From contig CP136063.1 in assembly GCA_032622095.1 (NCBI GenBank), forward strand, positions 149,659,379 to 149,723,378: a stretch of DNA of 64,000 bases. Direction: 5' to 3'. Under the pieces are notes generated by a model. It ran no database searches, had not been told where the DNA came from, and saw nothing but the letters and a program-made list of their open reading frames with translations. How positions within the stretch are numbered: position 1 is the stretch's first letter; every line of letters starts with the position of its first letter. The DNA comes from Siphonodentalium dalli. Its lineage: Eukaryota > Mollusca > Scaphopoda > Gadilida > Siphonodentaliidae. Below, in pieces: positions 1-64,000 of the stretch. The translations under genes were made by a program, and so were the position numbers.

Positions 1-455
1 CGTGTTTACTAATGACTACTTATGTGGCTAAGATTGTGTGAAATGGATATTTATGTGCATAACTTCCGTTGCGTGGCTAGCCACGTAACAGCTTTCAGAT
101 GGACGTTCAAAAATGATCTATTTGGCCTAATCAGCTTATTTAATTTTGTAGTCACTCAAAATTTGGAAACAAAAAGTCCATCGATTTAGACATCCATGAC
201 CCGTCAATAGGAGATGTCGGACACTGACATTTATGTGGCTAGCCACCCAATCACGGACCTGTCAGTTTCTCCTATTCCACTGTCCCAGTTGCTGTGTGCA
301 AGTTTTTGAGTTTTAATTAGCTTCTTCTGCTATAATTCCAACATGTTATGAATCCATAATCTGGAGTTTTATCACTATCTACTACTTGATAGCCACATAA
401 AATTTTAAGGCTACTTGAGAAGCCACATTACCATTTCTAGCCACATAGGTCTGAG
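1..455. repeat. Cluster of AGCCACAT / ATGTGGCT motifs
   Basis: The octamer AGCCACAT or close variants (GCCACGT, GCCACCC) appears about seven times in both orientations near 24, 75, 80, 232, 389, 420, 437 and 453. Clusters like this are often subterminal repeats of a DNA transposon; the left part would lie outside the window. No coding sequence is seen. Confidence 0.4.
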
Positions 456-459
456 CCAC

Positions 460-1194
460 ATATCTACCCATTTGTTCGTCTGTCCGTCCGTCGTCCGTCC
501 GTCCATGGACACAAATTTTCTCAGTCATTTTTTTTATCAATTTCATTGAAACTTGGCACAGACATCAAACACCATGGGAACCTGTGCACCTGCGATTATG
601 ACGTCTGTCTGACCTTTTTTGGTGGAGTTATCCCCCTTTTTCGACATAGAAAATGTTCGCAACATGTATACTTTTGTCCGAGCTTTTATTCCTACATTTT
701 TAGGTCAATTTTTTTAAAACGTGGCACAGATATTTAGTACCATGGGAACTTGTGCACCTGCGATTATGACGTCTGTCCGACATTTTTTGGTGGAATTATC
801 CCCCTTTTTCGACTTAGAAATTGTTTTGCAACATGCATAATTTTGTCCGAGCTTTTATTCCTACATTTTTCGGTCATTGTTTTTTAATCTTGGCACTGAT
901 ATTTAGTACCATGGGAACCTGTGCACCTGCGATTATGACGTCTGTCCGACATTTTTTGGTGCAGTTATTCCCCTTTTTCAACTTAGAAATTTTTTCGCAA
1001 CATGCATAATTTTGTCCAAGCTTTATTCCTACATTTTTCGGTCAATAGGTTTAAGATTAGGGTTATTGTTGCACACCTGCAATTGGAACTGTTATTTTAT
1101 TATTTTAACTAAATGTTTACTGACATGTGAAACATCTTAGTATTTTAAACACAGGGGGGTATCCGTAGTCCCATTGGGACAGTCACACCTCTAG
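460..1194 (+). mobile_element. Helitron-like non-autonomous element, copy 1 (3' end clear)
   Basis: Three degenerate units of about 180 bp (each holding CTTGGCACAGA.. then CCATGGGAAC.. then GCGATTATGACGTCTGT) end in a Helitron-style terminus: a hairpin GTCCCATTGGGAC at 1168-1180, a 10-nt spacer, then CTAG at 1191-1194 followed by T. The same terminus and units recur at 33961-34564. The 5' end is not certain. Short open frames here are by-products of the repeats. Confidence 0.7.
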
Positions 1195-1517
1195 TTCAAT
1201 ATGATTTCATTGCATACATCACAATTATAATATTGATTTACTCTTGTGAAATCAAATTACCAGTTTCATTATTTGTGGGCGTGTATGATGTGCTCCATAG
1301 AACCAATCAATGTATTCCGCCGGCTCCATTAACCCGATAATTAGTGGTTACTGCGCACACATTTACAACACATTCCTCTGCTTTGTTCACATGTCAGTTC
1401 AAAATATTGATGTCTAATTTACCACCATAATGTGCATCAATTAACTACGGACATTCCTCTTAATATGATTACTAGTCACTCATAGTATTAATGGACTGCT
1501 GTGAATTCCACCACTTA
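1195..1517. other. No feature seen
   Basis: Ordinary AT-rich DNA with stops in all frames and no repeat shared with the rest of the window that I could see. Confidence 0.5.
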
Positions 1518-1762
1518 TATTTACCAGCCTGGTTTATTTCATAAACAAGGTGGTTTATTTCAATATGTATAGGGGTCACAGTATTTACGGTCTTCGGTTG
1601 CTGTGGTAGTGACACCCATGATCGCCAATATGTAATCACCTTGAATGGATAAGCTTATAAGCTGCTTCTTTTATAACAGGAGTTAGAAGGAGATACTCTG
1701 ACTGATGAGTCTTGCATGGTATATTAACCACCTGGGCTATATAAACCAGGCTGGTGAATATG
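1518..1762. mobile_element. Short TIR element (~245 bp)
   Basis: The left end ACCAGCCTGGTTTAT is matched in inverse by ATAAACCAGGCTGGTGAAT at 1741-1759. Size and lack of coding capacity suggest a MITE. No clear target duplication was found. Confidence 0.5.
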
Positions 1763-2029
1763 ACAGCTGTTATTTCAAAATTTAGGTCACACAGACTTAA
1801 ATTATTACAAGTCCCGACACTATTAATTACCTAAAAATAGCAATAGCTGAATACAAAGTTTAACATTCACTGGAATTCTTATGTTGGGAAATTAATGGAC
1901 AGACACTTTTTTTTGGGCATAAATCCAGCCAAAAATTGCAAGACATTTTCAAAAAATACTTTCTCTGGATCTATAGAAAAATCCTAAATTTCTCATATCA
2001 TCCTCATTGTATATAGAATCTATACACAT

Positions 2030-2322
2030 TATCGGTACAGTGAAGTGATATGGGCTGCAGTATCACGCCGAGTTTGACGATGTCAGATCGTCATATCAAA
2101 CGAGCTGAGTTTGATGCGGCGATCTGACATCGTCAATGAGATGTGATACTGCAGCCCATATCACTTCACTGTACTGATAAAGCGTTTATTATATGACACA
2201 TTTTTGGTTCATCCCATTGATGCGGCGATCTGACATCATCAACGAGATGTGATACTGCAGCCCATATCACTTCACTGTACTGATAAAGCGTTTATTATAT
2301 GACACATTTTTGGTTCATCCCA
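2030..2322. mobile_element. Fold-back element with a tandemly duplicated right half
   Basis: An arm reading ACAGTGAAGTGATATGGGCT near 2036 is answered in inverse by the matching arm ending near 2170, giving a near-perfect palindrome around 2090-2110. The right half is then duplicated head to tail: 2111-2216 and 2217-2322 are 106-bp direct repeats differing at about two or three sites. Nothing is coded. Confidence 0.75.
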
Positions 2323-2827
2323 TGTCACAAAGGGCAAAACTACTTCGTTACACCATCCCATTTCATCACCCGCAAAAATACTCCATTGAACATTCCCAGT
2401 CATCAACCGAAACTCCCAATTTAAGGCCAAGGTCAAGGAACTATTTTTTGTTGAATTTGGGGGTGATTTTTACAAAAAAAATCATTCGCAATAAGTCTTA
2501 ACAGTTTAATTTTCGAACAAAAACATATCACTTGATAAACAGTTCCCAACTTCCGGTGACCTAATTTCACGGGAAACTGATACGGAATTCAAAGGATGCT
2601 GATACGGAATTCATAGAATAGTCAATACCGATACGGCTCATGACCAGACAAGCATTTTCCGACTGCTCGGAATTTATCGCCAAACAATAGTGGTATTTGT
2701 AAGGGATTAGTGGTAGTCATATAATAAAAACAGTTATTAAGAGAAAACCAAACAATGGATTTTAATACATAAAGATGTTGAAAACAATCAACTAGAAATT
2801 AGCCACAGTATTTATATCCCAGCTATT

Positions 2828-3577
2828 GAGGGCTTCAAAGTTATTATGGATGAACTGACGGAACCCATTTCTATATCCCTTCATTTGAGTACTTTATAGC
2901 TCAGATTTGGATACAGCCTTATATCTTAGAACTGACCTCAGTGCAATTTTGTATTGATCAACATGTATATGGCATGAACATTCTAAAATATACAAAATTA
3001 TTTATTGGTGGCTGTCTTTCTGGATCAAAAAGATGAAATTGAATAGCAAAAGTTTCCTCTCACTGATCTCAGATATGATATCATGGATCTATAATTTGCA
3101 CTTTTGAAAACAAGTTCTATTTCGCAGAAGTTCTTGGTACCTGAAAACAAGTGAAATTTTAAATATTTTTCATGCCATAAAAGTATAGTAAATGGGGTTA
3201 TAATTTCCAATGGGTAGATGGTTCTTAAATATTGTGTCACAATAATCGCTTTGTACCAATTTAAAAAAGAAATTGCTGACAGATTTTGAGAAAATCCATT
3301 TTGAATTTTCAGGAAATTTTGTCAAAACGTGCATCTGGCCCAAGTACCAGAGTGATGATGCCGTGCAAATAACAGTGATGATGCTTTTATTTTGATTTGA
3401 GGACTCTCAGTTATATTATTACATCCTCACTTTTTTAAAAGAAAAATGGGGGTTAAACTGGATTAACTTTGTCCATCCAGGCATATATCTCAGTGATGGG
3501 TTATTAGATCTCCTGCAAACAAAGGGATATAGAAACAGGTTCCCTCAGTTTGTCCATAACTAATTTGGAGCCATCTA
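2828..3577. mobile_element. TIR element (~750 bp) with ~50-bp diverged inverted ends
   Basis: The left end (GGCTTCAAAGTTATTATGGA, then a block ending TTTCTATATCCCTTC) is matched in inverse by 3522-3575 at roughly 80 percent identity. The inside has no open frame of note. Probably an old non-autonomous DNA transposon. Confidence 0.55.
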
Positions 3578-3900
3578 ACTCTGTCATCATATGTTGGATT
3601 TCAATTATCTGTGGCATGCTTATGAACTACCATGGGGGAAGTGATATCCACTTGGAACAGGTTTCGTCCATTCATTTGTAGCAGAGTTATGGCCATTAGA
3701 GTGAAAATGTGTCTGTGAGCTGACTTTGCATCTCTGTATCTCAGTCATTGTATGTCATGTTTCAATGGTCATTAGTATGCTCATGAGGCAGCATGGGAAA
3801 ATAATATTGACATGCAATAGGTTTTTGTCCATTAATTTTGTTTGAAGTTATGGACCTTAGAGTGTAATTATGTGCTTCCCTGTATCTCTCTTCATATTAT
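3540..3900. repeat. Degenerate ~130-bp tandem repeat
   Basis: A unit containing GTCCATTCATTTGTAGCAGA, GTTATGGCC and TTAGAGTG recurs two to three times in decayed form. It resembles the other Ttatggcc-type satellites in this window (10.2-11.2 kb, 44.5-45.0 kb). Confidence 0.4.
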
Positions 3901-4904
3901 ATGGGATGTGACTGACCTGATCTGTTAATGTTAGGCATTATGAAGGACAATTCCAAGGTGCCTTTTATCAACCCGAATTATTAATAAGCAATGCATGCAT
4001 GTGTGGGGGTGGGGGGGGGGGGGGGGTCTAAACCGGGTCTTTGAAAATTGTTGGCTTACAGGATAGGCATACAATTTCACAGCTGGCATTTTCCAAGATG
4101 AGCATATAATCATGATTATGAATATTTATTTGTTGAACTGTTTGTAAATGGCGCCTTTGATTTTCAAGATGGTGCACTTGTTGTTTAACTGTAATTGTCT
4201 TTCGCTGCTGTGTTTGATTGGTTAAAACTAATATTCAGTTTGTGATGGCGTATGTCATTGGTCACTATCATTACTAGCAATAAGCAACTAGCAATTGGCA
4301 ACTAGCAACAAGCATGTCACCTGCGGCTTTCCATAGCAATCCAACCATCAATAATATTATGGCAAAAAAACATCTTTACGGATGAACATGATGTGCTGCT
4401 GTTTTGTGTCGCTATATAACTCCCACCAGGGATCGGTGGTTTATGGATGTAGTGGTTTGTGGAATTAACTCTCTGCCTTCTTTCCTCCACCAAAAAACAT
4501 TGTGAGGTGGAGTAGAAATGATAAACTCATTCTCTGATGATGTCAAATGCAAAAATAGAGGATGCCTTGTCTGCCCCCAAAATATTACTCGATCACTTCT
4601 AACTTGAATAATCACGAATCACCCATGTAATATTGAACACTCGGATAGTATCTCTCTTCACTCAATCTTGAATCAAGACTGTAAAGTCATAAATTACATA
4701 TACAGAATCTGTGCATGCATGGCTCACTGGAGGCTGTCTTTCTATGATTTATATTTACCATGCAGGAGATGGCAGGAAGACAGTCTTGCCAGATGATGAT
4801 ACCCCCTCCCACAATATATGACAGAATATATTCATAACTGTCATCTCATTATTATGTAATTTATATTTTTATATCTGTGTATATTGGAAATAAAATGCCC
4901 TAAC
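3900..4904. other. Intergenic or intronic DNA with a poly-G tract
   Basis: A GT/G-rich run near 4000-4026 is the only marked feature, with a small cluster of GCAACTAGCAA repeats near 4275-4315. No coding sequence is supported. Confidence 0.5.
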
Positions 4905-5035
4905 CTATCCTACAAGTGCAGTTGGATTCGTAATAATTGGTGGGATATGTTCAAATAATAAGATAAACAATGTCGTTTGTTGAACTTGTTATCTGGACAT
5001 TTCCTAATTAAGAGATCTACTCGTCAGTGAGGGTC
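4905..5035 (+). mobile_element. Fragment of the TTAA-type MITE family (diverged)
   Basis: The order of ACAAGTGCAG, GGATATGTTCAAATAATAAG, GTTTGTTGAACTTGTTATCT and CTACTCGTCAGTGAG matches the fuller copies at 6582-6830 and 20944-21187. It sits just before exon a. Confidence 0.5.
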
Positions 5036-5086
5036 AAACTACCAACAATTCTGGTATATTGTAATATTACTTATGTTATAATGCAG

Positions 5087-5172
5087 GATGTTGAAAATGG
5101 CCAGAACATGTTATCAGGTCGCGGTGAGCTTAGAAATGATATTCCTACAATCAAAACAGATCCAGATAAAAG
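5087..5172 (+). CDS. Exon a of the spliced gene (internal, 5'-most seen)
   Basis: The exon follows a TTATAATGCAG acceptor and ends at AAAAG|GTAAGATA. It reads in phase 0 for 28 codons, starting DVENGQNML, and leaves AG to pair with T from the next exon (Ser). No stop occurs in the chosen frame, and the acidic/polar composition matches the following exons. Nothing upstream in the window was supported as an earlier exon. Confidence 0.62.
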
Positions 5173-7165
5173 GTAAGATATTAAATGAGTCCAACTAATT
5201 TATATATATATATAAGCATATTCATTTTAACCACAACCACAATTTAAAATGTAAAAAGTCTTTATGTGATACCATGAACATTTTCTTTACTCAGGAGAAT
5301 ATGGACAAGTATGCAATCTTTTTGGTAAATGCCTATCAGTTCTTGAAAGTTTGCACAAAGCAAAAAATATGCCTTGAAATTAAAAACAAAATAAAGAGGA
5401 GTAACTCTATTTATGATTTCCTCCCATGGGACCCATATATTCACATGTTGTATGGTTGATTACAGTTACGAACATCATAGCAGCGAAGAGGTTAAAACTT
5501 CCTCTTGATAAAACCTATTAAAGTAACTCATGACCTTCAAATTGCACTTACTGCAAACTATCATCAAGTATCTGTAAAAATAGCGTGGTTTTGTTCTTAT
5601 TACTCCCCCCCCCCCCCCCCATCAGATATGGTTACAAATGCTTTGGTGTGGTAAGAGCCCAGCATGCGGAAAGTATACCCACATACTATGGGTTTTGACC
5701 ATTATCTTGGTTTTGGGGGAAAGGATATATACCCACTTCTTGGATTTAGAAAATAATTCCTATTTAGTATTACCCACTCTCTAAACTGAGTGTCTGGGGC
5801 ATATGCCACGCTTGGCGTTGCCCTTGTTTACATTATTATTAGCTCTCCAATAACCAGATTTTGCATACTGAAACAATTGTTATTTAAACGTTACAGTTAC
5901 AGTAGCACTACTGATCAATGCCAATAACATATCAAAGTTAAAGCAATCAAAGCATTGAACAATCATATTTAGACTAAAATATTTGAACTTTTTACACAAT
6001 GAGTGATGTTTGTTGACAAATCACCTTAACAGTTTTGTTTACAAAACAATGGTATCAACATGCAAAATTTCCTTATTGTAGTGCTATCAATAGTTAATAT
6101 AAGAAAAACAGTTTATCTATTTCTCCATGTTCTTCTTGATGGTGATGTTTTTACAGACTTTAATGCATCTTTAACATAGAAGTGTGAGTTCTCTTAGAAA
6201 GTTTAATATAAGGGTTGATGATCATTAACACAATTTCATTTCTACACACACAAAAATTCCACAAGAGTTATTAATAGTCTCACATATATTTATCCTTGTA
6301 TAATATTCTGCATATACTGATCCAGTCTCTAATATTATTTGTCTTTCAGTGAAAGATCTGATCAGATTAGTACACAGTTGAAGGACAGATCTCATACACC
6401 CACCTTACTTGTATCGATTCCACAGGTGTCACATACAGACCAAACTCAACAAAGGGAAAGAACTCTCAATTCAAGAAATGAGAACAAATAGTAAGTCTCT
6501 TATCACTTAGATATCTGCCATATCAGAATTCATTAATTTACTAGAACAGAGTGCTTAGTATATATGAACCATTACATTATTGCTAAATGGATTCTCCCAT
6601 CAGATATAAAAGTATACACTGGAATGGTCTAATATTTATCCGCGGATGTTCAGAAAATATGAATGGATGTCAGACAGACAAACATATAATACAAGTGCAG
6701 AAAGATTCCTATTCATTGGTAGGAAATGTTCAGATAACAAGTTCAACGAACAGTAATATAGGTCATTTGTTGAACTTATTATCTCAACATTTCTTAAGGG
6801 AACCACTCGTCAATGAGAGGCCTCTCCTTACATATTTATGTGCAATATTGTACCCTCACTACCAAAGATAACGGTGGGGATACTGGGTTACATGAGTCTG
6901 GTTCTGTGTCCTTCTAAGCCATGGGTTGTCACATCTCATTGAATATATATACAGGTACATGAGCCAAACCACCTTATACCAGTTTCAGCTAACCAGTTTC
7001 AGCTAACAAGTTTCAGCTAACATAGGTAACATAATGCTAGTTTTGTTAACCTGGGAAATATAGTTCCCAACATCCATGGGATTGGCCTAAAGACCAATTC
7101 AGCAGCATTACTATGTGTATTAGGTAGGGACATGCCCAGAGAGTCCCTGTTGAAATTTCAAATGG

Positions 7166-7197
<32 letters not shown>

Positions 7198-10100
7198 TTG
7201 AACCTGACCAAACTCCCAGGTTTGCAGACTTCCATTTTACACCCCACACTGGGTTGGAATTTCCAACTGTTACCTCAAGCTTTGCAACTGTTGGTAATGT
7301 CCAGATAATGTCCAACCTGACATCACCCTATGGTTGAAAAATTTCCAACTAATGGCCATTTCAGACAAAATTTGACTAAAGGTAGAAACATATGCTACTG
7401 TTAGTCTAAAAACAACAAATTCTCCACTGTAATTACCTGTTCGAAAATCGAACAATGAGAACAATATTACGCCCCCCCCCAAACCCCCAGTTGCGACGTC
7501 CCTGTACTGGGGCAAATGGCGTGCAATTGCAGGGGCGAGTGATGGGTGATGGAGCATGTTACAGCACATAAGATCCACCGACAAACTGGAAGTTTCAGTC
7601 GCAAAAAAAATTCTTCTCATCTTCAAATTATAAAGCTTGGTTGGTACAGTTGTGTTTTGAAAATCATGAATATTGTTAGTCTGCAAGTACATTTCAAGAA
7701 TTCCTAGATGAACATAATATGATATCTCTGATTAAACCAAATTGTTCGCATTTGTAAAATGTTTTCAATATGCCCAATGGCGCCCTACATTTGCGTGATC
7801 GAGAAATGCACTACACTCTTATTTAGTTTGGAGGTGTATGATATAAGTATTAAGCAAGTTGCATGTAGGGTAAAATTTCAGGCGTTTTTTATTTATGGAG
7901 GCACAGACTCACTGTGATTGTTCATTGCTTCACATGTGCTTTCTTCAGTGAGCGAGAACAAATATCATTTTGAAATTAGAACAAGGCATCTTCAAACTCG
8001 TGCTCTTTTATATCACCCACAAGAATGTGAAGAGGGTGATTCAAAAATATTTGAATCCTACGATCCAATCGAATTGGCAGCCCAATTCGCGAATTGAATC
8101 GAATACTGAAGCTTCGCAGTGGCCTATATAAGATCTCAATGAAATTTTAGATGGATTTAAGCCATCATGAGGACTTTTGATGGAGTATTAAGTAGGGTTG
8201 TTCGTATTATTCATTTTACACTTATTATACTTTGGTTGTCATGGAATGTTGATTATCTCGATCATTGGATCTCAATTAAATTTTCACCATCAGGACAGCT
8301 TTTAAAAAAGGGATCCATTAATGTTTTCTGGATGATCAATTTAGAGATATTCTACTATTTTCCTCTACTTGATTTCAGCCATAAACATGGTTTATCTCCC
8401 AGGCCATTCAGTGCTATGGATGCTTATAGGCATGTTGTTGCCCATAAGGTCAGAGCACCGTCAACACAGCAACATATGTCACAAGGATCACACTGGCATC
8501 GGTCTCTAAAATCTGCGGGACCACATCGAAGAAGTAAGTGAAATCATGACTTAGTTGGTTATTCGAATCTCAAAATTTCATCCTACATGATGTGATGTTT
8601 CAATATGTCAGGGACACAGATATAAACTGTGTAACCTACAAAGTAATGCGACAATGGCCAGTTCAGCTATAGTTCATTCCTCAACTCCCAATTTCGATCG
8701 TAATCAGTGTCGTAATGCCAAATATCTGTCAAAGTAAGCACCACGATAACCCTTCCTTTATGTAATTCATACAGAATTGACAAACTTCAGGGAATCAGGC
8801 AAACTTTCTAAAACTATTTTATGGACAATGCGAAAGTATATATCTACAAGATACTTAGTTTTTTAGTAAATTCCAAATATGTCATATGATCAACTAGCAG
8901 CCCATAATGATTTTCTGTTAGGTGATTGCAATACAAATGTATTTCTCAAGGTGCAGATCACATAATTCTCTCATTCATTTAAAAGCCATAGCTTTTTTCA
9001 TAATATGCATTAAATGTTACGTCACCTTTAGGATTACCATTTTCGTTTGGCAAAAATGGTTGATTAGTTTTCTATGAGGTTAGGAACTTAGGAAATGAAG
9101 ACAAATAACATTGTGTTGTGATATAGAGGGTCTTTAATAAATTTTATTGTTTAATTTTTAGATAGGAACCCTCCTCCACAGCGGCCTTCATCACCTGATG
9201 GAGAACAACATCGTGAAATTGAAACAGTGCAGCAATGTCGCATTCAAAAAGGCAACAATTGGTTGGCTGGAGGTCGTGACCTCTACTGGGAATCAGTTCA
9301 GCGCCGACCTCAGTCAGGTCATGTACCTGGCTGGATAGATGGTTTGCCTGTAACTATGGCAAGGCCAAAGTCTGCCTATGTGCCAAGATCATCTGAGTAA
9401 GTTTGAACAATAAAAAACAAGTTGCGGTTCCATTAATTTTTCTGGCCATAATGAAGGCTGAAATAAGATGTACCTATGTAACTGAATTTTGCCATTGGAA
9501 ATTTGACTATCTTTTTTTATAATTTATTTTAAAGTTTATATTACTATTTGAAGATGGGAACAGAAATATGGCTTGTTGCCATTCATCGGAAAGCTCTCAC
9601 TGAGAGCTTTCCGATGAATTTCAACAAGCCATATTTCCGACTAAATCCTGAAAAGTTACCCATAATTCTGCTGTGGTTAAGGAGTTGATTATTTAGGGGC
9701 CTTACTGTACAATCAGAAGCTCTGTGTTATAACGCAATGCAACCGTTTACACCATTCAACACAGATGACGGATCATGTCATCACAACATTTCAATTCAAT
9801 GGACCAACGTAACAGAGTCGCCTAACACTGCTTTAGTCTTGCGACAAAGTGTTGGGATTTCTGTCACATGGAGAATTAAATTGATTATGACAAGTAGTTA
9901 CAACACCAGTTATTTTGATAATTCATGTGTAAAAGTCAACTTATTGTGCCTGTCTATCTGTCTATTCAGGGGATTGAGAACAGAAGCTTATGCAGGAACA
10001 ACTCAGTCGCGGTTAGCATATGAGGCAATGTTAGAAGGTAGGATCCAAGTTTCACTGATTAGGCCACAAAATGTCAATTCCCACTTCTCAGGCCCGAAAT

Positions 10101-13100
10101 CCTGCACAACCATTTTATTAGTCAAGTTTTTTTATCAAATTTTTTTGATTTGACGAGGGATTCTGACAATTTTTGGTATGTGAGTTGATTGTCACGTGCG
10201 ACAGCTGCTCAGAGTAAATTAGGCCTGCCCCAATATGTCACAGTTTTATGTTTGTTAGCGTGATAACTTGAACTAACGCAAACCAATTTCATTCATATTT
10301 GGTATATCGATCTTTCAGAACAATATCTTGATCAAGTTCAAAGACTAGATTTGTGCGATTTTTTTTTATCTGAGTTACGATCCTCAGTTGGTCTATTTTT
10401 TAGCAATTTTAGGAAATTTTATATCCGTTAGTGCGATAACTTTATCAGACGTCAACCTATTCCATTCATCTTTGGTATATGGATCTTTTACAACAATATC
10501 ACTAATAGGTTCGAAAACCAGATTTGTCCGATCCTTTTTACCTGAGTTATGGCCTTCAGTACATCTATTTTTTTTAATTTTAGGAAACGTTATTTCTGTC
10601 AGCGCGAAAACTTGAGAGAACGTCAACTAATTTTATTAAAATTTGGTATATGGATCTTTCACAACAATATTTCGATTGAGTTCGAAAACCAGATTTGACC
10701 GATCCGTTTTACCCAACCTACGGCCCTTAGTTTGTCTATTATTAGCAATTTTATGACCATTAGCATGAAAACTTGAACAAACATCAAACGATTAAATTCA
10801 TATTTGTTATGTAGCTCTTTCATAATAATCTCTCGAAAACCATTTTTGTCCAATTTAGTTTACCTGAGTTATGGCCCTTAGTTTATCTATTTTTATCAAT
10901 TTTATGACCGTTAGCGCGATAACATGAACAAACTTCAACCGATTCCATTCATATCGGGTGTATGGATCTTTCACAACAATACATTTTTTTAGTTCGTAAA
11001 CCAGGTTTTCCACTGTTACACCCTTAGGTTGTCTATTTTTTAGCAATTTTATGACTGTTAAGTCGGTATTTTGAACAAGCATCAACCGATTCCATTCATA
11101 TTGGGTATATGGATCTTTTATAACAATATCTTGATTGAGTTAAAAACCAGGTTTGTTTGATTTTTTTTTAAACCTAAGTTATTGCCCTTAGTTCTGAGTT
11201 ATGGTTCTGTAGTTCTTCCATTTTTAATGATTCTCAGTCGGACGGATTCACTCTTATGAGCAAAAAACTCAACCACAGCCATCTTTGATGCTCAACCATT
11301 ATTTGCATGTGACATATCAGAAAAAATTATAATTGGCATGAAAATGGCGGTACGTTTATATATAAACCTGTATGTATGGAGACCCGTTTCCTGAATCAAA
11401 TTTCTGATTCATTACTGTAATTGGCAACCATGTGCTAAATATATCATTTACTGCATCTGTATGGGAAATAGTGGCGACAGGCAACTGCAATTAAACTCAA
11501 GATAGCTGATGCAGAGGTGGAATGCTTCTTTGGCATGTGTCCCAGAAATAAAATAAATTATAAAAAACCATGCTCTCGCATGCTTTTCAAAATGTTTTTG
11601 TCCTGAAAAATGGGAAATTGACTTTGCGTGGTCTATACATTTATGATTATCAGCTGTTTGTAAATCAACCTATAGTGGTACAAGTTAATACATAGTTTGG
11701 TCATTATATAGCAGGCTTGCTTACTGCATGTATCTGGGTAATTCTGATTCATTATTTGTCAAACAACTGCTACCGGTACAAGTTAATGCATAGTTCGATA
11801 ACTGTGTAGCAAGTTTGCTTATAATGTGTTTTAAATACATCAGTAGCTTATATTGAATAATTTGCATTTTTTTTATATTTCTTTTGTGTTTTGTACTATC
11901 AACATAATATCTATTTCTGTTACTTTAGTGTTGGTAGTTTCAGCTGTTTTATTTAAAGATAGTGTATCTCATTCCTGAACTTTCCCTATAGATTATGAAA
12001 CAATAACTTTGAGACGGACAATGTTGTAAAAAGGGGCTTCTGTTACTAGGAAAAAAGTTGTTTCCAAATTTATTTCCCCACTAACTGGGACAACAAATGT
12101 GGCTATTTTTAGAACAATACACTGTTCAGCTGTGAGATCTGTATCTTTTTCAAATGAAAGTCTTTTAAAACTTAAAACATTATCATGCCACTGTCAGGCA
12201 GACAAATTTATCGATACACCAAATAATGATTATAAAACTTCTCTAAAACACTATATTTTCGTATTTATTTTCTTGTATTCACCCCATGAATTTGTTTCAA
12301 ATTTGATATTGACACATATATTATACAATTGTAGGCTATGGTTCATTGAAGGATTATTTGGATGACATGTCTGTAGAATGTTCTGATTATGAGCCACTGT
12401 ATCAGCAGCTTGGTATCCCTCGTCAGACTGATGCCACCCAGATACCCACATCTTCCAGACATGATGAGATCATCCAGATGCCAGCTGCAGGACAGCGACC
12501 ATCTACAGCAACTAACAAACCACATATTGTATATAGGTAATATTACTTATTATACACAGTTAGTATAAATTTCCTAATAATATGACCTTTTATACACCGT
12601 TTTCATTCTTTTCATGATTGTTAGACCAAGTTTACTTCATCTTTGCCAGCCAGTGATGTCAGTTGAGTTAGTTATTTGTCCACTATTTACACTAGGGATC
12701 TGCGAAACAGCGATTTTGCATCGAATCGAATCTCGATATCGAATCTACTTCCTGATATCGACATTGAATTGAATCTCAAATCGAATCAGCTAGTGATTGT
12801 CTACCAGTGTTTATTTCGGTGTCTCTTGACAAAATAAAACTGCAAAATGCACTAGATGCTATATCAACAACGTTAATCTCCTTAAACATCCGCTGGAATG
12901 TATGTTTTTTTTATGAAAATCATGACATAGTTCACTCTCAGTCTCACGTAGGGTTTGGGATATGTTTCATTGAATTTCTATCTAGCCGTGTCATGGCGAA
13001 CATGACACCGTGTCATGGCGAACATGACACAAGAAGTGACTGTAAGACAGTCCAATCAACCTATCACAATCCCCATGGCTCGGAAGTCACTTTTCTACAT

Positions 13101-16100
13101 TATTTATTAAAGATAATCTAGATTTGATAAACTTGGACATGGGTACACTGGTCAGCTATATAATTGGTGTAGTTGTAGTCCATACCAATGGTAGTTATCT
13201 CTTAAACTTTTCACCCCACGATAGATCAAACACATACATCACATATTCACAGTAGTTTTCTTCGCGGTGGGGGTCCCAGAAAACAGACATAAATTACAAG
13301 TGTTCAATGTTATCAACAAGATTCAATGGATCGAACCTTGATGCATACGCACGATTTCCCAGGAAACAGAAACTGAATTGTAGGAAATTTCAAGGAATTC
13401 TACAGACAGTGTCGCAGATAACTGGTCGCACATAATGACGCCTATTTAAGAACATAATCAACCGATTGTTCTAAGTTTCCGTTCATTCCAATCTATGCTT
13501 TGTATTCTATGAATTGTATTCTTATAATCTGGATATCTGAAGTTTTAAACAATAGGTAATCAATTGAGTTCCGCATCTAGGGATCACGCACCTTGTAGAA
13601 AATTTATATAGTGTCGAACCTGTCGATACAGATAACAAATGTATGCGGCGATTGATCACTGTCACGGGTTGCGACCGAAGCACTTATTTTTCATAATTCA
13701 CGTCTCTTCTGAACGGCATGCATTTAAAATTATTTACGTTGGCAACCTTGTGCTTCAATTTTTGTGACTTCAAGTAATTTGGCATGTGTCATCTAGATGC
13801 AAAAAAACAAGACTACACCAAAGTAACACCGATTCGAAAATATCCGAATCAACAGACCGATTCGGTGTCGATCTCGAATCGGGTGCCCGATATCGACATC
13901 GAATCGAAGCTCGAATATTCGCAGGTCCCTAATTTACACACTCAATGGGACACACATTTCTCTTTCTATGATAATCCATGCATTGGCATGGATCATGTGA
14001 CACGTGATATGGCTTCCAACCAAGCAAAATGCTGTCTGTGTCTGACAATTTTTGACATTGGCAACATGGGAAAGTTGTGAGAAGTTAGCTATTCAAGATT
14101 CGTCTCACATTAGTTTTGAAGTCCCACTTAGCTCAGTCTGTAAAAGCCGTGGAATTTCATTGCCTCGAGTTCATGGAAAATTCCAGAAAATCCTGCAATT
14201 TTTTTTGAAAAGTCATGGAATTTCTTCCCTGGATAGGCGTATGAATTAATTAATTGATTCTCTTGATTAATTTGCGTGGTTGCTTAGCTGATTGAGTTAA
14301 GGCCGTTTGTTTGACTTATCAGCTTAACATCCCAACATATGAATCTTAGAGTCCTACCAACTGCTTATAACAGAAGGTTTAGATCGAGAACTTCAAACTT
14401 TGATGGAGTTAGTCTTGTAAATTTTAGTAGATAACAGTGATTGATGTTTGAAGTTAGAAGTTCTCTATCTAAACCTGTCTATTACAGTAATGCCACCCTA
14501 AATAATCATCTAAGGATGTGTATGTACAGTAATGCCCTAAATAATTGACTCCTTAACCACAGCAGAATTATGGGTAACTTTTCTGGATTTAGTCGGAAAT
14601 ATGACTTGTTGCCATTCATCAGAAAGCTCTCAGTGAGAGCTTTCCGATGAATGGCAACAAGCCATATTTCCATCTAAATCCTGAAAAGTTACCCATAATT
14701 CGGAGGTGGTTAAGGAGTCAATTATTTAGGGCATTACTGTACATACACATCCTTAGAAATGAAGAAAGGACCATTTCTATGTATTCTTTTAGAACTAAAT
14801 TTGAGAATCCATTAATTAATAGTAGGCTTAATGGCATTACAGGCTGGATAAACTTGTATCCACTGACGGGAGCACAAAATGGGTTCTAGGACATTATTAT
14901 CATCTGGAACATTGGGGGTACCTTGAAATTTTATACATGGATGTCAATTTTGAACCGCGAGGCTGTAGAGGTGAGGGTTAAAAAAAGAATCATTCAGGTA
15001 TCAAATCTGGTTGTACCCCATGTTGCCAAGATAATTTAAAATGTCTTAGCCACAAATTAGTTCAAAATGAGACATCCAGGTGTTAAGTCTCCATGTAACC
15101 AACAATGTTGCCTGAGATACTGATTTTGTCCCCACAGCAATAGCCATACAACCTCAATTCAAGTGTGGTTTTTATAGGTTCTCACATTAATTCACACCAA
15201 TCTGCACCAATAAGAATAATTTAGTATCTTACCTATGGAACCAGCATCACATGACATCAATCTCAGCATGCTAGAGCAATGTCATGATTGGTGGAACTGG
15301 CAGTTCAAGGGTCATTCATATACCCCCGATGTTTCATGTGCTCATACACACCTGATGTTTCGCGCATGTTCTCTTAAACCCCACTGTCAAGTTGACGGGG
15401 GTCATGGTGATATGAGCTTGGCGTTGTAGCCAATTAGATCACTAGTTACAACTGGATGAGGGGACAAAGCTTGGTATATCACATTTGCCAGCATCTATCT
15501 CGACTGATATTACTGACTTGTGAACATGAAGGAAGCTTGGTCTAAATGATGGTTTCATCAGGCCTCAATATATGTTACTGGACATATGCAGAATGAGGTC
15601 ACCAGTGGGTGAATTTAGTAATGATACCCCGCGGAACAGTCTAGCATCACTAAATTCACCATCTGGGGACCTCATTCCACTTAGACTCATCTTCTCTGGA
15701 AAGTATCCTTGTTATCAAATTAACAAGTTTTTTAGTTTTTTTTTTGGAAACTTCTTCAGAAAGACGACATAATGTATAATCGAGATGTCCAATGGGTGCA
15801 CATTGATCACCACCTTCAACATCTGGGAACTTAAATCTGTGTCTAGGTCTCACATAGCAGATGAGGCCATGCAGAATGAGATCCCCAGAGGATGAATTTG
15901 GTGATGCTAGCCTACTGTGCGGTCTAGCGTCATTAAATTCACCCTATTGGGGACCTCATTCTGCAAATATCCAGCACCATATTTTGAGGCCTGTTGTGCA
16001 TTCAGAATTGTCCAATCATATTTCACCTATAAATTTGCTACCATATAAATATTATACTCTCAGGTGCCTAATAAATATTATTCTCTCAGGTGCCTAATAA

Positions 16101-19100
16101 TCGTGATGGCCTGATAATAGTGACGTGTGGTGATTTAGGCTGAACTTAATAATAGTGATGGCAATTTCACTCTATGTATCAATGCCGAATAATAGTGATC
16201 ATCGGGAATTTTCTCCAAAATTACTAATCGTACTGACACTATTATTAGGCATCGGAAAGCTTAGTTTTGCCCTATTGGTCTTCCACGGCAGCATGGTCAT
16301 ATTTCCGCTAAAGGAAGCCTTTCACACTGAACTATATGGATATATGTCCTGCGTTTGTAAACCATAGTAGAAAGGGGTTAACTTTTTGGTCACCTACCAT
16401 TGGCTTGCTCGGAATCAGTCACGCATGCGCAGTCCCAATATAACTCACTTTACAGATTTAATTCGTCAGTTTATTTTCTGCTACGAAACCGAACGGAAAT
16501 CTAAAGGGAGTATTGTTCCGAATTTGTCGTTTAACAACTAGACAACAAATTCAATTTATCGATACAATAATTACTGGTCGCCTACGCGTTCGTTTTTAGA
16601 ATTATTGTTTCGAATTCACGGACCGTTTCGCTTCAAACATACAATTGTCCGTGTTTTCGAACAGGGGCGGACTTAAAATTTATCGAATATGAAAATCGAC
16701 ATTTTGCCATAATCAGCCGCCATTTCAAGGCCTTACGAGGCGCATAGATTATTGTGAGCAATACATCTATGTAATCATTATAGCACCTATAAGGTATGAT
16801 AGAATTTGTCAGATATAAAAAATGCCATGTGCTAGCGGACCGGGGATCGCACCCTGGTCAGGGTATTCTGACAGAAATCAGAACTCGGTCCGATACCAAG
16901 TTTGTCAGGCTAAAAAGTCCCATTCGAGATTACTGAATAAAATCCGAATGCAAATGCCGACTTTCCCCATTACAACACTTGTTCAGGTATGTTGTCGTGG
17001 GTGCACTACGCTGTGCGATCGGGTGTGGACAATTAAAACTTAATGGCTGACCCATGTACACACCTAGGTGTGTGTATGTTAAAGAACACTACTGGAGTCA
17101 CTAGAACTCATCAAAACAACATGCTTTCACAAAATACTTTGTGTTTTCTGTTTCAATACTGTCACACATGTCTCCTTTGATCTAGATGTGTTTGTCGACA
17201 CTTGAAGTTGACTACAGTTTATCAATATCAGAAAAATAACGACTGTCGTGGTACTAAGATTCGTTAGTGTCATTAATTTCAGACAGGGATTGACATCTGA
17301 CAAGAGTCAGAATTCTGTTGAGTACATGATTCGATTCTCGTACAGTGCTTCAACTTCATTGTCAAATTTTGAACTGCTAGCATTTAATGATTGCAAGCAT
17401 GACACTAAAATTAATCGTGATGACAGTTTCACTATTATCTCAATTCCAGATTTTAGTTATTATTCTGAATTGTATCCAAAATTAACCCATCCTTTCAAAA
17501 TTGCTGGGTTGTTTCTCGAGACTAAATGGTGTCTCCTTCCGGAATACAAACATAATTGCTATCCTTCCTGTTCAGGTTTACCGAAAAGAAGCGGTGGGGG
17601 TTGGGTTACTACGATTCGGGATATGGCTCTAATTGGGACACAAAATTACAAATCATGGGTGCTCCGGTTTGCATTCTCTAGAGTAAGGGAAGAAGCTTAT
17701 CGTCACTCTGACTGTGTTTAATCATGGTTTCACTATCTACAAATATATTTGAAGATACTTTGGATTAAAAAACTTTCCCCTTCTTGATTCAATTATGAGA
17801 ATGATTCCAGCCTGACAGGTATTTACAATCGTGGTGACTTGACCCCTCCAGTTAACTGGCCCACTGTCAATAACTGGCGACCGTGGCCTGGATGACGTTC
17901 CCCAATGAATAACGATATAATAACAGTGGTATTCCAAGACGAGGAAGGTGGGGGGAGACATTATTTATGGCAAGTAACCATATCAAATGTGAGCTTGGTA
18001 CAAGAACAGACTGTACATCCAATACAGCATGCATTGTTCATAAAGGGCATGGTAGGTGTTTTGAAGGTATTCATGGACTAGCTGGAGTCTCAATGAATTT
18101 TCAAATATATACGTGTCCCGACCTTTCATACAGTTGATATGGTGAATAGACTTCACACACGAATGAAGAATATTTACATGGAAAGCATTTATATTGTCAC
18201 GTGTCGCACGACCACTGCCAATAGCCTTTCCGACAAGAGTCCATCAGCATGGCTCTTCATACTTCTATTGCCCATATCAATTTGATTATCTGGCACATAG
18301 ACAATAAAACAGGCAAAGACGTTTGCGCTGTCCAGCTAAGCTTTCGAGGAAGCTCATTGACCAGCATTACCAACCTTTCCTAAGATGCAGACAGGGGACC
18401 ACCCCGTATGAGTGGATCCCATCCCCATGGCACCAGATGCCCGATCGTAAGGGCCTGTAACCATGCTGCCAACTCTGCGCATTTCAGTCTATGCTGGATT
18501 TGTCCTCTCTTCCTGAAACATGCCTTAAGCAGGACCACTTAGGTAGGGGGAGTTCCTCTCTATCTTGGCTCTTCAAATTAAAATAAAACAACATTATAAA
18601 AGGGATGTGTATCCTTTACTAGGAGGATGATAATTTCATTCGTTTCCTTCCTAGGGGAGCCATTTTTAGAGCGGGTCTTCCCCTAGTTTGCTGCATGCTT
18701 CACACTAACCGACCTATCACACATCTAGGTCGTTCTGCTGCATGTTTGGGGGGGGGGGGGGGCAGAGGCTCAGACCTGAATATTCCGTATGGTGACCGTG
18801 AAAATTTACCTGTGTTTATCATCTGACTACATTGTACATCATTTGAACTGATTTCGGTTGTTGAAGGCGCACCTTTATTTATTAGAATCGGATCGCAGTG
18901 GGTATTCCGCTGGGAACGTGGACTGCTCTCAGGTGCCTAGTGGTCATGATGGCATAATAATAGTGATGTGTGTGGATTTAGGCTGAACATAATACTTGTG
19001 ATTGCACATTTTGCTGTCTATCTCCATTCCAAAGGATGGTGATCGTTGGAAAATTTCTCCAAAATTAATAATCGTACCGACATTATTATTTGGCACCAGA

Positions 19101-22100
19101 GAGCAGCGGTTTGCTTTCTCATTGGATGCTCTGGTCACCTGCAGTGTTCGGCCATGCGCTCCCGATGCTCATGGCTGTTAGTCATGTTCTCTGAGGGGCT
19201 ATATATATATCTTTAATGATACATTGGATTGTGCCAGGGATCTCTGCTCTGGCTCCGACCATTGGATTGTTGGGCGCAGCTTTGGTAGGGTCTTATGACA
19301 TGATCTCATGATGACTTATATATCACCATGATATATCTATTATATCATTTTATATATCTATATATACGAAAGATTTGTATCACCGGGTTTCTGCAATGAT
19401 ATCTTGTGATACATAGGTACCTCAGAGACATGCGACATATTCTCTGTGGGGTTATATATCTATATTTAGTGATACGTTGGATCATGACAGGGAGCTGTGA
19501 TCTGGCTCCGACCATTGGATTGATGGGCGCAGCTTTGGTAGGGCCTTCTGACATGGTCTCATGAGGAAAACTTAATATATATATCCCCCGGATATATATA
19601 TTATATCATTTTATATATATATATACGCAATGTGTATATTGTGATACATATAGGTACCTCAGAGACATGTGAACGTGTGATAACTGTTCTAAGGGCAGGA
19701 CCAGTTCACGCTCCTCCGATTACGCCTCGGCGGTACAATCAGTCTGTGGGGAAACGTCTGGTGGAGAAGACGGGGTACTTGGGACCACCAGGACATTTGT
19801 CCCCCACCAAACGCCAGCGGTTCTGGGCGCTAAAGCTGCCAAATCGCGTGCCTACAAATCCACACCGGCAGATGGGCCTCCGGCAGCTTAAGCGTAGGGC
19901 AGGGGCCGTACCCATGAGGTAAAGCGCCGCATCCCCCTGGCCACGCTCGTCTTAACGACAAAAAGCGGCCTTGCCTGCCACTCCTCCGTGAAGGGATCAG
20001 AGAAAAATGACCTCTCCCCACCCTCCAGCTTGGCCAGGATATTAGCTTGGGCATGACCACCTGCAGCAGGCGATGGTGGGGGCTCCCTCTGATCCGATGG
20101 CTTGACTCGCTTATAGTTGTCTAACCCATTTGGGCTAATGGGCTCTCCATTTGATCCCTGTGCCACAGATTGGGCATCAGGTTATCTGCCATTTGCATTG
20201 GCGAACAGCAGTTAGTTAACTCTTAATGTTGGTTGTCTTGCCATCTTTGGAGTGGGCCTTCTCCAGTGCAGGTCGTTATGTCGCTAAGGCGGAGAGGGAG
20301 TTACTCTCCTCGCATCTCAAATCGGCTGGATTCTTAGAACTGACTTGAATGGCACCACCTGGGATGTTGCTTCCAAAAACAAGGTGGGGAGGTACATGTT
20401 TGAGCAATATAGCACTCTAATTATATGAGTTATTTCACGTAACTAATCATAACAGATTCATTAAAGAGTTCATATTTAGGTACAATCTGTTTTAGAAGAG
20501 TGCATTCCCTCAAAAATTTGGCTATTAACTTTATTGCTCGTGCCTCCTCCTGGGCTTGCATTCTAATCCATATAGTTCAGTGTGAAAGGCTTCCTTTAGC
20601 GGAAATATGATATTTAAAAAAATGTAATATATATTTCCTTAAAGAAAGCCTGAACACTGAACTATCATAGGGCCCTCCCATGGCGGTGCCATTCCCAACC
20701 CCGCAACTCGCCAATCTTCTGATTGAGTTGAAAATAAACTGACGAATTCAATCTGTAAAGTGAGTTATATTGGGACTGCGCATGCATGACTGATTCCGAG
20801 CAAGCCAATGGTAGGCGACCAAAAAGTTAACCCCTTTCTACTATGGTTTACAAACGCAGGACATATATCCATATAGTTCAGTGTTCAGGCTTTCTTTAAG
20901 GAAATATATATTATATTTTTTTAAATATCATGTCTGTTGTTAACCCTTTCTTTACAAATTGGATTCTCTCACCCAGTTTTAAAAGTATATTAATCGGAAT
21001 GGTCTATTATTCATCAGGAGGGGTGTTCAGGAAAATATGCAGACAACAGATAATAAAAGTGCAAAAGGAGTCCTATTTATGGGGGGAGGCACATGTTCAA
21101 ATAGTAAGTTCAGGTCGTTTGTTGAACTTATTATATCAACACTTTCCAAGGGAACTGCTCGTCAATTAGTATTTAGTATAGAAAGTGTTAATCAAATTTA
21201 GTTATTTCAAAGAACTTTTGCTCTACTATGATATCAACTATATTTTAAAGTGAAGTTAAACACTCCACTGGGTGTTCAATAGCACCTAATAGAATAATAT
21301 TGCTTATTACATAGCCACTGTTGTATACTCACTAAAAGCAATGGCTTTCAACTGTGTGGTTATTCTCAACAGAAAGCCCTCGAGCGATCCTGACATTTTT
21401 TGTGGCATGCTACATCATGACGTTGCTACAGGCGACATAATGAGAACTTCTTATTTTTGCGGTGACAAAATTGTTGCAAAACAATGAATTTCATCGAAAA
21501 AGCTTCTTATAATTAACAATTTAATTTGTGATTGGGGTATATTATAAATATAGATCCGCACAGTTTTGGGACGGTATTAAAGTGATTATCACACTCGAGC
21601 ATTTCGGCTCTTGGGGTATCCTTCCATGAAATGCTCTCATGTGATAATCACTTTCCCGTCCCAAAACTCTGTGGCTCTTATCTATTTCAAATTAACAACA
21701 CACAGCGTCTCATTCAATGGCAGAATCATTTTGCTTTGTTTACTGATTAACGGAAGGGACAAAAGATGAACTATCTACATTTTTGCATAATTAAAAATGT
21801 CCTGTTTTTCAAAAGGATTTAGTAATGTTTGTTGAAGTTTTCGGTAATAATTATTGAATGTTACATTTGTTAAAAGGACCCACAGCACTCGCAATGTTAA
21901 AAAAAATAATATATATAAGTGTGTTAAAACATCACCGCTAAAAAGAACATGGAAACATATATTAACTTTGTCTTATACTAATTATTGATAGTTCTCCAAT
22001 CAAAGGTACTCAATCCGATTAAATACCCCTAAATTACTATTTCTTTGGCTTCGGGGGTATAACATATTTTATTCGAGTCGAGGAACATACCCATCAAAGC

Positions 22101-25100
22101 TCAGAGTGATCTGATATAAATGAATGGAATCAGTCAAAATTGTGGATGAAGATGGATAACTCTAAAAACAAGTGGTAATACGGCCAAATTTCATGAATAC
22201 TCAAGTGATAATACGGCCATATTTCATTGAACAAAAGAAAATGTTGATAAATAACACGTTTTGGGAAATTTGATACCATAGTTGACAGTGGTTAGCATTA
22301 TTTTGTTGCAATTAATCGATTCTGATAACTAAAGCGTATTTTGAAGAAATGTTGTTTTTGTTGTATCTTGATGATATGGGGACCCTCTGATCAGATTGAG
22401 TAACTTTAAGAAATTTATTTGTGTGTTGAAACCATTGTTATGTAAACAAAACTGTTACAGTGATTTGTTAAAAATAATTTATAATTGCATAATAACTTAA
22501 AATATTTTAGTCTAAATATGATTTTCAGAATTATTTTCTAATGCTTTGACCTTTTCCCAAGGTTAACATTCAACTTTTGATTAAACTTTGGTATCTTATT
22601 CGACTAATTGGACTTTGAACTGTAATGCTGCTGTACAGAACCATTAATGTTTACATAACATTGGTTTTGATATGCACAATCTCGATAATGGAGAGTTATT
22701 GATAATGAGAATAGGAACAAAGTCGATCTATTGTTACATGTACTTGTTGATTACAGTTGCTTTACAGACCTTTATAAAATTTATGTTATTTGCATGAACC
22801 CACTTCAAACATCTTGCGTCCCATTAAGTAGATGTAGTGCTGAATAGTAAAAATATCAGTTAGAATTTTGTCTTATTCAAAGATTGTTCTTCAGATGGGA
22901 CATTGGACCTAAACTGTATAAGGTACCTGTATATTTGAACCTCCTCAGTGATGATTGAGTGATTGCATGTCTTCAAGCCTGATTATAAGCCTTAAGTCGA
23001 GGACATTGAGTTGGTGTAGGACAACGACCGAGGTGTTCTCCTCAGATCTTAGTAAACTGAGCAATATGATAAAGGAATAACAACATGTTGGGATATCAAT
23101 ATTTAGCTTTTTAAACAGCAAGTTCACCAATTTATTGCACATAAGATTTCAAAATGTTCAATAAAAAATTGTTTATTGTTCTTGAACAATACAAACTGAT
23201 TACATAAACGTCAATGGCGACGTCAACTTTAACAGAAAATTTCCTTCACTAATTTAAGAGGTATAGTCGACTTTAAGCACACGTTTGTTCAACTAACTAA
23301 ATAATTAAATAAAACAATATTGACATAAATTTTTTAGTATTTTACCATCGCGTCACAACAAACTTGTGCAATAACATTAACTAGTTCACACGCTGGTGTT
23401 GTTCTATCTATGTATTCTACATCACATATTTTTTTCTTTTTGAATAAACTATGGTACATGTATCTGCAAAAACCTCCTGTAAATAATTTTTGAGGTGCAA
23501 TAACTGATTTGGTCATTGTCAGTATAACCAATGTCATGACTGTGATCCATTGGTATTAATTTTGTCTATGTCTCAGTCTTCAAGAAGGTTAGGGACAGAA
23601 ATTCCACAAGGCCTACATTTGATGCTACACACTGTGACAGTAAATACACAAAAACATATAAAGTGACAAATTTATATTAAAAATATTGCTTTTAGCTTCC
23701 TACTATTTTGACCAACTCAATTTCAGAATGACATATACTATCATTTTGATCTAAATCCTTTGGAAAATTATAATCAGGCTTACAATTCTTGATAGTTGGC
23801 CCATTTTAGAACTGCAGTTAACTTTTCTCTCAGTTTCCCTCAAGTAAATTGATGGCCTGTGGCATTCCTTGATGGTAACTGATGATGCTGGGTTTTCACC
23901 TGAGTGTAGATATGACAATAGAACCTTGGAATTAATTTCACGAGATTCCATGTGAAGTGCGCATTCCATATTGTCGCACCAACTAATTCCTGCAATTTGA
24001 TTATACTTGTCAAGACATTACAGGAGGCATATCTGATGGAAAGGGCAAATTCAATTTAGTTTTTAATTATTATACTCACATTTGCTATTAGGGTCACCAA
24101 TAAATGAATTTAATGTGATTCTACCACATCTTTTATCTCATGTGTTGATCTATTGCGATAAAAAATGGAAGATATGTACAACTTTTACATGTGATTAAAT
24201 GGCAGATGTAGACCTCAGATCATCAGCTTCCATTGAGGAACGTTGGGCTAGTGAATAGTGAATTGATCTCTTTTCCTTCTGCTGCTATCACTTCTAAATC
24301 CTTCATGATTGGCTACGGCAATCAGCAATGCCGAAGCCATTTGTTGAAGCAAACTGGGCCATGGCAAAGTGTTGCTGTAGCAGATTGCCAAAGCCAAACA
24401 ATCTGAATTATTAAAGAGGGCTGCTTCTATAAACTTTGGACTAACAACATTACATTTTCATATTCCTCCTGATCACATATATGTAATTACATATCATGTC
24501 AACTCACAATAAATATTCATTTTTAGGTTAAATTTGTTCACAGCATAACTTCCTGTTTATCTCCTCTTCTCTCTAATCATTCCATTGGCTTAATTACTCC
24601 TCCACTGCAATCTTGCACCATTTGACATAGCTTCCAAAGAACTAGTTTCTCTGCACAATGTGTGCTTCCTTCCGCAGTAATTTCAGCTTAATAAATGTCC
24701 AATTCCTGCCATGTAATTATATGAGGATTCAGTTAAGCGAAATGTATTAAGCAGTGCCATGTTGCATCCTTATGGTGTGTTGGTACCTACAGTAATACCC
24801 TAAGTAATCGACTCCTTAACCACAGCAGAATTATGGGTAACTTTTCAGGATTTAGTCGGAAATATGGCATATTTCCGACTAAATCCTGAAAAGTTACCCA
24901 TAATTCTACTGTGGTTAAGGAGTCGATTATTCAGGGCATTACTGTACAGTGCAAACCATTATCTGCTTATGCACATGAATGAGTGCGTTGCGTTATAAAG
25001 CAGAGTTTTCGATAATCAAGCTGAAATCATTTGATATTGGAATGAATGCTTCATGGCAGACCAATCCATAATTTGTTGACAAATTCTACAATAATACAAA

Positions 25101-28100
25101 ATCTGTCAAATTCCATCATTTGAACCTTTATTCTGACAATTACAAATAAAATTTCCTCCATTTCACATACTTTGCCACCACCCATGATCAATTAAAAACA
25201 AAAACCACTATATATGGAAGCTTCAAGGCACATGCATTTATGGCTTGCATTGATTTGAAATATAGAATCTCACCATTGGTATGTTGGATGCAACATGATG
25301 GACACATCACAGTCGTCTGAATGCCACAGTGGTGTTGCCCATATTCCAATTTCAACACAACTTACAGTCAACACAATCATCTAAACACATGTGATGCTAG
25401 CCCGCTGTGTGGGATAGCATCACTAAATTCACCCCCTGGGTACCTCATTCTGCAAAAGACAGACACAATATTTGCAGGCTTGGTTATTTCATATTATGTC
25501 CACCGATGATACGGTCACTTGTGGAGACGCAAATATAAGCCATATGTAGGCTTACTGCCGAATCCACTCCCACATTAGGCAACATGGTAATATGTTTCAC
25601 CAATGCTGATGTTTATATACTAAATTGGAATAAATAGTATTAAACCAAATTGAGTTATTAGAAAGTGGAATGCACATATAGCATATTAGTTAGTGCCATT
25701 GCTTAAACGCTCTATGGCCATGAGGGTGATTTAAGCTTCTATTGAGCGAGACTAGAGTTTAATATATGCCCAGGAATTGAAAAAACAGGAACCGTTAATG
25801 AAACCCCTTCAGAACCAGGAACGTTCCGGGGAAATGTATGGCTTATATGCTCAACATGGGTATGTGCCATTTGGCTAGGATGGGCGACAGGGATCATAAT
25901 AATGATAATTTAGATTAACTAATGGATATTCCAAATTGTTATACTTGACCTTCTTGGGCCAAATAATGGTATACAACGTAACATAAACACAAGTTCGAAA
26001 ACATAAAACCATCATTCCGACTTCCCAAACTTCAAACGAATTGTTACCGACATTGTGAACTTCTCGTGGCATCTCGTAACTTGTCTTTGTACGTTAACTT
26101 AAGAAAATAGAAAATAAATAGTCTATATATATAGTTTGATGAAATTTGTGGGTTAATTTCCAATACTTTTTAGTGCCCCGATTTTTAGCTCACCTGAGAC
26201 GAAGTCTCCGGTGGAGCTATAGTCATCACTCCTCGTCCATCATCCGTCCATCAAGAATCATCTTCTCCTCCAGAACCGTAAGACAGAACAGGTTCATATT
26301 TGGTGTGGATGTTCCCTAGGTGAATCACATTCAGATTTGTTCAAATGAGGTCATCAGGTCAATTAGTTGAGAAAGCAGGGCCACAACTCTATTCCTTCAT
26401 AGTAATTCTTAGAACGACTTCTTTTCCAGAACTATAAGGCCTAATGGGTTCATATTTGGTGTGGATGTTCCCTAGGTGACTCGCATTCAGAAACCAAGGC
26501 CATAACTCTATTCCTTCATAGTAATTCTTAGAATGACTTCTTCTCAAGAAACATTGGGCTGATTTAGCTTATATTTGGTACGGAGGGACCATGGGTGACT
26601 GGGGTTCAGATTTGTGCAAATGGGGTCACTGGGTCAAATAGGGGCAGAGCCAGGGACATAACTCTAAAAACAAAAAATTACATTTTTGCATTTTGTCCTT
26701 TAATTTTTTTTTAGACACATCACAGCCTCATATTTCTTACCTAGATTTTTCTTAGCACGTTCTTCATCTGTATGGATTTTGGTATTGTTTATTTAACCCT
26801 TTCCACTCTTGTTTTATATAGAATTCATCCAAGCCAGGATGAATCAAACATTTTTCATCTGATCGACACCAAATTTGGTATATGAATTTTTGACACCTAA
26901 ATACAGATCAAGTTCAAATATGGGTTTGATCCCATATATTTTAACAGAGTTATGGGCCTTTATAATTCATACCTGTTTGCCATGCACTATGAATTTTTAA
27001 GAGAAAATGACACCACTGAAGACTGTATTATTGAATAAGACAATTTATCATTATGGACACCTGATACTACTGGCTAAAGACTGCTTGCTTGCAGACCTTT
27101 TTACCATCTGTCAAACTGTGATTGATGTCTCTTTATTCCAGTTGTTCTCTGTGCAATATTAAGTTAATCCACCTGTTGAAACAGGTTCATGGCATTAGTT
27201 AAACACCTATTCTACAAGAATAAATAGGAATTGTTCATTTGTGGGGATCTTTTACAGATGTGGCTATTTAGAGACATTGTTGTTTACAGAGACACTGTTG
27301 TCTTATCTTAGAACAAAATTAATCCACATATTCCTTAGTTCCATCATATGATGTCATTGAAAATGATTAACCCTCTCTGCACATCATATGGTCTTCAGAT
27401 GTTTTTTATTTGATCATTCTCCTATTCAATGTCCATGTTGATGGTGATCCACTTTTCACTTGCATAGATTTGGGATTAAAATTAACCCATTCCATAGACA
27501 CATATCCGATAGACATATATTAAATTATCGCTTTCACTTTGAGCCAGGTTTAGTCAGTGTTTCAATAAATGACCAATTAAATATTCATCTTTAGAGGAAA
27601 TGTCTTATTTTGAAATTCCCTCAATTGCATTTGGGCTACAGGATAATATTAACAGTGCTGGGATTCTTGAGACTGACTTATTGTATGGGTTTCTAAATCC
27701 AATGACATGATTTTTAGCTCACCTGAGACGAAGTCTCCGGTGGAGCTATAGTCATCACTCCTCGTCCGTCAACAATTCTTTGAACATCTTCTCCTCTGGT
27801 ACCAAATGACCGAATGGGTTCATATTTGGTGTGGATGTTCCCTAGGTGACTCTCATTCAGATTTGTTCAAATGAGGTCACTGGGTCAAATAGTTGGGAAG
27901 CCAGTGCCATAACTCTTTCCCGCCATAATAATTCTTTTAAACATCTTGTTCTCAAATACCATCAGGCCAAATGGGTTCATATTTGGTATGAAGGATCCTT
28001 GGGTGACTGGGGTTCAGATTTGTTTAAATGAGGCCACTGGGTCAAATGTGGGCGGACCAGGGACATAACTCAAAAAAATATTAAATTTTTTTTGTTTTTA

Positions 28101-28603
28101 TTTAACTCCATGGTCAATGGACTGTAACTCGGAAGATATTATATATTGTATTGTCTGTCATGGATGTTCGGAAAGTTATATCGGAGAAACAGGCAATAAA
28201 TTACGAGAAAGAACGCGGATCCATAGACAACAGATAAAGCAACCAGAATATCGCAAAATTGCACTGAGTGAACATTTGGATGAATGTGGAAAGAATGAAT
28301 ATTCGATCTTCCCATTCCAAAAACTGTTCTCAGCAAACAGAATACGCCGAACCCGGAAGGAAGATTTCTACATTGATCACTTTCGAAGCAAGCTAAATGC
28401 GCCCAGGAAATGACGTTGTGTGAAGCTGAGTTATCTCCCTTGACACTATGACGTCATAATTCAATTTATCGTCTATTGAAAAGTGGCAATGCCACGAAAG
28501 GCCTATAGACATTTTATTTAAATTAATTAATTTTCTATAGACATGTCTTATGTTATTCTTGGACAATATATAATACTGTGCACACGTTACTTTAAACTGT
28601 GAA

Positions 28604-28649
<46 letters not shown>

Positions 28650-31600
28650 TTAAAGTGATTATGAAAAGTTCTGACTGATGTGGTCTCCAGAGTCCCAGTC
28701 TTATCAGTCTTTGCAGTCTGGTGAGCGACCCCACATTTGGAGCAACACCAAGTCAGACAGTGACTTGTCAGTCTAGTAGCCATTGTGCTGTACATTGTGT
28801 CTACGTTTTGTAACTTGCGTAATTATAACGAAAGCTTGAAATGTATGGGTATACTATTCTATCTGGACTCATCACTGACATTCACAAGACTCACAAGTTC
28901 ACAACTTTCATGAAATGATTTGCTCACGGAAATTAGAATACGTCATCAGAAGAAACTGCCCATGCATCACGGTCTATTTATGGCATACACCGTCCATTCA
29001 AGCAACTGCGTGGGTGTACAGTCTGTGCATGTGTCATGAAGTCATGGCTGTGCATGGGTTATGAGACAAAACCTTAAGTCCTTAACCCTTAGACGATAGC
29101 ATGGTCAATTCTACTCACACTTTATATAGAATTTGCAGATACATAACATATATTGCATTGTGTGCTGTGCATGGACAAATTAAACGAAATTATGTGCCGT
29201 TGGTGTCCCCTGATGTACGATATACCGAGTGTTAACAATTCACCCCATTCCTGGTTCAAACAAATTATATTCCCGGGAAATTGGAATGGGTATATAATTA
29301 TAAGTACTAGCCTAATATAGGCTAATAAACCTGCGTTTCAGACCTAATGTATTGGACTAGTTTTGTAATTTTTGCTATAAACTGGGACTCGTTGTAGATC
29401 CTCTATTTATCACACCACCCTCTTTACAGGTATGGATTTTGGTACCAATTGATCGGTATTGAAATAATAACCCTTCTGTCAATGCCATGAGCATATGCTA
29501 TCCAATGCAATATTTATTTATCTACCCGAGTTCATATTCCCAGTTGCTGCTCATGGTGAGTCACTCATGGTATTTGGTATTGTTTGGTTGATGGCTTAGA
29601 AAATATTAACCCAGTAGTATTATTTAACCCTATCATGGTCTTGATTTGAATTCAGGTTTGCCATGACATACTCTTCACCTGTATGGATATGTTATAGATT
29701 TTGGAAATATTAACGCTTCTATCTATACCATAGACAAATGCTTCCTGACAGTATAGTAACTCAGCTGGTTTATTTTTAGAGTAGATTAGATTTAATCTTT
29801 GATTTAATAGACTTTAGATTTATTTCACTGGCTGTTGACCTTTGAAAGTCACACACCTGTTTGCCAGGAATTAGATCCAGATTACTGACACTTCAAGTAT
29901 TATTTCCGTGTTAGTGAAAGTATGGGTTAAACATCTGTCGATCATGATCGGCGTCTCATTAATTATGTTGCTGATCAATGATTTGCCGATTCCTTGTTTT
30001 ATAATAGCTCTTTCTATGATGGCTTTTCGATATATAATAGTTTTATAATCTTAAATTTCCTTTCGTAATTCAATGCTTTGTGCAAAATCTGTGTGAAGGT
30101 TCTATATTAAAAAAATAGGAATTTTTTTATTTTTGGTAAAATTGCGTTTTTTGGATTGGCCATTGGTTTGACAAAGAGAAAATGATATGAGAGTCTGAAA
30201 ATAATAAATAAAAAAGGATTTTTTTTTAATTTTAAAATGAATGGAATTTTCGAAAAAAATTATTTTTTGGTGAAATTGCGTTTTGTGGATTTAAAAGGGT
30301 TTACATACTGTATATATGGAGTTGAGTGTATTGCTTATGTCATACTGTTTACATACTGTACATATGGAGTTGAGTGTATTGCTTATCTCATACTGTTTAC
30401 ATACTGTATATGCGGAGTTGGTGTATTGCTTATCACATACTCCTTACATACTATATCACAACAATGTATGTAGAAACCTTTATGGTGGGGAGAGGACCAC
30501 ACACAGAGTAAATATCACACCAATGTATGTAGTAACTTTTATGGTGGGTAGAGGACCACACACAGAGTAAATATCACAACAATGTATGTAGTAATCTTTA
30601 TGGTGGGGAGAGGACCACACACAGAGTAAATATCACACCAATGTATGTAGTAACCTTTATGGTGGGTAGAGGACCACACACAGGGTAAATATCACACCAA
30701 TGTATGTAATAACCTTTATGGTGGGTAGAGGACCACACACAGGGTAAATATCACAACAATGTATGTAGTAACCTTTATGGTGGGTAGAGGACCACACACA
30801 GAGTAAATATCACACCAATGTATGTAATAACCTTTATGGTGGGTAGAGGACCACACACAGAGTAAATATCACAACAATGTATGTAGTAACCTTTATGGTG
30901 GGTAGAGGACCACACACAGGGTAAATATCACACCAATGTATGTAGTAACCTTTATGGTGGGTAGAGGACCACACACAGGGTAAATATCACACCAATGTAT
31001 GTAGCAACCTTTATGGTGGGTAGAGGACCACACACAGAGTAAATATCACAATAATGTATGTAGTAACCTTTATGGTGGGTAGAGGACCACACACTAAAAC
31101 TGGCAATGTCGTGATATGGCCTTGGTGGCTAAAGCGACAATAAACATCAATCAATCAATCAATCTATCTTTCTGGAAGAAAATGTTTTAGTGACAAAGTT
31201 GCCACTAGGGATACTGAATATAATGAGACCCAGTGTTTATGTTAACAGTGCTTGTGAAAACTCGGTCAAATTGTAGTTGATTAACTGATGTAAAAACTAA
31301 AAACAAACTGCTAACGATCTAAATATTTCAAACTGTGAATTCTTAATTGGGCAATTCCACGGAATGCCGGCTGATACGGACCCTGGCTCTTACGGACCCT
31401 GGCTCATACAGACCCTGGCTTTTACGGACCACCGGCTCATACGGACCCTGGCTTATACGGACCCTCGGCTTATACGGACCCTGGCTCATACGGACCTCAA
31501 TTAAAATATACAATTTTATTTTTTATGTTTATTTAAATAAAATCAAAATACTGACAACATACATACTGAGATAACAAAAAATCGGATGATAACAAAAATG

Positions 31601-34600
31601 GACCAACCTTACATCAGACGAACATTATCTAAATTGGGGCGTACAGCTTGGCGGCTTCTTTCAGTAGTTTGCTGGCAGTTATCATCATCGACGAGTAGTA
31701 GCTGTTGTGCTCTCAAGTAGAACATTCAGGTTCAATGCAGTCATTGTGGAATTATGCCAGTCAAAAATAAATCAGTTGAATATATACCAGTTGTGTTTTT
31801 ACTAACATGTTTTCATAACAAATCAAACTCAGTGGATTCATACTAATCACCATTCACTGACCATTCATCATCGCGTGTCTGTTTATAAAACAATATAAGG
31901 GATCACACACGAGTGTGTATACAAGGGACAATAAATCAGTTGAAACAAGTTGTGTTTTTACTAACATGTTTTCGTAACAAATCAAACTCAGTGGATTCAT
32001 CCTCATCACCATTCACTGACCATTTATCACCGCGTGTCTGTTTATACAACGACATAAAGGGATCACACGCGCGTGTTTATACAATGATGAAGAGATTAAT
32101 TAACGCGATTCAATAAATGCTTTTTCAAGCCAGAACATCACCGAAATTCTCAATTAATACAGATATATGTGTGAAAATACAATCATAATTATATATTAAA
32201 TTCATAAATATAAATTTGAAAAAAATCGGTTAAATTCATAAATATAAGTTTGAAAATTACATATTTTAATTGAGGTCCGTATGAGCCGGGGTCCGTATAA
32301 GCCAGGGTCTGTATCAGCCGGTGGTCCGTATAAGCCAGGGTCCGTAAGAGCCATGGTCCGTAAGAGCCAGGGTCCGTATAAGCCGCATACCATTCCACGC
32401 AGGGTAGGACATAGTGACCAAAATTTCAAACTCATATTTTATATTAGTTCTTTGGTTAATAATTATGACTGAATATTGAATATTTTCAATCAGTTAAGGG
32501 TTATGTCTGTCTTCTTCTTAAATTTTGCTTATCACATGTCATTTTAGTAGGATACAAAATATATAGATTTACACCATCGAAACCCTTAAAGTGACCTACT
32601 CATGAACAAAATTTAGTTGATATTGAGCATTTAGTTGAAAACAATAATAATCCACGGAGTTAACAGATCTGATTTTCATAAGCTTTAGTTGGAAAAAATT
32701 AAAACTGTTGGTGGAATGTCTTGTCCAATTAGATGGACATCGTGTAACATCAGTCATGGGGTTTTGACAATTTTCAATGTCACTCATGAAATATGAGCAA
32801 CATTAAGGCTCTTACACTATAATTATCTGTTACAAATGTAGAATAATGAATGATGGAAGAAAATATTTGCTTGAAAATAATTCTTTCAATATAAGGTGAT
32901 AAATAGTGTGTAACATCAGTCACACTGTGTATTAAAGGTCAGTCACATCCTAAAATATATTGTTAAACCCATAATGTTGAATACCTTTGAATAACAATTT
33001 TTTTTAGATTAGACAGTCCTTGTAACTAGTACTTCATTAATTTCAACATAAGCTGTCCAGTTGATATAATTTAGTCACAAGGCAATTTGTGCCATCCTGA
33101 GGGTCAGTAGTGCTATTTCACGGGGAATCCAGAGCTCACTATCGAGCAAATGTAAATTCTTTTAACTGGTAAATGAGGTACTAGTTAACACCATACTACA
33201 TGTACTATTGTGAGTGGGTTGGAGCCAATGTGTTAACCATATAAATCCAGCAAGTGAAAGATTCTGGTTGTTATATGACATATAACATATCAGTATCTCA
33301 AAATGGGCTAGAACTACATGTAATCATATATATATATATCATATAATCTTATAACTATAAGTACATCATTGTTATATCAAATAAGGCCCAGGTTAGATAT
33401 AATGGTAAAGGTTTATGTATATTTTTATAACCATTGCATTGGTGTAATCATATGTGTATTTTTTTTCAAGCATAAACAACCAATAACCCTGACTAAATAT
33501 TGTGTCAATGTAGAGCCAAATAACTGATTAAAATGTAACTTCAGTCACAGAAAAAAAAATTTGGACAACTACTATAATTTGTTTCTAAGAAATTATATTT
33601 AGGTCTAAATCAAGAAAAATCAATTGCCAACATATGATCCATCACTATTATATATTTCAATTGGCGGAAAATCAGACATGAACATAAGTGGTTAAAATTC
33701 ATGTCATTTTTGTGTAACATCAGTCACAAAGTCATTTTGTTATGTAATTTTGTAAACATGGAATGTACCAAAATACTTATGGTCTTATTTTGCAGTCCTC
33801 TCAAACACTTCCATGAATATTTGTTGTCTCTTTTGAATGACTGTTTAATCCTGGAATTAGGAGCTTGTAAAACACTAAAATTTCCATGTTGTAATGTCAG
33901 TCACACGTGGAATTGCCTAATTGTTCAGTGAAGGTGTGAAACAAGCCTAGCAACATCTAATCATGCCCCTGTTGTTATACTGGAATCGGCTTGTCCATGC
34001 ATCCGTCCGTCCGTGGACACAAATTTGTCTGGAGTTTTTCTCAGTTGTTTTTTACTCATTTTCTGTGAAACTTGGCACAGACATCAACCACCATGGGAAC
34101 ATTTGCACCTGTGATTATGACATCTGTTCGACTTTTTTTGGTGGAGTTATTCCCCTTTTTCGACTTAAAAAATGTTTGCAACATGCATAATTTTGTCCAA
34201 GCTTTTATTCCTACATTTTTAGGTCAATGTTTTTGAAACTAGGCACAGATATTTAGTACCACAGGAACCTATGCACCTGTTATTATGATATTATGATATC
34301 TGTCCAACTTTTTTGTGTGGAATTATTATGCTTTTTCGACATTTTTGCAACATGCATAATTTTGTCTGAGCTTTTATTCCTACATTTTTTGGTCAATAGG
34401 TTTAGGATTAGGGTTAGGGGTTAGGGTTGTGCTCCTGCAATGGGAATCTGTTATTTTATTATTTTAACTTAATGTTTACAGATATGTGAAACATCTTTGT
34501 GTTTTAAAAACACGGGGGGGGGGGGGGGGGTATCCTTAGTCCTTTGGGACAGTCACACCTCTAGTTACTGGCAGGCTTATGGACTAAAAGTATTATCAGA

Positions 34601-35623
34601 ACAAAAGACAACTGATTAGGCTAGTACATACAATGGTACGAAATCACTGATCCGACTTGCATGATGGTTTGGTATCTGGAGATAAAAATGCATGTTTTTG
34701 GGCACTTACAGACTCAAAATCCTGTTCAGTGTTCAGAATGGAGAGGTTTTGAAGAGGTAATGTTTAGTCAGAATGGACTTGCATAAATTAGGGACTAGAC
34801 AGTTTGTTCGGTGTGGAGAGGGATTCGGTTTTAGAGGGTCCGGTTTGGAGAGCTTGTCTATGCTTGTTGTGTGTAGCGCGATGTAGTCTTACCCAACCAA
34901 ACTGGGTAATGTTTGAAATGAAACATGAGTATTATTACTACTGTTTCATTTTATTTCGAGAGATTTTTCAGTCAACAATGTTGGGAAGATCGAATGATTC
35001 TACATTCTATAGATATTATAACAATAACATCATTTTGGATCCTAGTAGATCGATGGAGGATCATAATACCCGAGAAACTTCATGTTATTACTATTATTAC
35101 CACTCGTGTACCATGGCCTAAATATTGTCATGTCTATAATGCTGGTCATTTGTTCCTGAAAAATTAGTCAAATATTCCATTAAAACAATTTGGTCAATTG
35201 TTTACAAACGAAAAATTCAAGTATGATCTAGCATCCGACACCGGATGGGCATATCCTTTGGGGAGATAATTTCAGTTGTTATGATAAGTGGTGGGTGGCA
35301 GGTCGTTATAAGATTTCATCATACCAGCAAAACTCTGTTAATACTCAAGTGATAATAATTAATCATAACACTCATTTCAATATACAATAATTCACACACA
35401 ACTGTCTACTCAGGTATGTTCACAGTATTAACATAAAAAGAAGCATGCTTCAGTCCAATGAGTGCATACTTAATTATATTAACCCTACATATCCCAAACA
35501 AACATACAATGATTCTTGACTTTCTCTTTCAGACAAAGACCACATTCACATACAAATAGAAATGCAAGAAGAGAAGTGATGTGCAGATCGTGCGTGGATA
35601 AGAGATATGAGGAAATAGACTGA
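5087..35623 (+). CDS. C-terminal part of an unrecognised spliced protein gene (7 exons joined)
   Basis: Seven exons bounded by AG acceptors and GT donors (mostly GTAAG/GTAGG/GTAAT) join in one open frame: 86+141+155+235+68+202+91 = 978 nt, exactly 325 codons plus TGA. The reading frame survives six junctions of differing phase (2,2,1,2,1,2), which is hard to get by chance. The 5' end is missing: the first exon seen starts at an acceptor and has no supported initiator. The predicted tail is rich in Arg, Ser, Pro, Gln and His, has no obvious transmembrane segment, and repeats an RPx[S/T] motif at residues 84, 135, 176, 195, 283 and 298. A Trp-containing block at residues 161-185 (WLAGGRDLYWE then later PGW) looks most like a conserved patch. 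I do not recognise the family. RPxSA-like motifs occur in some ciliary and cytoskeletal proteins, but that is only a hint. Introns run 573 bp to about 23 kb. A further phase-2/phase-2 exon inside the last intron cannot be excluded. Confidence 0.72.
5864..6072. mobile_element. Short TIR element, family shared with 22424-22700
   Basis: The ends TTGCATACTGAAACAATTGT and the inverse of ACAATGGTATCAACATGCAA pair with mismatches, and most of the body (including TATTTTAGTCTAAATATGAT in inverse) is shared with the copy at 22.4 kb in opposite orientation. It sits in the intron between exons a and b. Confidence 0.6.
6350..6490 (+). CDS. Exon b of the spliced gene
   Basis: The acceptor is a clear pyrimidine tract ending TTTGTCTTTCAG; the donor is AAATA|GTAAGTCT. 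The exon encodes about 47 residues (SERSDQISTQLKDRS and onward), very rich in Ser, Thr, Gln and Arg and probably unstructured. It enters in phase 2 and leaves TA, completed to Tyr by the next exon. Confidence 0.68.
6582..6830 (+). mobile_element. TTAA-type MITE family, old copy
   Basis: The sequence runs parallel to the better preserved 20944-21187 copy: GGATTCTC start, AAAAGTATA, GGAATGGTCTA, TCATTTGTTGAACTTATTAT, ACTCGTCAATGAG. The ends are too decayed to see target duplications. It lies in the intron after exon b; an open frame across it is not a gene. Confidence 0.6.
7171..7197. repeat. Poly-C tract (27 C)
   Basis: An uninterrupted run of 27 C in the intron between exons b and c. Confidence 0.9.
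7200..8378. other. Intron sequence, no clear feature
   Basis: Near 8040-8110 an ATCGAATTGGC/GCGAATTGAATCGAATA stretch resembles the subterminal DNA of hAT-type elements such as the one at 12.7 kb, but no paired ends were found. Open frames on the - strand at 7046-7692 have no coding character. Confidence 0.35.
8379..8533 (+). CDS. Exon c of the spliced gene
   Basis: The acceptor is CTTGATTTCAG and the donor AGAA|GTAAGTGA. The exon encodes about 51 residues including GLSPRPFSAMDAYRHVVAHK, the first RPxS motif, then a His/Ser/Gln-rich stretch. It ends with one base (A) of a codon finished as Asn by the next exon. Confidence 0.7.
9162..9396 (+). CDS. Exon d of the spliced gene, with the best conserved-looking block
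   Basis: The acceptor is TTTAATTTTTAG and the donor TCTGA|GTAAGTTT. About 77 codons are open. After a Pro-rich start (RNPPPQRPSSP) comes a block with Trp and Gly (NNWLAGGRDLYWESVQRRP), a second GW, then ARPKSAYVPRSS. This is the longest exon and the part most likely to be informative in a homology search. Confidence 0.75.
9562..9710. mobile_element. Palindromic MITE P1, 5'-truncated copy
   Basis: The centre GAAAGCTCTCACTGAGAGCTTTC is flanked by inverse arms; the right arm runs through AAAGTTACCCATAATTCTGC and ends CTTACTGTAC. The outer left arm is missing. It lies in the intron between exons d and e. Other copies: 14524, 24788, 50432, 55046. Confidence 0.75.
9970..10037 (+). CDS. Exon e of the spliced gene (short)
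   Basis: A 68-nt exon between TGTCTATTCAG and the GTAGGATC donor. It reads EGLRTEAYAGTTQSRLAYEA in the frame set by its neighbours, suggesting a short helix. It is too short to stand alone; its support is the phase match on both sides and the good acceptor. Confidence 0.62.
10210..11220. repeat. Degenerate tandem satellite, 147-172 bp units
   Basis: About six decayed units share the order: GTTAGCGCGATAAC, AACTTCAACCGATTCCATTC, TTTGGTATATGGATC, TTTCACAACAATAT, GAGTTCGAAAACCAGATTTG, TTACCTGAGTTATGGCC, TGTCTATTTTT. It occupies much of the intron between exons e and f. A similar word order near 44.5-45.0 kb suggests a relationship. Confidence 0.8.
12335..12536 (+). CDS. Exon f of the spliced gene
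   Basis: The acceptor is ATACAATTGTAG and the donor TATAG|GTAATATT. The exon encodes GYGSLKDYLDDMSVECSDYE and onward: an acidic start, then a polar segment ending GQRPSTATNKPHIVY with another RPx[S/T] motif. It leaves AG, which pairs with A of the terminal exon to give Arg. Confidence 0.72.
12693..13931. mobile_element. hAT-type non-autonomous transposon with 8-bp target duplication
   Basis: The ends TAGGGATCTGCGAA and, inverted, TAGGGACCTGCGAA form 14-bp TIRs with one mismatch. They are bounded by perfect 8-bp direct repeats ATTTACAC (12685-12692 and 13932-13939), the size expected of hAT superfamily insertion. Both subterminal regions are full of ATCGAATCGAATC-type repeats, as in many hAT MITEs. 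No transposase frame is seen in 1239 bp. It sits at the start of the last intron. Confidence 0.85.
14364..14485. repeat. Inverted repeat (~122 bp)
   Basis: AGGTTTAGATCGAGAACTTC near 14376 is answered by GAAGTTCTCTATCTAAACCT near 14457. It directly precedes a full P1 MITE, so it may be an outer arm of a composite element. Confidence 0.55.
14509..14757. mobile_element. Palindromic MITE P1, full-length copy
   Basis: A near-perfect palindrome: both arms contain TACAGTAATGCCC / GGGCATTACTGTA at the ends (14524-14742), ACCACAGCAGAATTATGGGT, and a centre of CTCTCAGTGAGAG. The pairing extends outward through CTAAGGATGTGTATG on both sides. Single-stranded it would form a very long hairpin. Confidence 0.85.
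15559..15993. mobile_element. MITE P2 (hAT-like, TIR CAGGCCTCAA), copy 1
   Basis: The left end CAGGCCTCAATATATG is matched in inverse by CATATTTTGAGGCCTG at the right. Inside are two small palindromic units built on TGCAGAATGAGGTC...GGTGAATTTAGTGATGCTA. A second long copy lies at 54113-54648. No convincing target duplication is seen here. Confidence 0.75.
16085..16258. mobile_element. MITE M3 (TIR CTCTCAGGTGCC), copy 1
   Basis: The left end CTCTCAGGTGCCTAATAA (also duplicated just upstream at 16055) is matched in inverse by ATTATTAGGCATCGGAAAG. The body matches the copy at 18924-19106 (GATTTAGGCTGAAC, TTTCTCCAAAATTA, ATCGTAC). Confidence 0.65.
16830..17095 (+). mobile_element. tRNA-derived SINE, 5'-truncated copy
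   Basis: It aligns along its length with the better copy on the - strand at 37255-37628: GTGCTA, GGATCGCACCCTGGTC (decayed B box), GGGTATTCTGACA, CAGGTATGTTGT, GGCTGACCCATGTACAC and GTTAAAGAAC, in the same order. The A-box part is missing. It sits inside the DIRS element, so it is younger than that insertion or was carried by it. Confidence 0.7.
17100..18920. other. Decayed DIRS interior, no recognisable gene
   Basis: An open frame at 17248-17721 (+) has no motif that I recognise and no support beyond length. A poly-G run lies at about 18747-18762. The stretch 18340-18560 is richer in GC and may be old coding DNA of the retroelement, but no frame stays open. Confidence 0.4.
18924..19106. mobile_element. 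MITE M3, copy 2, inside the DIRS element
   Basis: The ends CTGCTCTCAGGTGCC and, inverted, CTGCTCTCTGGTGCC are 15-bp TIRs with one mismatch. The body is shared with the copy at 16.1 kb. Confidence 0.7.
19192..19672. repeat. Direct tandem duplication, two units of ~240 bp
   Basis: Both units carry TGGCTCCGACCATTGGATTG, GGGCGCAGCTTTGGTAGGG, an AT-rich TATATATCATTTTATATAT core and AGGTACCTCAGAGACATG. Divergence of about 10-15 percent indicates an old duplication. It lies within the DIRS interior. Confidence 0.8.
19680..20400. pseudogene. GC-rich coding-like remains inside the DIRS element
   Basis: This is the only GC-rich, codon-like stretch in the element. On the - strand 19888-20166 stays open (SNGEPISPNGLDNYKRVKPS and onward), a polar, charged peptide of gag-like character. 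On the + strand near 20285-20400 a frame reads AERELLSSHLKSAGF followed by a stop and then, in another frame, DLNGTTWDVASKNK. This loosely resembles the region after the catalytic core in DIRS reverse transcriptases. Both are broken. Assignment rests mainly on position between the inverted repeats. Confidence 0.35.
20944..21187. mobile_element. MITE with TTAA target duplication, TIR CCCTTTCTTTAC
   Basis: The element is bounded by TTAA at 20940-20943 and 21188-21191, with ends CCCTTTCTTTAC and, inverted, CACTTTCTATAC. TTAA target choice is known for piggyBac and Kolobok elements. It begins about ten bases beyond the DIRS terminus. Relatives: 4905, 6582, 35656. Confidence 0.75.
21547..21674. 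repeat. Inverted repeat (~125 bp), possible MITE remnant
   Basis: CACAGTTTTGGGACGG and AAAGTGATTATCACACTCGA on the left are matched in inverse by TGTGATAATCACTTT and CCGTCCCAAAACTCTGTG on the right, around a ~30-nt loop. Confidence 0.65.
22004..22412. mobile_element. TIR element, family shared with 63604-64000
   Basis: The left end AAAGGTACTCAATCCGAT is partly matched in inverse by ATCAGATTGAGTAACTTTA at the right. The body shares TTACTATTTCTTTGGCTT, TTCGAGTCGAGGAAC, TCAAAGCTCAGAG and GGATAACTCTAAAA with the right end of the window. Confidence 0.65.
22424..22700. mobile_element. Short TIR element, same family as 5864-6072 (opposite orientation)
   Basis: The word order CCATTGTTATGTAAACAAAA, CTGTTACAGTGATTTGTT, TATTTTAGTCTAAATATGAT is the reverse complement of the 5.9-kb copy, and the far end (TGTTTACATAACATTGGTTT) pairs with the start. 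Confidence 0.6.
22701..24787. other. Intron DNA, no feature seen
   Basis: AT-rich sequence with scattered short open frames on both strands and none with coding character; no internal repeat recognised. Confidence 0.5.
24788..24947. mobile_element. Palindromic MITE P1, short form lacking the centre
   Basis: Both outer arms are present (TACAGTAATACCCTAAGTAA and its inverse) but they meet at GGAAATATGGCATATTTCC, so the CTCTCA centre seen in other copies is deleted. The result is a 160-bp, almost perfect palindrome. Confidence 0.85.
25386..25490. mobile_element. MITE P2 fragment (right half)
   Basis: GATGCTAGCCCGCTGTG, GATAGCATCACTAAATTCAC and CCTCATTCTGCAAAAGACAG match the P2 right half; the end TTGCAGGCTTGG is decayed. 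Confidence 0.65.
26187..26700. mobile_element. Repeat with hairpin terminus (TTTTTAGCTCACCTGAG), copy 1
   Basis: The element begins at a hairpin (CACCTGAGACGAAGTCTCCGGTG) and runs through units with GGTTCATATTTGGTGTGGA and TTCCCTAGGTGA. The same start recurs at 27712. Similar hairpin-ended repeats are common in bivalve genomes (from memory). Class not certain; a Helitron relation is possible, but the CTRR|T rule is not clearly met. Confidence 0.6.
27712..28080. mobile_element. Repeat with hairpin terminus, copy 2
   Basis: It opens with the same TTTTTAGCTCACCTGAGACG hairpin as 26187 and the same internal units. It abuts the Penelope-like fragment that follows. Confidence 0.6.
28117..28413 (+). 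pseudogene. GIY-YIG endonuclease domain, C-terminal fragment of a Penelope-like retroelement
   Basis: A 98-codon frame ending in TGA begins with a Cys-containing strand (CNSEDIIYCIVCHGC) and the GIY-YIG-type core SYIGETGNKLRERTRIHRQQ, followed by SEHLDECGK, IFPFQKL and an Arg/Lys-rich EDFYIDHF tail. The C-x2-C before YIGET and the R-x-x-x-H that follows are typical of the endonuclease at the C-terminus of Penelope-like elements. The reverse transcriptase upstream is missing, so this is a truncated copy, though the domain itself has no stop. A host gene with this domain is unlikely given its position inside nested repeats in an intron. Confidence 0.75.
28604..28648. repeat. TA dinucleotide microsatellite
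   Basis: About 20 uninterrupted TA units after GAAAGA, shortly after the Penelope-like fragment. Confidence 0.9.
28650..29395. other. Insertion tail, no feature seen
   Basis: No repeat shared with the window and no coding frame. Its limits fit the insertion that splits R3. Confidence 0.4.
30298..30455. repeat. Tandem repeat, ~50-bp units, three copies
   Basis: Units read TTTACATACTGTATATATGG, AGTTGAGTGTATTGCTTAT, CATACTG. They pass directly into the 59-bp minisatellite. Confidence 0.85.
30456..31094. repeat. 59-bp minisatellite, about 11 units
   Basis: The unit is AACCTTTATGGTGGGGAGAG, GACCACACACAGAGTAAATA, TCACACCAATGTATGTAGT. The units are highly similar and differ mainly at a few fixed positions (GGGG/GGTA, AGAG/AGGG, ACACCA/ACAACA). 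Two frames stay open across several units only because of the repeat. Confidence 0.95.
31095..31170 (+). repeat. Conserved tail with CAAT microsatellite
   Basis: ACTGGCAATGTCGTGATATG, GGTGGCTAAAGCGACAATAA, ACATCAATCAATCAATCAAT. This tail style (AATAAACATCAATCAATC) is familiar from molluscan repeats, where a minisatellite followed by a tetranucleotide run is typical of pearl-like elements (from memory). It suggests the minisatellite is the body of a mobile element ending here. Confidence 0.6.
31366..31500. repeat. 16-bp minisatellite, left arm (about 8 units)
   Basis: The unit CTCATACGGACCCTGG repeats eight times with single-base changes (CTTATACGG, CTCTTACGG) and two 17-bp variants. The same array occurs inverted at 32275-32390. 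Confidence 0.9.
31772..32075. repeat. Direct duplication, two units of ~155 bp
   Basis: Both units carry GTTGTGTTTTTACTAACATG, AACAAATCAAACTCAGTGGA, CACCATTCACTGACCAT and GCGTGTCTGTTTATA. They lie between the two minisatellite arms. Confidence 0.8.
32275..32390. repeat. 16-bp minisatellite, right arm (about 7 units, inverted)
   Basis: On the - strand the unit reads CTTATACGGACCCTGG and variants. Together with the left arm it makes a long potential hairpin of about 0.6-kb loop. Confidence 0.9.
33961..34564 (+). mobile_element. Helitron-like non-autonomous element, copy 2
   Basis: It starts A|TCATGCCCCTGTTG and ends with hairpin GTCCTTTGGGAC (34539-34550), a 10-nt spacer and CTAG (34561-34564) before T: insertion between A and T with 5'-TC and CTRR-3', as known for Helitrons. 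Internal units match 460-1194. A poly-G run sits just before the hairpin. Confidence 0.75.
34566..35532. other. End of the last intron, no repeat recognised
   Basis: Two overlapping open frames at 34804-35167 are AT-rich with Tyr/Ile runs and no coding character. The final 30 bases form the branch/pyrimidine region before exon g. Confidence 0.5.
35533..35623 (+). CDS. Terminal exon g with stop codon
   Basis: After a strong CTTTCTCTTTCAG acceptor the frame left open by the previous exon continues RQRPHSHTNRNARREVMC and ends at TGA (35621-35623), giving a basic C-terminus that ends in EEID. The link rests on the phase match, the acceptor, and continuation of the RPxS and Arg-rich style across a 23-kb intron. 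No canonical AATAAA is visible in the next 200 bp; a TTAA-type MITE begins about 35 bp after the stop. Confidence 0.6.
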
Positions 35624-35655
35624 TGATATATTATTATTGTTTATTCCCACAATAT

Positions 35656-35836
35656 ATCAGCTAACCCTTTCTTTACTAAATACTCATTGATGAGTAGTTC
35701 ATTTAGGAAATATTAAGATGATAAGAACTTATTATCTGAAAATATCACACCAGTGAATAGGAACCCTTCTGCACTTGTCTTATATATATCTTCATCTGGC
35801 TGTCGTCTGCTTATGTTTCTTGAACATCCCTCCAGA
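35656..35836 (-). mobile_element. TTAA-type MITE family, inverted copy after the stop codon
   Basis: TAACCCTTTCTTTACTAAAT start, then the reverse complement of the 6.6-kb and 20.9-kb copies (TGATGAGTAGTTC, AACTTATTATCTGAA, TTCTGCACTTGT, GAACATCCCTCC). It lies where the gene's 3' UTR would be. Confidence 0.6.
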
Positions 35837-36547
35837 TGAAAAATACCGTACCGGTACTCGTAATTATATTCGCGCAATACTATTTTTCACTCAATTTTAA
35901 ATTCGCGCATTTTAAATTCACACACATATCTGCGCGAATTTAAAACTGACAAAAATATTTTCGTAAAAGTCTTGGATCTGATGACAGTTTCAGTTCTTAG
36001 TCATTTCTGAAGACACATGTGTATATCAAACACATTTGCGGCGGATTTACATCTCTGCATCATCATTTTGTTGCGATGGTGGATGTTTATACATGTATGC
36101 TCTATATAATTATACTGATATTGAAATAGTTATGGACTGGACATCAATGAAATGAACTCAAAAACAGAAAAACACAACCGCAAAGGCAACAGTTTCTGGC
36201 TTCAGAAAATTCAACACAAAAGACTTGGCTGCGGGTTGTGATGACACAACTAACTCAGACTGTATGGTCAAGGTACCCAGGGCAGTGGATTGGGGGCGTG
36301 CATGCCCATGCAATCTAGAATATGTGTATTTCTTACAAGCATTTCAACATCGTCATCTTTACGGCATACCATGATTTGTTTGTACATCGCTTGCGTTGAG
36401 TAATGGTTTTTAATTTCTGATATTGGTTGACCAAATTTAAATATAGTCCTACATGTATACACGTAATTATCCATTCAGTGTTCAACCTTTTGTAATGTGT
36501 GTACTTCATTAACATAATCTCTAATTAGTTTAAACTCAGAAGTCGTA

Positions 36548-36775
36548 CTATATTCCCGTCCAAGATACGTTACACACTGAACTACATGTTATATTCATTT
36601 TTATTCACAAAGAGAGGATCTATGAGATCCGTTTAAAATTTATTATTTTGGTACAAAATAGCTTATGTACCTTTTTGAATCATTATTATGACGTAGCAAA
36701 TCACAGGTCACGTGTCCACTAGCTGTATATAAGGCAGTGGACATCCACAGGTAAGTTCTCTTTTCATCTTTGTGC
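36548..36775 (+). mobile_element. Left terminal repeat of a second DIRS-like family, copy 1
   Basis: From TATTCCCGTCCAAGATACGT through TACACACTGAACTACATGTT to CCACTAGCTGTATATAAGGC and GGACATCCACAGGTAAGT, this is the reverse complement of the right repeat at 49996-50215. A TATATAAG box lies inside, as expected of a retroelement promoter. Confidence 0.65.
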
Positions 36776-36962
36776 GACAAGATTGAGGGAAGTAAACACT
36801 ATGAGGAAATGAACCACATTACTGTCGGGTTCATTTTTTAGTTTAACCTAATCCGTTCCATATTTTTAACTTGTTGTGACTTCGTTTCAATTTGAGAAAC
36901 GACACAATACTTGTTAAATTAATATCAGAGTGACAATTTCATACTTGAATTTATTTGTCTTA

Positions 36963-38517
36963 GGCCTTACCAATTTAATTAGTTGGTTTACGAACATGGG
37001 ACCCAAAAAAATGTAGATGGAGGAGGGAAAAAAAAAAAAAAAAAAAATCCCTTCGGGCTTGTTCTATCCGGTATGAATTTTCACACGACATCACCACTGG
37101 AATTTTGTAACTTAAAATGGACATGTTATTTACCCTGAACACTTCATTCAACTTAAACTTTCAAATATATTAATATTTAATATATTAAATAATAATATAA
37201 AACAACTGACTGGATACCTTCCAATCTATCTACATGTATCTAGAATTACCTGTCAACTCCCCTTTCGGGTATTACAGACAGGGTCCAGGTCTCGACTGTG
37301 GTCGGTGCTTTGGTGGGCTACTCTAACCTACAGCCGGGTTCTTTAACGTGCACATAGTCACCCATGTACACGGGTCAGCCATTTATGTCGGCTCCCGATC
37401 CGACAGCATACTGCACTCACAACAACATACCTGGACATGATGTCACCGTGAAGGGAAGTCAGTCTTGTATTCTGATATATATTATGTGATCACGAATGAG
37501 ACTTTTCAGTCGTACAACGTGGTAATCTGACCAGGTTTGGATTTTTGTCAGAATACCCGACCGGGAATCGATCGCCGGACCTTTAGCACGAGAGACCAGT
37601 ACGCTATCCACTCGGCCACTGACTTCCTTTATTGACCAATGTCAAGCAACATAAAAATATTAGTTTTAAAACAAAAATATTTATAAAGATGGTCTATCTG
37701 CAAGTGGAAAATATGGGTATTTATAAAATAAACCACTATGTGACTATAGCTTGTTAATCAACAGGAACAATAAAAAATAAGATGACACCTGTACACGTAA
37801 AATTACTTCTTTTCTTTGTTTTTCAATAGTTAGTTTTCTGTGTTTATTTTATAAATATATAGACCTAAATAAAATGGTAATGAATGTCCTGTTGGTTGTT
37901 GTAATAGAAGCAGAAACGTCGTTTAAAATAAGTGAAAAAACGAACCCAATTTACAAAGGTTACAACCGGACATGAATGGGTGAAAACGAAAGTACAAAAT
38001 GACCGTCTTGCAATTTTACCCGAAACGAAACGTACACGTTCCGTTCACAATGCGTACCTCTAATCCGTTACTAAGAACAGTTACTGTTCATCAATGAGGG
38101 CCAACAATAGGCCTACAGCTGCACACTTCTCAGACCAGCAGCATTTAGAAAGACACTTCGTTTAAAATACGTAAAAATACGTAGAATTCCACTTGATACG
38201 GCCGGATATGCACGAAACCGAAAGTATAAAATGGACTCGTTTATACAGTTTTTCCCGCAATCGAAATGGACACATCCGTTCGCATGGTTTGTGACTTAGT
38301 AGTTATTTAAGTGGCATTATTATTAAATCTATTGTTTATACTTTTACGACAGCTACCGAGGGTGTGAACATTAATTAGTCCGGAATCGGAACCGGAATGA
38401 AACTTAGACATAAAAGTACAAACGTGTTTCCATTGAAAATAATTTTTTATTTTTTTCGCATTTCGGGAAAAAAGTTGTCGGCGGGTTCGTAAACCAACTA
38501 ATAAAATTGGTCACGCC
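36963..38517. mobile_element. Harbinger-like non-autonomous transposon with TTA target duplication
   Basis: The ends GGCCTTACCAATTTAATTAG and, inverted, GGCGTGACCAATTTTATTAG continue pairing through TTGGTTTACGAAC (about 33 bp). TTA flanks both sides (36960-36962, 38518-38520), and the duplicate at 42394-42396 keeps the empty site with a single TTC. A 3-bp TWA duplication is typical of PIF/Harbinger. It carries a SINE and an internal ~150-bp duplication (37915-38060, 38155-38290), and no transposase. Confidence 0.85.
37255..37628 (-). mobile_element. tRNA-derived SINE inside the Harbinger-like element
   Basis: On the - strand it opens GTCAGTGGCCGAGTGGATAG (A box TGGCCGAGTGG) and has a B box GATCGATTCCC about 40 nt on, the arrangement of a class II-type tRNA (Ser/Leu style). 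The body then follows with GTCCAGGTATGTTGTTGTGA, GGCTGACCCGTGTACA and CACGTTAAAGAACCC. It is the most complete of two copies; the other is at 16830. Confidence 0.75.
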
Positions 38518-39089
38518 TTACGTAAATAAAATTAAAAAATATCTTTGTTCTGTTGAGAATTGTGGGAAATTTCCCAACTTCCGGTAACGACGCACGTGGT
38601 TTACAATTCCGAATTGAATTCGTCTTTTCCGGTTCGCGTGTAGAACTCTCTTCTGGAACAATGTTTATACAGTCCACTTTCTATGTTATCTCTGTTCATT
38701 TGGTTTTAGAATGTAAGTATTATTTCAAACCTTCGATCAGTGAGACAACATTGGATTTGTAGCTTTGTTTACGTTGAAATTGTAACGTGACAACATTGGT
38801 TTTGTTTATGTTGAAATTGTCACTCACAAATATGTTTCATGTTGACAAATGTAGCGAATGCGTAGGGAGCAAATTAACTGGCATAGCATCGCAATTTGCT
38901 ACCCACATATGTATGGATTATAGCTATGTAATTTGCCATGACTTTGCTATGAGTTTATATATATCCTTTTATTGCCTCCACTATCGGAGAGTTACATTTA
39001 AATAACATAGTTACAAACAATTCTAATACAAAAATGACAGTGGAATGTATGCACATTTAAGGAATATGACAACACAAAATAAAGCGAGA

Positions 39090-39560
39090 TTACGCACACA
39101 GTTACACGCACACACACTGAGTCTCAGGCACATGCAACCACCCAGCCGCGCACAGGCGTACACGTAAACACGTCCAGACACGCCTAGGCTTAGACGATTT
39201 TACAGTCAAACATACACGCGAAAGAGACATACAGACAGACAGGCAGACAGTCACATAAGTATCTAGACAGACATACATGCTGACAGATAAACATGCAGAC
39301 AGGAAGAAACACGACTGACAGACATGCAGATGCAAGCTGACCGACACGTTCTACACATGCAAGTAAGTTTCATCAAAGATATGGGAATCTAAGATTTGAC
39401 AATAGAGTCAGACACACGCGCACCCCCTCACCTAGCATTCAGTCGCACACGAACTCACCTACCCTCACACGCACCCTCACACAACCAAATGCACACGCAC
39501 CCTCATTTAAAGATCCACACACATGCACACGACCTCACACAGCATCACACACAGAATAGA
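39090..39560. repeat. Low-complexity CA / ACAGACAG-rich DNA
   Basis: Imperfect runs of CACACA, AGACAGACATAC and CACACGCACCCTCACA on both sides of 39360-39410. Open frames here (His/Thr-rich) reflect the simple repeats. Confidence 0.8.
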
Positions 39561-39599
39561 CATCAGTGTATATATATGCAACATTATGTCAAATGAACT

Positions 39600-40145
39600 C
39601 ATCAAGGAGACATCAAACACAAAGCCGATCAACTCACATGGAAACCGTTAGACATTGAGCCACTATTATAGACATCAACCCCACTGTCTTTCACGAATAA
39701 TGTTTCCTTCAATTAGAATATGTAGTAGCCAAAAATCCGGATTATTGGGGTTAGTTTTCCATCTGTAACTCAATGACTAAGAGTTTCATATCGGACCGTA
39801 GATACCGTCAAAGGAACAAAAGTGTCAATTGAATAAGAAACTGTACAGTAGCGTTTATTGGACAACAAATTGAGTAAATGTGAAAAGAATTTGCCCACGG
39901 AGTCCAAAGGTGGTAATTACCGCGTGTTATGTACGGAAACATCGAAAGCCGGAATTAGGTTGAGGCCGAATATTGAAAAATCGACGACCATGGGAAAACC
40001 AAAAGTGCCTGATCACCTTTGACTGTATGGACAGGCGATGCGATATATTGCATACAAATAATATAAAAATGCATAATAATGGTGTGAATAAGTCAAGTGA
40101 TGCACGATTTGCATAAAAATATCATTAAATCGTTCATTCAGACAA
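39600..40145. other. No clear feature (probable LINE 3' flank)
   Basis: No shared repeat or coding frame seen; on the - strand it would be downstream of the LINE stop codon, and part may be its 3' UTR. Confidence 0.4.
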
Positions 40146-40149
40146 CGGC

Positions 40150-41347
40150 TCAAAGTCGACAAGGCATTTGAGAGCATGATTCATATAGCCTCCAAAGTTT
40201 TGCTGTATGCAACACAAATGTGCGTGTAAAATCAGAAATATCCGCTACTTCATCAGACAAATCAATTGGCATGGAACTCAGGAAGACAGCAAGTAATTCG
40301 TCCGAGTTTAGAGCCTCAAGCTTTAAATAACAAGGAATACCAAAGTGAGTTATGAAGTCATACCAGAATGTGTTACGGATACTGTTAAAGGCAGGGCAAT
40401 ACAAGATGACATGCCACACAGGATTGAGATACTCGGATCTACAAAGTTGACAATTCCCCCCATCTTCGTATGTGGTACGAGAGACGAGTCTTCCTACAGT
40501 TAGGAAGGAAGCTTTATCTCTAGGGTACTTTTTGCAGGCTAACCAAAGAAGGCTCATCTCTAGGCGAGGGTGAATTAATTTTAATATCGAAAGAGCATTG
40601 TCTGCGTGAACGTCATATTCCCATTCCATGAGGTGAACAGTGTCAACGTTATCGCGAATCAAACTCTTTCAAAGAAATTTAGTTGGAAATTGACCGGTAT
40701 TCGAGAAGTGCACAAGATGATTGAGTAGATTGTACTTTGACAACGTTTGGTGGAAGTTCTCGATAAGATGACTCTGTTCGCCCAATAAAATGGATTCGTT
40801 AAGTCTGAGAATGAATACCCTAGCGGTTGTTTTCTCAATACTGGTCCTACATAGCGTAGCAATAAATGACAGTTTGCGTCGTTCGATGACGTTGTACAGA
40901 GAAGTGATGCCACAAAGGCCCTCTGCAAGTAGGGTGCGAGCTCTTGTGGGTAAACCCTGGATATTCTTCACGCAACAACGATGTGCTTTCTCGAGCTGTA
41001 GTATATTTGACTGTGATAGGTTGAAAAGAAGTTCTGACCCAAAAAGTGCTCTGGGAAGAACGACCGATTTATAGATTTTCACGCAGCTGGAAGGGGTTAT
41101 ACCACCAGCATATAACCCGGCATTTGATAACATGAAATATGTGGAGAGCAATTTCTTGCATATGTTTTCTATGATAGCAGTTTGTTGAGAGAACTTGTGG
41201 ATTGGGATGCCCAAATGAGTTGCGTGGTCGGATTCTTGAATATGGTGGTCGCATAGAGACCATGCGCGGATAGCACGGTTATAATCTGAGTGAGATTCAT
41301 TAAATACAATGCAGACAGATTTCGTCGGATTATATTTGAACCTCCAT
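40150..41347 (-). pseudogene. 5'-truncated non-LTR (LINE) reverse transcriptase
   Basis: Reading from 41346 downward, one frame runs WRFKYNPTKSVCIVFN (the conserved RT block near the C-terminal edge of the palm), LGIPIHKF, IYKSVVLPRALFGSELLF, LEKAHRCCVKNIQGLP and a CxxC...H...C knuckle (CQLCRSEYLNPVWHVILYC), ending at TGA (40150-40152). This order is known from I/jockey/CR1-group LINEs. A single in-frame TGA at 40669-40671 interrupts it. The catalytic YxDD part is missing because the copy is cut at 41347, exactly where the second segmental duplicate begins. Confidence 0.85.
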
Positions 41348-41348
41348 T

Positions 41349-42833
41349 AATTCACACACATATCTGCGCGAATTTAAAACTGACAAAAATATTTTCGTAA
41401 AAGTCTTGGATCTGATGACAGTTTCAGTTCTTAGTCATTTCTGAAGACACATGTGTATATCAAACACATTTGCAGCGGATTTACATCTCTGCATCATCAT
41501 TTTGTTGCGATGGTGGATGTTTATACATGTATGCTCTATATAATTATACTGATATTGAAATAGTTATGGACTGGACATCAATGAAATGAACTCAAAAACA
41601 GAAAAACACAACCGCAAAGGCAACAGTTTCTGGCTTCAGAAAATTCAACACAAAAGACTTGGCTGCGGGTTGTGATGACACAACTAACTCAGACTGTATG
41701 GTCAAGGTACCCAGGGCAGTGGATTGGGGGCGTGCATGCCCATGCAATCTAGAATATGTGTATTTCTTACAAGCATTTCAACATCGTCATCTTTACGGCA
41801 TACCATGATTTGTTTGTACATCGCTTGCGTTGAGTAATGGTTTTTAATTTCTGATATTGGTTGACCAAATTTAAATATAGTCCTACATGTATACACGTAA
41901 TTATCCATTCAGTGTTCAACCTTTTGTAATGTGTGTACTTCATTAACATAATCTCTAATTAGTTTAAACTCAGAAGTCGTACTATATTCCCGTCCAAGAT
42001 ACGTTACACACTGAACTACATGTTATATTCATTTTTATTCACAAAGAGAGGATCTATGAGATCCGTTTAAAATTTATTATTTTGGTACAAAATAGCTTAT
42101 GTACCTTTTTGAATCATTATTATGACGTAGCAAGTCACAGGTCACGTGTCCACTAGCTGTATATAAGGCAGTGGACATCCACAGGTAAGTTCTCTTTTCA
42201 TCTTTGTGCGACAAGATTGAGGGAAGTAAACACTATGAGGAAATGAACCACATTACTGTCGGGTTCATTTTTTAGTTTAACCTAATCCGTTCCATATTTT
42301 TAACTTGTTGTGACTTCGTTTCAATTTGAGAAACGACACAATACTTGTTAAATTAATATCAGAGTGACAATTTCATACTTGAATTTATTTGTCTTCCGTA
42401 AATAAAATTAAAAAATATCTTTGTTCTGTTGAGAATTGTGGGAAATTTCCCAACTTCCGGTAACGACGCACGTGGTTTACAATTCCGAATTGAATTCGTC
42501 TTTTCCGGTTCGCGTGTAGAACTCTCTTCTGGAACAATGTTTATACAGTCCACTTGCTATGTTATCTCTGTTCATTTGGTTTTAGAATGTAAGTATTATT
42601 TCAAACCTTCGATCAGTGAGACAACATTGGATTTGTAGCTTTGTTTACGTTGAAATTGTAACGTGACAACATTGGTTTTGTTTATGTTGAAATTGTCACT
42701 CACAAATATGTTTCATGTTGACAAATGTAGCGAATGCGTAGGGAGCAAATTAACTGGCATAGCATCGCAATTTGCTACCCACATATGTATGGATTATAGC
42801 TATGTAATTTGCCATGACTTTGCTATGAGTTTA
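41349..42833. repeat. Segmental duplicate, copy 2 (keeps the empty insertion site)
   Basis: It matches 35915-38957 without the Harbinger-like element. The junctions are TAATTCACACAC at the left (abutting the LINE) and GAGTTTA at the right. The left terminal repeat of the second DIRS family recurs at 41982-42209. Confidence 0.9.
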
Positions 42834-42896
42834 GCAGCATGATATCTAATTAACTTATTTGCTAATCCAAATTTTAACAGTGATTTGCTCCCTGCA
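42738..42896. mobile_element. Small TIR element (AGGGAGCAAATTA ends)
   Basis: The left end AGGGAGCAAATTAACTGG and right end GATTTGCTCCCTGC are inverted; the body shares GCATCGCAATTTGC with 43425-43930. The left end also occurs at 38866 in the other duplicate, whose copy lacks the right part. Confidence 0.5.
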
Positions 42897-43424
42897 AAAT
42901 TAGGGATCAGGTTTGGGTCCATTTTCGTTTATCTATGAATTAACTCACTTTGTGTGGTTTTGCTTGGTTCATAGTTCACTATGAATTAGTTTACTATACA
43001 CACTGAGGTTGTTTTCCAACAAAATAACTTGGTGTCCAGTGATCAGATCGCTCTGACACAAGTCATAACGTGACTCATCAGTCACCTAATTTCATGGTAA
43101 ATTTTGAGGTCCCTTTCCTGATCCTTATCAATGGTCAAAAACAGGCTATATTTCTTCCTCGTGTGGCCTCGGCTTCAGTAACCCCATTGTCCAGCAGGCT
43201 CAGGCTAATCCAATTATCCTCGTTCCATGCTGACCTTGAGGTGGCCCAGCCGCATACTTCACCAATGTCACTAGGCAAAAGGCGCCATACTGTTCCGAGG
43301 GTAGGTTCCAGTGTTCACGGATCCAACCATGCTTGACCGCTCATGCTGGATCCTACCTCAGATTTTCGTCCTCCCACATCCCTTTCACTAGCATGTGCGA
43401 TGTACCAAGATCTGTCGGCCCCCC

Positions 43425-43930
43425 CAGGGAGCAAATTAACTGGTATCGCATCACAATTTGCCATCTAAATTTGGATAATAGCCATGCAATTTGGTATGAA
43501 TTTGATGTGATTTGAGATTGTAAACAATGCTCCAGTCCTTCCCACGAGGAAAATGCAGCGAGAGCATTTATTTGCTCCCGTAATTCAGACGACGGGTGTA
43601 ATATTGCACCCATACTTTTTCTCAAACAAAAAGGCATTGTGGAATAGGCCTATGTCTAGTTACACTCTAATATGCCATAGTTGAACTGAGCTGGTAATGG
43701 ATCTAAATAAACCTTCAAATAGTTCACTGTTGACCCAACAAGTATAGTCTCCATTAGTATTTAATGAGATGAGGGTCGGGTGCGAATTTTAGCACCCGTG
43801 ATTTGAAAATTACGAGTGTGTACGGGTGCGCGAGCAATCACTCCCGTCTCCTGGGAAGGACTGTTGCTCTCTAATCATGTCAATGAGAGGCTATTTGATA
43901 ATCAAAATTTCCAAAGTAATTTGCTCCCTG
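43425..43930. mobile_element. TIR element, ends CAGGGAGCAAATTA
   Basis: Perfect 14-bp inverted ends at 43425-43438 and 43917-43930. The CAGGG start is hAT-like, but no 8-bp duplication is visible. An internal GATGTGATTTGAG and a second TTTGCTCCCG near 43570 suggest nested or repeated ends. Confidence 0.65.
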
Positions 43931-44454
43931 GAGTCCACCCTCGGGTGGAATTGCTGATAAGACCACTTCCCGGGACTCTGCATGGCCTTAAGATGCTTGA
44001 TATTAGGCGGAAGGCAAATTATCGCAAGTGTAGCGGCTGGGGCTGTAGCGATTCATCGTAAATTTCATTGGAGTGATACTTGTATAGCGATACACGAATC
44101 AAGTAATATCTGCATATCTATGGGCTAGTGTAAACCAACGTTTCGGTTTATTCTATGTAAACTATTTGACTGATCTGCCCCATAACCATGTAGTTCAATG
44201 CAGATAGTGTTCATTTAGAAACACTAGTGGAGTGTATCGTTATCTGTATCGTTTCATTGGTCGGTTATCTGGTTTTGTATCGTGTCATGACCGAGTGTGT
44301 AGCCGCTGCCCTAATGGCTGCACAGCATGATTCTGCTTCTCGTCCGATTTTAAGCTGGCTCCGGGTTAGGGGGAAACAGTCTGCACATTAATCATACCTT
44401 GTTGCCTCTTTCCAGGCTTTACTCAGCCCTGTTTATTCAGTTTTTTATGTTTAC

Positions 44455-45000
44455 CCATACCATAGTATGGTAAACATAGTGTCGTTGCCCGGATTGACCA
44501 CTCGTCGTTAGTCCGTCCGTCTGTCTGTCTGTCTGTAGACACTTTACGCATGGTGCGATAACTCGAACATTTTATATCTGATCGGAACCAAATTATATGA
44601 ATTTGTCAGCACCAAATACAGATCGAGTTCGAATATGGGTTCGATCCGAGTTTTTTTCACGGAGTTATGGCCCTTTTTCGACTTAGAATTCATGCATGCT
44701 ACCATAACTCAAAATTTTTTTATCTGATCAGAATCAAATTTGGTATGCAAGTTTCTCGGACCAAAATACAGATCGAGTTCGAATATGGATTTGATCCGAT
44801 ATTTTTCAATGGAGTTATGGCCCTTTTTCGACTTAGAATTCATGCATGCTGCCATAACTCAAATTTTTTTTTTATCTGATCGGAACCAAATTTGGTATGC
44901 GAGTTTCTCAACTCAAAATACAGATCGAGTTTGAATATGGGTTATATCCAACATTTTATACCAGAGTTATGGCCCTTTTTCAACTAAGAATTGAACAGAT
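44455..45000. repeat. Degenerate satellite, ~150-bp units, three copies
   Basis: Units share CTGATCGGAACCAAATTTGG, AATACAGATCGAGTTCGAAT, ATGGGTTCGATCCGA, GGAGTTATGGCCCTTTTTCG and ACTTAGAATTCATGCATGC. A short palindrome CCATACCATAGTATGG marks the left edge. Related single units occur at 26880 and 45490. Confidence 0.8.
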
Positions 45001-45099
45001 AACCATAGCAGTCTACAATTAATTACCGGTGGTATCAGTTTAGCTCTGAGAGCAGTAAATCTGTATTATGGGAATTAGAGTTATTTTTTACTCCCATGT

Positions 45100-47065
45100 T
45101 TATGATGACACACTCCTCACCTGTATAGTTTTTGGTATCGATCGGTTGATCGGTTTAGAAATTATTAACACTTTGCATCCGCACATAGGCATGAGCTATC
45201 CGATGCTGTAACCAAATAATTTTTTGTCCGATTGTTTTCATATTTGATATGTAGGTTTATAATGACACACCCCTCACCTGTATAGTTTTTGGTATCGATC
45301 GGTTGATCGGTTTAGAAAATAATTAACCCTGCTCACAAATGCTATCTGATCCATCTAAGTCAAACTGTTTTCTTCTGATATGCCTCATATTTCTTACCAA
45401 GGTTTTTCTTAGCACGTTCTTTATCTGTATGGTTTTTGGTATCGTTTAATTAACCCTTTTCAAACTTATTTTTACTTAGAACTCAAAACATTTTTCATCT
45501 GATCTACACCAAATTTGGTACATGTGGTCCTCACCCCGAAATACAGATCAAGTTCAAATTTGGGTTTGATCCGATATATTTTAACAGAGTTATGGCCCTT
45601 TATAATTCAAGTAATTTACTACCTATTGTATATGCCCTGTGAGAATTTAAGACAAACAACTTTACACAGTAATCTGCTTTATTGGGATCAGAAAATGACA
45701 CTGGATACTCTTTGCTAAACCACTGCTGCTCCCAGAGCTGTCAAATTTAAGTGATTGATGATACTTTACTCCAGTTTGTGTGCAATAGTAATTTAACCCA
45801 ACCTGTTGAAACATGTTCATGGCATTAATACAAATAGTCCATTGTCCATGTGAAGGATGTTCTGGAGCATGGCTGTTTAGAGAATTGTTGTTTACAGAGA
45901 CACTGTTGTCTTATCTTGAGAAAACAATTTATCCACACATTAGTTCCATCATATGATGTCATTGAAAATGATTAACACTCTCCACACATCATATGTTCAT
46001 TCTCCTATTCTATGTCCAGGTTGATCGTGATCCACTTTTCACTTGCATGTATTTCAGGATTAAAATTAACCTATTCCATAGACACATAATATCTGATACG
46101 CAGATTTTAAATTATCTCTTTCGCCTTAGGCCAGGTTCACTAAGAATTTCTATTAATTTATAAGCCACCAATTGAATATTCATCATTTGAGGATATATCT
46201 TATTTTGAAATTCCCTCTATTGCATTTGGGCTGCAGGATAATAATAATGGTTCTGGTATTCTTGAAGCTGACTTTTTGGTCAAATATTTTTCACCCAATC
46301 ACTTTTATAATCTCATTCAGGTTGATTGTGATACATTCTTCATGCGTATAGATTTTGGTATTGATTGAATGGTTTTGAGAATATTAACCCAATATTTAAT
46401 AATATTTCTGCTGTTACAGACATTGTATCTTTCCAATGATCAGCTTAGAATAAAATTAACCATAGGCACATGTATACTGTACGCGATCCAATGTTATGAC
46501 TCTAATATTTTCAATTTGACCCTTCTCATATCTCTCCTTTAGTTATCTGATAATTCTGTATTAAAATATTTTATATCCAACCATTATCAATCATATTTAA
46601 TATCAAGGTCTATACACCCCTCACTTATATAGATGTTCAGGTGTTTGTTGGTCTCTAATCTCAATCATCCCATAACTTTTACTATGCAGCTAACACAACA
46701 ACATAATCTGTTATGACTCAGGTTCCATTGTAAGAATTAAATAAATAGAGTTATTATGATGTTAATATTGTAACAATTATATCTTTAACAGCTATGGTGC
46801 ATCTGTCTGACTGTGTTTGGGTATAATTATCTTTATCAATCTATCACACATACATGTATCTCTGTTGGAGTGACCGAAAAGGTTGAAATCGAATGTCATA
46901 TCCATCTTCCTATTGTGTTTAAATGAGCAAGTTGCTCAATATGTCTGATTCCACTATGAAACTAATAAATAATAGTACGCTGTGAATTGTTGAAATTCTT
47001 GCACTCATAAAAAGATCGCTATCGCCAAGGTATGGGTTAAACATCTGCCGATCGTGATCCGCCTC
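45100..47065. repeat. Long degenerate repeat R3, copy 2 (uninterrupted)
   Basis: It parallels 26700-29965 without the insertion, giving the original order. Near-identical 57-bp units with CTCACCTGTATAGTTTTTGG and TATCGATCGGTTGATCGGTT occur at 45118 and 45273. It ends near ATGGGTTAAACATCTGCCGA. Confidence 0.6.
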
Positions 47066-47109
47066 TCGTTACTATACAGAAAAAACCCATTGGTTGGGTA
47101 TGATGATCT

Positions 47110-47390
47110 GACATTTAGTTACAATTCTAATTAACAGGGCTGATTGCCATCTTACGTGCATTACGTTTCTTACTTGGGATTTCGGAAAATGCTTGCTGCT
47201 ACATGTATTTCGTGTGTCTGTATGGAAAAAAGAAATAGAGACAATTGCAGGGCATCGAGGAAAATCAGACGCAGTTTCTCTCCTCCGGTATGTGTCCTGG
47301 GCGGTTCGAGGGGGAACCGAGCGTTGGGCCATCAGACAGCGCGCCGTCTCATACCGGGTTTTCTCGGGTGCTGTACGTAACAGTTAACAT
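47110..47390. other. GC-rich coding-like stretch, unassigned
   Basis: Several frames stay open here (one reads VWKKEIETIAGHRGKSDAVS). The composition differs from the flanks and suggests old coding DNA of a retroelement, perhaps the second DIRS family. I could not assign a domain. Confidence 0.3.
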
Positions 47391-47967
47391 AGCGCAGTCA
47401 TCGGCCTGGGCAGAGACTTTTAACAGACGCTCAATTTGTTGTTTAAACCATGGAGTTACCAGGGTTCAAACTTATTACCTTTCACTTGTCCCTGATTGGC
47501 ATTGTACTTTGTTTATGGGTAACCAATCGATTCTTCTGAATGTAAATTCTCCTCTTTACACAGATCATCTTTCACCCTTACTAAAGGTTCCGTGTGGCGG
47601 AACTCCAAGCCTTGGAATCCTTCCAACAAATTTGCGAAGGTCAATCTGGTTTTCTACAGCGATCAGCTGCTTTTCCGCAAACCAAGCTGCGAATCACATT
47701 TCTAATTGCATAGAGCATTCATTCTTTCAACCCAGTTTATTACCTCAGACCCGAGGACATTGTTTTAATTTACAAAAACACCATTCATCGAAGGATGTCG
47801 GGCAGTATTTCTTCACCAATCGCGTGGCAGAAATGTGGAATAAACTTCCAGAATATATTGTGATCACAGAGACGCTGGAACAATTCAAAACTCTAATCGA
47901 CTATTACTTTTACAGCAAAATATATTTAATTTTGGGAGAATCAAATGCTGAATCAAGTCAGTCATAA
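47380..47967 (+). pseudogene. C-terminal tail of a LINE reverse transcriptase
   Basis: The end of a 240-codon frame reads TRGHCFNLQKHHSSKDVGQY, then FFTNRVAEMWNKLPEYIV and FKTLIDYYF before TAA. The RGH...FF..RV..WN.LP..V...FK signature is the well-known C-terminal end of CR1/jockey-type LINE proteins. The upstream part of the frame (from 47245) does not fit and probably belongs to other DNA, so only about 47740-47967 is firmly assigned. The start of the feature is uncertain. Confidence 0.7.
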
Positions 47968-48275
47968 AGCACTGAAAATTGAAATGTTTTGTGAGAATCA
48001 TTACGAGAATCGATTCTGTGATTCTTGTCGAATCTTAAGGCCTGCTCCAGCCTTAGAAAATTCCCAATGATTGTTCACCTGTAGTACCAGGCTTAGATCT
48101 ATTCTCTGACGATATAGTGGCTTTTATAGTTGGGTTAGCTTATCGGGTTCAGATATAGACAATTGAAATCATGCAATCTTCTGAGGTGGCTGGTAAGAAA
48201 TAAATAACCTGTTCCATGGGAACAGGCTCATTTCAGAATTTTGAGCCCTGCGTCATGCCAACGACATACCGTGAT

Positions 48276-48336
48276 GCCCTGAATGATTGAGTCCTTCGCC
48301 GCCGGGGGGTTGTGGGTCATTTAGGGCATTGCTGTA
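48276..48336. mobile_element. MITE P1 remnant, outer arms only
   Basis: GCCCTGAATGATTGAGTCCT and its loose inverse ending TTTAGGGCATTGCTGTAC flank a short GC-rich centre. A heavily deleted P1 copy. Confidence 0.5.
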
Positions 48337-48339
48337 CTC

Positions 48340-49780
48340 AGTGCTCCTTTTTGACACGCTGTCTTGAATAACTCAAACAGGCGGGCACTCCGTCTAACGG
48401 CGCACATGAGGCAATCACCGTTGGCGACAGATGAGTCTCTGCCCACGGGGAGGAACTAGGGTCCGTGTCCTCGCTGTATGATAGACAGACAGCCGTCAGA
48501 CCATACGCACATGTGACTGGTCTTCCGTACCATGACTCCTCTCGACCAACTGTCGAACGAGAATATGCCTTCACCTTAGTGGCTACAGTGGGCTGGAAAC
48601 ATGAACAGCTCATGGACCGGGGCCCTTCGTCTGTTAAGAACAATCTGACAGTGAATAACAAGAAGACACATTCTTCTTGTTATCAACATTCTGGTTGTTT
48701 TTAGACCTTCATCCTCCACAGCCTGTTCATCCTTTCCGACCGTTTGAAGTTGTTCCATCTCGATGGGCTTCCTCCTTCCAAACATTTTCTAATATATTAC
48801 ATTCAGGCCTCCAAGTGTCCCTTTCCATCAAGGTAACTGAATACACTCGATTGGATCGACAGGCTGTGGAGGCAGTTTACAACTCGGGACTCTCCGGACT
48901 TATTTTCTTCTCGATTGTTTCGATACCAGAAAACATTTTAGGAATTTCAAAATCCTATCACGCTAGTGTTGAACTTTGTTTACCAGGGGTTTTTTTTCCA
49001 ACCAGTTTCACAGCTCATAGTAAATGCTGGTCATGTCATTGTCCGATGGAGATGGTTTATCTCCGGTGTATTTCTTGCTCGACGGAAAGTTTTGGCACTT
49101 TTGAAAACAATAACATGGGTTTTCCTGGGTAGCAATTGGACGCTCACTACACTGTGAAGCCTCATTGACTACTAATACGTCGATTGGACATTTAACTACT
49201 GTCATTTTGACAGTCAGTTACAAAATAATTATTTTGAGCCTTGACCGGTTGTTAACAAAATTGGGTTTGCACCTTTACTGACAGTATGTCGCAAAACTCA
49301 CAATCATGGTTATGCGGCTATTGAAATCTGGGTTTTCTTTGCCTGAAATGAGGTTTGGTCTGTTTCTAATCGTATTTACATTCACCTCTTCCTCATTTTA
49401 CATCCAGATTGTCTATTCAGGTAGCAATAGATTTCCTTCCTCTGGTGTCGAAACGTCGGGATATCTTGGTTCGTTCAGTCACAAGCATAGATCAGAGTGG
49501 TCTATGCTTTCTGCATATGACCAGCTTGCTCCATGGAGGAGGCGGCACCTGCATGTACATGCGATTTCTACCTAATGAGTTTTCAAAATTACTAGTTTAC
49601 CTGACTTCAGGAATAAAAAGGGGGGGGGGGCTAAGATTCAGCCATTGGGCTCATTCATCTACTTTCTCCACTTTACCGTGTATCATAAATCAAATCTGCG
49701 AATCGGTATCTTTTGGATTCATTTGTTGCTACTCAGCAGGTTTAAAAGAATTGCTCTTAACCAAAATACAATAGTATCTC
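48340..49780 (+). pseudogene. Broken coding remains, probably DIRS-like reverse transcriptase end
   Basis: Near 49306-49575 shifted frames read MRLLKSGFSLPEMRFGLFL, YSGSNRFPSSGVETSGYL and AYDQLAPWRRRHLHVHA, with FLPLVSKRRDILVRSVTSID in an overlapping frame. The order (L..GF.., FLP..KR.DIL.., LAPW.RRHL) loosely follows the segment linking RT and RNase H in DIRS elements. It lies just inside a right DIRS-type inverted repeat. Many frameshifts and stops; family assignment is tentative. Confidence 0.4.
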
Positions 49781-49814
49781 ATTCCTCGCAGCCTCCTCCT
49801 ATGAGTTGATTCTA

Positions 49815-50215
49815 ACATGTAGTTCAGTGTGTAACGTATCTTGGACGGGAATATAACATTTTCAATAGAAAATACATATTCCCTAATAAGATACTTACAC
49901 ACTGAACTCACATGGCCCTCCCAAATTGGGATTTCCCCTCCCCGCTGCTCGGTCACACCCCTCGAATCTTGCAAGAGGATGGAAAGAGAACTTACCTGTG
50001 GATGTCCACTGCCTTATATACAGCTAGTGGACACGTGACCTGTGACTTGCTACGTCATAATAATGATTCAAAAAGGTACTTAAGCTATTTCGTACCAAAA
50101 TAATAAATTTTAAACGGATCTCATAGATCCTCTCTTTGTGAATAAAAATGAATATAACATGTAGTTCAGTGTGTAAGTATCTTATTAGGGAATATGTATT
50201 TTCTATTGAAAATGT
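49815..50215 (-). mobile_element. Right end of the second DIRS-like family: internal complementary region plus inverted terminal repeat
   Basis: 49996-50215 is the reverse complement of the left repeats at 36548 and 41982 for the inner part. Just inside, 49817-49910 joins the inverse of the left outer edge (GTATCTTGGACGGGAATATA) to the inverse of the right outer edge (ACATATTCCCTAATAAGATA). This repeats the logic of the 16.3-20.9 kb element with a different sequence. Confidence 0.75.
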
Positions 50216-50217
50216 TA

Positions 50218-50292
50218 TTTTTCGCTCAGTTTTAAATTCGCGAACCGACTGGTGCGCGAAAAATAGTACTGTGCGAATTTATATACGAGTTA
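50218..50292. repeat. AATTCGCG-rich block shared in inverse with 35862-35960
   Basis: TTTAAATTCGCG, GCGCGAAAAATAGTACTG and GCGAATTTATATACGAGT pair in inverse with ACTCGTAATTATATTCGCGC, AATACTATTTTTCACTC and AAATTCGCGC near 35862-35915. It may be the element the second DIRS entered, or its flank. Confidence 0.5.
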
Positions 50293-50431
50293 GGTAAGCC
50301 ATTCCAATATGTACCTTATTAACTAAATAGGAAAATTCATTTGATAAAGAAAGGGATAAAGATGTGGTCCCTCTTCTATGAACTTTATATACCAAACAGG
50401 AATCTGGTAGCAACTGAGTAAGTTCAGACTA

Positions 50432-50690
50432 CAGTAAGGTCCTAAATAATCGACTCCTTAACCACAGCAGAATTATGGGTAACTTTTCAGGATTTAATCG
50501 GAATATGGCTTGTTGCTATTCGTCGGAAAGCTCTCAGTGAGAGCTTTCCGATGAATGACAACCAAGCCTTGAAATAGTGTGTCTGTCATTTGCAGAATGA
50601 GGTCACCTGAGGGTGAATTTAGTGATGCTACCCCACATAGCGGGCTAGCATCACCAAATTCACCCTCTGGGAACCTCATTCTGCTGAGGT
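50432..50690. mobile_element. Chimera of MITE P1 and MITE P2
   Basis: A P1 left arm and centre (to about 50567) run straight into a P2 body (TTGCAGAATGAGGTCACCTG ... CCTCATTCTGCTGAGG). The P1 right arm is lost. Confidence 0.7.
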
Positions 50691-50930
50691 GTAAGTAATC
50701 TACATTTTCATACAGTATGGCATCCTGTTCTTTTTATATTTCTGTCCCAATTCATTGAAAATAACTGAAGAAAACAATTATTTTCCAGTAAAGAAGCACC
50801 TGTTTACTGGTCTCTCTGGCTCAATATTATAAATTTATTCCCCTGAATCTACATAGAAAATTCGGGAAAAGGTATACACAATAATTTGGAATATAAAGCT
50901 TCTTTCACCAGAATTGTTTTTTTTTTCATA

Positions 50931-50972
50931 CCCCCCCCCCCCCCCCTCCCCCCCCCCCCCCCCCCCCCCCCC
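50931..50972. repeat. Poly-C tract, 42 nt with one T
   Basis: C16-T-C25 followed by ACTGGAGGG. Confidence 0.9.
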
Positions 50973-51369
50973 ACTGGAGGGTCTGCAATTTTTTTCCAAA
51001 CACTATGTGGGGGTGGGTGGGTGGTTCACCAGCCCGGCTATTAAAACAATTTTCCTGTAGACATTTTTCTTCAAAATAATGGGACAAAAGGTTTTAAGAA
51101 TGCTTCTATTATGTAATAGGTATGAACTTAACTCTTGGTATGGGGGTTTCCGTTCACCGTCAGTTAATAATGAGGGATGATACCAATGGGCAATAAAAAA
51201 GGTCAGCTTGCTAAATGTTTTTCATCAAGAATCTATCATTGAAAGGCTCAGGTTTAAATAGTTCTATCTAAAATCATTTATTCAACCTGATATAAATGAA
51301 AACAATAATAGAATCTTCAAATAAATGTGAATTCTTCAAATAAAAATAGATTATTAAAAAAACCACAAT

Positions 51370-51905
51370 AAAATTAAACATAAAGGTGTTAACACAAACT
51401 TTAACCGATTTCAACGATATTCGGTACATGGGTCTAAGATCAGCTCTAGATGGGAGCTGTCAAATTTGAATGATTTTCTATGAAAAAACATGGCCTCTGG
51501 CAGCCATCTTGGATTTTACTCCTTGCATCACTAAATCCTTTAGCACAGCCTACAGAGCTTATCCCTCATCCGATCATCACCAAACTTCGTACAAATCCTA
51601 GGTGTAATCTCTCGATGGGTGACTACCATTTTTTCCCGAATTCTGTAAAAAACATGGCTTCCAGTGGCCATCTTGGATTTTACTCTTTGTATGACTAAAT
51701 CCCTTAGCACATCTTACAGGTCACATTTCTCATCCAATCGCCACCAAACTTCATATGGATCTTCGGGGTGACCTCAAGATGGGCGCCTACCTTTTCCCCC
51801 CGAAATTTGTTCAAAACAAACATGGCCACCAGCAGCCATCTTGGATTTCAAATGTGAATCCATCAGCACAACCGACAGCCCACATTTATTGGAGAATTGC
51901 TTTGA
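51370..51905. repeat. Degenerate ~175-bp tandem repeat R4, copy 1
   Basis: Three units share AACATGGCC, AGCAGCCATCTTGGATTT, ACTAAATCCTTTAGCACA, CTCATCCGATCATCACCAAA and CTTC. The same unit array occurs at 55560-56150. Confidence 0.8.
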
Positions 51906-53060
51906 AACTTTACAGCTTTATTGGTAAATAAAAAGTAGGAATGCTTCTATAATCATGATACGGAATATAGATTGGATAAGATTAGACAACTAAGTTAAAA
52001 AGTCATTTGAAGCAGTTTGAAATGGGTTGGTCCCTATCTCAGAATCGGGAAAATATATAAATTAGGGAGTGGTGGTACCCAGAGAGAGGAAAAATAAAAA
52101 AAGCGCCTAGTGTCCAGAGTAGTGTCCGGAATTTTTTTCCTGACCCCCCCCCCCCCCACCACTCTCTAATAAAGACAAAGACTATGGGACAGAATATGTT
52201 ACAAATTTTAGACTATTACTTTGTTCTGCCGTGATCTGTGCAGGTTATTCCATTGTCCCTCTTTTTAATCAATTGATGTTAAATCAGATTTTAAAATATG
52301 TGACAGCAACTGTTTCTTATGACAAGTTATGTGTTTTTCAGGATTACTATAAAAAAAATTATTGTATGTGTGTTGTCCAGAAAGAGATACAACATTCTTT
52401 ATTTAATGAAATCTAGTGTCTCAAACTTTACTTATGTTGTTTTCTTTACATATTTGTGCTTTTTTATGCTTGCTCAATCTCTGTAAAAATCTCTTGTGCA
52501 TCGTTAATAGGTTCTTCAACAAAGTTCTATTGTTTATAATCCAACTTTTTCCAGAGGTAGGATGGAGGTGTGGAAACTTTTCGGCAGTGGATACTTGGAA
52601 CTAACTTGGAATAAAGTCAGTGTAGTCCACACACTCAACAGTTCATCAATATATTCAGTGGGTGTATTCATACAGAAAGAGAGATGTGAACAATGTTCTT
52701 AATCAATTTTATTGGTGAAAGACAGAAATATCGAGGTTGGCACTGATAATAAACAAGAAACCTTTGTTGAAGAAGAGTTTCATTTTAAATTGATCATGTT
52801 CCCTATACTTTCACTCATTGAGGAAATTACTGAACTCTAAACTTCAGTTCATTTTAGGTATGCTCCATTTATATGACCTATGATCATTGAGTTTCATTAT
52901 GTATATTATTCTTTGAAATAAGATAGCTAGAGTCACACATGTAACCAACAAAAATATCATGCCTTGTATCTGCACTATCTCACACATTTCCTGGTGTCAT
53001 ATAGTCATGAACTTATAAGCATGACATGTATGTGACCACCACTGAGACCCATATATGTCA

Positions 53061-53066
<6 letters not shown>
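51906..53066. other. No feature seen
   Basis: AT-rich DNA; a C14 run near 52145. Short open frames at 52231-52604 are Phe/Leu/Cys-rich, without coding character. Confidence 0.5.

Positions 53067-53104
<38 letters not shown>
53067..53104. repeat. Poly-C tract, 38 C
   Basis: Thirty-eight uninterrupted C, the longest pure homopolymer in the window. Confidence 0.95.
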
Positions 53105-53109
53105 ATCCT

Positions 53110-54104
53110 ATACCCATGCTGCTGCCAGCATGTACCCGATTTTTACTATTGTCATGATTGGAAGTGTATGGGTAATTCGACTATAGTCGTGATTGGCAGT
53201 GAAAGAGTTAAGTGATGTGAAACTCTCCACTGGGTGTGCAGTGAATAAACTTGCTCGAAGCAGATGTTTAATTAATTTTGTATCAAATTTGCCAACGCAC
53301 ACGTCATTCTATCATATAAATCAAATACATGTATAGTGATTCTTGTTAGCGAAATTATTGTTGTTTGTCTATCGTCGATTTGTTCGGGATGAATGGTGAA
53401 CTGTTTGTTTACATTTTTGTGTAGTTCAGATGTTGTATTTTACGAAAGGGTACACTATTTTTCGACAATAATAGTTTAATGATACATTCTTGAAATGGCT
53501 GAGTTGAAGTAGTGAAATTAGCACATAATATGTGTTTAATGCCACTACATCCTATGGCTTTGTGGCCAGACAATAAAATTTAAATGGCCATTGGAGAATC
53601 GAGTTACTATGTTGTATTCAAATTTAGCCTGCAAATTTGGTTGAAACATTCTACAAAGAAATTTGTATTTTCATGATGAAGTTGATTTGCGGTGTATTAT
53701 TTTACTTCAAAATTATAAGCCACTTATAATATCAGTTATATCACTTTGATGGCTGCCAAAGCTATTACATGACAACTTCCCTTGGCCTGTAAATGAATTA
53801 ATTATTAAAATTACAGAGCCTATTTCTGAATATTTAAAACTAAAACTTAACAAAATAAGCATTTTTTGAATGACTATTCTTGGCATATTGTCTTTGTTAC
53901 TTGAGTTGGGAAGTGGAATTCTATCTTCAGAATACAAAATAATGCACAATTTAAATGTAAGTTGTATTTCACAAGATTATTATTTGTTAACTTTATTAAA
54001 ACATGACTGTGATAATTCTGTTAGATATGTTGATATACTTTTGTTTTGTTTTCACAAAGTGATTATCTTTATTTAATAGTAATCATTTGATCTCAAGTAT
54101 CATA
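53110..54104. other. No feature seen
   Basis: AT-rich sequence; CTCCACTGGGTGTGCAGTGAAT near 53226 resembles CTCCACTGGGTGTTCAATAG near 21260, perhaps ends of one old family. Confidence 0.4.
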
Positions 54105-54112
54105 CTGAAAAT

Positions 54113-54648
54113 CAGGCCTCAAAATATGGTTCTGTATATTTGCAGAATGAGGTCCCCCACACAATGGGCTAGCATCAATAAATCCACCCTCTAGGAACCT
54201 CATTCTGCTTAAGCCTCATCTTCTCTGGAAGTATCTGTATTATCACATTAACAAGTTTTTAGCTTCGTCTTTAGAAAGTTTAGGTTCTCTACATCCACAA
54301 ATTGACATAATCAAGATGCCCAATGGGTGCATATCACCATCTTCACATCTGGGAACTTAAATCTTAGTCAAGGTCTCTGATAGCAGGTGAGGCCATGCAG
54401 AATGAGGTCCCCAGAGGATGAATTTGGTGATGCTAGCCCACTGTGCGGGGTAGTGTCACTAAATTCACCCTTTGTGAACTTAAATACATGGATTTGTATA
54501 GGTCTCCCATAGCAGATGATGAGGCCATGCATTATGAGGTCCCCAGAGTGTGAATTTAGTTATGCTAGCCCACTGTGGGGTAGCATAACTAAATTCACCC
54601 TCCGTGGACCTCATTCTACAAATGACCAGCACCATATTTTGAGGCCTG
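54113..54648. mobile_element. MITE P2, long copy with imperfect 8-bp target duplication
   Basis: The TIRs CAGGCCTCAAAATATGGT and its inverse bound the element; flanks CTGAAAAT (54105-54112) and TTGAAAAT (54649-54656) differ at one of eight bases. An 8-bp duplication with CAGG-type ends fits hAT. Inside, the palindromic TGCAGAATGAGGTC unit occurs three times, one more than in the 15.6-kb copy. Confidence 0.75.
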
Positions 54649-55045
54649 TTGAAAATCTCATATAAAACAAGCTCGAAAACACTTGCCAAATAAATATTAT
54701 TCTGCTTAGACTTTTTGTTTTTGTTTACATAATAATTTATGTCACGGTTACATTTACATTTGAGTCATGGATTGGATCCATCTATAGTTAATAAGCTTGG
54801 TTCCTGTTGGAAGACATGCTCATGCCCTATTTTAGAGTCAGATACAGTAAATGTATTAAATAGCATAATATACATAGTTCCAAGCCATGGCAGACAAATT
54901 AACCACACAGCCTTGAGAATGCATTCAACATGCCACATCAGTGACAACATGACAACCAATTCACTTTATTAAGGAAGAAGATGGTACTTTGACCAATTCA
55001 AAATAGTGATAATCCCCCATAAAGAGTAACAAACAGTTGACACAA

Positions 55046-55257
55046 TACAGTAATGCCCTAAATAATCGACTCTTTAACCACATCATAATTATGGGTAATT
55101 TTTCAGGATTTAGTCGGAAATATGGCTTGTTGCCATTCATCTGAAAGCTCTCAGTGAGAGCTTTCCGATGATGGCAACAAGCCATATTTCTAAATCCTGA
55201 AAAGTTACCCATAATTCTGCTGTGGTTAAGGAGTCGATTATTTGGGGAATTACTGTA
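55046..55257. mobile_element. Palindromic MITE P1, near-full copy
   Basis: ACAGTAATGCCCTAAATAAT at the left, centre CTCTCAGTGAGAG, and ATTATTTGGGGAATTACTGT at the right; small deletions in the right arm. Confidence 0.85.
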
Positions 55258-55559
55258 CAAGGAATGATGCACAATAAATGATGCACTCATAAACTTTATC
55301 AGGACTTGGGAATACAAAATACTCCAAGAAGCACTGCCTTTCTCCCAAATATAACAATGACCTTCACCTAATGCTGTTGAGGTTTAAAACATACAAGATC
55401 TGGGCTGTCACCCCGTACATATATACTCCCACATGGTATATTGCCTAGTGTTGGATTACCCAGATAAATGCTAGGGTACCGCTGAGGTTGAAAATTTGAA
55501 AACAAAAACATCAATGTATAACTTTTTACCTCAACCTCACAAAGTCAAGTTTAAACTAT

Positions 55560-56150
55560 TGCCATGGGTTGGCGTCTGTCATCCGTCAACAATTTCCTTT
55601 AGCACATCCTACAGGTCACGTCCCTCATCCAATCGTCACCAAACTTTATTATATGGATCTCTGGGGTGCAAATTATTTTCCAAAACTAGGTAAAACAAAT
55701 ATGAGTGCCAGCAGCCATCTTGTAATTCAAATTTTAATCCATCAGCGCACCCTCCAGCCCACATTTTTTGGGGAATTGTTTTGAAAATTTACAGGCAGAT
55801 CGGATCATCTCTAGATGAGAGCTATCAAATTCGAACAATTTTCTATGAAAAACATGGCCACCAGCAGCCATCTTGGATTTTACTCTTTTGATTGACTAAA
55901 TCCTTTGGCACACGCTACAGACCACGTCCCTCATCTTATCATCGCCAAACTTCATGCTGATCATCTGGGTGACAACTAGATGGGAGCCATAAATTTTTTC
56001 CGAATTTCATTTAAAAACATGGCTGCCAGTGGCCATCTTGGATTTGACTCTGTGTATGACTAAATCTGTTGGCACACCCTATAGCCACATCCCTCATCTG
56101 ATCGTCACCAAACTTCAGGTGGATCCTCATGGTGACCTCTAGATACCTGC
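55560..56150. repeat. Degenerate ~175-bp tandem repeat R4, copy 2
   Basis: Same words as 51370-51905 (GCCAGCAGCCATCTTG, ATCCTTTGGCACAC, CCTCATCTTATCATCGCCAA). Three to four units. Confidence 0.8.
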
Positions 56151-56334
56151 AGTGACATTAAGTTGACTTCATGGTTTTACATATTCGTCATTACATATAT
56201 ACTTGCTGAAACCCCAAACTTCATATATCTCTTCATGTTGACATTTATTGTTACAGAGACATACCAACTTTCCACATTCCTTATCACTTATAACCCTTCC
56301 ATAACTGGAGCTTCCTGAAATTTTGCGAAATTCC

Positions 56335-56480
56335 TGTGCCAATGCATTCTCTTATATATACAAGTCTCCCATTGGGAGCCTCGCATTTATAAGAGAATGC
56401 ATTGGCCTAACAATATTTACCTTGAACTTGTAAGCCAGTGCATTCTCTTAAAAATGCGAGGCTCCCATCATGAAAGGGTT
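56335..56480. repeat. Inverted repeat around GCATTCTCTTA
   Basis: CCAATGCATTCTCTTATA, its inverse TATAAGAGAATGCATTGGCC, and a further AGTGCATTCTCTTAAAAATG with GCGAGGCTCCCAT occur within 150 bp. Possibly a small fold-back element. Confidence 0.6.
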
Positions 56481-56499
56481 AAGTGTAACATTTGACATT

Positions 56500-57952
56500 A
56501 GCCTCTCTCCAAGTTGAGCTTCATGGACACTTTCATTAGAAACCCATACTGATATATGTACTAAATTTCAATGTGACCCAGTAATCCTTTAATGTGATAT
56601 ATTTGCAAAAGAACAAAAAAAGATAAATATTTCCCATTAAACATTTTACACTGCCTTCAAAACCCTCGTGTTGGCAAACATCCATACTATTTTTCGTTGA
56701 TATCAGCTGACATGTAGCTGAGATATATATGTGCAAACAGACAACATTTCAAGATAAACCAAAGATTAGTTATTCTTTATTATTTGAACAATCCCATGTT
56801 ACACTAATTTGAAAGCCCTTGTGATGCAATATCAAATTTCATTGAGGTCCGATAACTTGTGACTGTGTTATTTTTGCATATGGTCATAATGTGAACAAAT
56901 AATAATAATAACTCTAGAAAATATTGAAAAACACCATTTGTTATTCAATTGAAAAATTATTAATATTTCATTGTTGTCCAACAATCAATGGCAATAATGA
57001 TATCCGCCAAAACCCCTGTTTTCTAACGTCAAAATGCTTACTTTTATATCAGTGTAGAGCAATTTTTGCGTTTATTTAATGCTGGGGCAGACCATTTGTC
57101 ATGGCAGAATTCTACACGTGACAACTAATATTATATGGGTGATCATCCGTATAGTCTATAAATCTTCCAGAAATTTTGGGTAGTCACCAAATTACGACCG
57201 ATTGCCATGGCAACCAATATTTGGAAAATTATGCATTTGGGAGCTGTAATTTCGCTATATGACAAGATGTTTGCGACATTTTGAATCAAATGTAATTAAT
57301 TTCCAAAGTTATATGATCCGGGAATATACCTAAATTGCTCTCGCTTCTGGTTCGTTCCTCTGAAGGAGTCAAGATCCACCTGACATGGACCGACCTAGCA
57401 AGTCGCCAGCGCGCAATTGGCACTAATATTTATTGTCCTGGTGCATAAAAGTTGATCATCTGTAGGCGTGTAGTCTGGCGCACATGTACTTTGAATTTCG
57501 TGGTTGGCAACCAATGTTCATGCCATTGTAAAACGCTAAACAAAGCAAAGAAACGTCATGCAGTTTGACCCAACTACAAGGCTAAATGCGATACTATTAA
57601 AAACAAAGCAAATGAGTCCCTCAAGTCGGTGCAATTTGGTTTGTTTACCCAGAATTTCGAGGACATTTGGCCACATGAACTCAATGGGAAGTAACTCTAA
57701 ATTAACTAAGCACAATCTGTGGCTGCGTTTGTGTTATTATTTCTGGGTAAACAAGCTTAGCGATAGAATGTGCAGCAATAATTCTGAGTGCCAACCGAAA
57801 ACTTGTCTACTACGCATCTGAATATTACTGGCCGCCGCCATTTTGGAACAATGATATCACGAATCACAACACGCGACCCCCACGTGACGGCAAAATATGT
57901 TACATCGTCCTGGACTGCTCAATGAGCGATCGGTCTATAGCCTACTGACTAT
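56500..57952. other. No feature seen
   Basis: Mixed AT-rich DNA; an open frame at 57558-57821 shows no recognised motif. Confidence 0.45.
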
Positions 57953-58616
57953 GGGAGGCCAAATTCACATTTAATAAATAATGCGCTTAAGTGCAAAGAA
58001 TTGCGCTTAAGCGCAAATAACACATATTGTGCTTTAGCACAAATAGGGCATTTACGCTTTTTTCCCTGATTTAAGTCAATAACCATATGAGGTAAGCAAG
58101 CCCTCATGCAGAGACACCACATGCATGCTATAGTACCGTATATGCCCATAGTATTGGCCCAAATCTGTGCCAAAATACATTAAAAAACATATAAAAAATT
58201 ACTAGAGTTCCAGGAAGGAGAGTAGGAGACATCAATTCTTTGGATATAGGGATGCTGATAATATGTAATTAGGGATTATTATGGCTGAATGGGTCACTCT
58301 CACCAAAAGAAGTGCTGAAGGGTACACAGGGTTTGAAAATGTGCTGAAGGGTACACAGGGTTTGTGACCGACACGAACACCATTACTTAAATTGTGTTTA
58401 TGAAAGTCTGGCGCCCATCAGCAGTTTGTTTTCAGTACATTTTAATATTCATTGGAACGTAAACAATTATTCTCTAACAGAAATCATGGAAGATACGAAA
58501 ACTGAATGTCCTTTAGAACGACATTTCAAACCCTGTGTACCCTTCTACACATTTTGAAAATCCTGTGTACCCTTCAGCACTTTTTTTGGTGAGATTGACC
58601 CCTTCAGCATTATTAT

Positions 58617-60196
58617 GGGGGCCCTTTTCATATTTATTATTTATTTATGCTTAAGCTCAAATATTTGCGCTTAAGTGCAAATATTTGCGCTTAAGTGCAA
58701 ATAACCTCTATCATTTGCGCTTAAGCTCAATATTTATGCTTAAGTGCAAATAAAAATTAATATGCATTGATCCCCCCTAAATAAATTTTAAACGGCACAG
58801 GCCTAAACACATCATTAAAGTATATATAGGCCCACCATATGAGGGAAGCAATCCCCCAGTAACCCCAAGATCCCTTTTATGACCATGGAAATGGTATAGA
58901 TCTGTGCAGGATATGTCTCTTTTATAAAATATACTAGATCTCTGGGATGGAGAAACCAATTCTTGGGGACAGTGATGCTGATAATATGAAAATAGGGTTT
59001 TTCCCCTATTTCAAGTCAATAAGTATACCATATGAGGGAAGCAAGCCCCCAGTAACCCGTAATTCCCTATTTATGGCCATGGAAATGATATATATCTGTG
59101 CAGGAGATGTACCTTTAATAAAATATACTAGAGCTCTGGGAGTGAGGCACCAATTCTTGAGACACCAGGGACAGCGATGCTGATATGCATATGGAAATAT
59201 GTTTTTTCTTCAACTTTTGAGTGTATGGGCCTACTACTATGGGCCCATGATAATATACTATGAGATGGACTCAATCATTCACAATCAGAGGGAAGTAAGG
59301 GAGTGTTAGGTATTTGCGCTTAAGCGCAAATGATTTGTGCTTAAGCGCAAATAAATTGATGGACACATATTTGCGCTTAACCCTTTGAACCCTGATGTCC
59401 TGAATGTTAAATGACCCCAACCCGAGGCGCCTGACGTTATATAGTGTTCCGACGACGTAACTCATAAAGCTCTTAATTGGGACGTATATACATGTATACA
59501 CGCTCAACTATATGGCAATCTACTATGCTAACTGAACAAGTGTGCAATGAAATATGTCACAATGTATTTCAACGAGACAGTCTATTCCACGTTCAATATA
59601 CATGTACATGAATATAGATATATTGCGGCTTCCTTTGGTCGCGCTATATATTTATAACGAAATTCTTGCACTTTGCCTACAATAGAAGGCATTTCTCAAA
59701 ATGCACCTGTGTGCTTGCGCAAAGAAACAGACCCCCTGTTTCCAATTTGGGTGCTAAAATCAGAGGTATGAACATTTTCGCGCAAAGTATAGAAGCACTA
59801 TTCTAGTTAATTTGGGCTTTGATCGCGAAATTTCTAACGAAATACTTCCCCTTTTCCGACAATAAAAAGCGGGTTTTTTTTCTCGAAATAGGCCTCTGCG
59901 CATGCGCAAAGAAACAAACCCTCTGTCGTCAGTTTGTCGATCAAAGTCACGTGGGTAAACATGTGACACGTGTGTGCAAAGTAGAAGTAATTATACAACT
60001 CTAGTTGATAAGTGCGTTTATTGAGCTGTAATGTCGTGTCAAATATCGTCTGATTTCCGGACCGGTATTCGGGTCTCCCGGGATATATAGGAATATAAGG
60101 ATTGGACCGGTATTCCGGTCTCTCAGGTTCAAAGGGTTAAGCGCAAATGATTTGCGCTTAAGCACAAATAAATAATAAATGTGAAAAGGGCCTCCC
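58617..60196. mobile_element. Fold-back element B nested inside A
   Basis: The arms GGGGGCCCTTTTCATATTTA and, inverted, GGGAGGCCCTTTTCACATTT continue into TTATTTATGCTTAAGC and TTTGCGCTTAAGTGCAAAT. Its interior holds two ~190-bp direct units (58820-58990, 59010-59190; words GACCATGGAAATG, CTGTGCAGGA, ACCAATTCTTG, GCTGATA) and element C. The ends are related to those of A, so A and B are subfamilies of one group. Confidence 0.7.
59381..60136. mobile_element. TTAA-target element C inserted into a GCGCTTAAGCGC palindrome
   Basis: The ends CCCTTTGAACC and GGTTCAAAGGG are perfect 11-bp TIRs flanked by TTAA at 59377-59380 and 60137-60140. The flanks TTTGCGC and GCGCAAATG show that the TTAA is the centre of GCGCTTAAGCGC. 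piggyBac and Kolobok both use TTAA. The interior has a ~130-bp repeated segment (59640-59760, 59820-59940) and no transposase. Confidence 0.85.
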
Positions 60197-60512
60197 ATAG
60201 ATTATCATTGTTGAACACATAGTCACAGCTGACTGTTGAGTACTCAGGCTAATTAAAACAAGATAAATTAGCCCAATGCTCCTCTTGTGTTGCTAGGTGA
60301 TACACCAGGTCATGCCATTTGTTTATGGGTACATGTAGGTTAGATAGTAGTTACGATTATGCTTAAGCGCAATTAGTTGCACTTAAGCGCAGTTCATCAC
60401 GCTTAAGCGTAAATGCCCTATTTGTGCTTAAGCACAATATGTGGTATTTGCGCTTAAGCGCAATCAATTGCGCTTAAGCGCAATTCATTATTAAATGTGA
60501 ATTTGGTCTCCC

Positions 60513-61325
60513 AAAAGTTATGGATAAACCTATTTTTTCAGCAGGGGTGTTTATAACTTTAGTTACATATAACCATAATATAATGCTATCATGACAGTGA
60601 ATTATCCAGCGATTTTTTGGGGACACCTGTTTTTGGGCAATGATATGCCGAAGGCATAACCCAAAGACATGAGCGAGGGAGGTTTGGGAGGTGGTATCCC
60701 CCTGCTGATGTTGGGGGGGGGTCTCCCCCTGGAATGTTTTTAAAAAATCCAATGCATTGAGAACTAATCTAGAGCTCTTGGGAGTCAGTATTTTGAATTT
60801 TACTGAGATAAAGTTTCTGAAGCATAACTTTGGTTTATTTTTTATATATGTATGGATTGCAAATGCTTATAAGTTATTGTCAGGTATCTTTTTGTTCAAT
60901 GGAATGGATTATGCTTATCCTTGAAATGAGACCATTATCACTGTAATTCATATAATAGGCTATTTTCTAAAATTCAAGTGAGAGACACATTTATAATATA
61001 CTACTAGTAGTATAGTACAGAAATAATGTCTATTAAGTTACATGTAGTAATTACTAGTAGTACTAATCTCTATGTTAATTATTCATTTGGTATTATGAGA
61101 TCCCACATGATAACCAGGTTTACTTGATCAAATTGTCACTGTTCCTCTACTGTATTACAGTATATGTGTAATTTCACTTGAATTTGATTGAAATACTGAA
61201 GTCTGAAGGGTTAACAATTTGAAGTTTTCACAGATGAAAGCTTGATAAAGCCAAATATACTTTACAGTATTATTCCAACTGTTAAACTTAAGTTAAATTT
61301 TTTTGTAAACTTACATGTCTTATAT

Positions 61326-61361
<36 letters not shown>

Positions 61362-61640
61362 TGTTGTTATGATATGAATTGGGACCTGAAAAAAAAAGGA
61401 ATTTTTTTTGTTTTGTTTTTTTTTGGGCGCCTGTAGTTTGGGCGCCCAAACCGGTAAACGGTATGAAAAATGGCCTGGATATGTCCCTGCATGAGTCGCT
61501 CCAATTAAAACAGAAGGTAATACTATTGCGAGTCAGCCATTTTGATAAAGAAGTGGGGCTAGCTCCATACACATCCAAACCAATGAAAACAAGAGGTGAT
61601 ATGTCAATAGGAGTTAAGGTTAAGTTATGGATAAACTTTT
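60513..61640. other. AT-rich DNA with a TA microsatellite
   Basis: A (TA) run lies at about 61328-61360. The word GGATAAAC...GGGGTGTTTA...GTTACATATAACCAT occurs at 60520-60585 and again at 61627-61675, next to each right arm of the fold-back group, so it is probably part of that repeat. Open frames near the TA run are not genes. Confidence 0.5.
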
Positions 61641-61669
61641 TTATTCACCAGGGGTGTTTAGTTACATAT

Positions 61670-61994
61670 AACCATGAATTGCGCGTAATCGTAATTATTT
61701 GCACTCAAGTGGAATCAATTGCGCTTAAGCGCAATTAATTCTGCTTAAGCGCAATTAATTATTAAATGTGAATTTGGCCTCTGAGCAAAACATTTAATTA
61801 TAAAAGAATCAATCGCCTCATAACAATTTAGTGCATGATCGAAGTGGGAACGGATATATCCGTGTCCTGTCTAGGTAATGTTTTGGGAAACGGATCTAAA
61901 CGAGTTAAGCACGATTGATTGCGCTTAAGTGTATTTTTATAAAGTGCAATCAATTGCGCTTAAGCGCAATTCATTGTTAAATGTGAATTTGGCC
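61670..61994. mobile_element. Two right-arm remnants of the GCGCTTAAGCGC fold-back group
   Basis: Arms ending ATTATTAAATGTGAATTTGGCC occur at 61700-61787 and 61905-61994, each preceded by ATTGCGCTTAAGCGCAATT. No matching left arms are found nearby. Confidence 0.6.
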
Positions 61995-61999
61995 AAATT

Positions 62000-62201
62000 G
62001 GGAGGCCAAATTCACATTATTAATAATTGTACTGAAGCGCAATATATGGAAAATTAATTGCGCTTCAGAAGTTCAGCGCAATTCAATTGCGCTTCAGGAC
62101 AATTCATTTTGAATTGTGTTTCAGCGCAATTGATTTGCGCTTCAGTGCAATTGAATTGCGACTTGAAGCACAATTATTAATAAATGTAAATTTGGCCTCC
62201 C
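62000..62201. mobile_element. Fold-back element E, complete 202-bp copy (CGCTTCAG variant)
   Basis: It starts GGGAGGCCAAATTCACATTA and ends in the inverse CCTCCC with TAAATGTAAATTTGG. The internal palindromes use GCGCTTCAG rather than GCGCTTAAG, marking a subfamily. It is the smallest intact member and useful to define the family. Confidence 0.8.
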
Positions 62202-62249
62202 ATACATGGTTTGGTCCATTTTGCCCTATTTTGTTCGAATTGTGGGATA

Positions 62250-62863
62250 TCTATTATATATTTTGAAAGATCTGTGTGTGTATCTGTCTGTGTGTGTGTG
62301 TGTAATCGATGGACTCGAAAATGGCCTAGCCGATTTCGATGAAACTTGGTATGTGGGGGTATTTTCGGCCGGGGACGAACATAGGCATATTAATTTGTCC
62401 GTGCGACGTGACCTTGACCTTGAAATCGGGTCATTTCAAGGTCAAACGCCCGAATATCACGGGATTTCGACGAAACTTGGTATGTGGGGGTACTTTCTTA
62501 TGGCGAGTCTCATAAGCATATTCATTTGCCCGTGCGACGTGACCTTGACCTTGAAATCGGGTAACTTCAAGGTCAAATCGCCAATTTTGATGGGATTTTG
62601 ACGAAATTTGATACGTGGGGTTACTTTTGTCCACTGATTGTTTTGGACGGGTACAATCGTGACCCCGACCAGACCTTGACCTTCAAAATTATCAATTCAA
62701 GGTCAAATCGGGTAAAACCGGATGGATTTCGACGGGCACGTTTGTCGGGTACTTTTGTCCGGGCAGTGTTTTTGGACTGGTCAAATCGTGACCCCACTTG
62801 ACCTTGACCTTCAAAATGGCCAATTCAAGGTCAAAGCCCGGACGAAGTCGGGTCACCTTCTAG
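62250..62863 (+). mobile_element. Helitron-like element, first of a head-to-tail pair
   Basis: It starts A|TCTATTATATATTTTGAAAG and ends with a bulged hairpin (CCCGGAC GAA GTCGGG, 62837-62852), 7 nt and CTAG|T. The inside has CGATGAAACTTGGTATGTGG units and many TGACCTTGACCTT / AAGGTCA words, plus a TG run near the 5' end. It is non-autonomous, with no Rep/helicase frame. Confidence 0.8.
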
Positions 62864-63445
62864 TCTATTATATATTTTGAAAGATCTGTGTGTGTGTGTG
62901 TGTGTGTATCTGTCTGTGTGTGTGTAATCGATGGACTCGAAAATGGCCCAGCTGATTTCGATGAAACTTGGTATGTGGGGATATTTTCAGCCGGGGACGA
63001 ACATAGGCATATTAATTTTTCAGTGCGACGTGACCTTGACCTTGAAATCGGGTCATTTCAAGGTCAAACGCCCGAATATCACGGGATTTCGACGAAACTT
63101 GGTATGTGGGGGTACTTTCTTATGGCGAGTCTCATAAGCATATTCATTTGCCCGTGCGACGTGACCTTGACCTTGAAATCTGGTAACTTCAAGGTCAAAT
63201 CGCCAATTTTGATGGGATTTCGACGAAATTTGATACGTGGGGTTACTTTTGTCCACTGATTGTTTTGGACGGGTACAATCGTGACCCCGACCAGACCTTG
63301 ACCTTCAAAATTATCAATTCAAGGTCAAATCGGGTAAAACCGGATGGATTTCGACGGGCACGTTTGTCGGGTACTTTTGTCCCACTTGACCTTCAAAATG
63401 GACACTGCAAGGTCAAAGCCCGGACGAAGTCGGGTCACCTTCTAG
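62864..63445 (+). mobile_element. Helitron-like element, second of the head-to-tail pair
   Basis: It begins at the base after the first copy's CTAG with the same 5' end TCTATTATATATTTTGAAAG and ends with the same hairpin and CTAG (63442-63445) before T. It is about 95 percent similar, with a 34-bp deletion near the 3' end and a longer TG run. Confidence 0.8.
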
Positions 63446-63603
63446 TTATATATATATATAGACCCCTATATAGCCTATAGTGTCACGGTGAACGTGCGTA
63501 ACAAAACAAAAACTTCTGTTCAGCCTGGTTCAGCATAGCCTCGGGCTCCATTAATTTATGGTTATATTAGACAGTATCTATACAGACTAGGTTCAGCAAA
63601 GGA

Positions 63604-64000
63604 TTAAAGGTACTCAATCCGTAAAGAGAGTCCCCATCTCAACAGATTCCAACAACAACAATCCGATCAGAGGGTCCTATATTACTATTTCTTTGGCTTT
63701 GGGGGTAAAAAATATTTGATTCGAGTCGAGGAACCCATCAAACAAAGCTCAGAGTTATTAGATATTTATTTTTGAAATTTGTTATTAACTCGAGATGAGT
63801 ACTAATAACTGCCGTAATCTGCTCTGGATGTGTACTCCAAATCTATTCAAACAGACAAGGATGGATAACTCTAAAATCAAGTGGTAATTTTAACGCAATT
63901 TTGACTGAGTTCTGGGCCAGATAGTATTCCCGATAATGAAAAATAATAGAATTCTAAAATCGATATCTAACAAATCTGAGCTTTGATGGGTGACTTCCTC
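63604..64000. mobile_element. TIR element cut by the window edge, family of 22004-22412
   Basis: AAAGGTACTCAATCCGTAAA, then TTACTATTTCTTTGGCTTTG, TTCGAGTCGAGGAAC, AAGCTCAGAG and GGATAACTCTAAAA follow the 22.0-kb copy. The element probably continues past 64000. Confidence 0.6.

Follow-up and report, generated by a model that had tools for sequence, protein, structure and literature searches.

Two same-strand copies of one element, probably a short canonical Helitron, stand head to tail at 62250-63445 with no base between them, near the end of the 64-kb window (the whole stretch of DNA analyzed). We slightly favor, over rolling-circle read-through, an origin in which two members of the same family were stacked by successive insertion, the downstream copy (copy 2) first and the upstream copy (copy 1) later. 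The rough probability that we give this reading, about 0.48, is, like all odds weighed here, a matter of judgement.

Layout and ends of the pair

In either copy, the element extends from TCTATTATAT to CACCTTCTAG; its 5′ end is TCTATTATATATTTTGAAAGATC and its 3′ end GACGAAGTCGGGTCACCTTCTAG. The first-pass annotation had already described the copies as abutting without an intervening base, and a scripted check bore this out with exact coordinates and termini. The A that it saw ahead of the pair and the T behind it were located at 62249 and 63446, respectively. It also noted that the copies differ in TG-run length and by a 3′ subterminal deletion, which we could specify as 4 + 7 versus 10 + 5 TG repeats and as 34 bp lost in copy 2. 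Because a T follows both copies, their similarity by itself leaves the boundary of the repeat uncertain by 1 base; this ambiguity was fixed by the rule of TC and CTAG termini at an A/T site. The features used below are as follows.

62249, + strand: host A preceding the pair, 5′ half of the A/T target
62250-62863, + strand: Helitron-like copy 1, TC...CTAG, 614 bp (from sequence, BLAST and alignment)
62273-62302, + strand: TG microsatellite of copy 1, (TG)4 TATCTGTC (TG)7
62324-62863, + strand: four internal units of copy 1, at 62324-62454, 62455-62585 and 62586-62716 (131 bp each) and at 62717-62863, which runs into the 3′ end
62837-62852, + strand: candidate 3′ terminator palindrome of copy 1, CCCG-8-CGGG, 16 nt, stopping 11 nt short of the 3′ end
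62854-62873, + strand: head-to-tail junction CTAG/TCTATT, G/T and not A/T
62864-63445, + strand: Helitron-like copy 2, TC...CTAG, 582 bp, lacking, in comparison with copy 1, stretches of 34 bp and 6 bp close to the 3′ end
62887-62924, + strand: TG microsatellite of copy 2, (TG)10 TATCTGTC (TG)5
62946-63445, + strand: four internal units of copy 2, at 62946-63076, 63077-63207 and 63208-63338 (131 bp each) and at 63339-63445, which is shortened by deletion and runs into the 3′ end
63419-63434, + strand: candidate 3′ terminator palindrome of copy 2, matching that of copy 1
63446, + strand: host T behind the pair, 3′ half of the A/T target, followed by an AT run

Probes for the two ends (25 nt for the 5′ end, 23 nt for the 3′ end, up to three mismatches allowed) each matched the 64-kb window exactly twice, in all cases perfectly and at the two copies, and gave 0 matches in 100 shuffles. 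BLAST of either copy against the window returned the pair and its own internal repeats only, with no further copy.

Class assignment and internal anatomy

End and flank motifs suggest that the elements are short, non-autonomous canonical Helitrons. Both copies carry termini of the canonical form (5′ TC, 3′ CTRR, as defined in the cited parts of PMC4067079 and PMC5148889), here TCTATT...CTTCTAG, and the pair as a whole lies between A and T with no duplication of the flank, as in canonical A/T insertion without target-site duplication. The canonical definition that we applied also includes a palindrome of 16-20 nt about 11 nt from the 3′ end. The candidate palindrome is placed correctly, at the same 11-nt distance as the 19-bp palindrome of Helraiser (PMC4778049), but is weak: its 4-bp stem folds at -3.3 kcal/mol (z = -0.33), no stronger than shuffled sequence, with 76 of 200 shuffles folding as well or better. 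A Helentron/HINE assignment, for which a T-rich and preferably TT insertion site is expected, does not fit the A/T flanks and the TC/CTAG ends.

Several searches gave null results. Among the 25 inverted-repeat pairs listed of 28 (at least 12 nt), none linked both ends of one copy, as the subterminal inverted repeats of a Helentron/HINE would. The window was also scanned for Helitron 3′ ends carrying a perfect 6-8-bp stem; no additional end came up, a weak result because the known ends, with their 4-bp stem, also escape it. Rfam at gathering thresholds assigned 0 families across the whole window. Only two open reading frames of at least 120 aa overlap the copies, with 131 and 123 aa, and both run through TG runs and repeats; we take the element to be non-coding. 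Pfam at E 0.001, applied to 6 of the 11 listed open reading frames of the window, all of them other than the 131- and 123-aa frames (one without its first residue), assigned 0 families.

Within the element, an AT-rich 5′ end is followed by the interrupted TG microsatellite and then by the four internal units. Among the units of copy 1, the first two are 78.6% identical and the other five pairs reach 57.5-63.8%. The first unit can form a perfect 13-bp hairpin from TTGACCTTGAAAT/ATTTCAAGGTCAA (fold z = -4.5). Counting either strand, TCAAGGTCA occurs nine times in copy 1, seven times in copy 2 and once in the remaining 62.8 kb of the window. This motif is the extended half-site of NR5A/ERR nuclear receptors, so a Helitron-like family could scatter such half-sites; the richness may just as well be a side effect of the inverted repeats inside the element.

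Searches for relatives used exact patterns. The internal motif, the 5′ end and the 3′ end had 0 matches in a viral contig collection, as did the internal motif in prokaryote genome contigs; these zeros say little because the collections comprise viruses and prokaryotes, in which a eukaryotic element is not expected. An 18-nt junction pattern was present in two viral contigs and was treated as a chance match because extended similarity to either copy was absent by blastn (best alignment 23 nt at 87%, E = 0.026). In the literature searched, a 15-letter piece of the internal unit surfaced in four papers, none of which, by title and start of abstract, concerns Helitrons.

The window contains a variety of other repeats, whose style would, as a guess, suit an animal genome and perhaps that of a mollusc. 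The 100 bases before the pair are partly repeat, with six more BLAST matches in 57950-62043 on both strands, and 57950-62203, upstream of the pair, holds several short arrays of near-palindromic, AATTGCGCTTAAGCGCAATT-like units of 20-21 bp. At 476-1046, a TCCG-type microsatellite precedes three 169-bp tandem units, a layout of microsatellite and internal array that resembles non-autonomous Helitron/Helentron elements. Short arrays of about three copies each occur at 10246-10753 (171-bp period) and 44558-44992 (152-bp period), and a 59-bp tandem repeat at 30453-31094 comprises 10.9 copies with 95% match. The arrays at 31367-31496 and 32274-32385, separated by about 0.8 kb and made of GGCTCATACGGACCCT and of nearly its reverse complement, are perhaps the arms of an inverted-repeat element.

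Origin of the head-to-tail arrangement

The first-pass annotation had taken the junction as the product that marks rolling-circle read-through and the locus as a record of that mechanism. Its Helitron call and the head-to-tail layout stand; the mechanistic claim does not, as canonical insertion upstream of a resident copy yields the same G/T junction with A before and T after. The junction does not tell the mechanism because the host A and the first T of the resident together constitute a canonical A/T target. For bat Helitrons, Pritham and Feschotte argued that elements inserted independently should be separated by an A (as relayed in PMC2267711), an argument that is valid only when the second insertion lies downstream of the first. 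The first-pass annotation offered, next to divergence in place, an origin from two circles, which comes close to the stacking favored here.

Under stacked insertion, copy 2 would have entered first, at a host A/T site. There, the A of the host would have made up a new A/T target together with the first T of copy 2 and the AT-rich end behind it; into this target copy 1, as another family member, would later have inserted, joining its CTAG to TCTATT. The outcome would be a pair with A ahead and T behind, and mobilization would presumably have been provided in trans by a RepHel partner. The copies, their ends, the junction, the flanks and the differences are observed directly, and we infer the order of insertion, the two sources and RepHel mobilization. 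Junction and flanks fit stacking because canonical insertion directly ahead of a resident copy gives an identical product.

Base composition offers a possible reason for such a hit. A+T makes up 85% of the first 20 bases in copy 2, a value reached by 4.7% of the 20-base stretches in the window. Helraiser favors AT dinucleotides in surroundings that are AT-rich within ~20 bp, most of all on the flank that adjoins its 3′ end (PMC4778049); a resident 5′ end may thus attract insertion, as it is AT-rich and lies on this preferred side. The argument loses force for the whole 40-bp target, in which the upstream flank and the beginning of copy 2 together have only 75% A+T, reached by 17% of the 6643 A/T sites in the window. 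With the copies only 2.1% apart and no other copy in the 64 kb, a precise chance hit on the 5′ end would be a rare event if that end held no attraction for insertions. The finding that Helraiser re-insertions show no clustering near donor sites (701 sites; PMC4778049) counts against stacking.

The differences between the copies bear on their relative age. Excluding the TG runs, 11 of 515 aligned bases (2.1%) are substituted, and copy 2 lacks two stretches that copy 1 carries close to its 3′ end, one of 34 bp and one of 6 bp. We take both indels to be deletions in copy 2 because unit 3 of both copies retains matching sequence. Substitutions tend to neighbor each other, with four pairs at most 4 nt apart where 0.83 would be expected (p = 0.004), five within 8 nt (1.6 expected, p = 0.007) and five within 10 nt (1.95 expected, p = 0.018), in a test chosen post hoc, after the differences had been seen, and tried at these three cut-offs. 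Such clusters argue for stacking as inherited blocks from different source copies, and the clustered differences lean toward two sources; single multi-base mutations could also create them. Tests of evenness were not significant (Kolmogorov-Smirnov test for uniform positions, p = 0.08; longest difference-free run, p = 0.10). Gene conversion between the copies was considered and rejected, that run of 181 of the 515 columns being not unusual (p = 0.51 with clusters collapsed).

To polarize the 11 substituted sites, the other internal units, only 57.5-78.6% alike, served as outgroup, and apparent differences at 62761-62762, alignment artefacts of the deletion, were left out. The derived state was assigned to copy 2 at five sites and to copy 1 at two, with two ties and two uninformative sites. 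This excess amounts to a tilt only toward copy 2 and is not significant (5:2, p = 0.45; 7:2 including the deletions, p = 0.18; 9:2 with both ties also assigned to copy 2, p = 0.065). At that non-significant level, the additional derived changes and both deletions in copy 2 speak for copy 2 as the older element. We also counted for stacking that the 3′ part is more complete in the inner copy 1, unlike in the inner copies of tandem arrays, which are often 3′-truncated according to the cited part of a review (PMC7492417).

Rolling-circle read-through is the most serious rival, and we hold it to be a real contender at somewhat less than even odds. Here, the first CTAG would have been bypassed, or a circle traversed twice, and a two-unit molecule would have entered one A/T site; the copies, identical at birth, would since have diverged where they stand through point mutations, slippage in the TG runs and deletion. 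The exact G/T junction with single A...T flanks agrees with this account, as do the difference of only 2.1% and a window without a single copy. For Helraiser, precise end junctions in circles and 3′-end bypass have been shown experimentally (PMC5876387, PMC4778049), and a weak 3′ palindrome would favor bypass. The junction, however, does not discriminate, and neither the clustering of differences (post hoc) nor the derived-change tilt to copy 2 (non-significant) is expected between copies of equal age.

It is improbable that copy 2 entered, by a non-canonical insertion, the G/T end of a resident copy 1, which would make the downstream copy the younger. This order is among the two raised for a maize pair, of which some lines carry the upstream element only (PMC2267711), and 46 of 1,751 Helraiser insertions were not at AT. 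G/T is nevertheless a rare target, the most prominent Helraiser alternatives being TT, AC and AA and not GT (PMC4778049), and the weak polarity between the present copies is opposite in direction. The maize lines with the upstream element alone also argue against the stacking order in that pair, as excision would be needed (PMC2267711).

It is just as improbable that host recombination duplicated a resident element in tandem or that the pair is an artefact of assembly: the similarity of the copies and the 1-base ambiguity of the boundaries are compatible with this, but the unit would need exact TC...CTAG limits and no flank, and neither 100-base flank recurs at the junction. The sole flank likeness is between 17 AT-rich bases after the pair and the start of copy 2 (11 of 17 matching), equaled by 3.5% of composition shuffles.

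Known head-to-tail Helitrons and implications

The pair is a further instance of a kind already in print, with a G/T head-to-tail pair published for maize (Du et al. 2008; PMC2267711) and head-to-tail junctions and arrays reported from bat and plant genomes (PMC5876387). The maize pair (AF466202) shares the same orientation, the direct succession of CTAG and TC and the G/T junction with the present one. Its members carry different genes and were judged to be consecutive insertions, whereas our copies belong to one family and are 2.1% apart (PMC2267711). Du et al. concluded that the maize pair arose from consecutive insertions in an unclear order, with insertion upstream of the resident as one of the two orders (PMC2267711). 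Perfect head-to-tail junctions like ours were also described for Myotis lucifugus Helitrons and interpreted as tandem repeats (Pritham and Feschotte 2007, as relayed in PMC2267711 and PMC5148889); here, only one pair is known.

In the fungus Metarhizium acridum, three tandem copies were given the same two explanations, entry at the 5′ terminus of an element already present or rolling-circle replication; in another fungal case, a FoHeli4 sits 2 bp upstream of the 5′ end of another copy (PMC5148889). The fungal tandem Helitrons are non-canonical, with asymmetric terminal inverted repeats, unlike the present element (PMC5148889). In anatomy, the oyster Cg_HINE is similar, being short and non-autonomous, with an internal satellite-like array downstream of a microsatellite-like segment. 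It is, however, of the Helentron type and occupies T-rich (preferably TT) sites, in contrast to the TC/CTAG ends and A/T flanks found here (PMC7492417).

Head-to-tail Helitron junctions have been cited as genomic support for rolling-circle transposition (PMC5876387). Given many pairs, stacking and read-through would be separable by comparing the upstream copies with the downstream ones in age. A more general proposition, which we consider rather unlikely, is that the AT-rich 5′ end and the host A form a built-in preferred landing site, on which copies stack upstream and the upstream copy is the younger. Were this true, head-to-tail pairs would be dated stacks, and arrays would be an unreliable sign of rolling-circle read-through.
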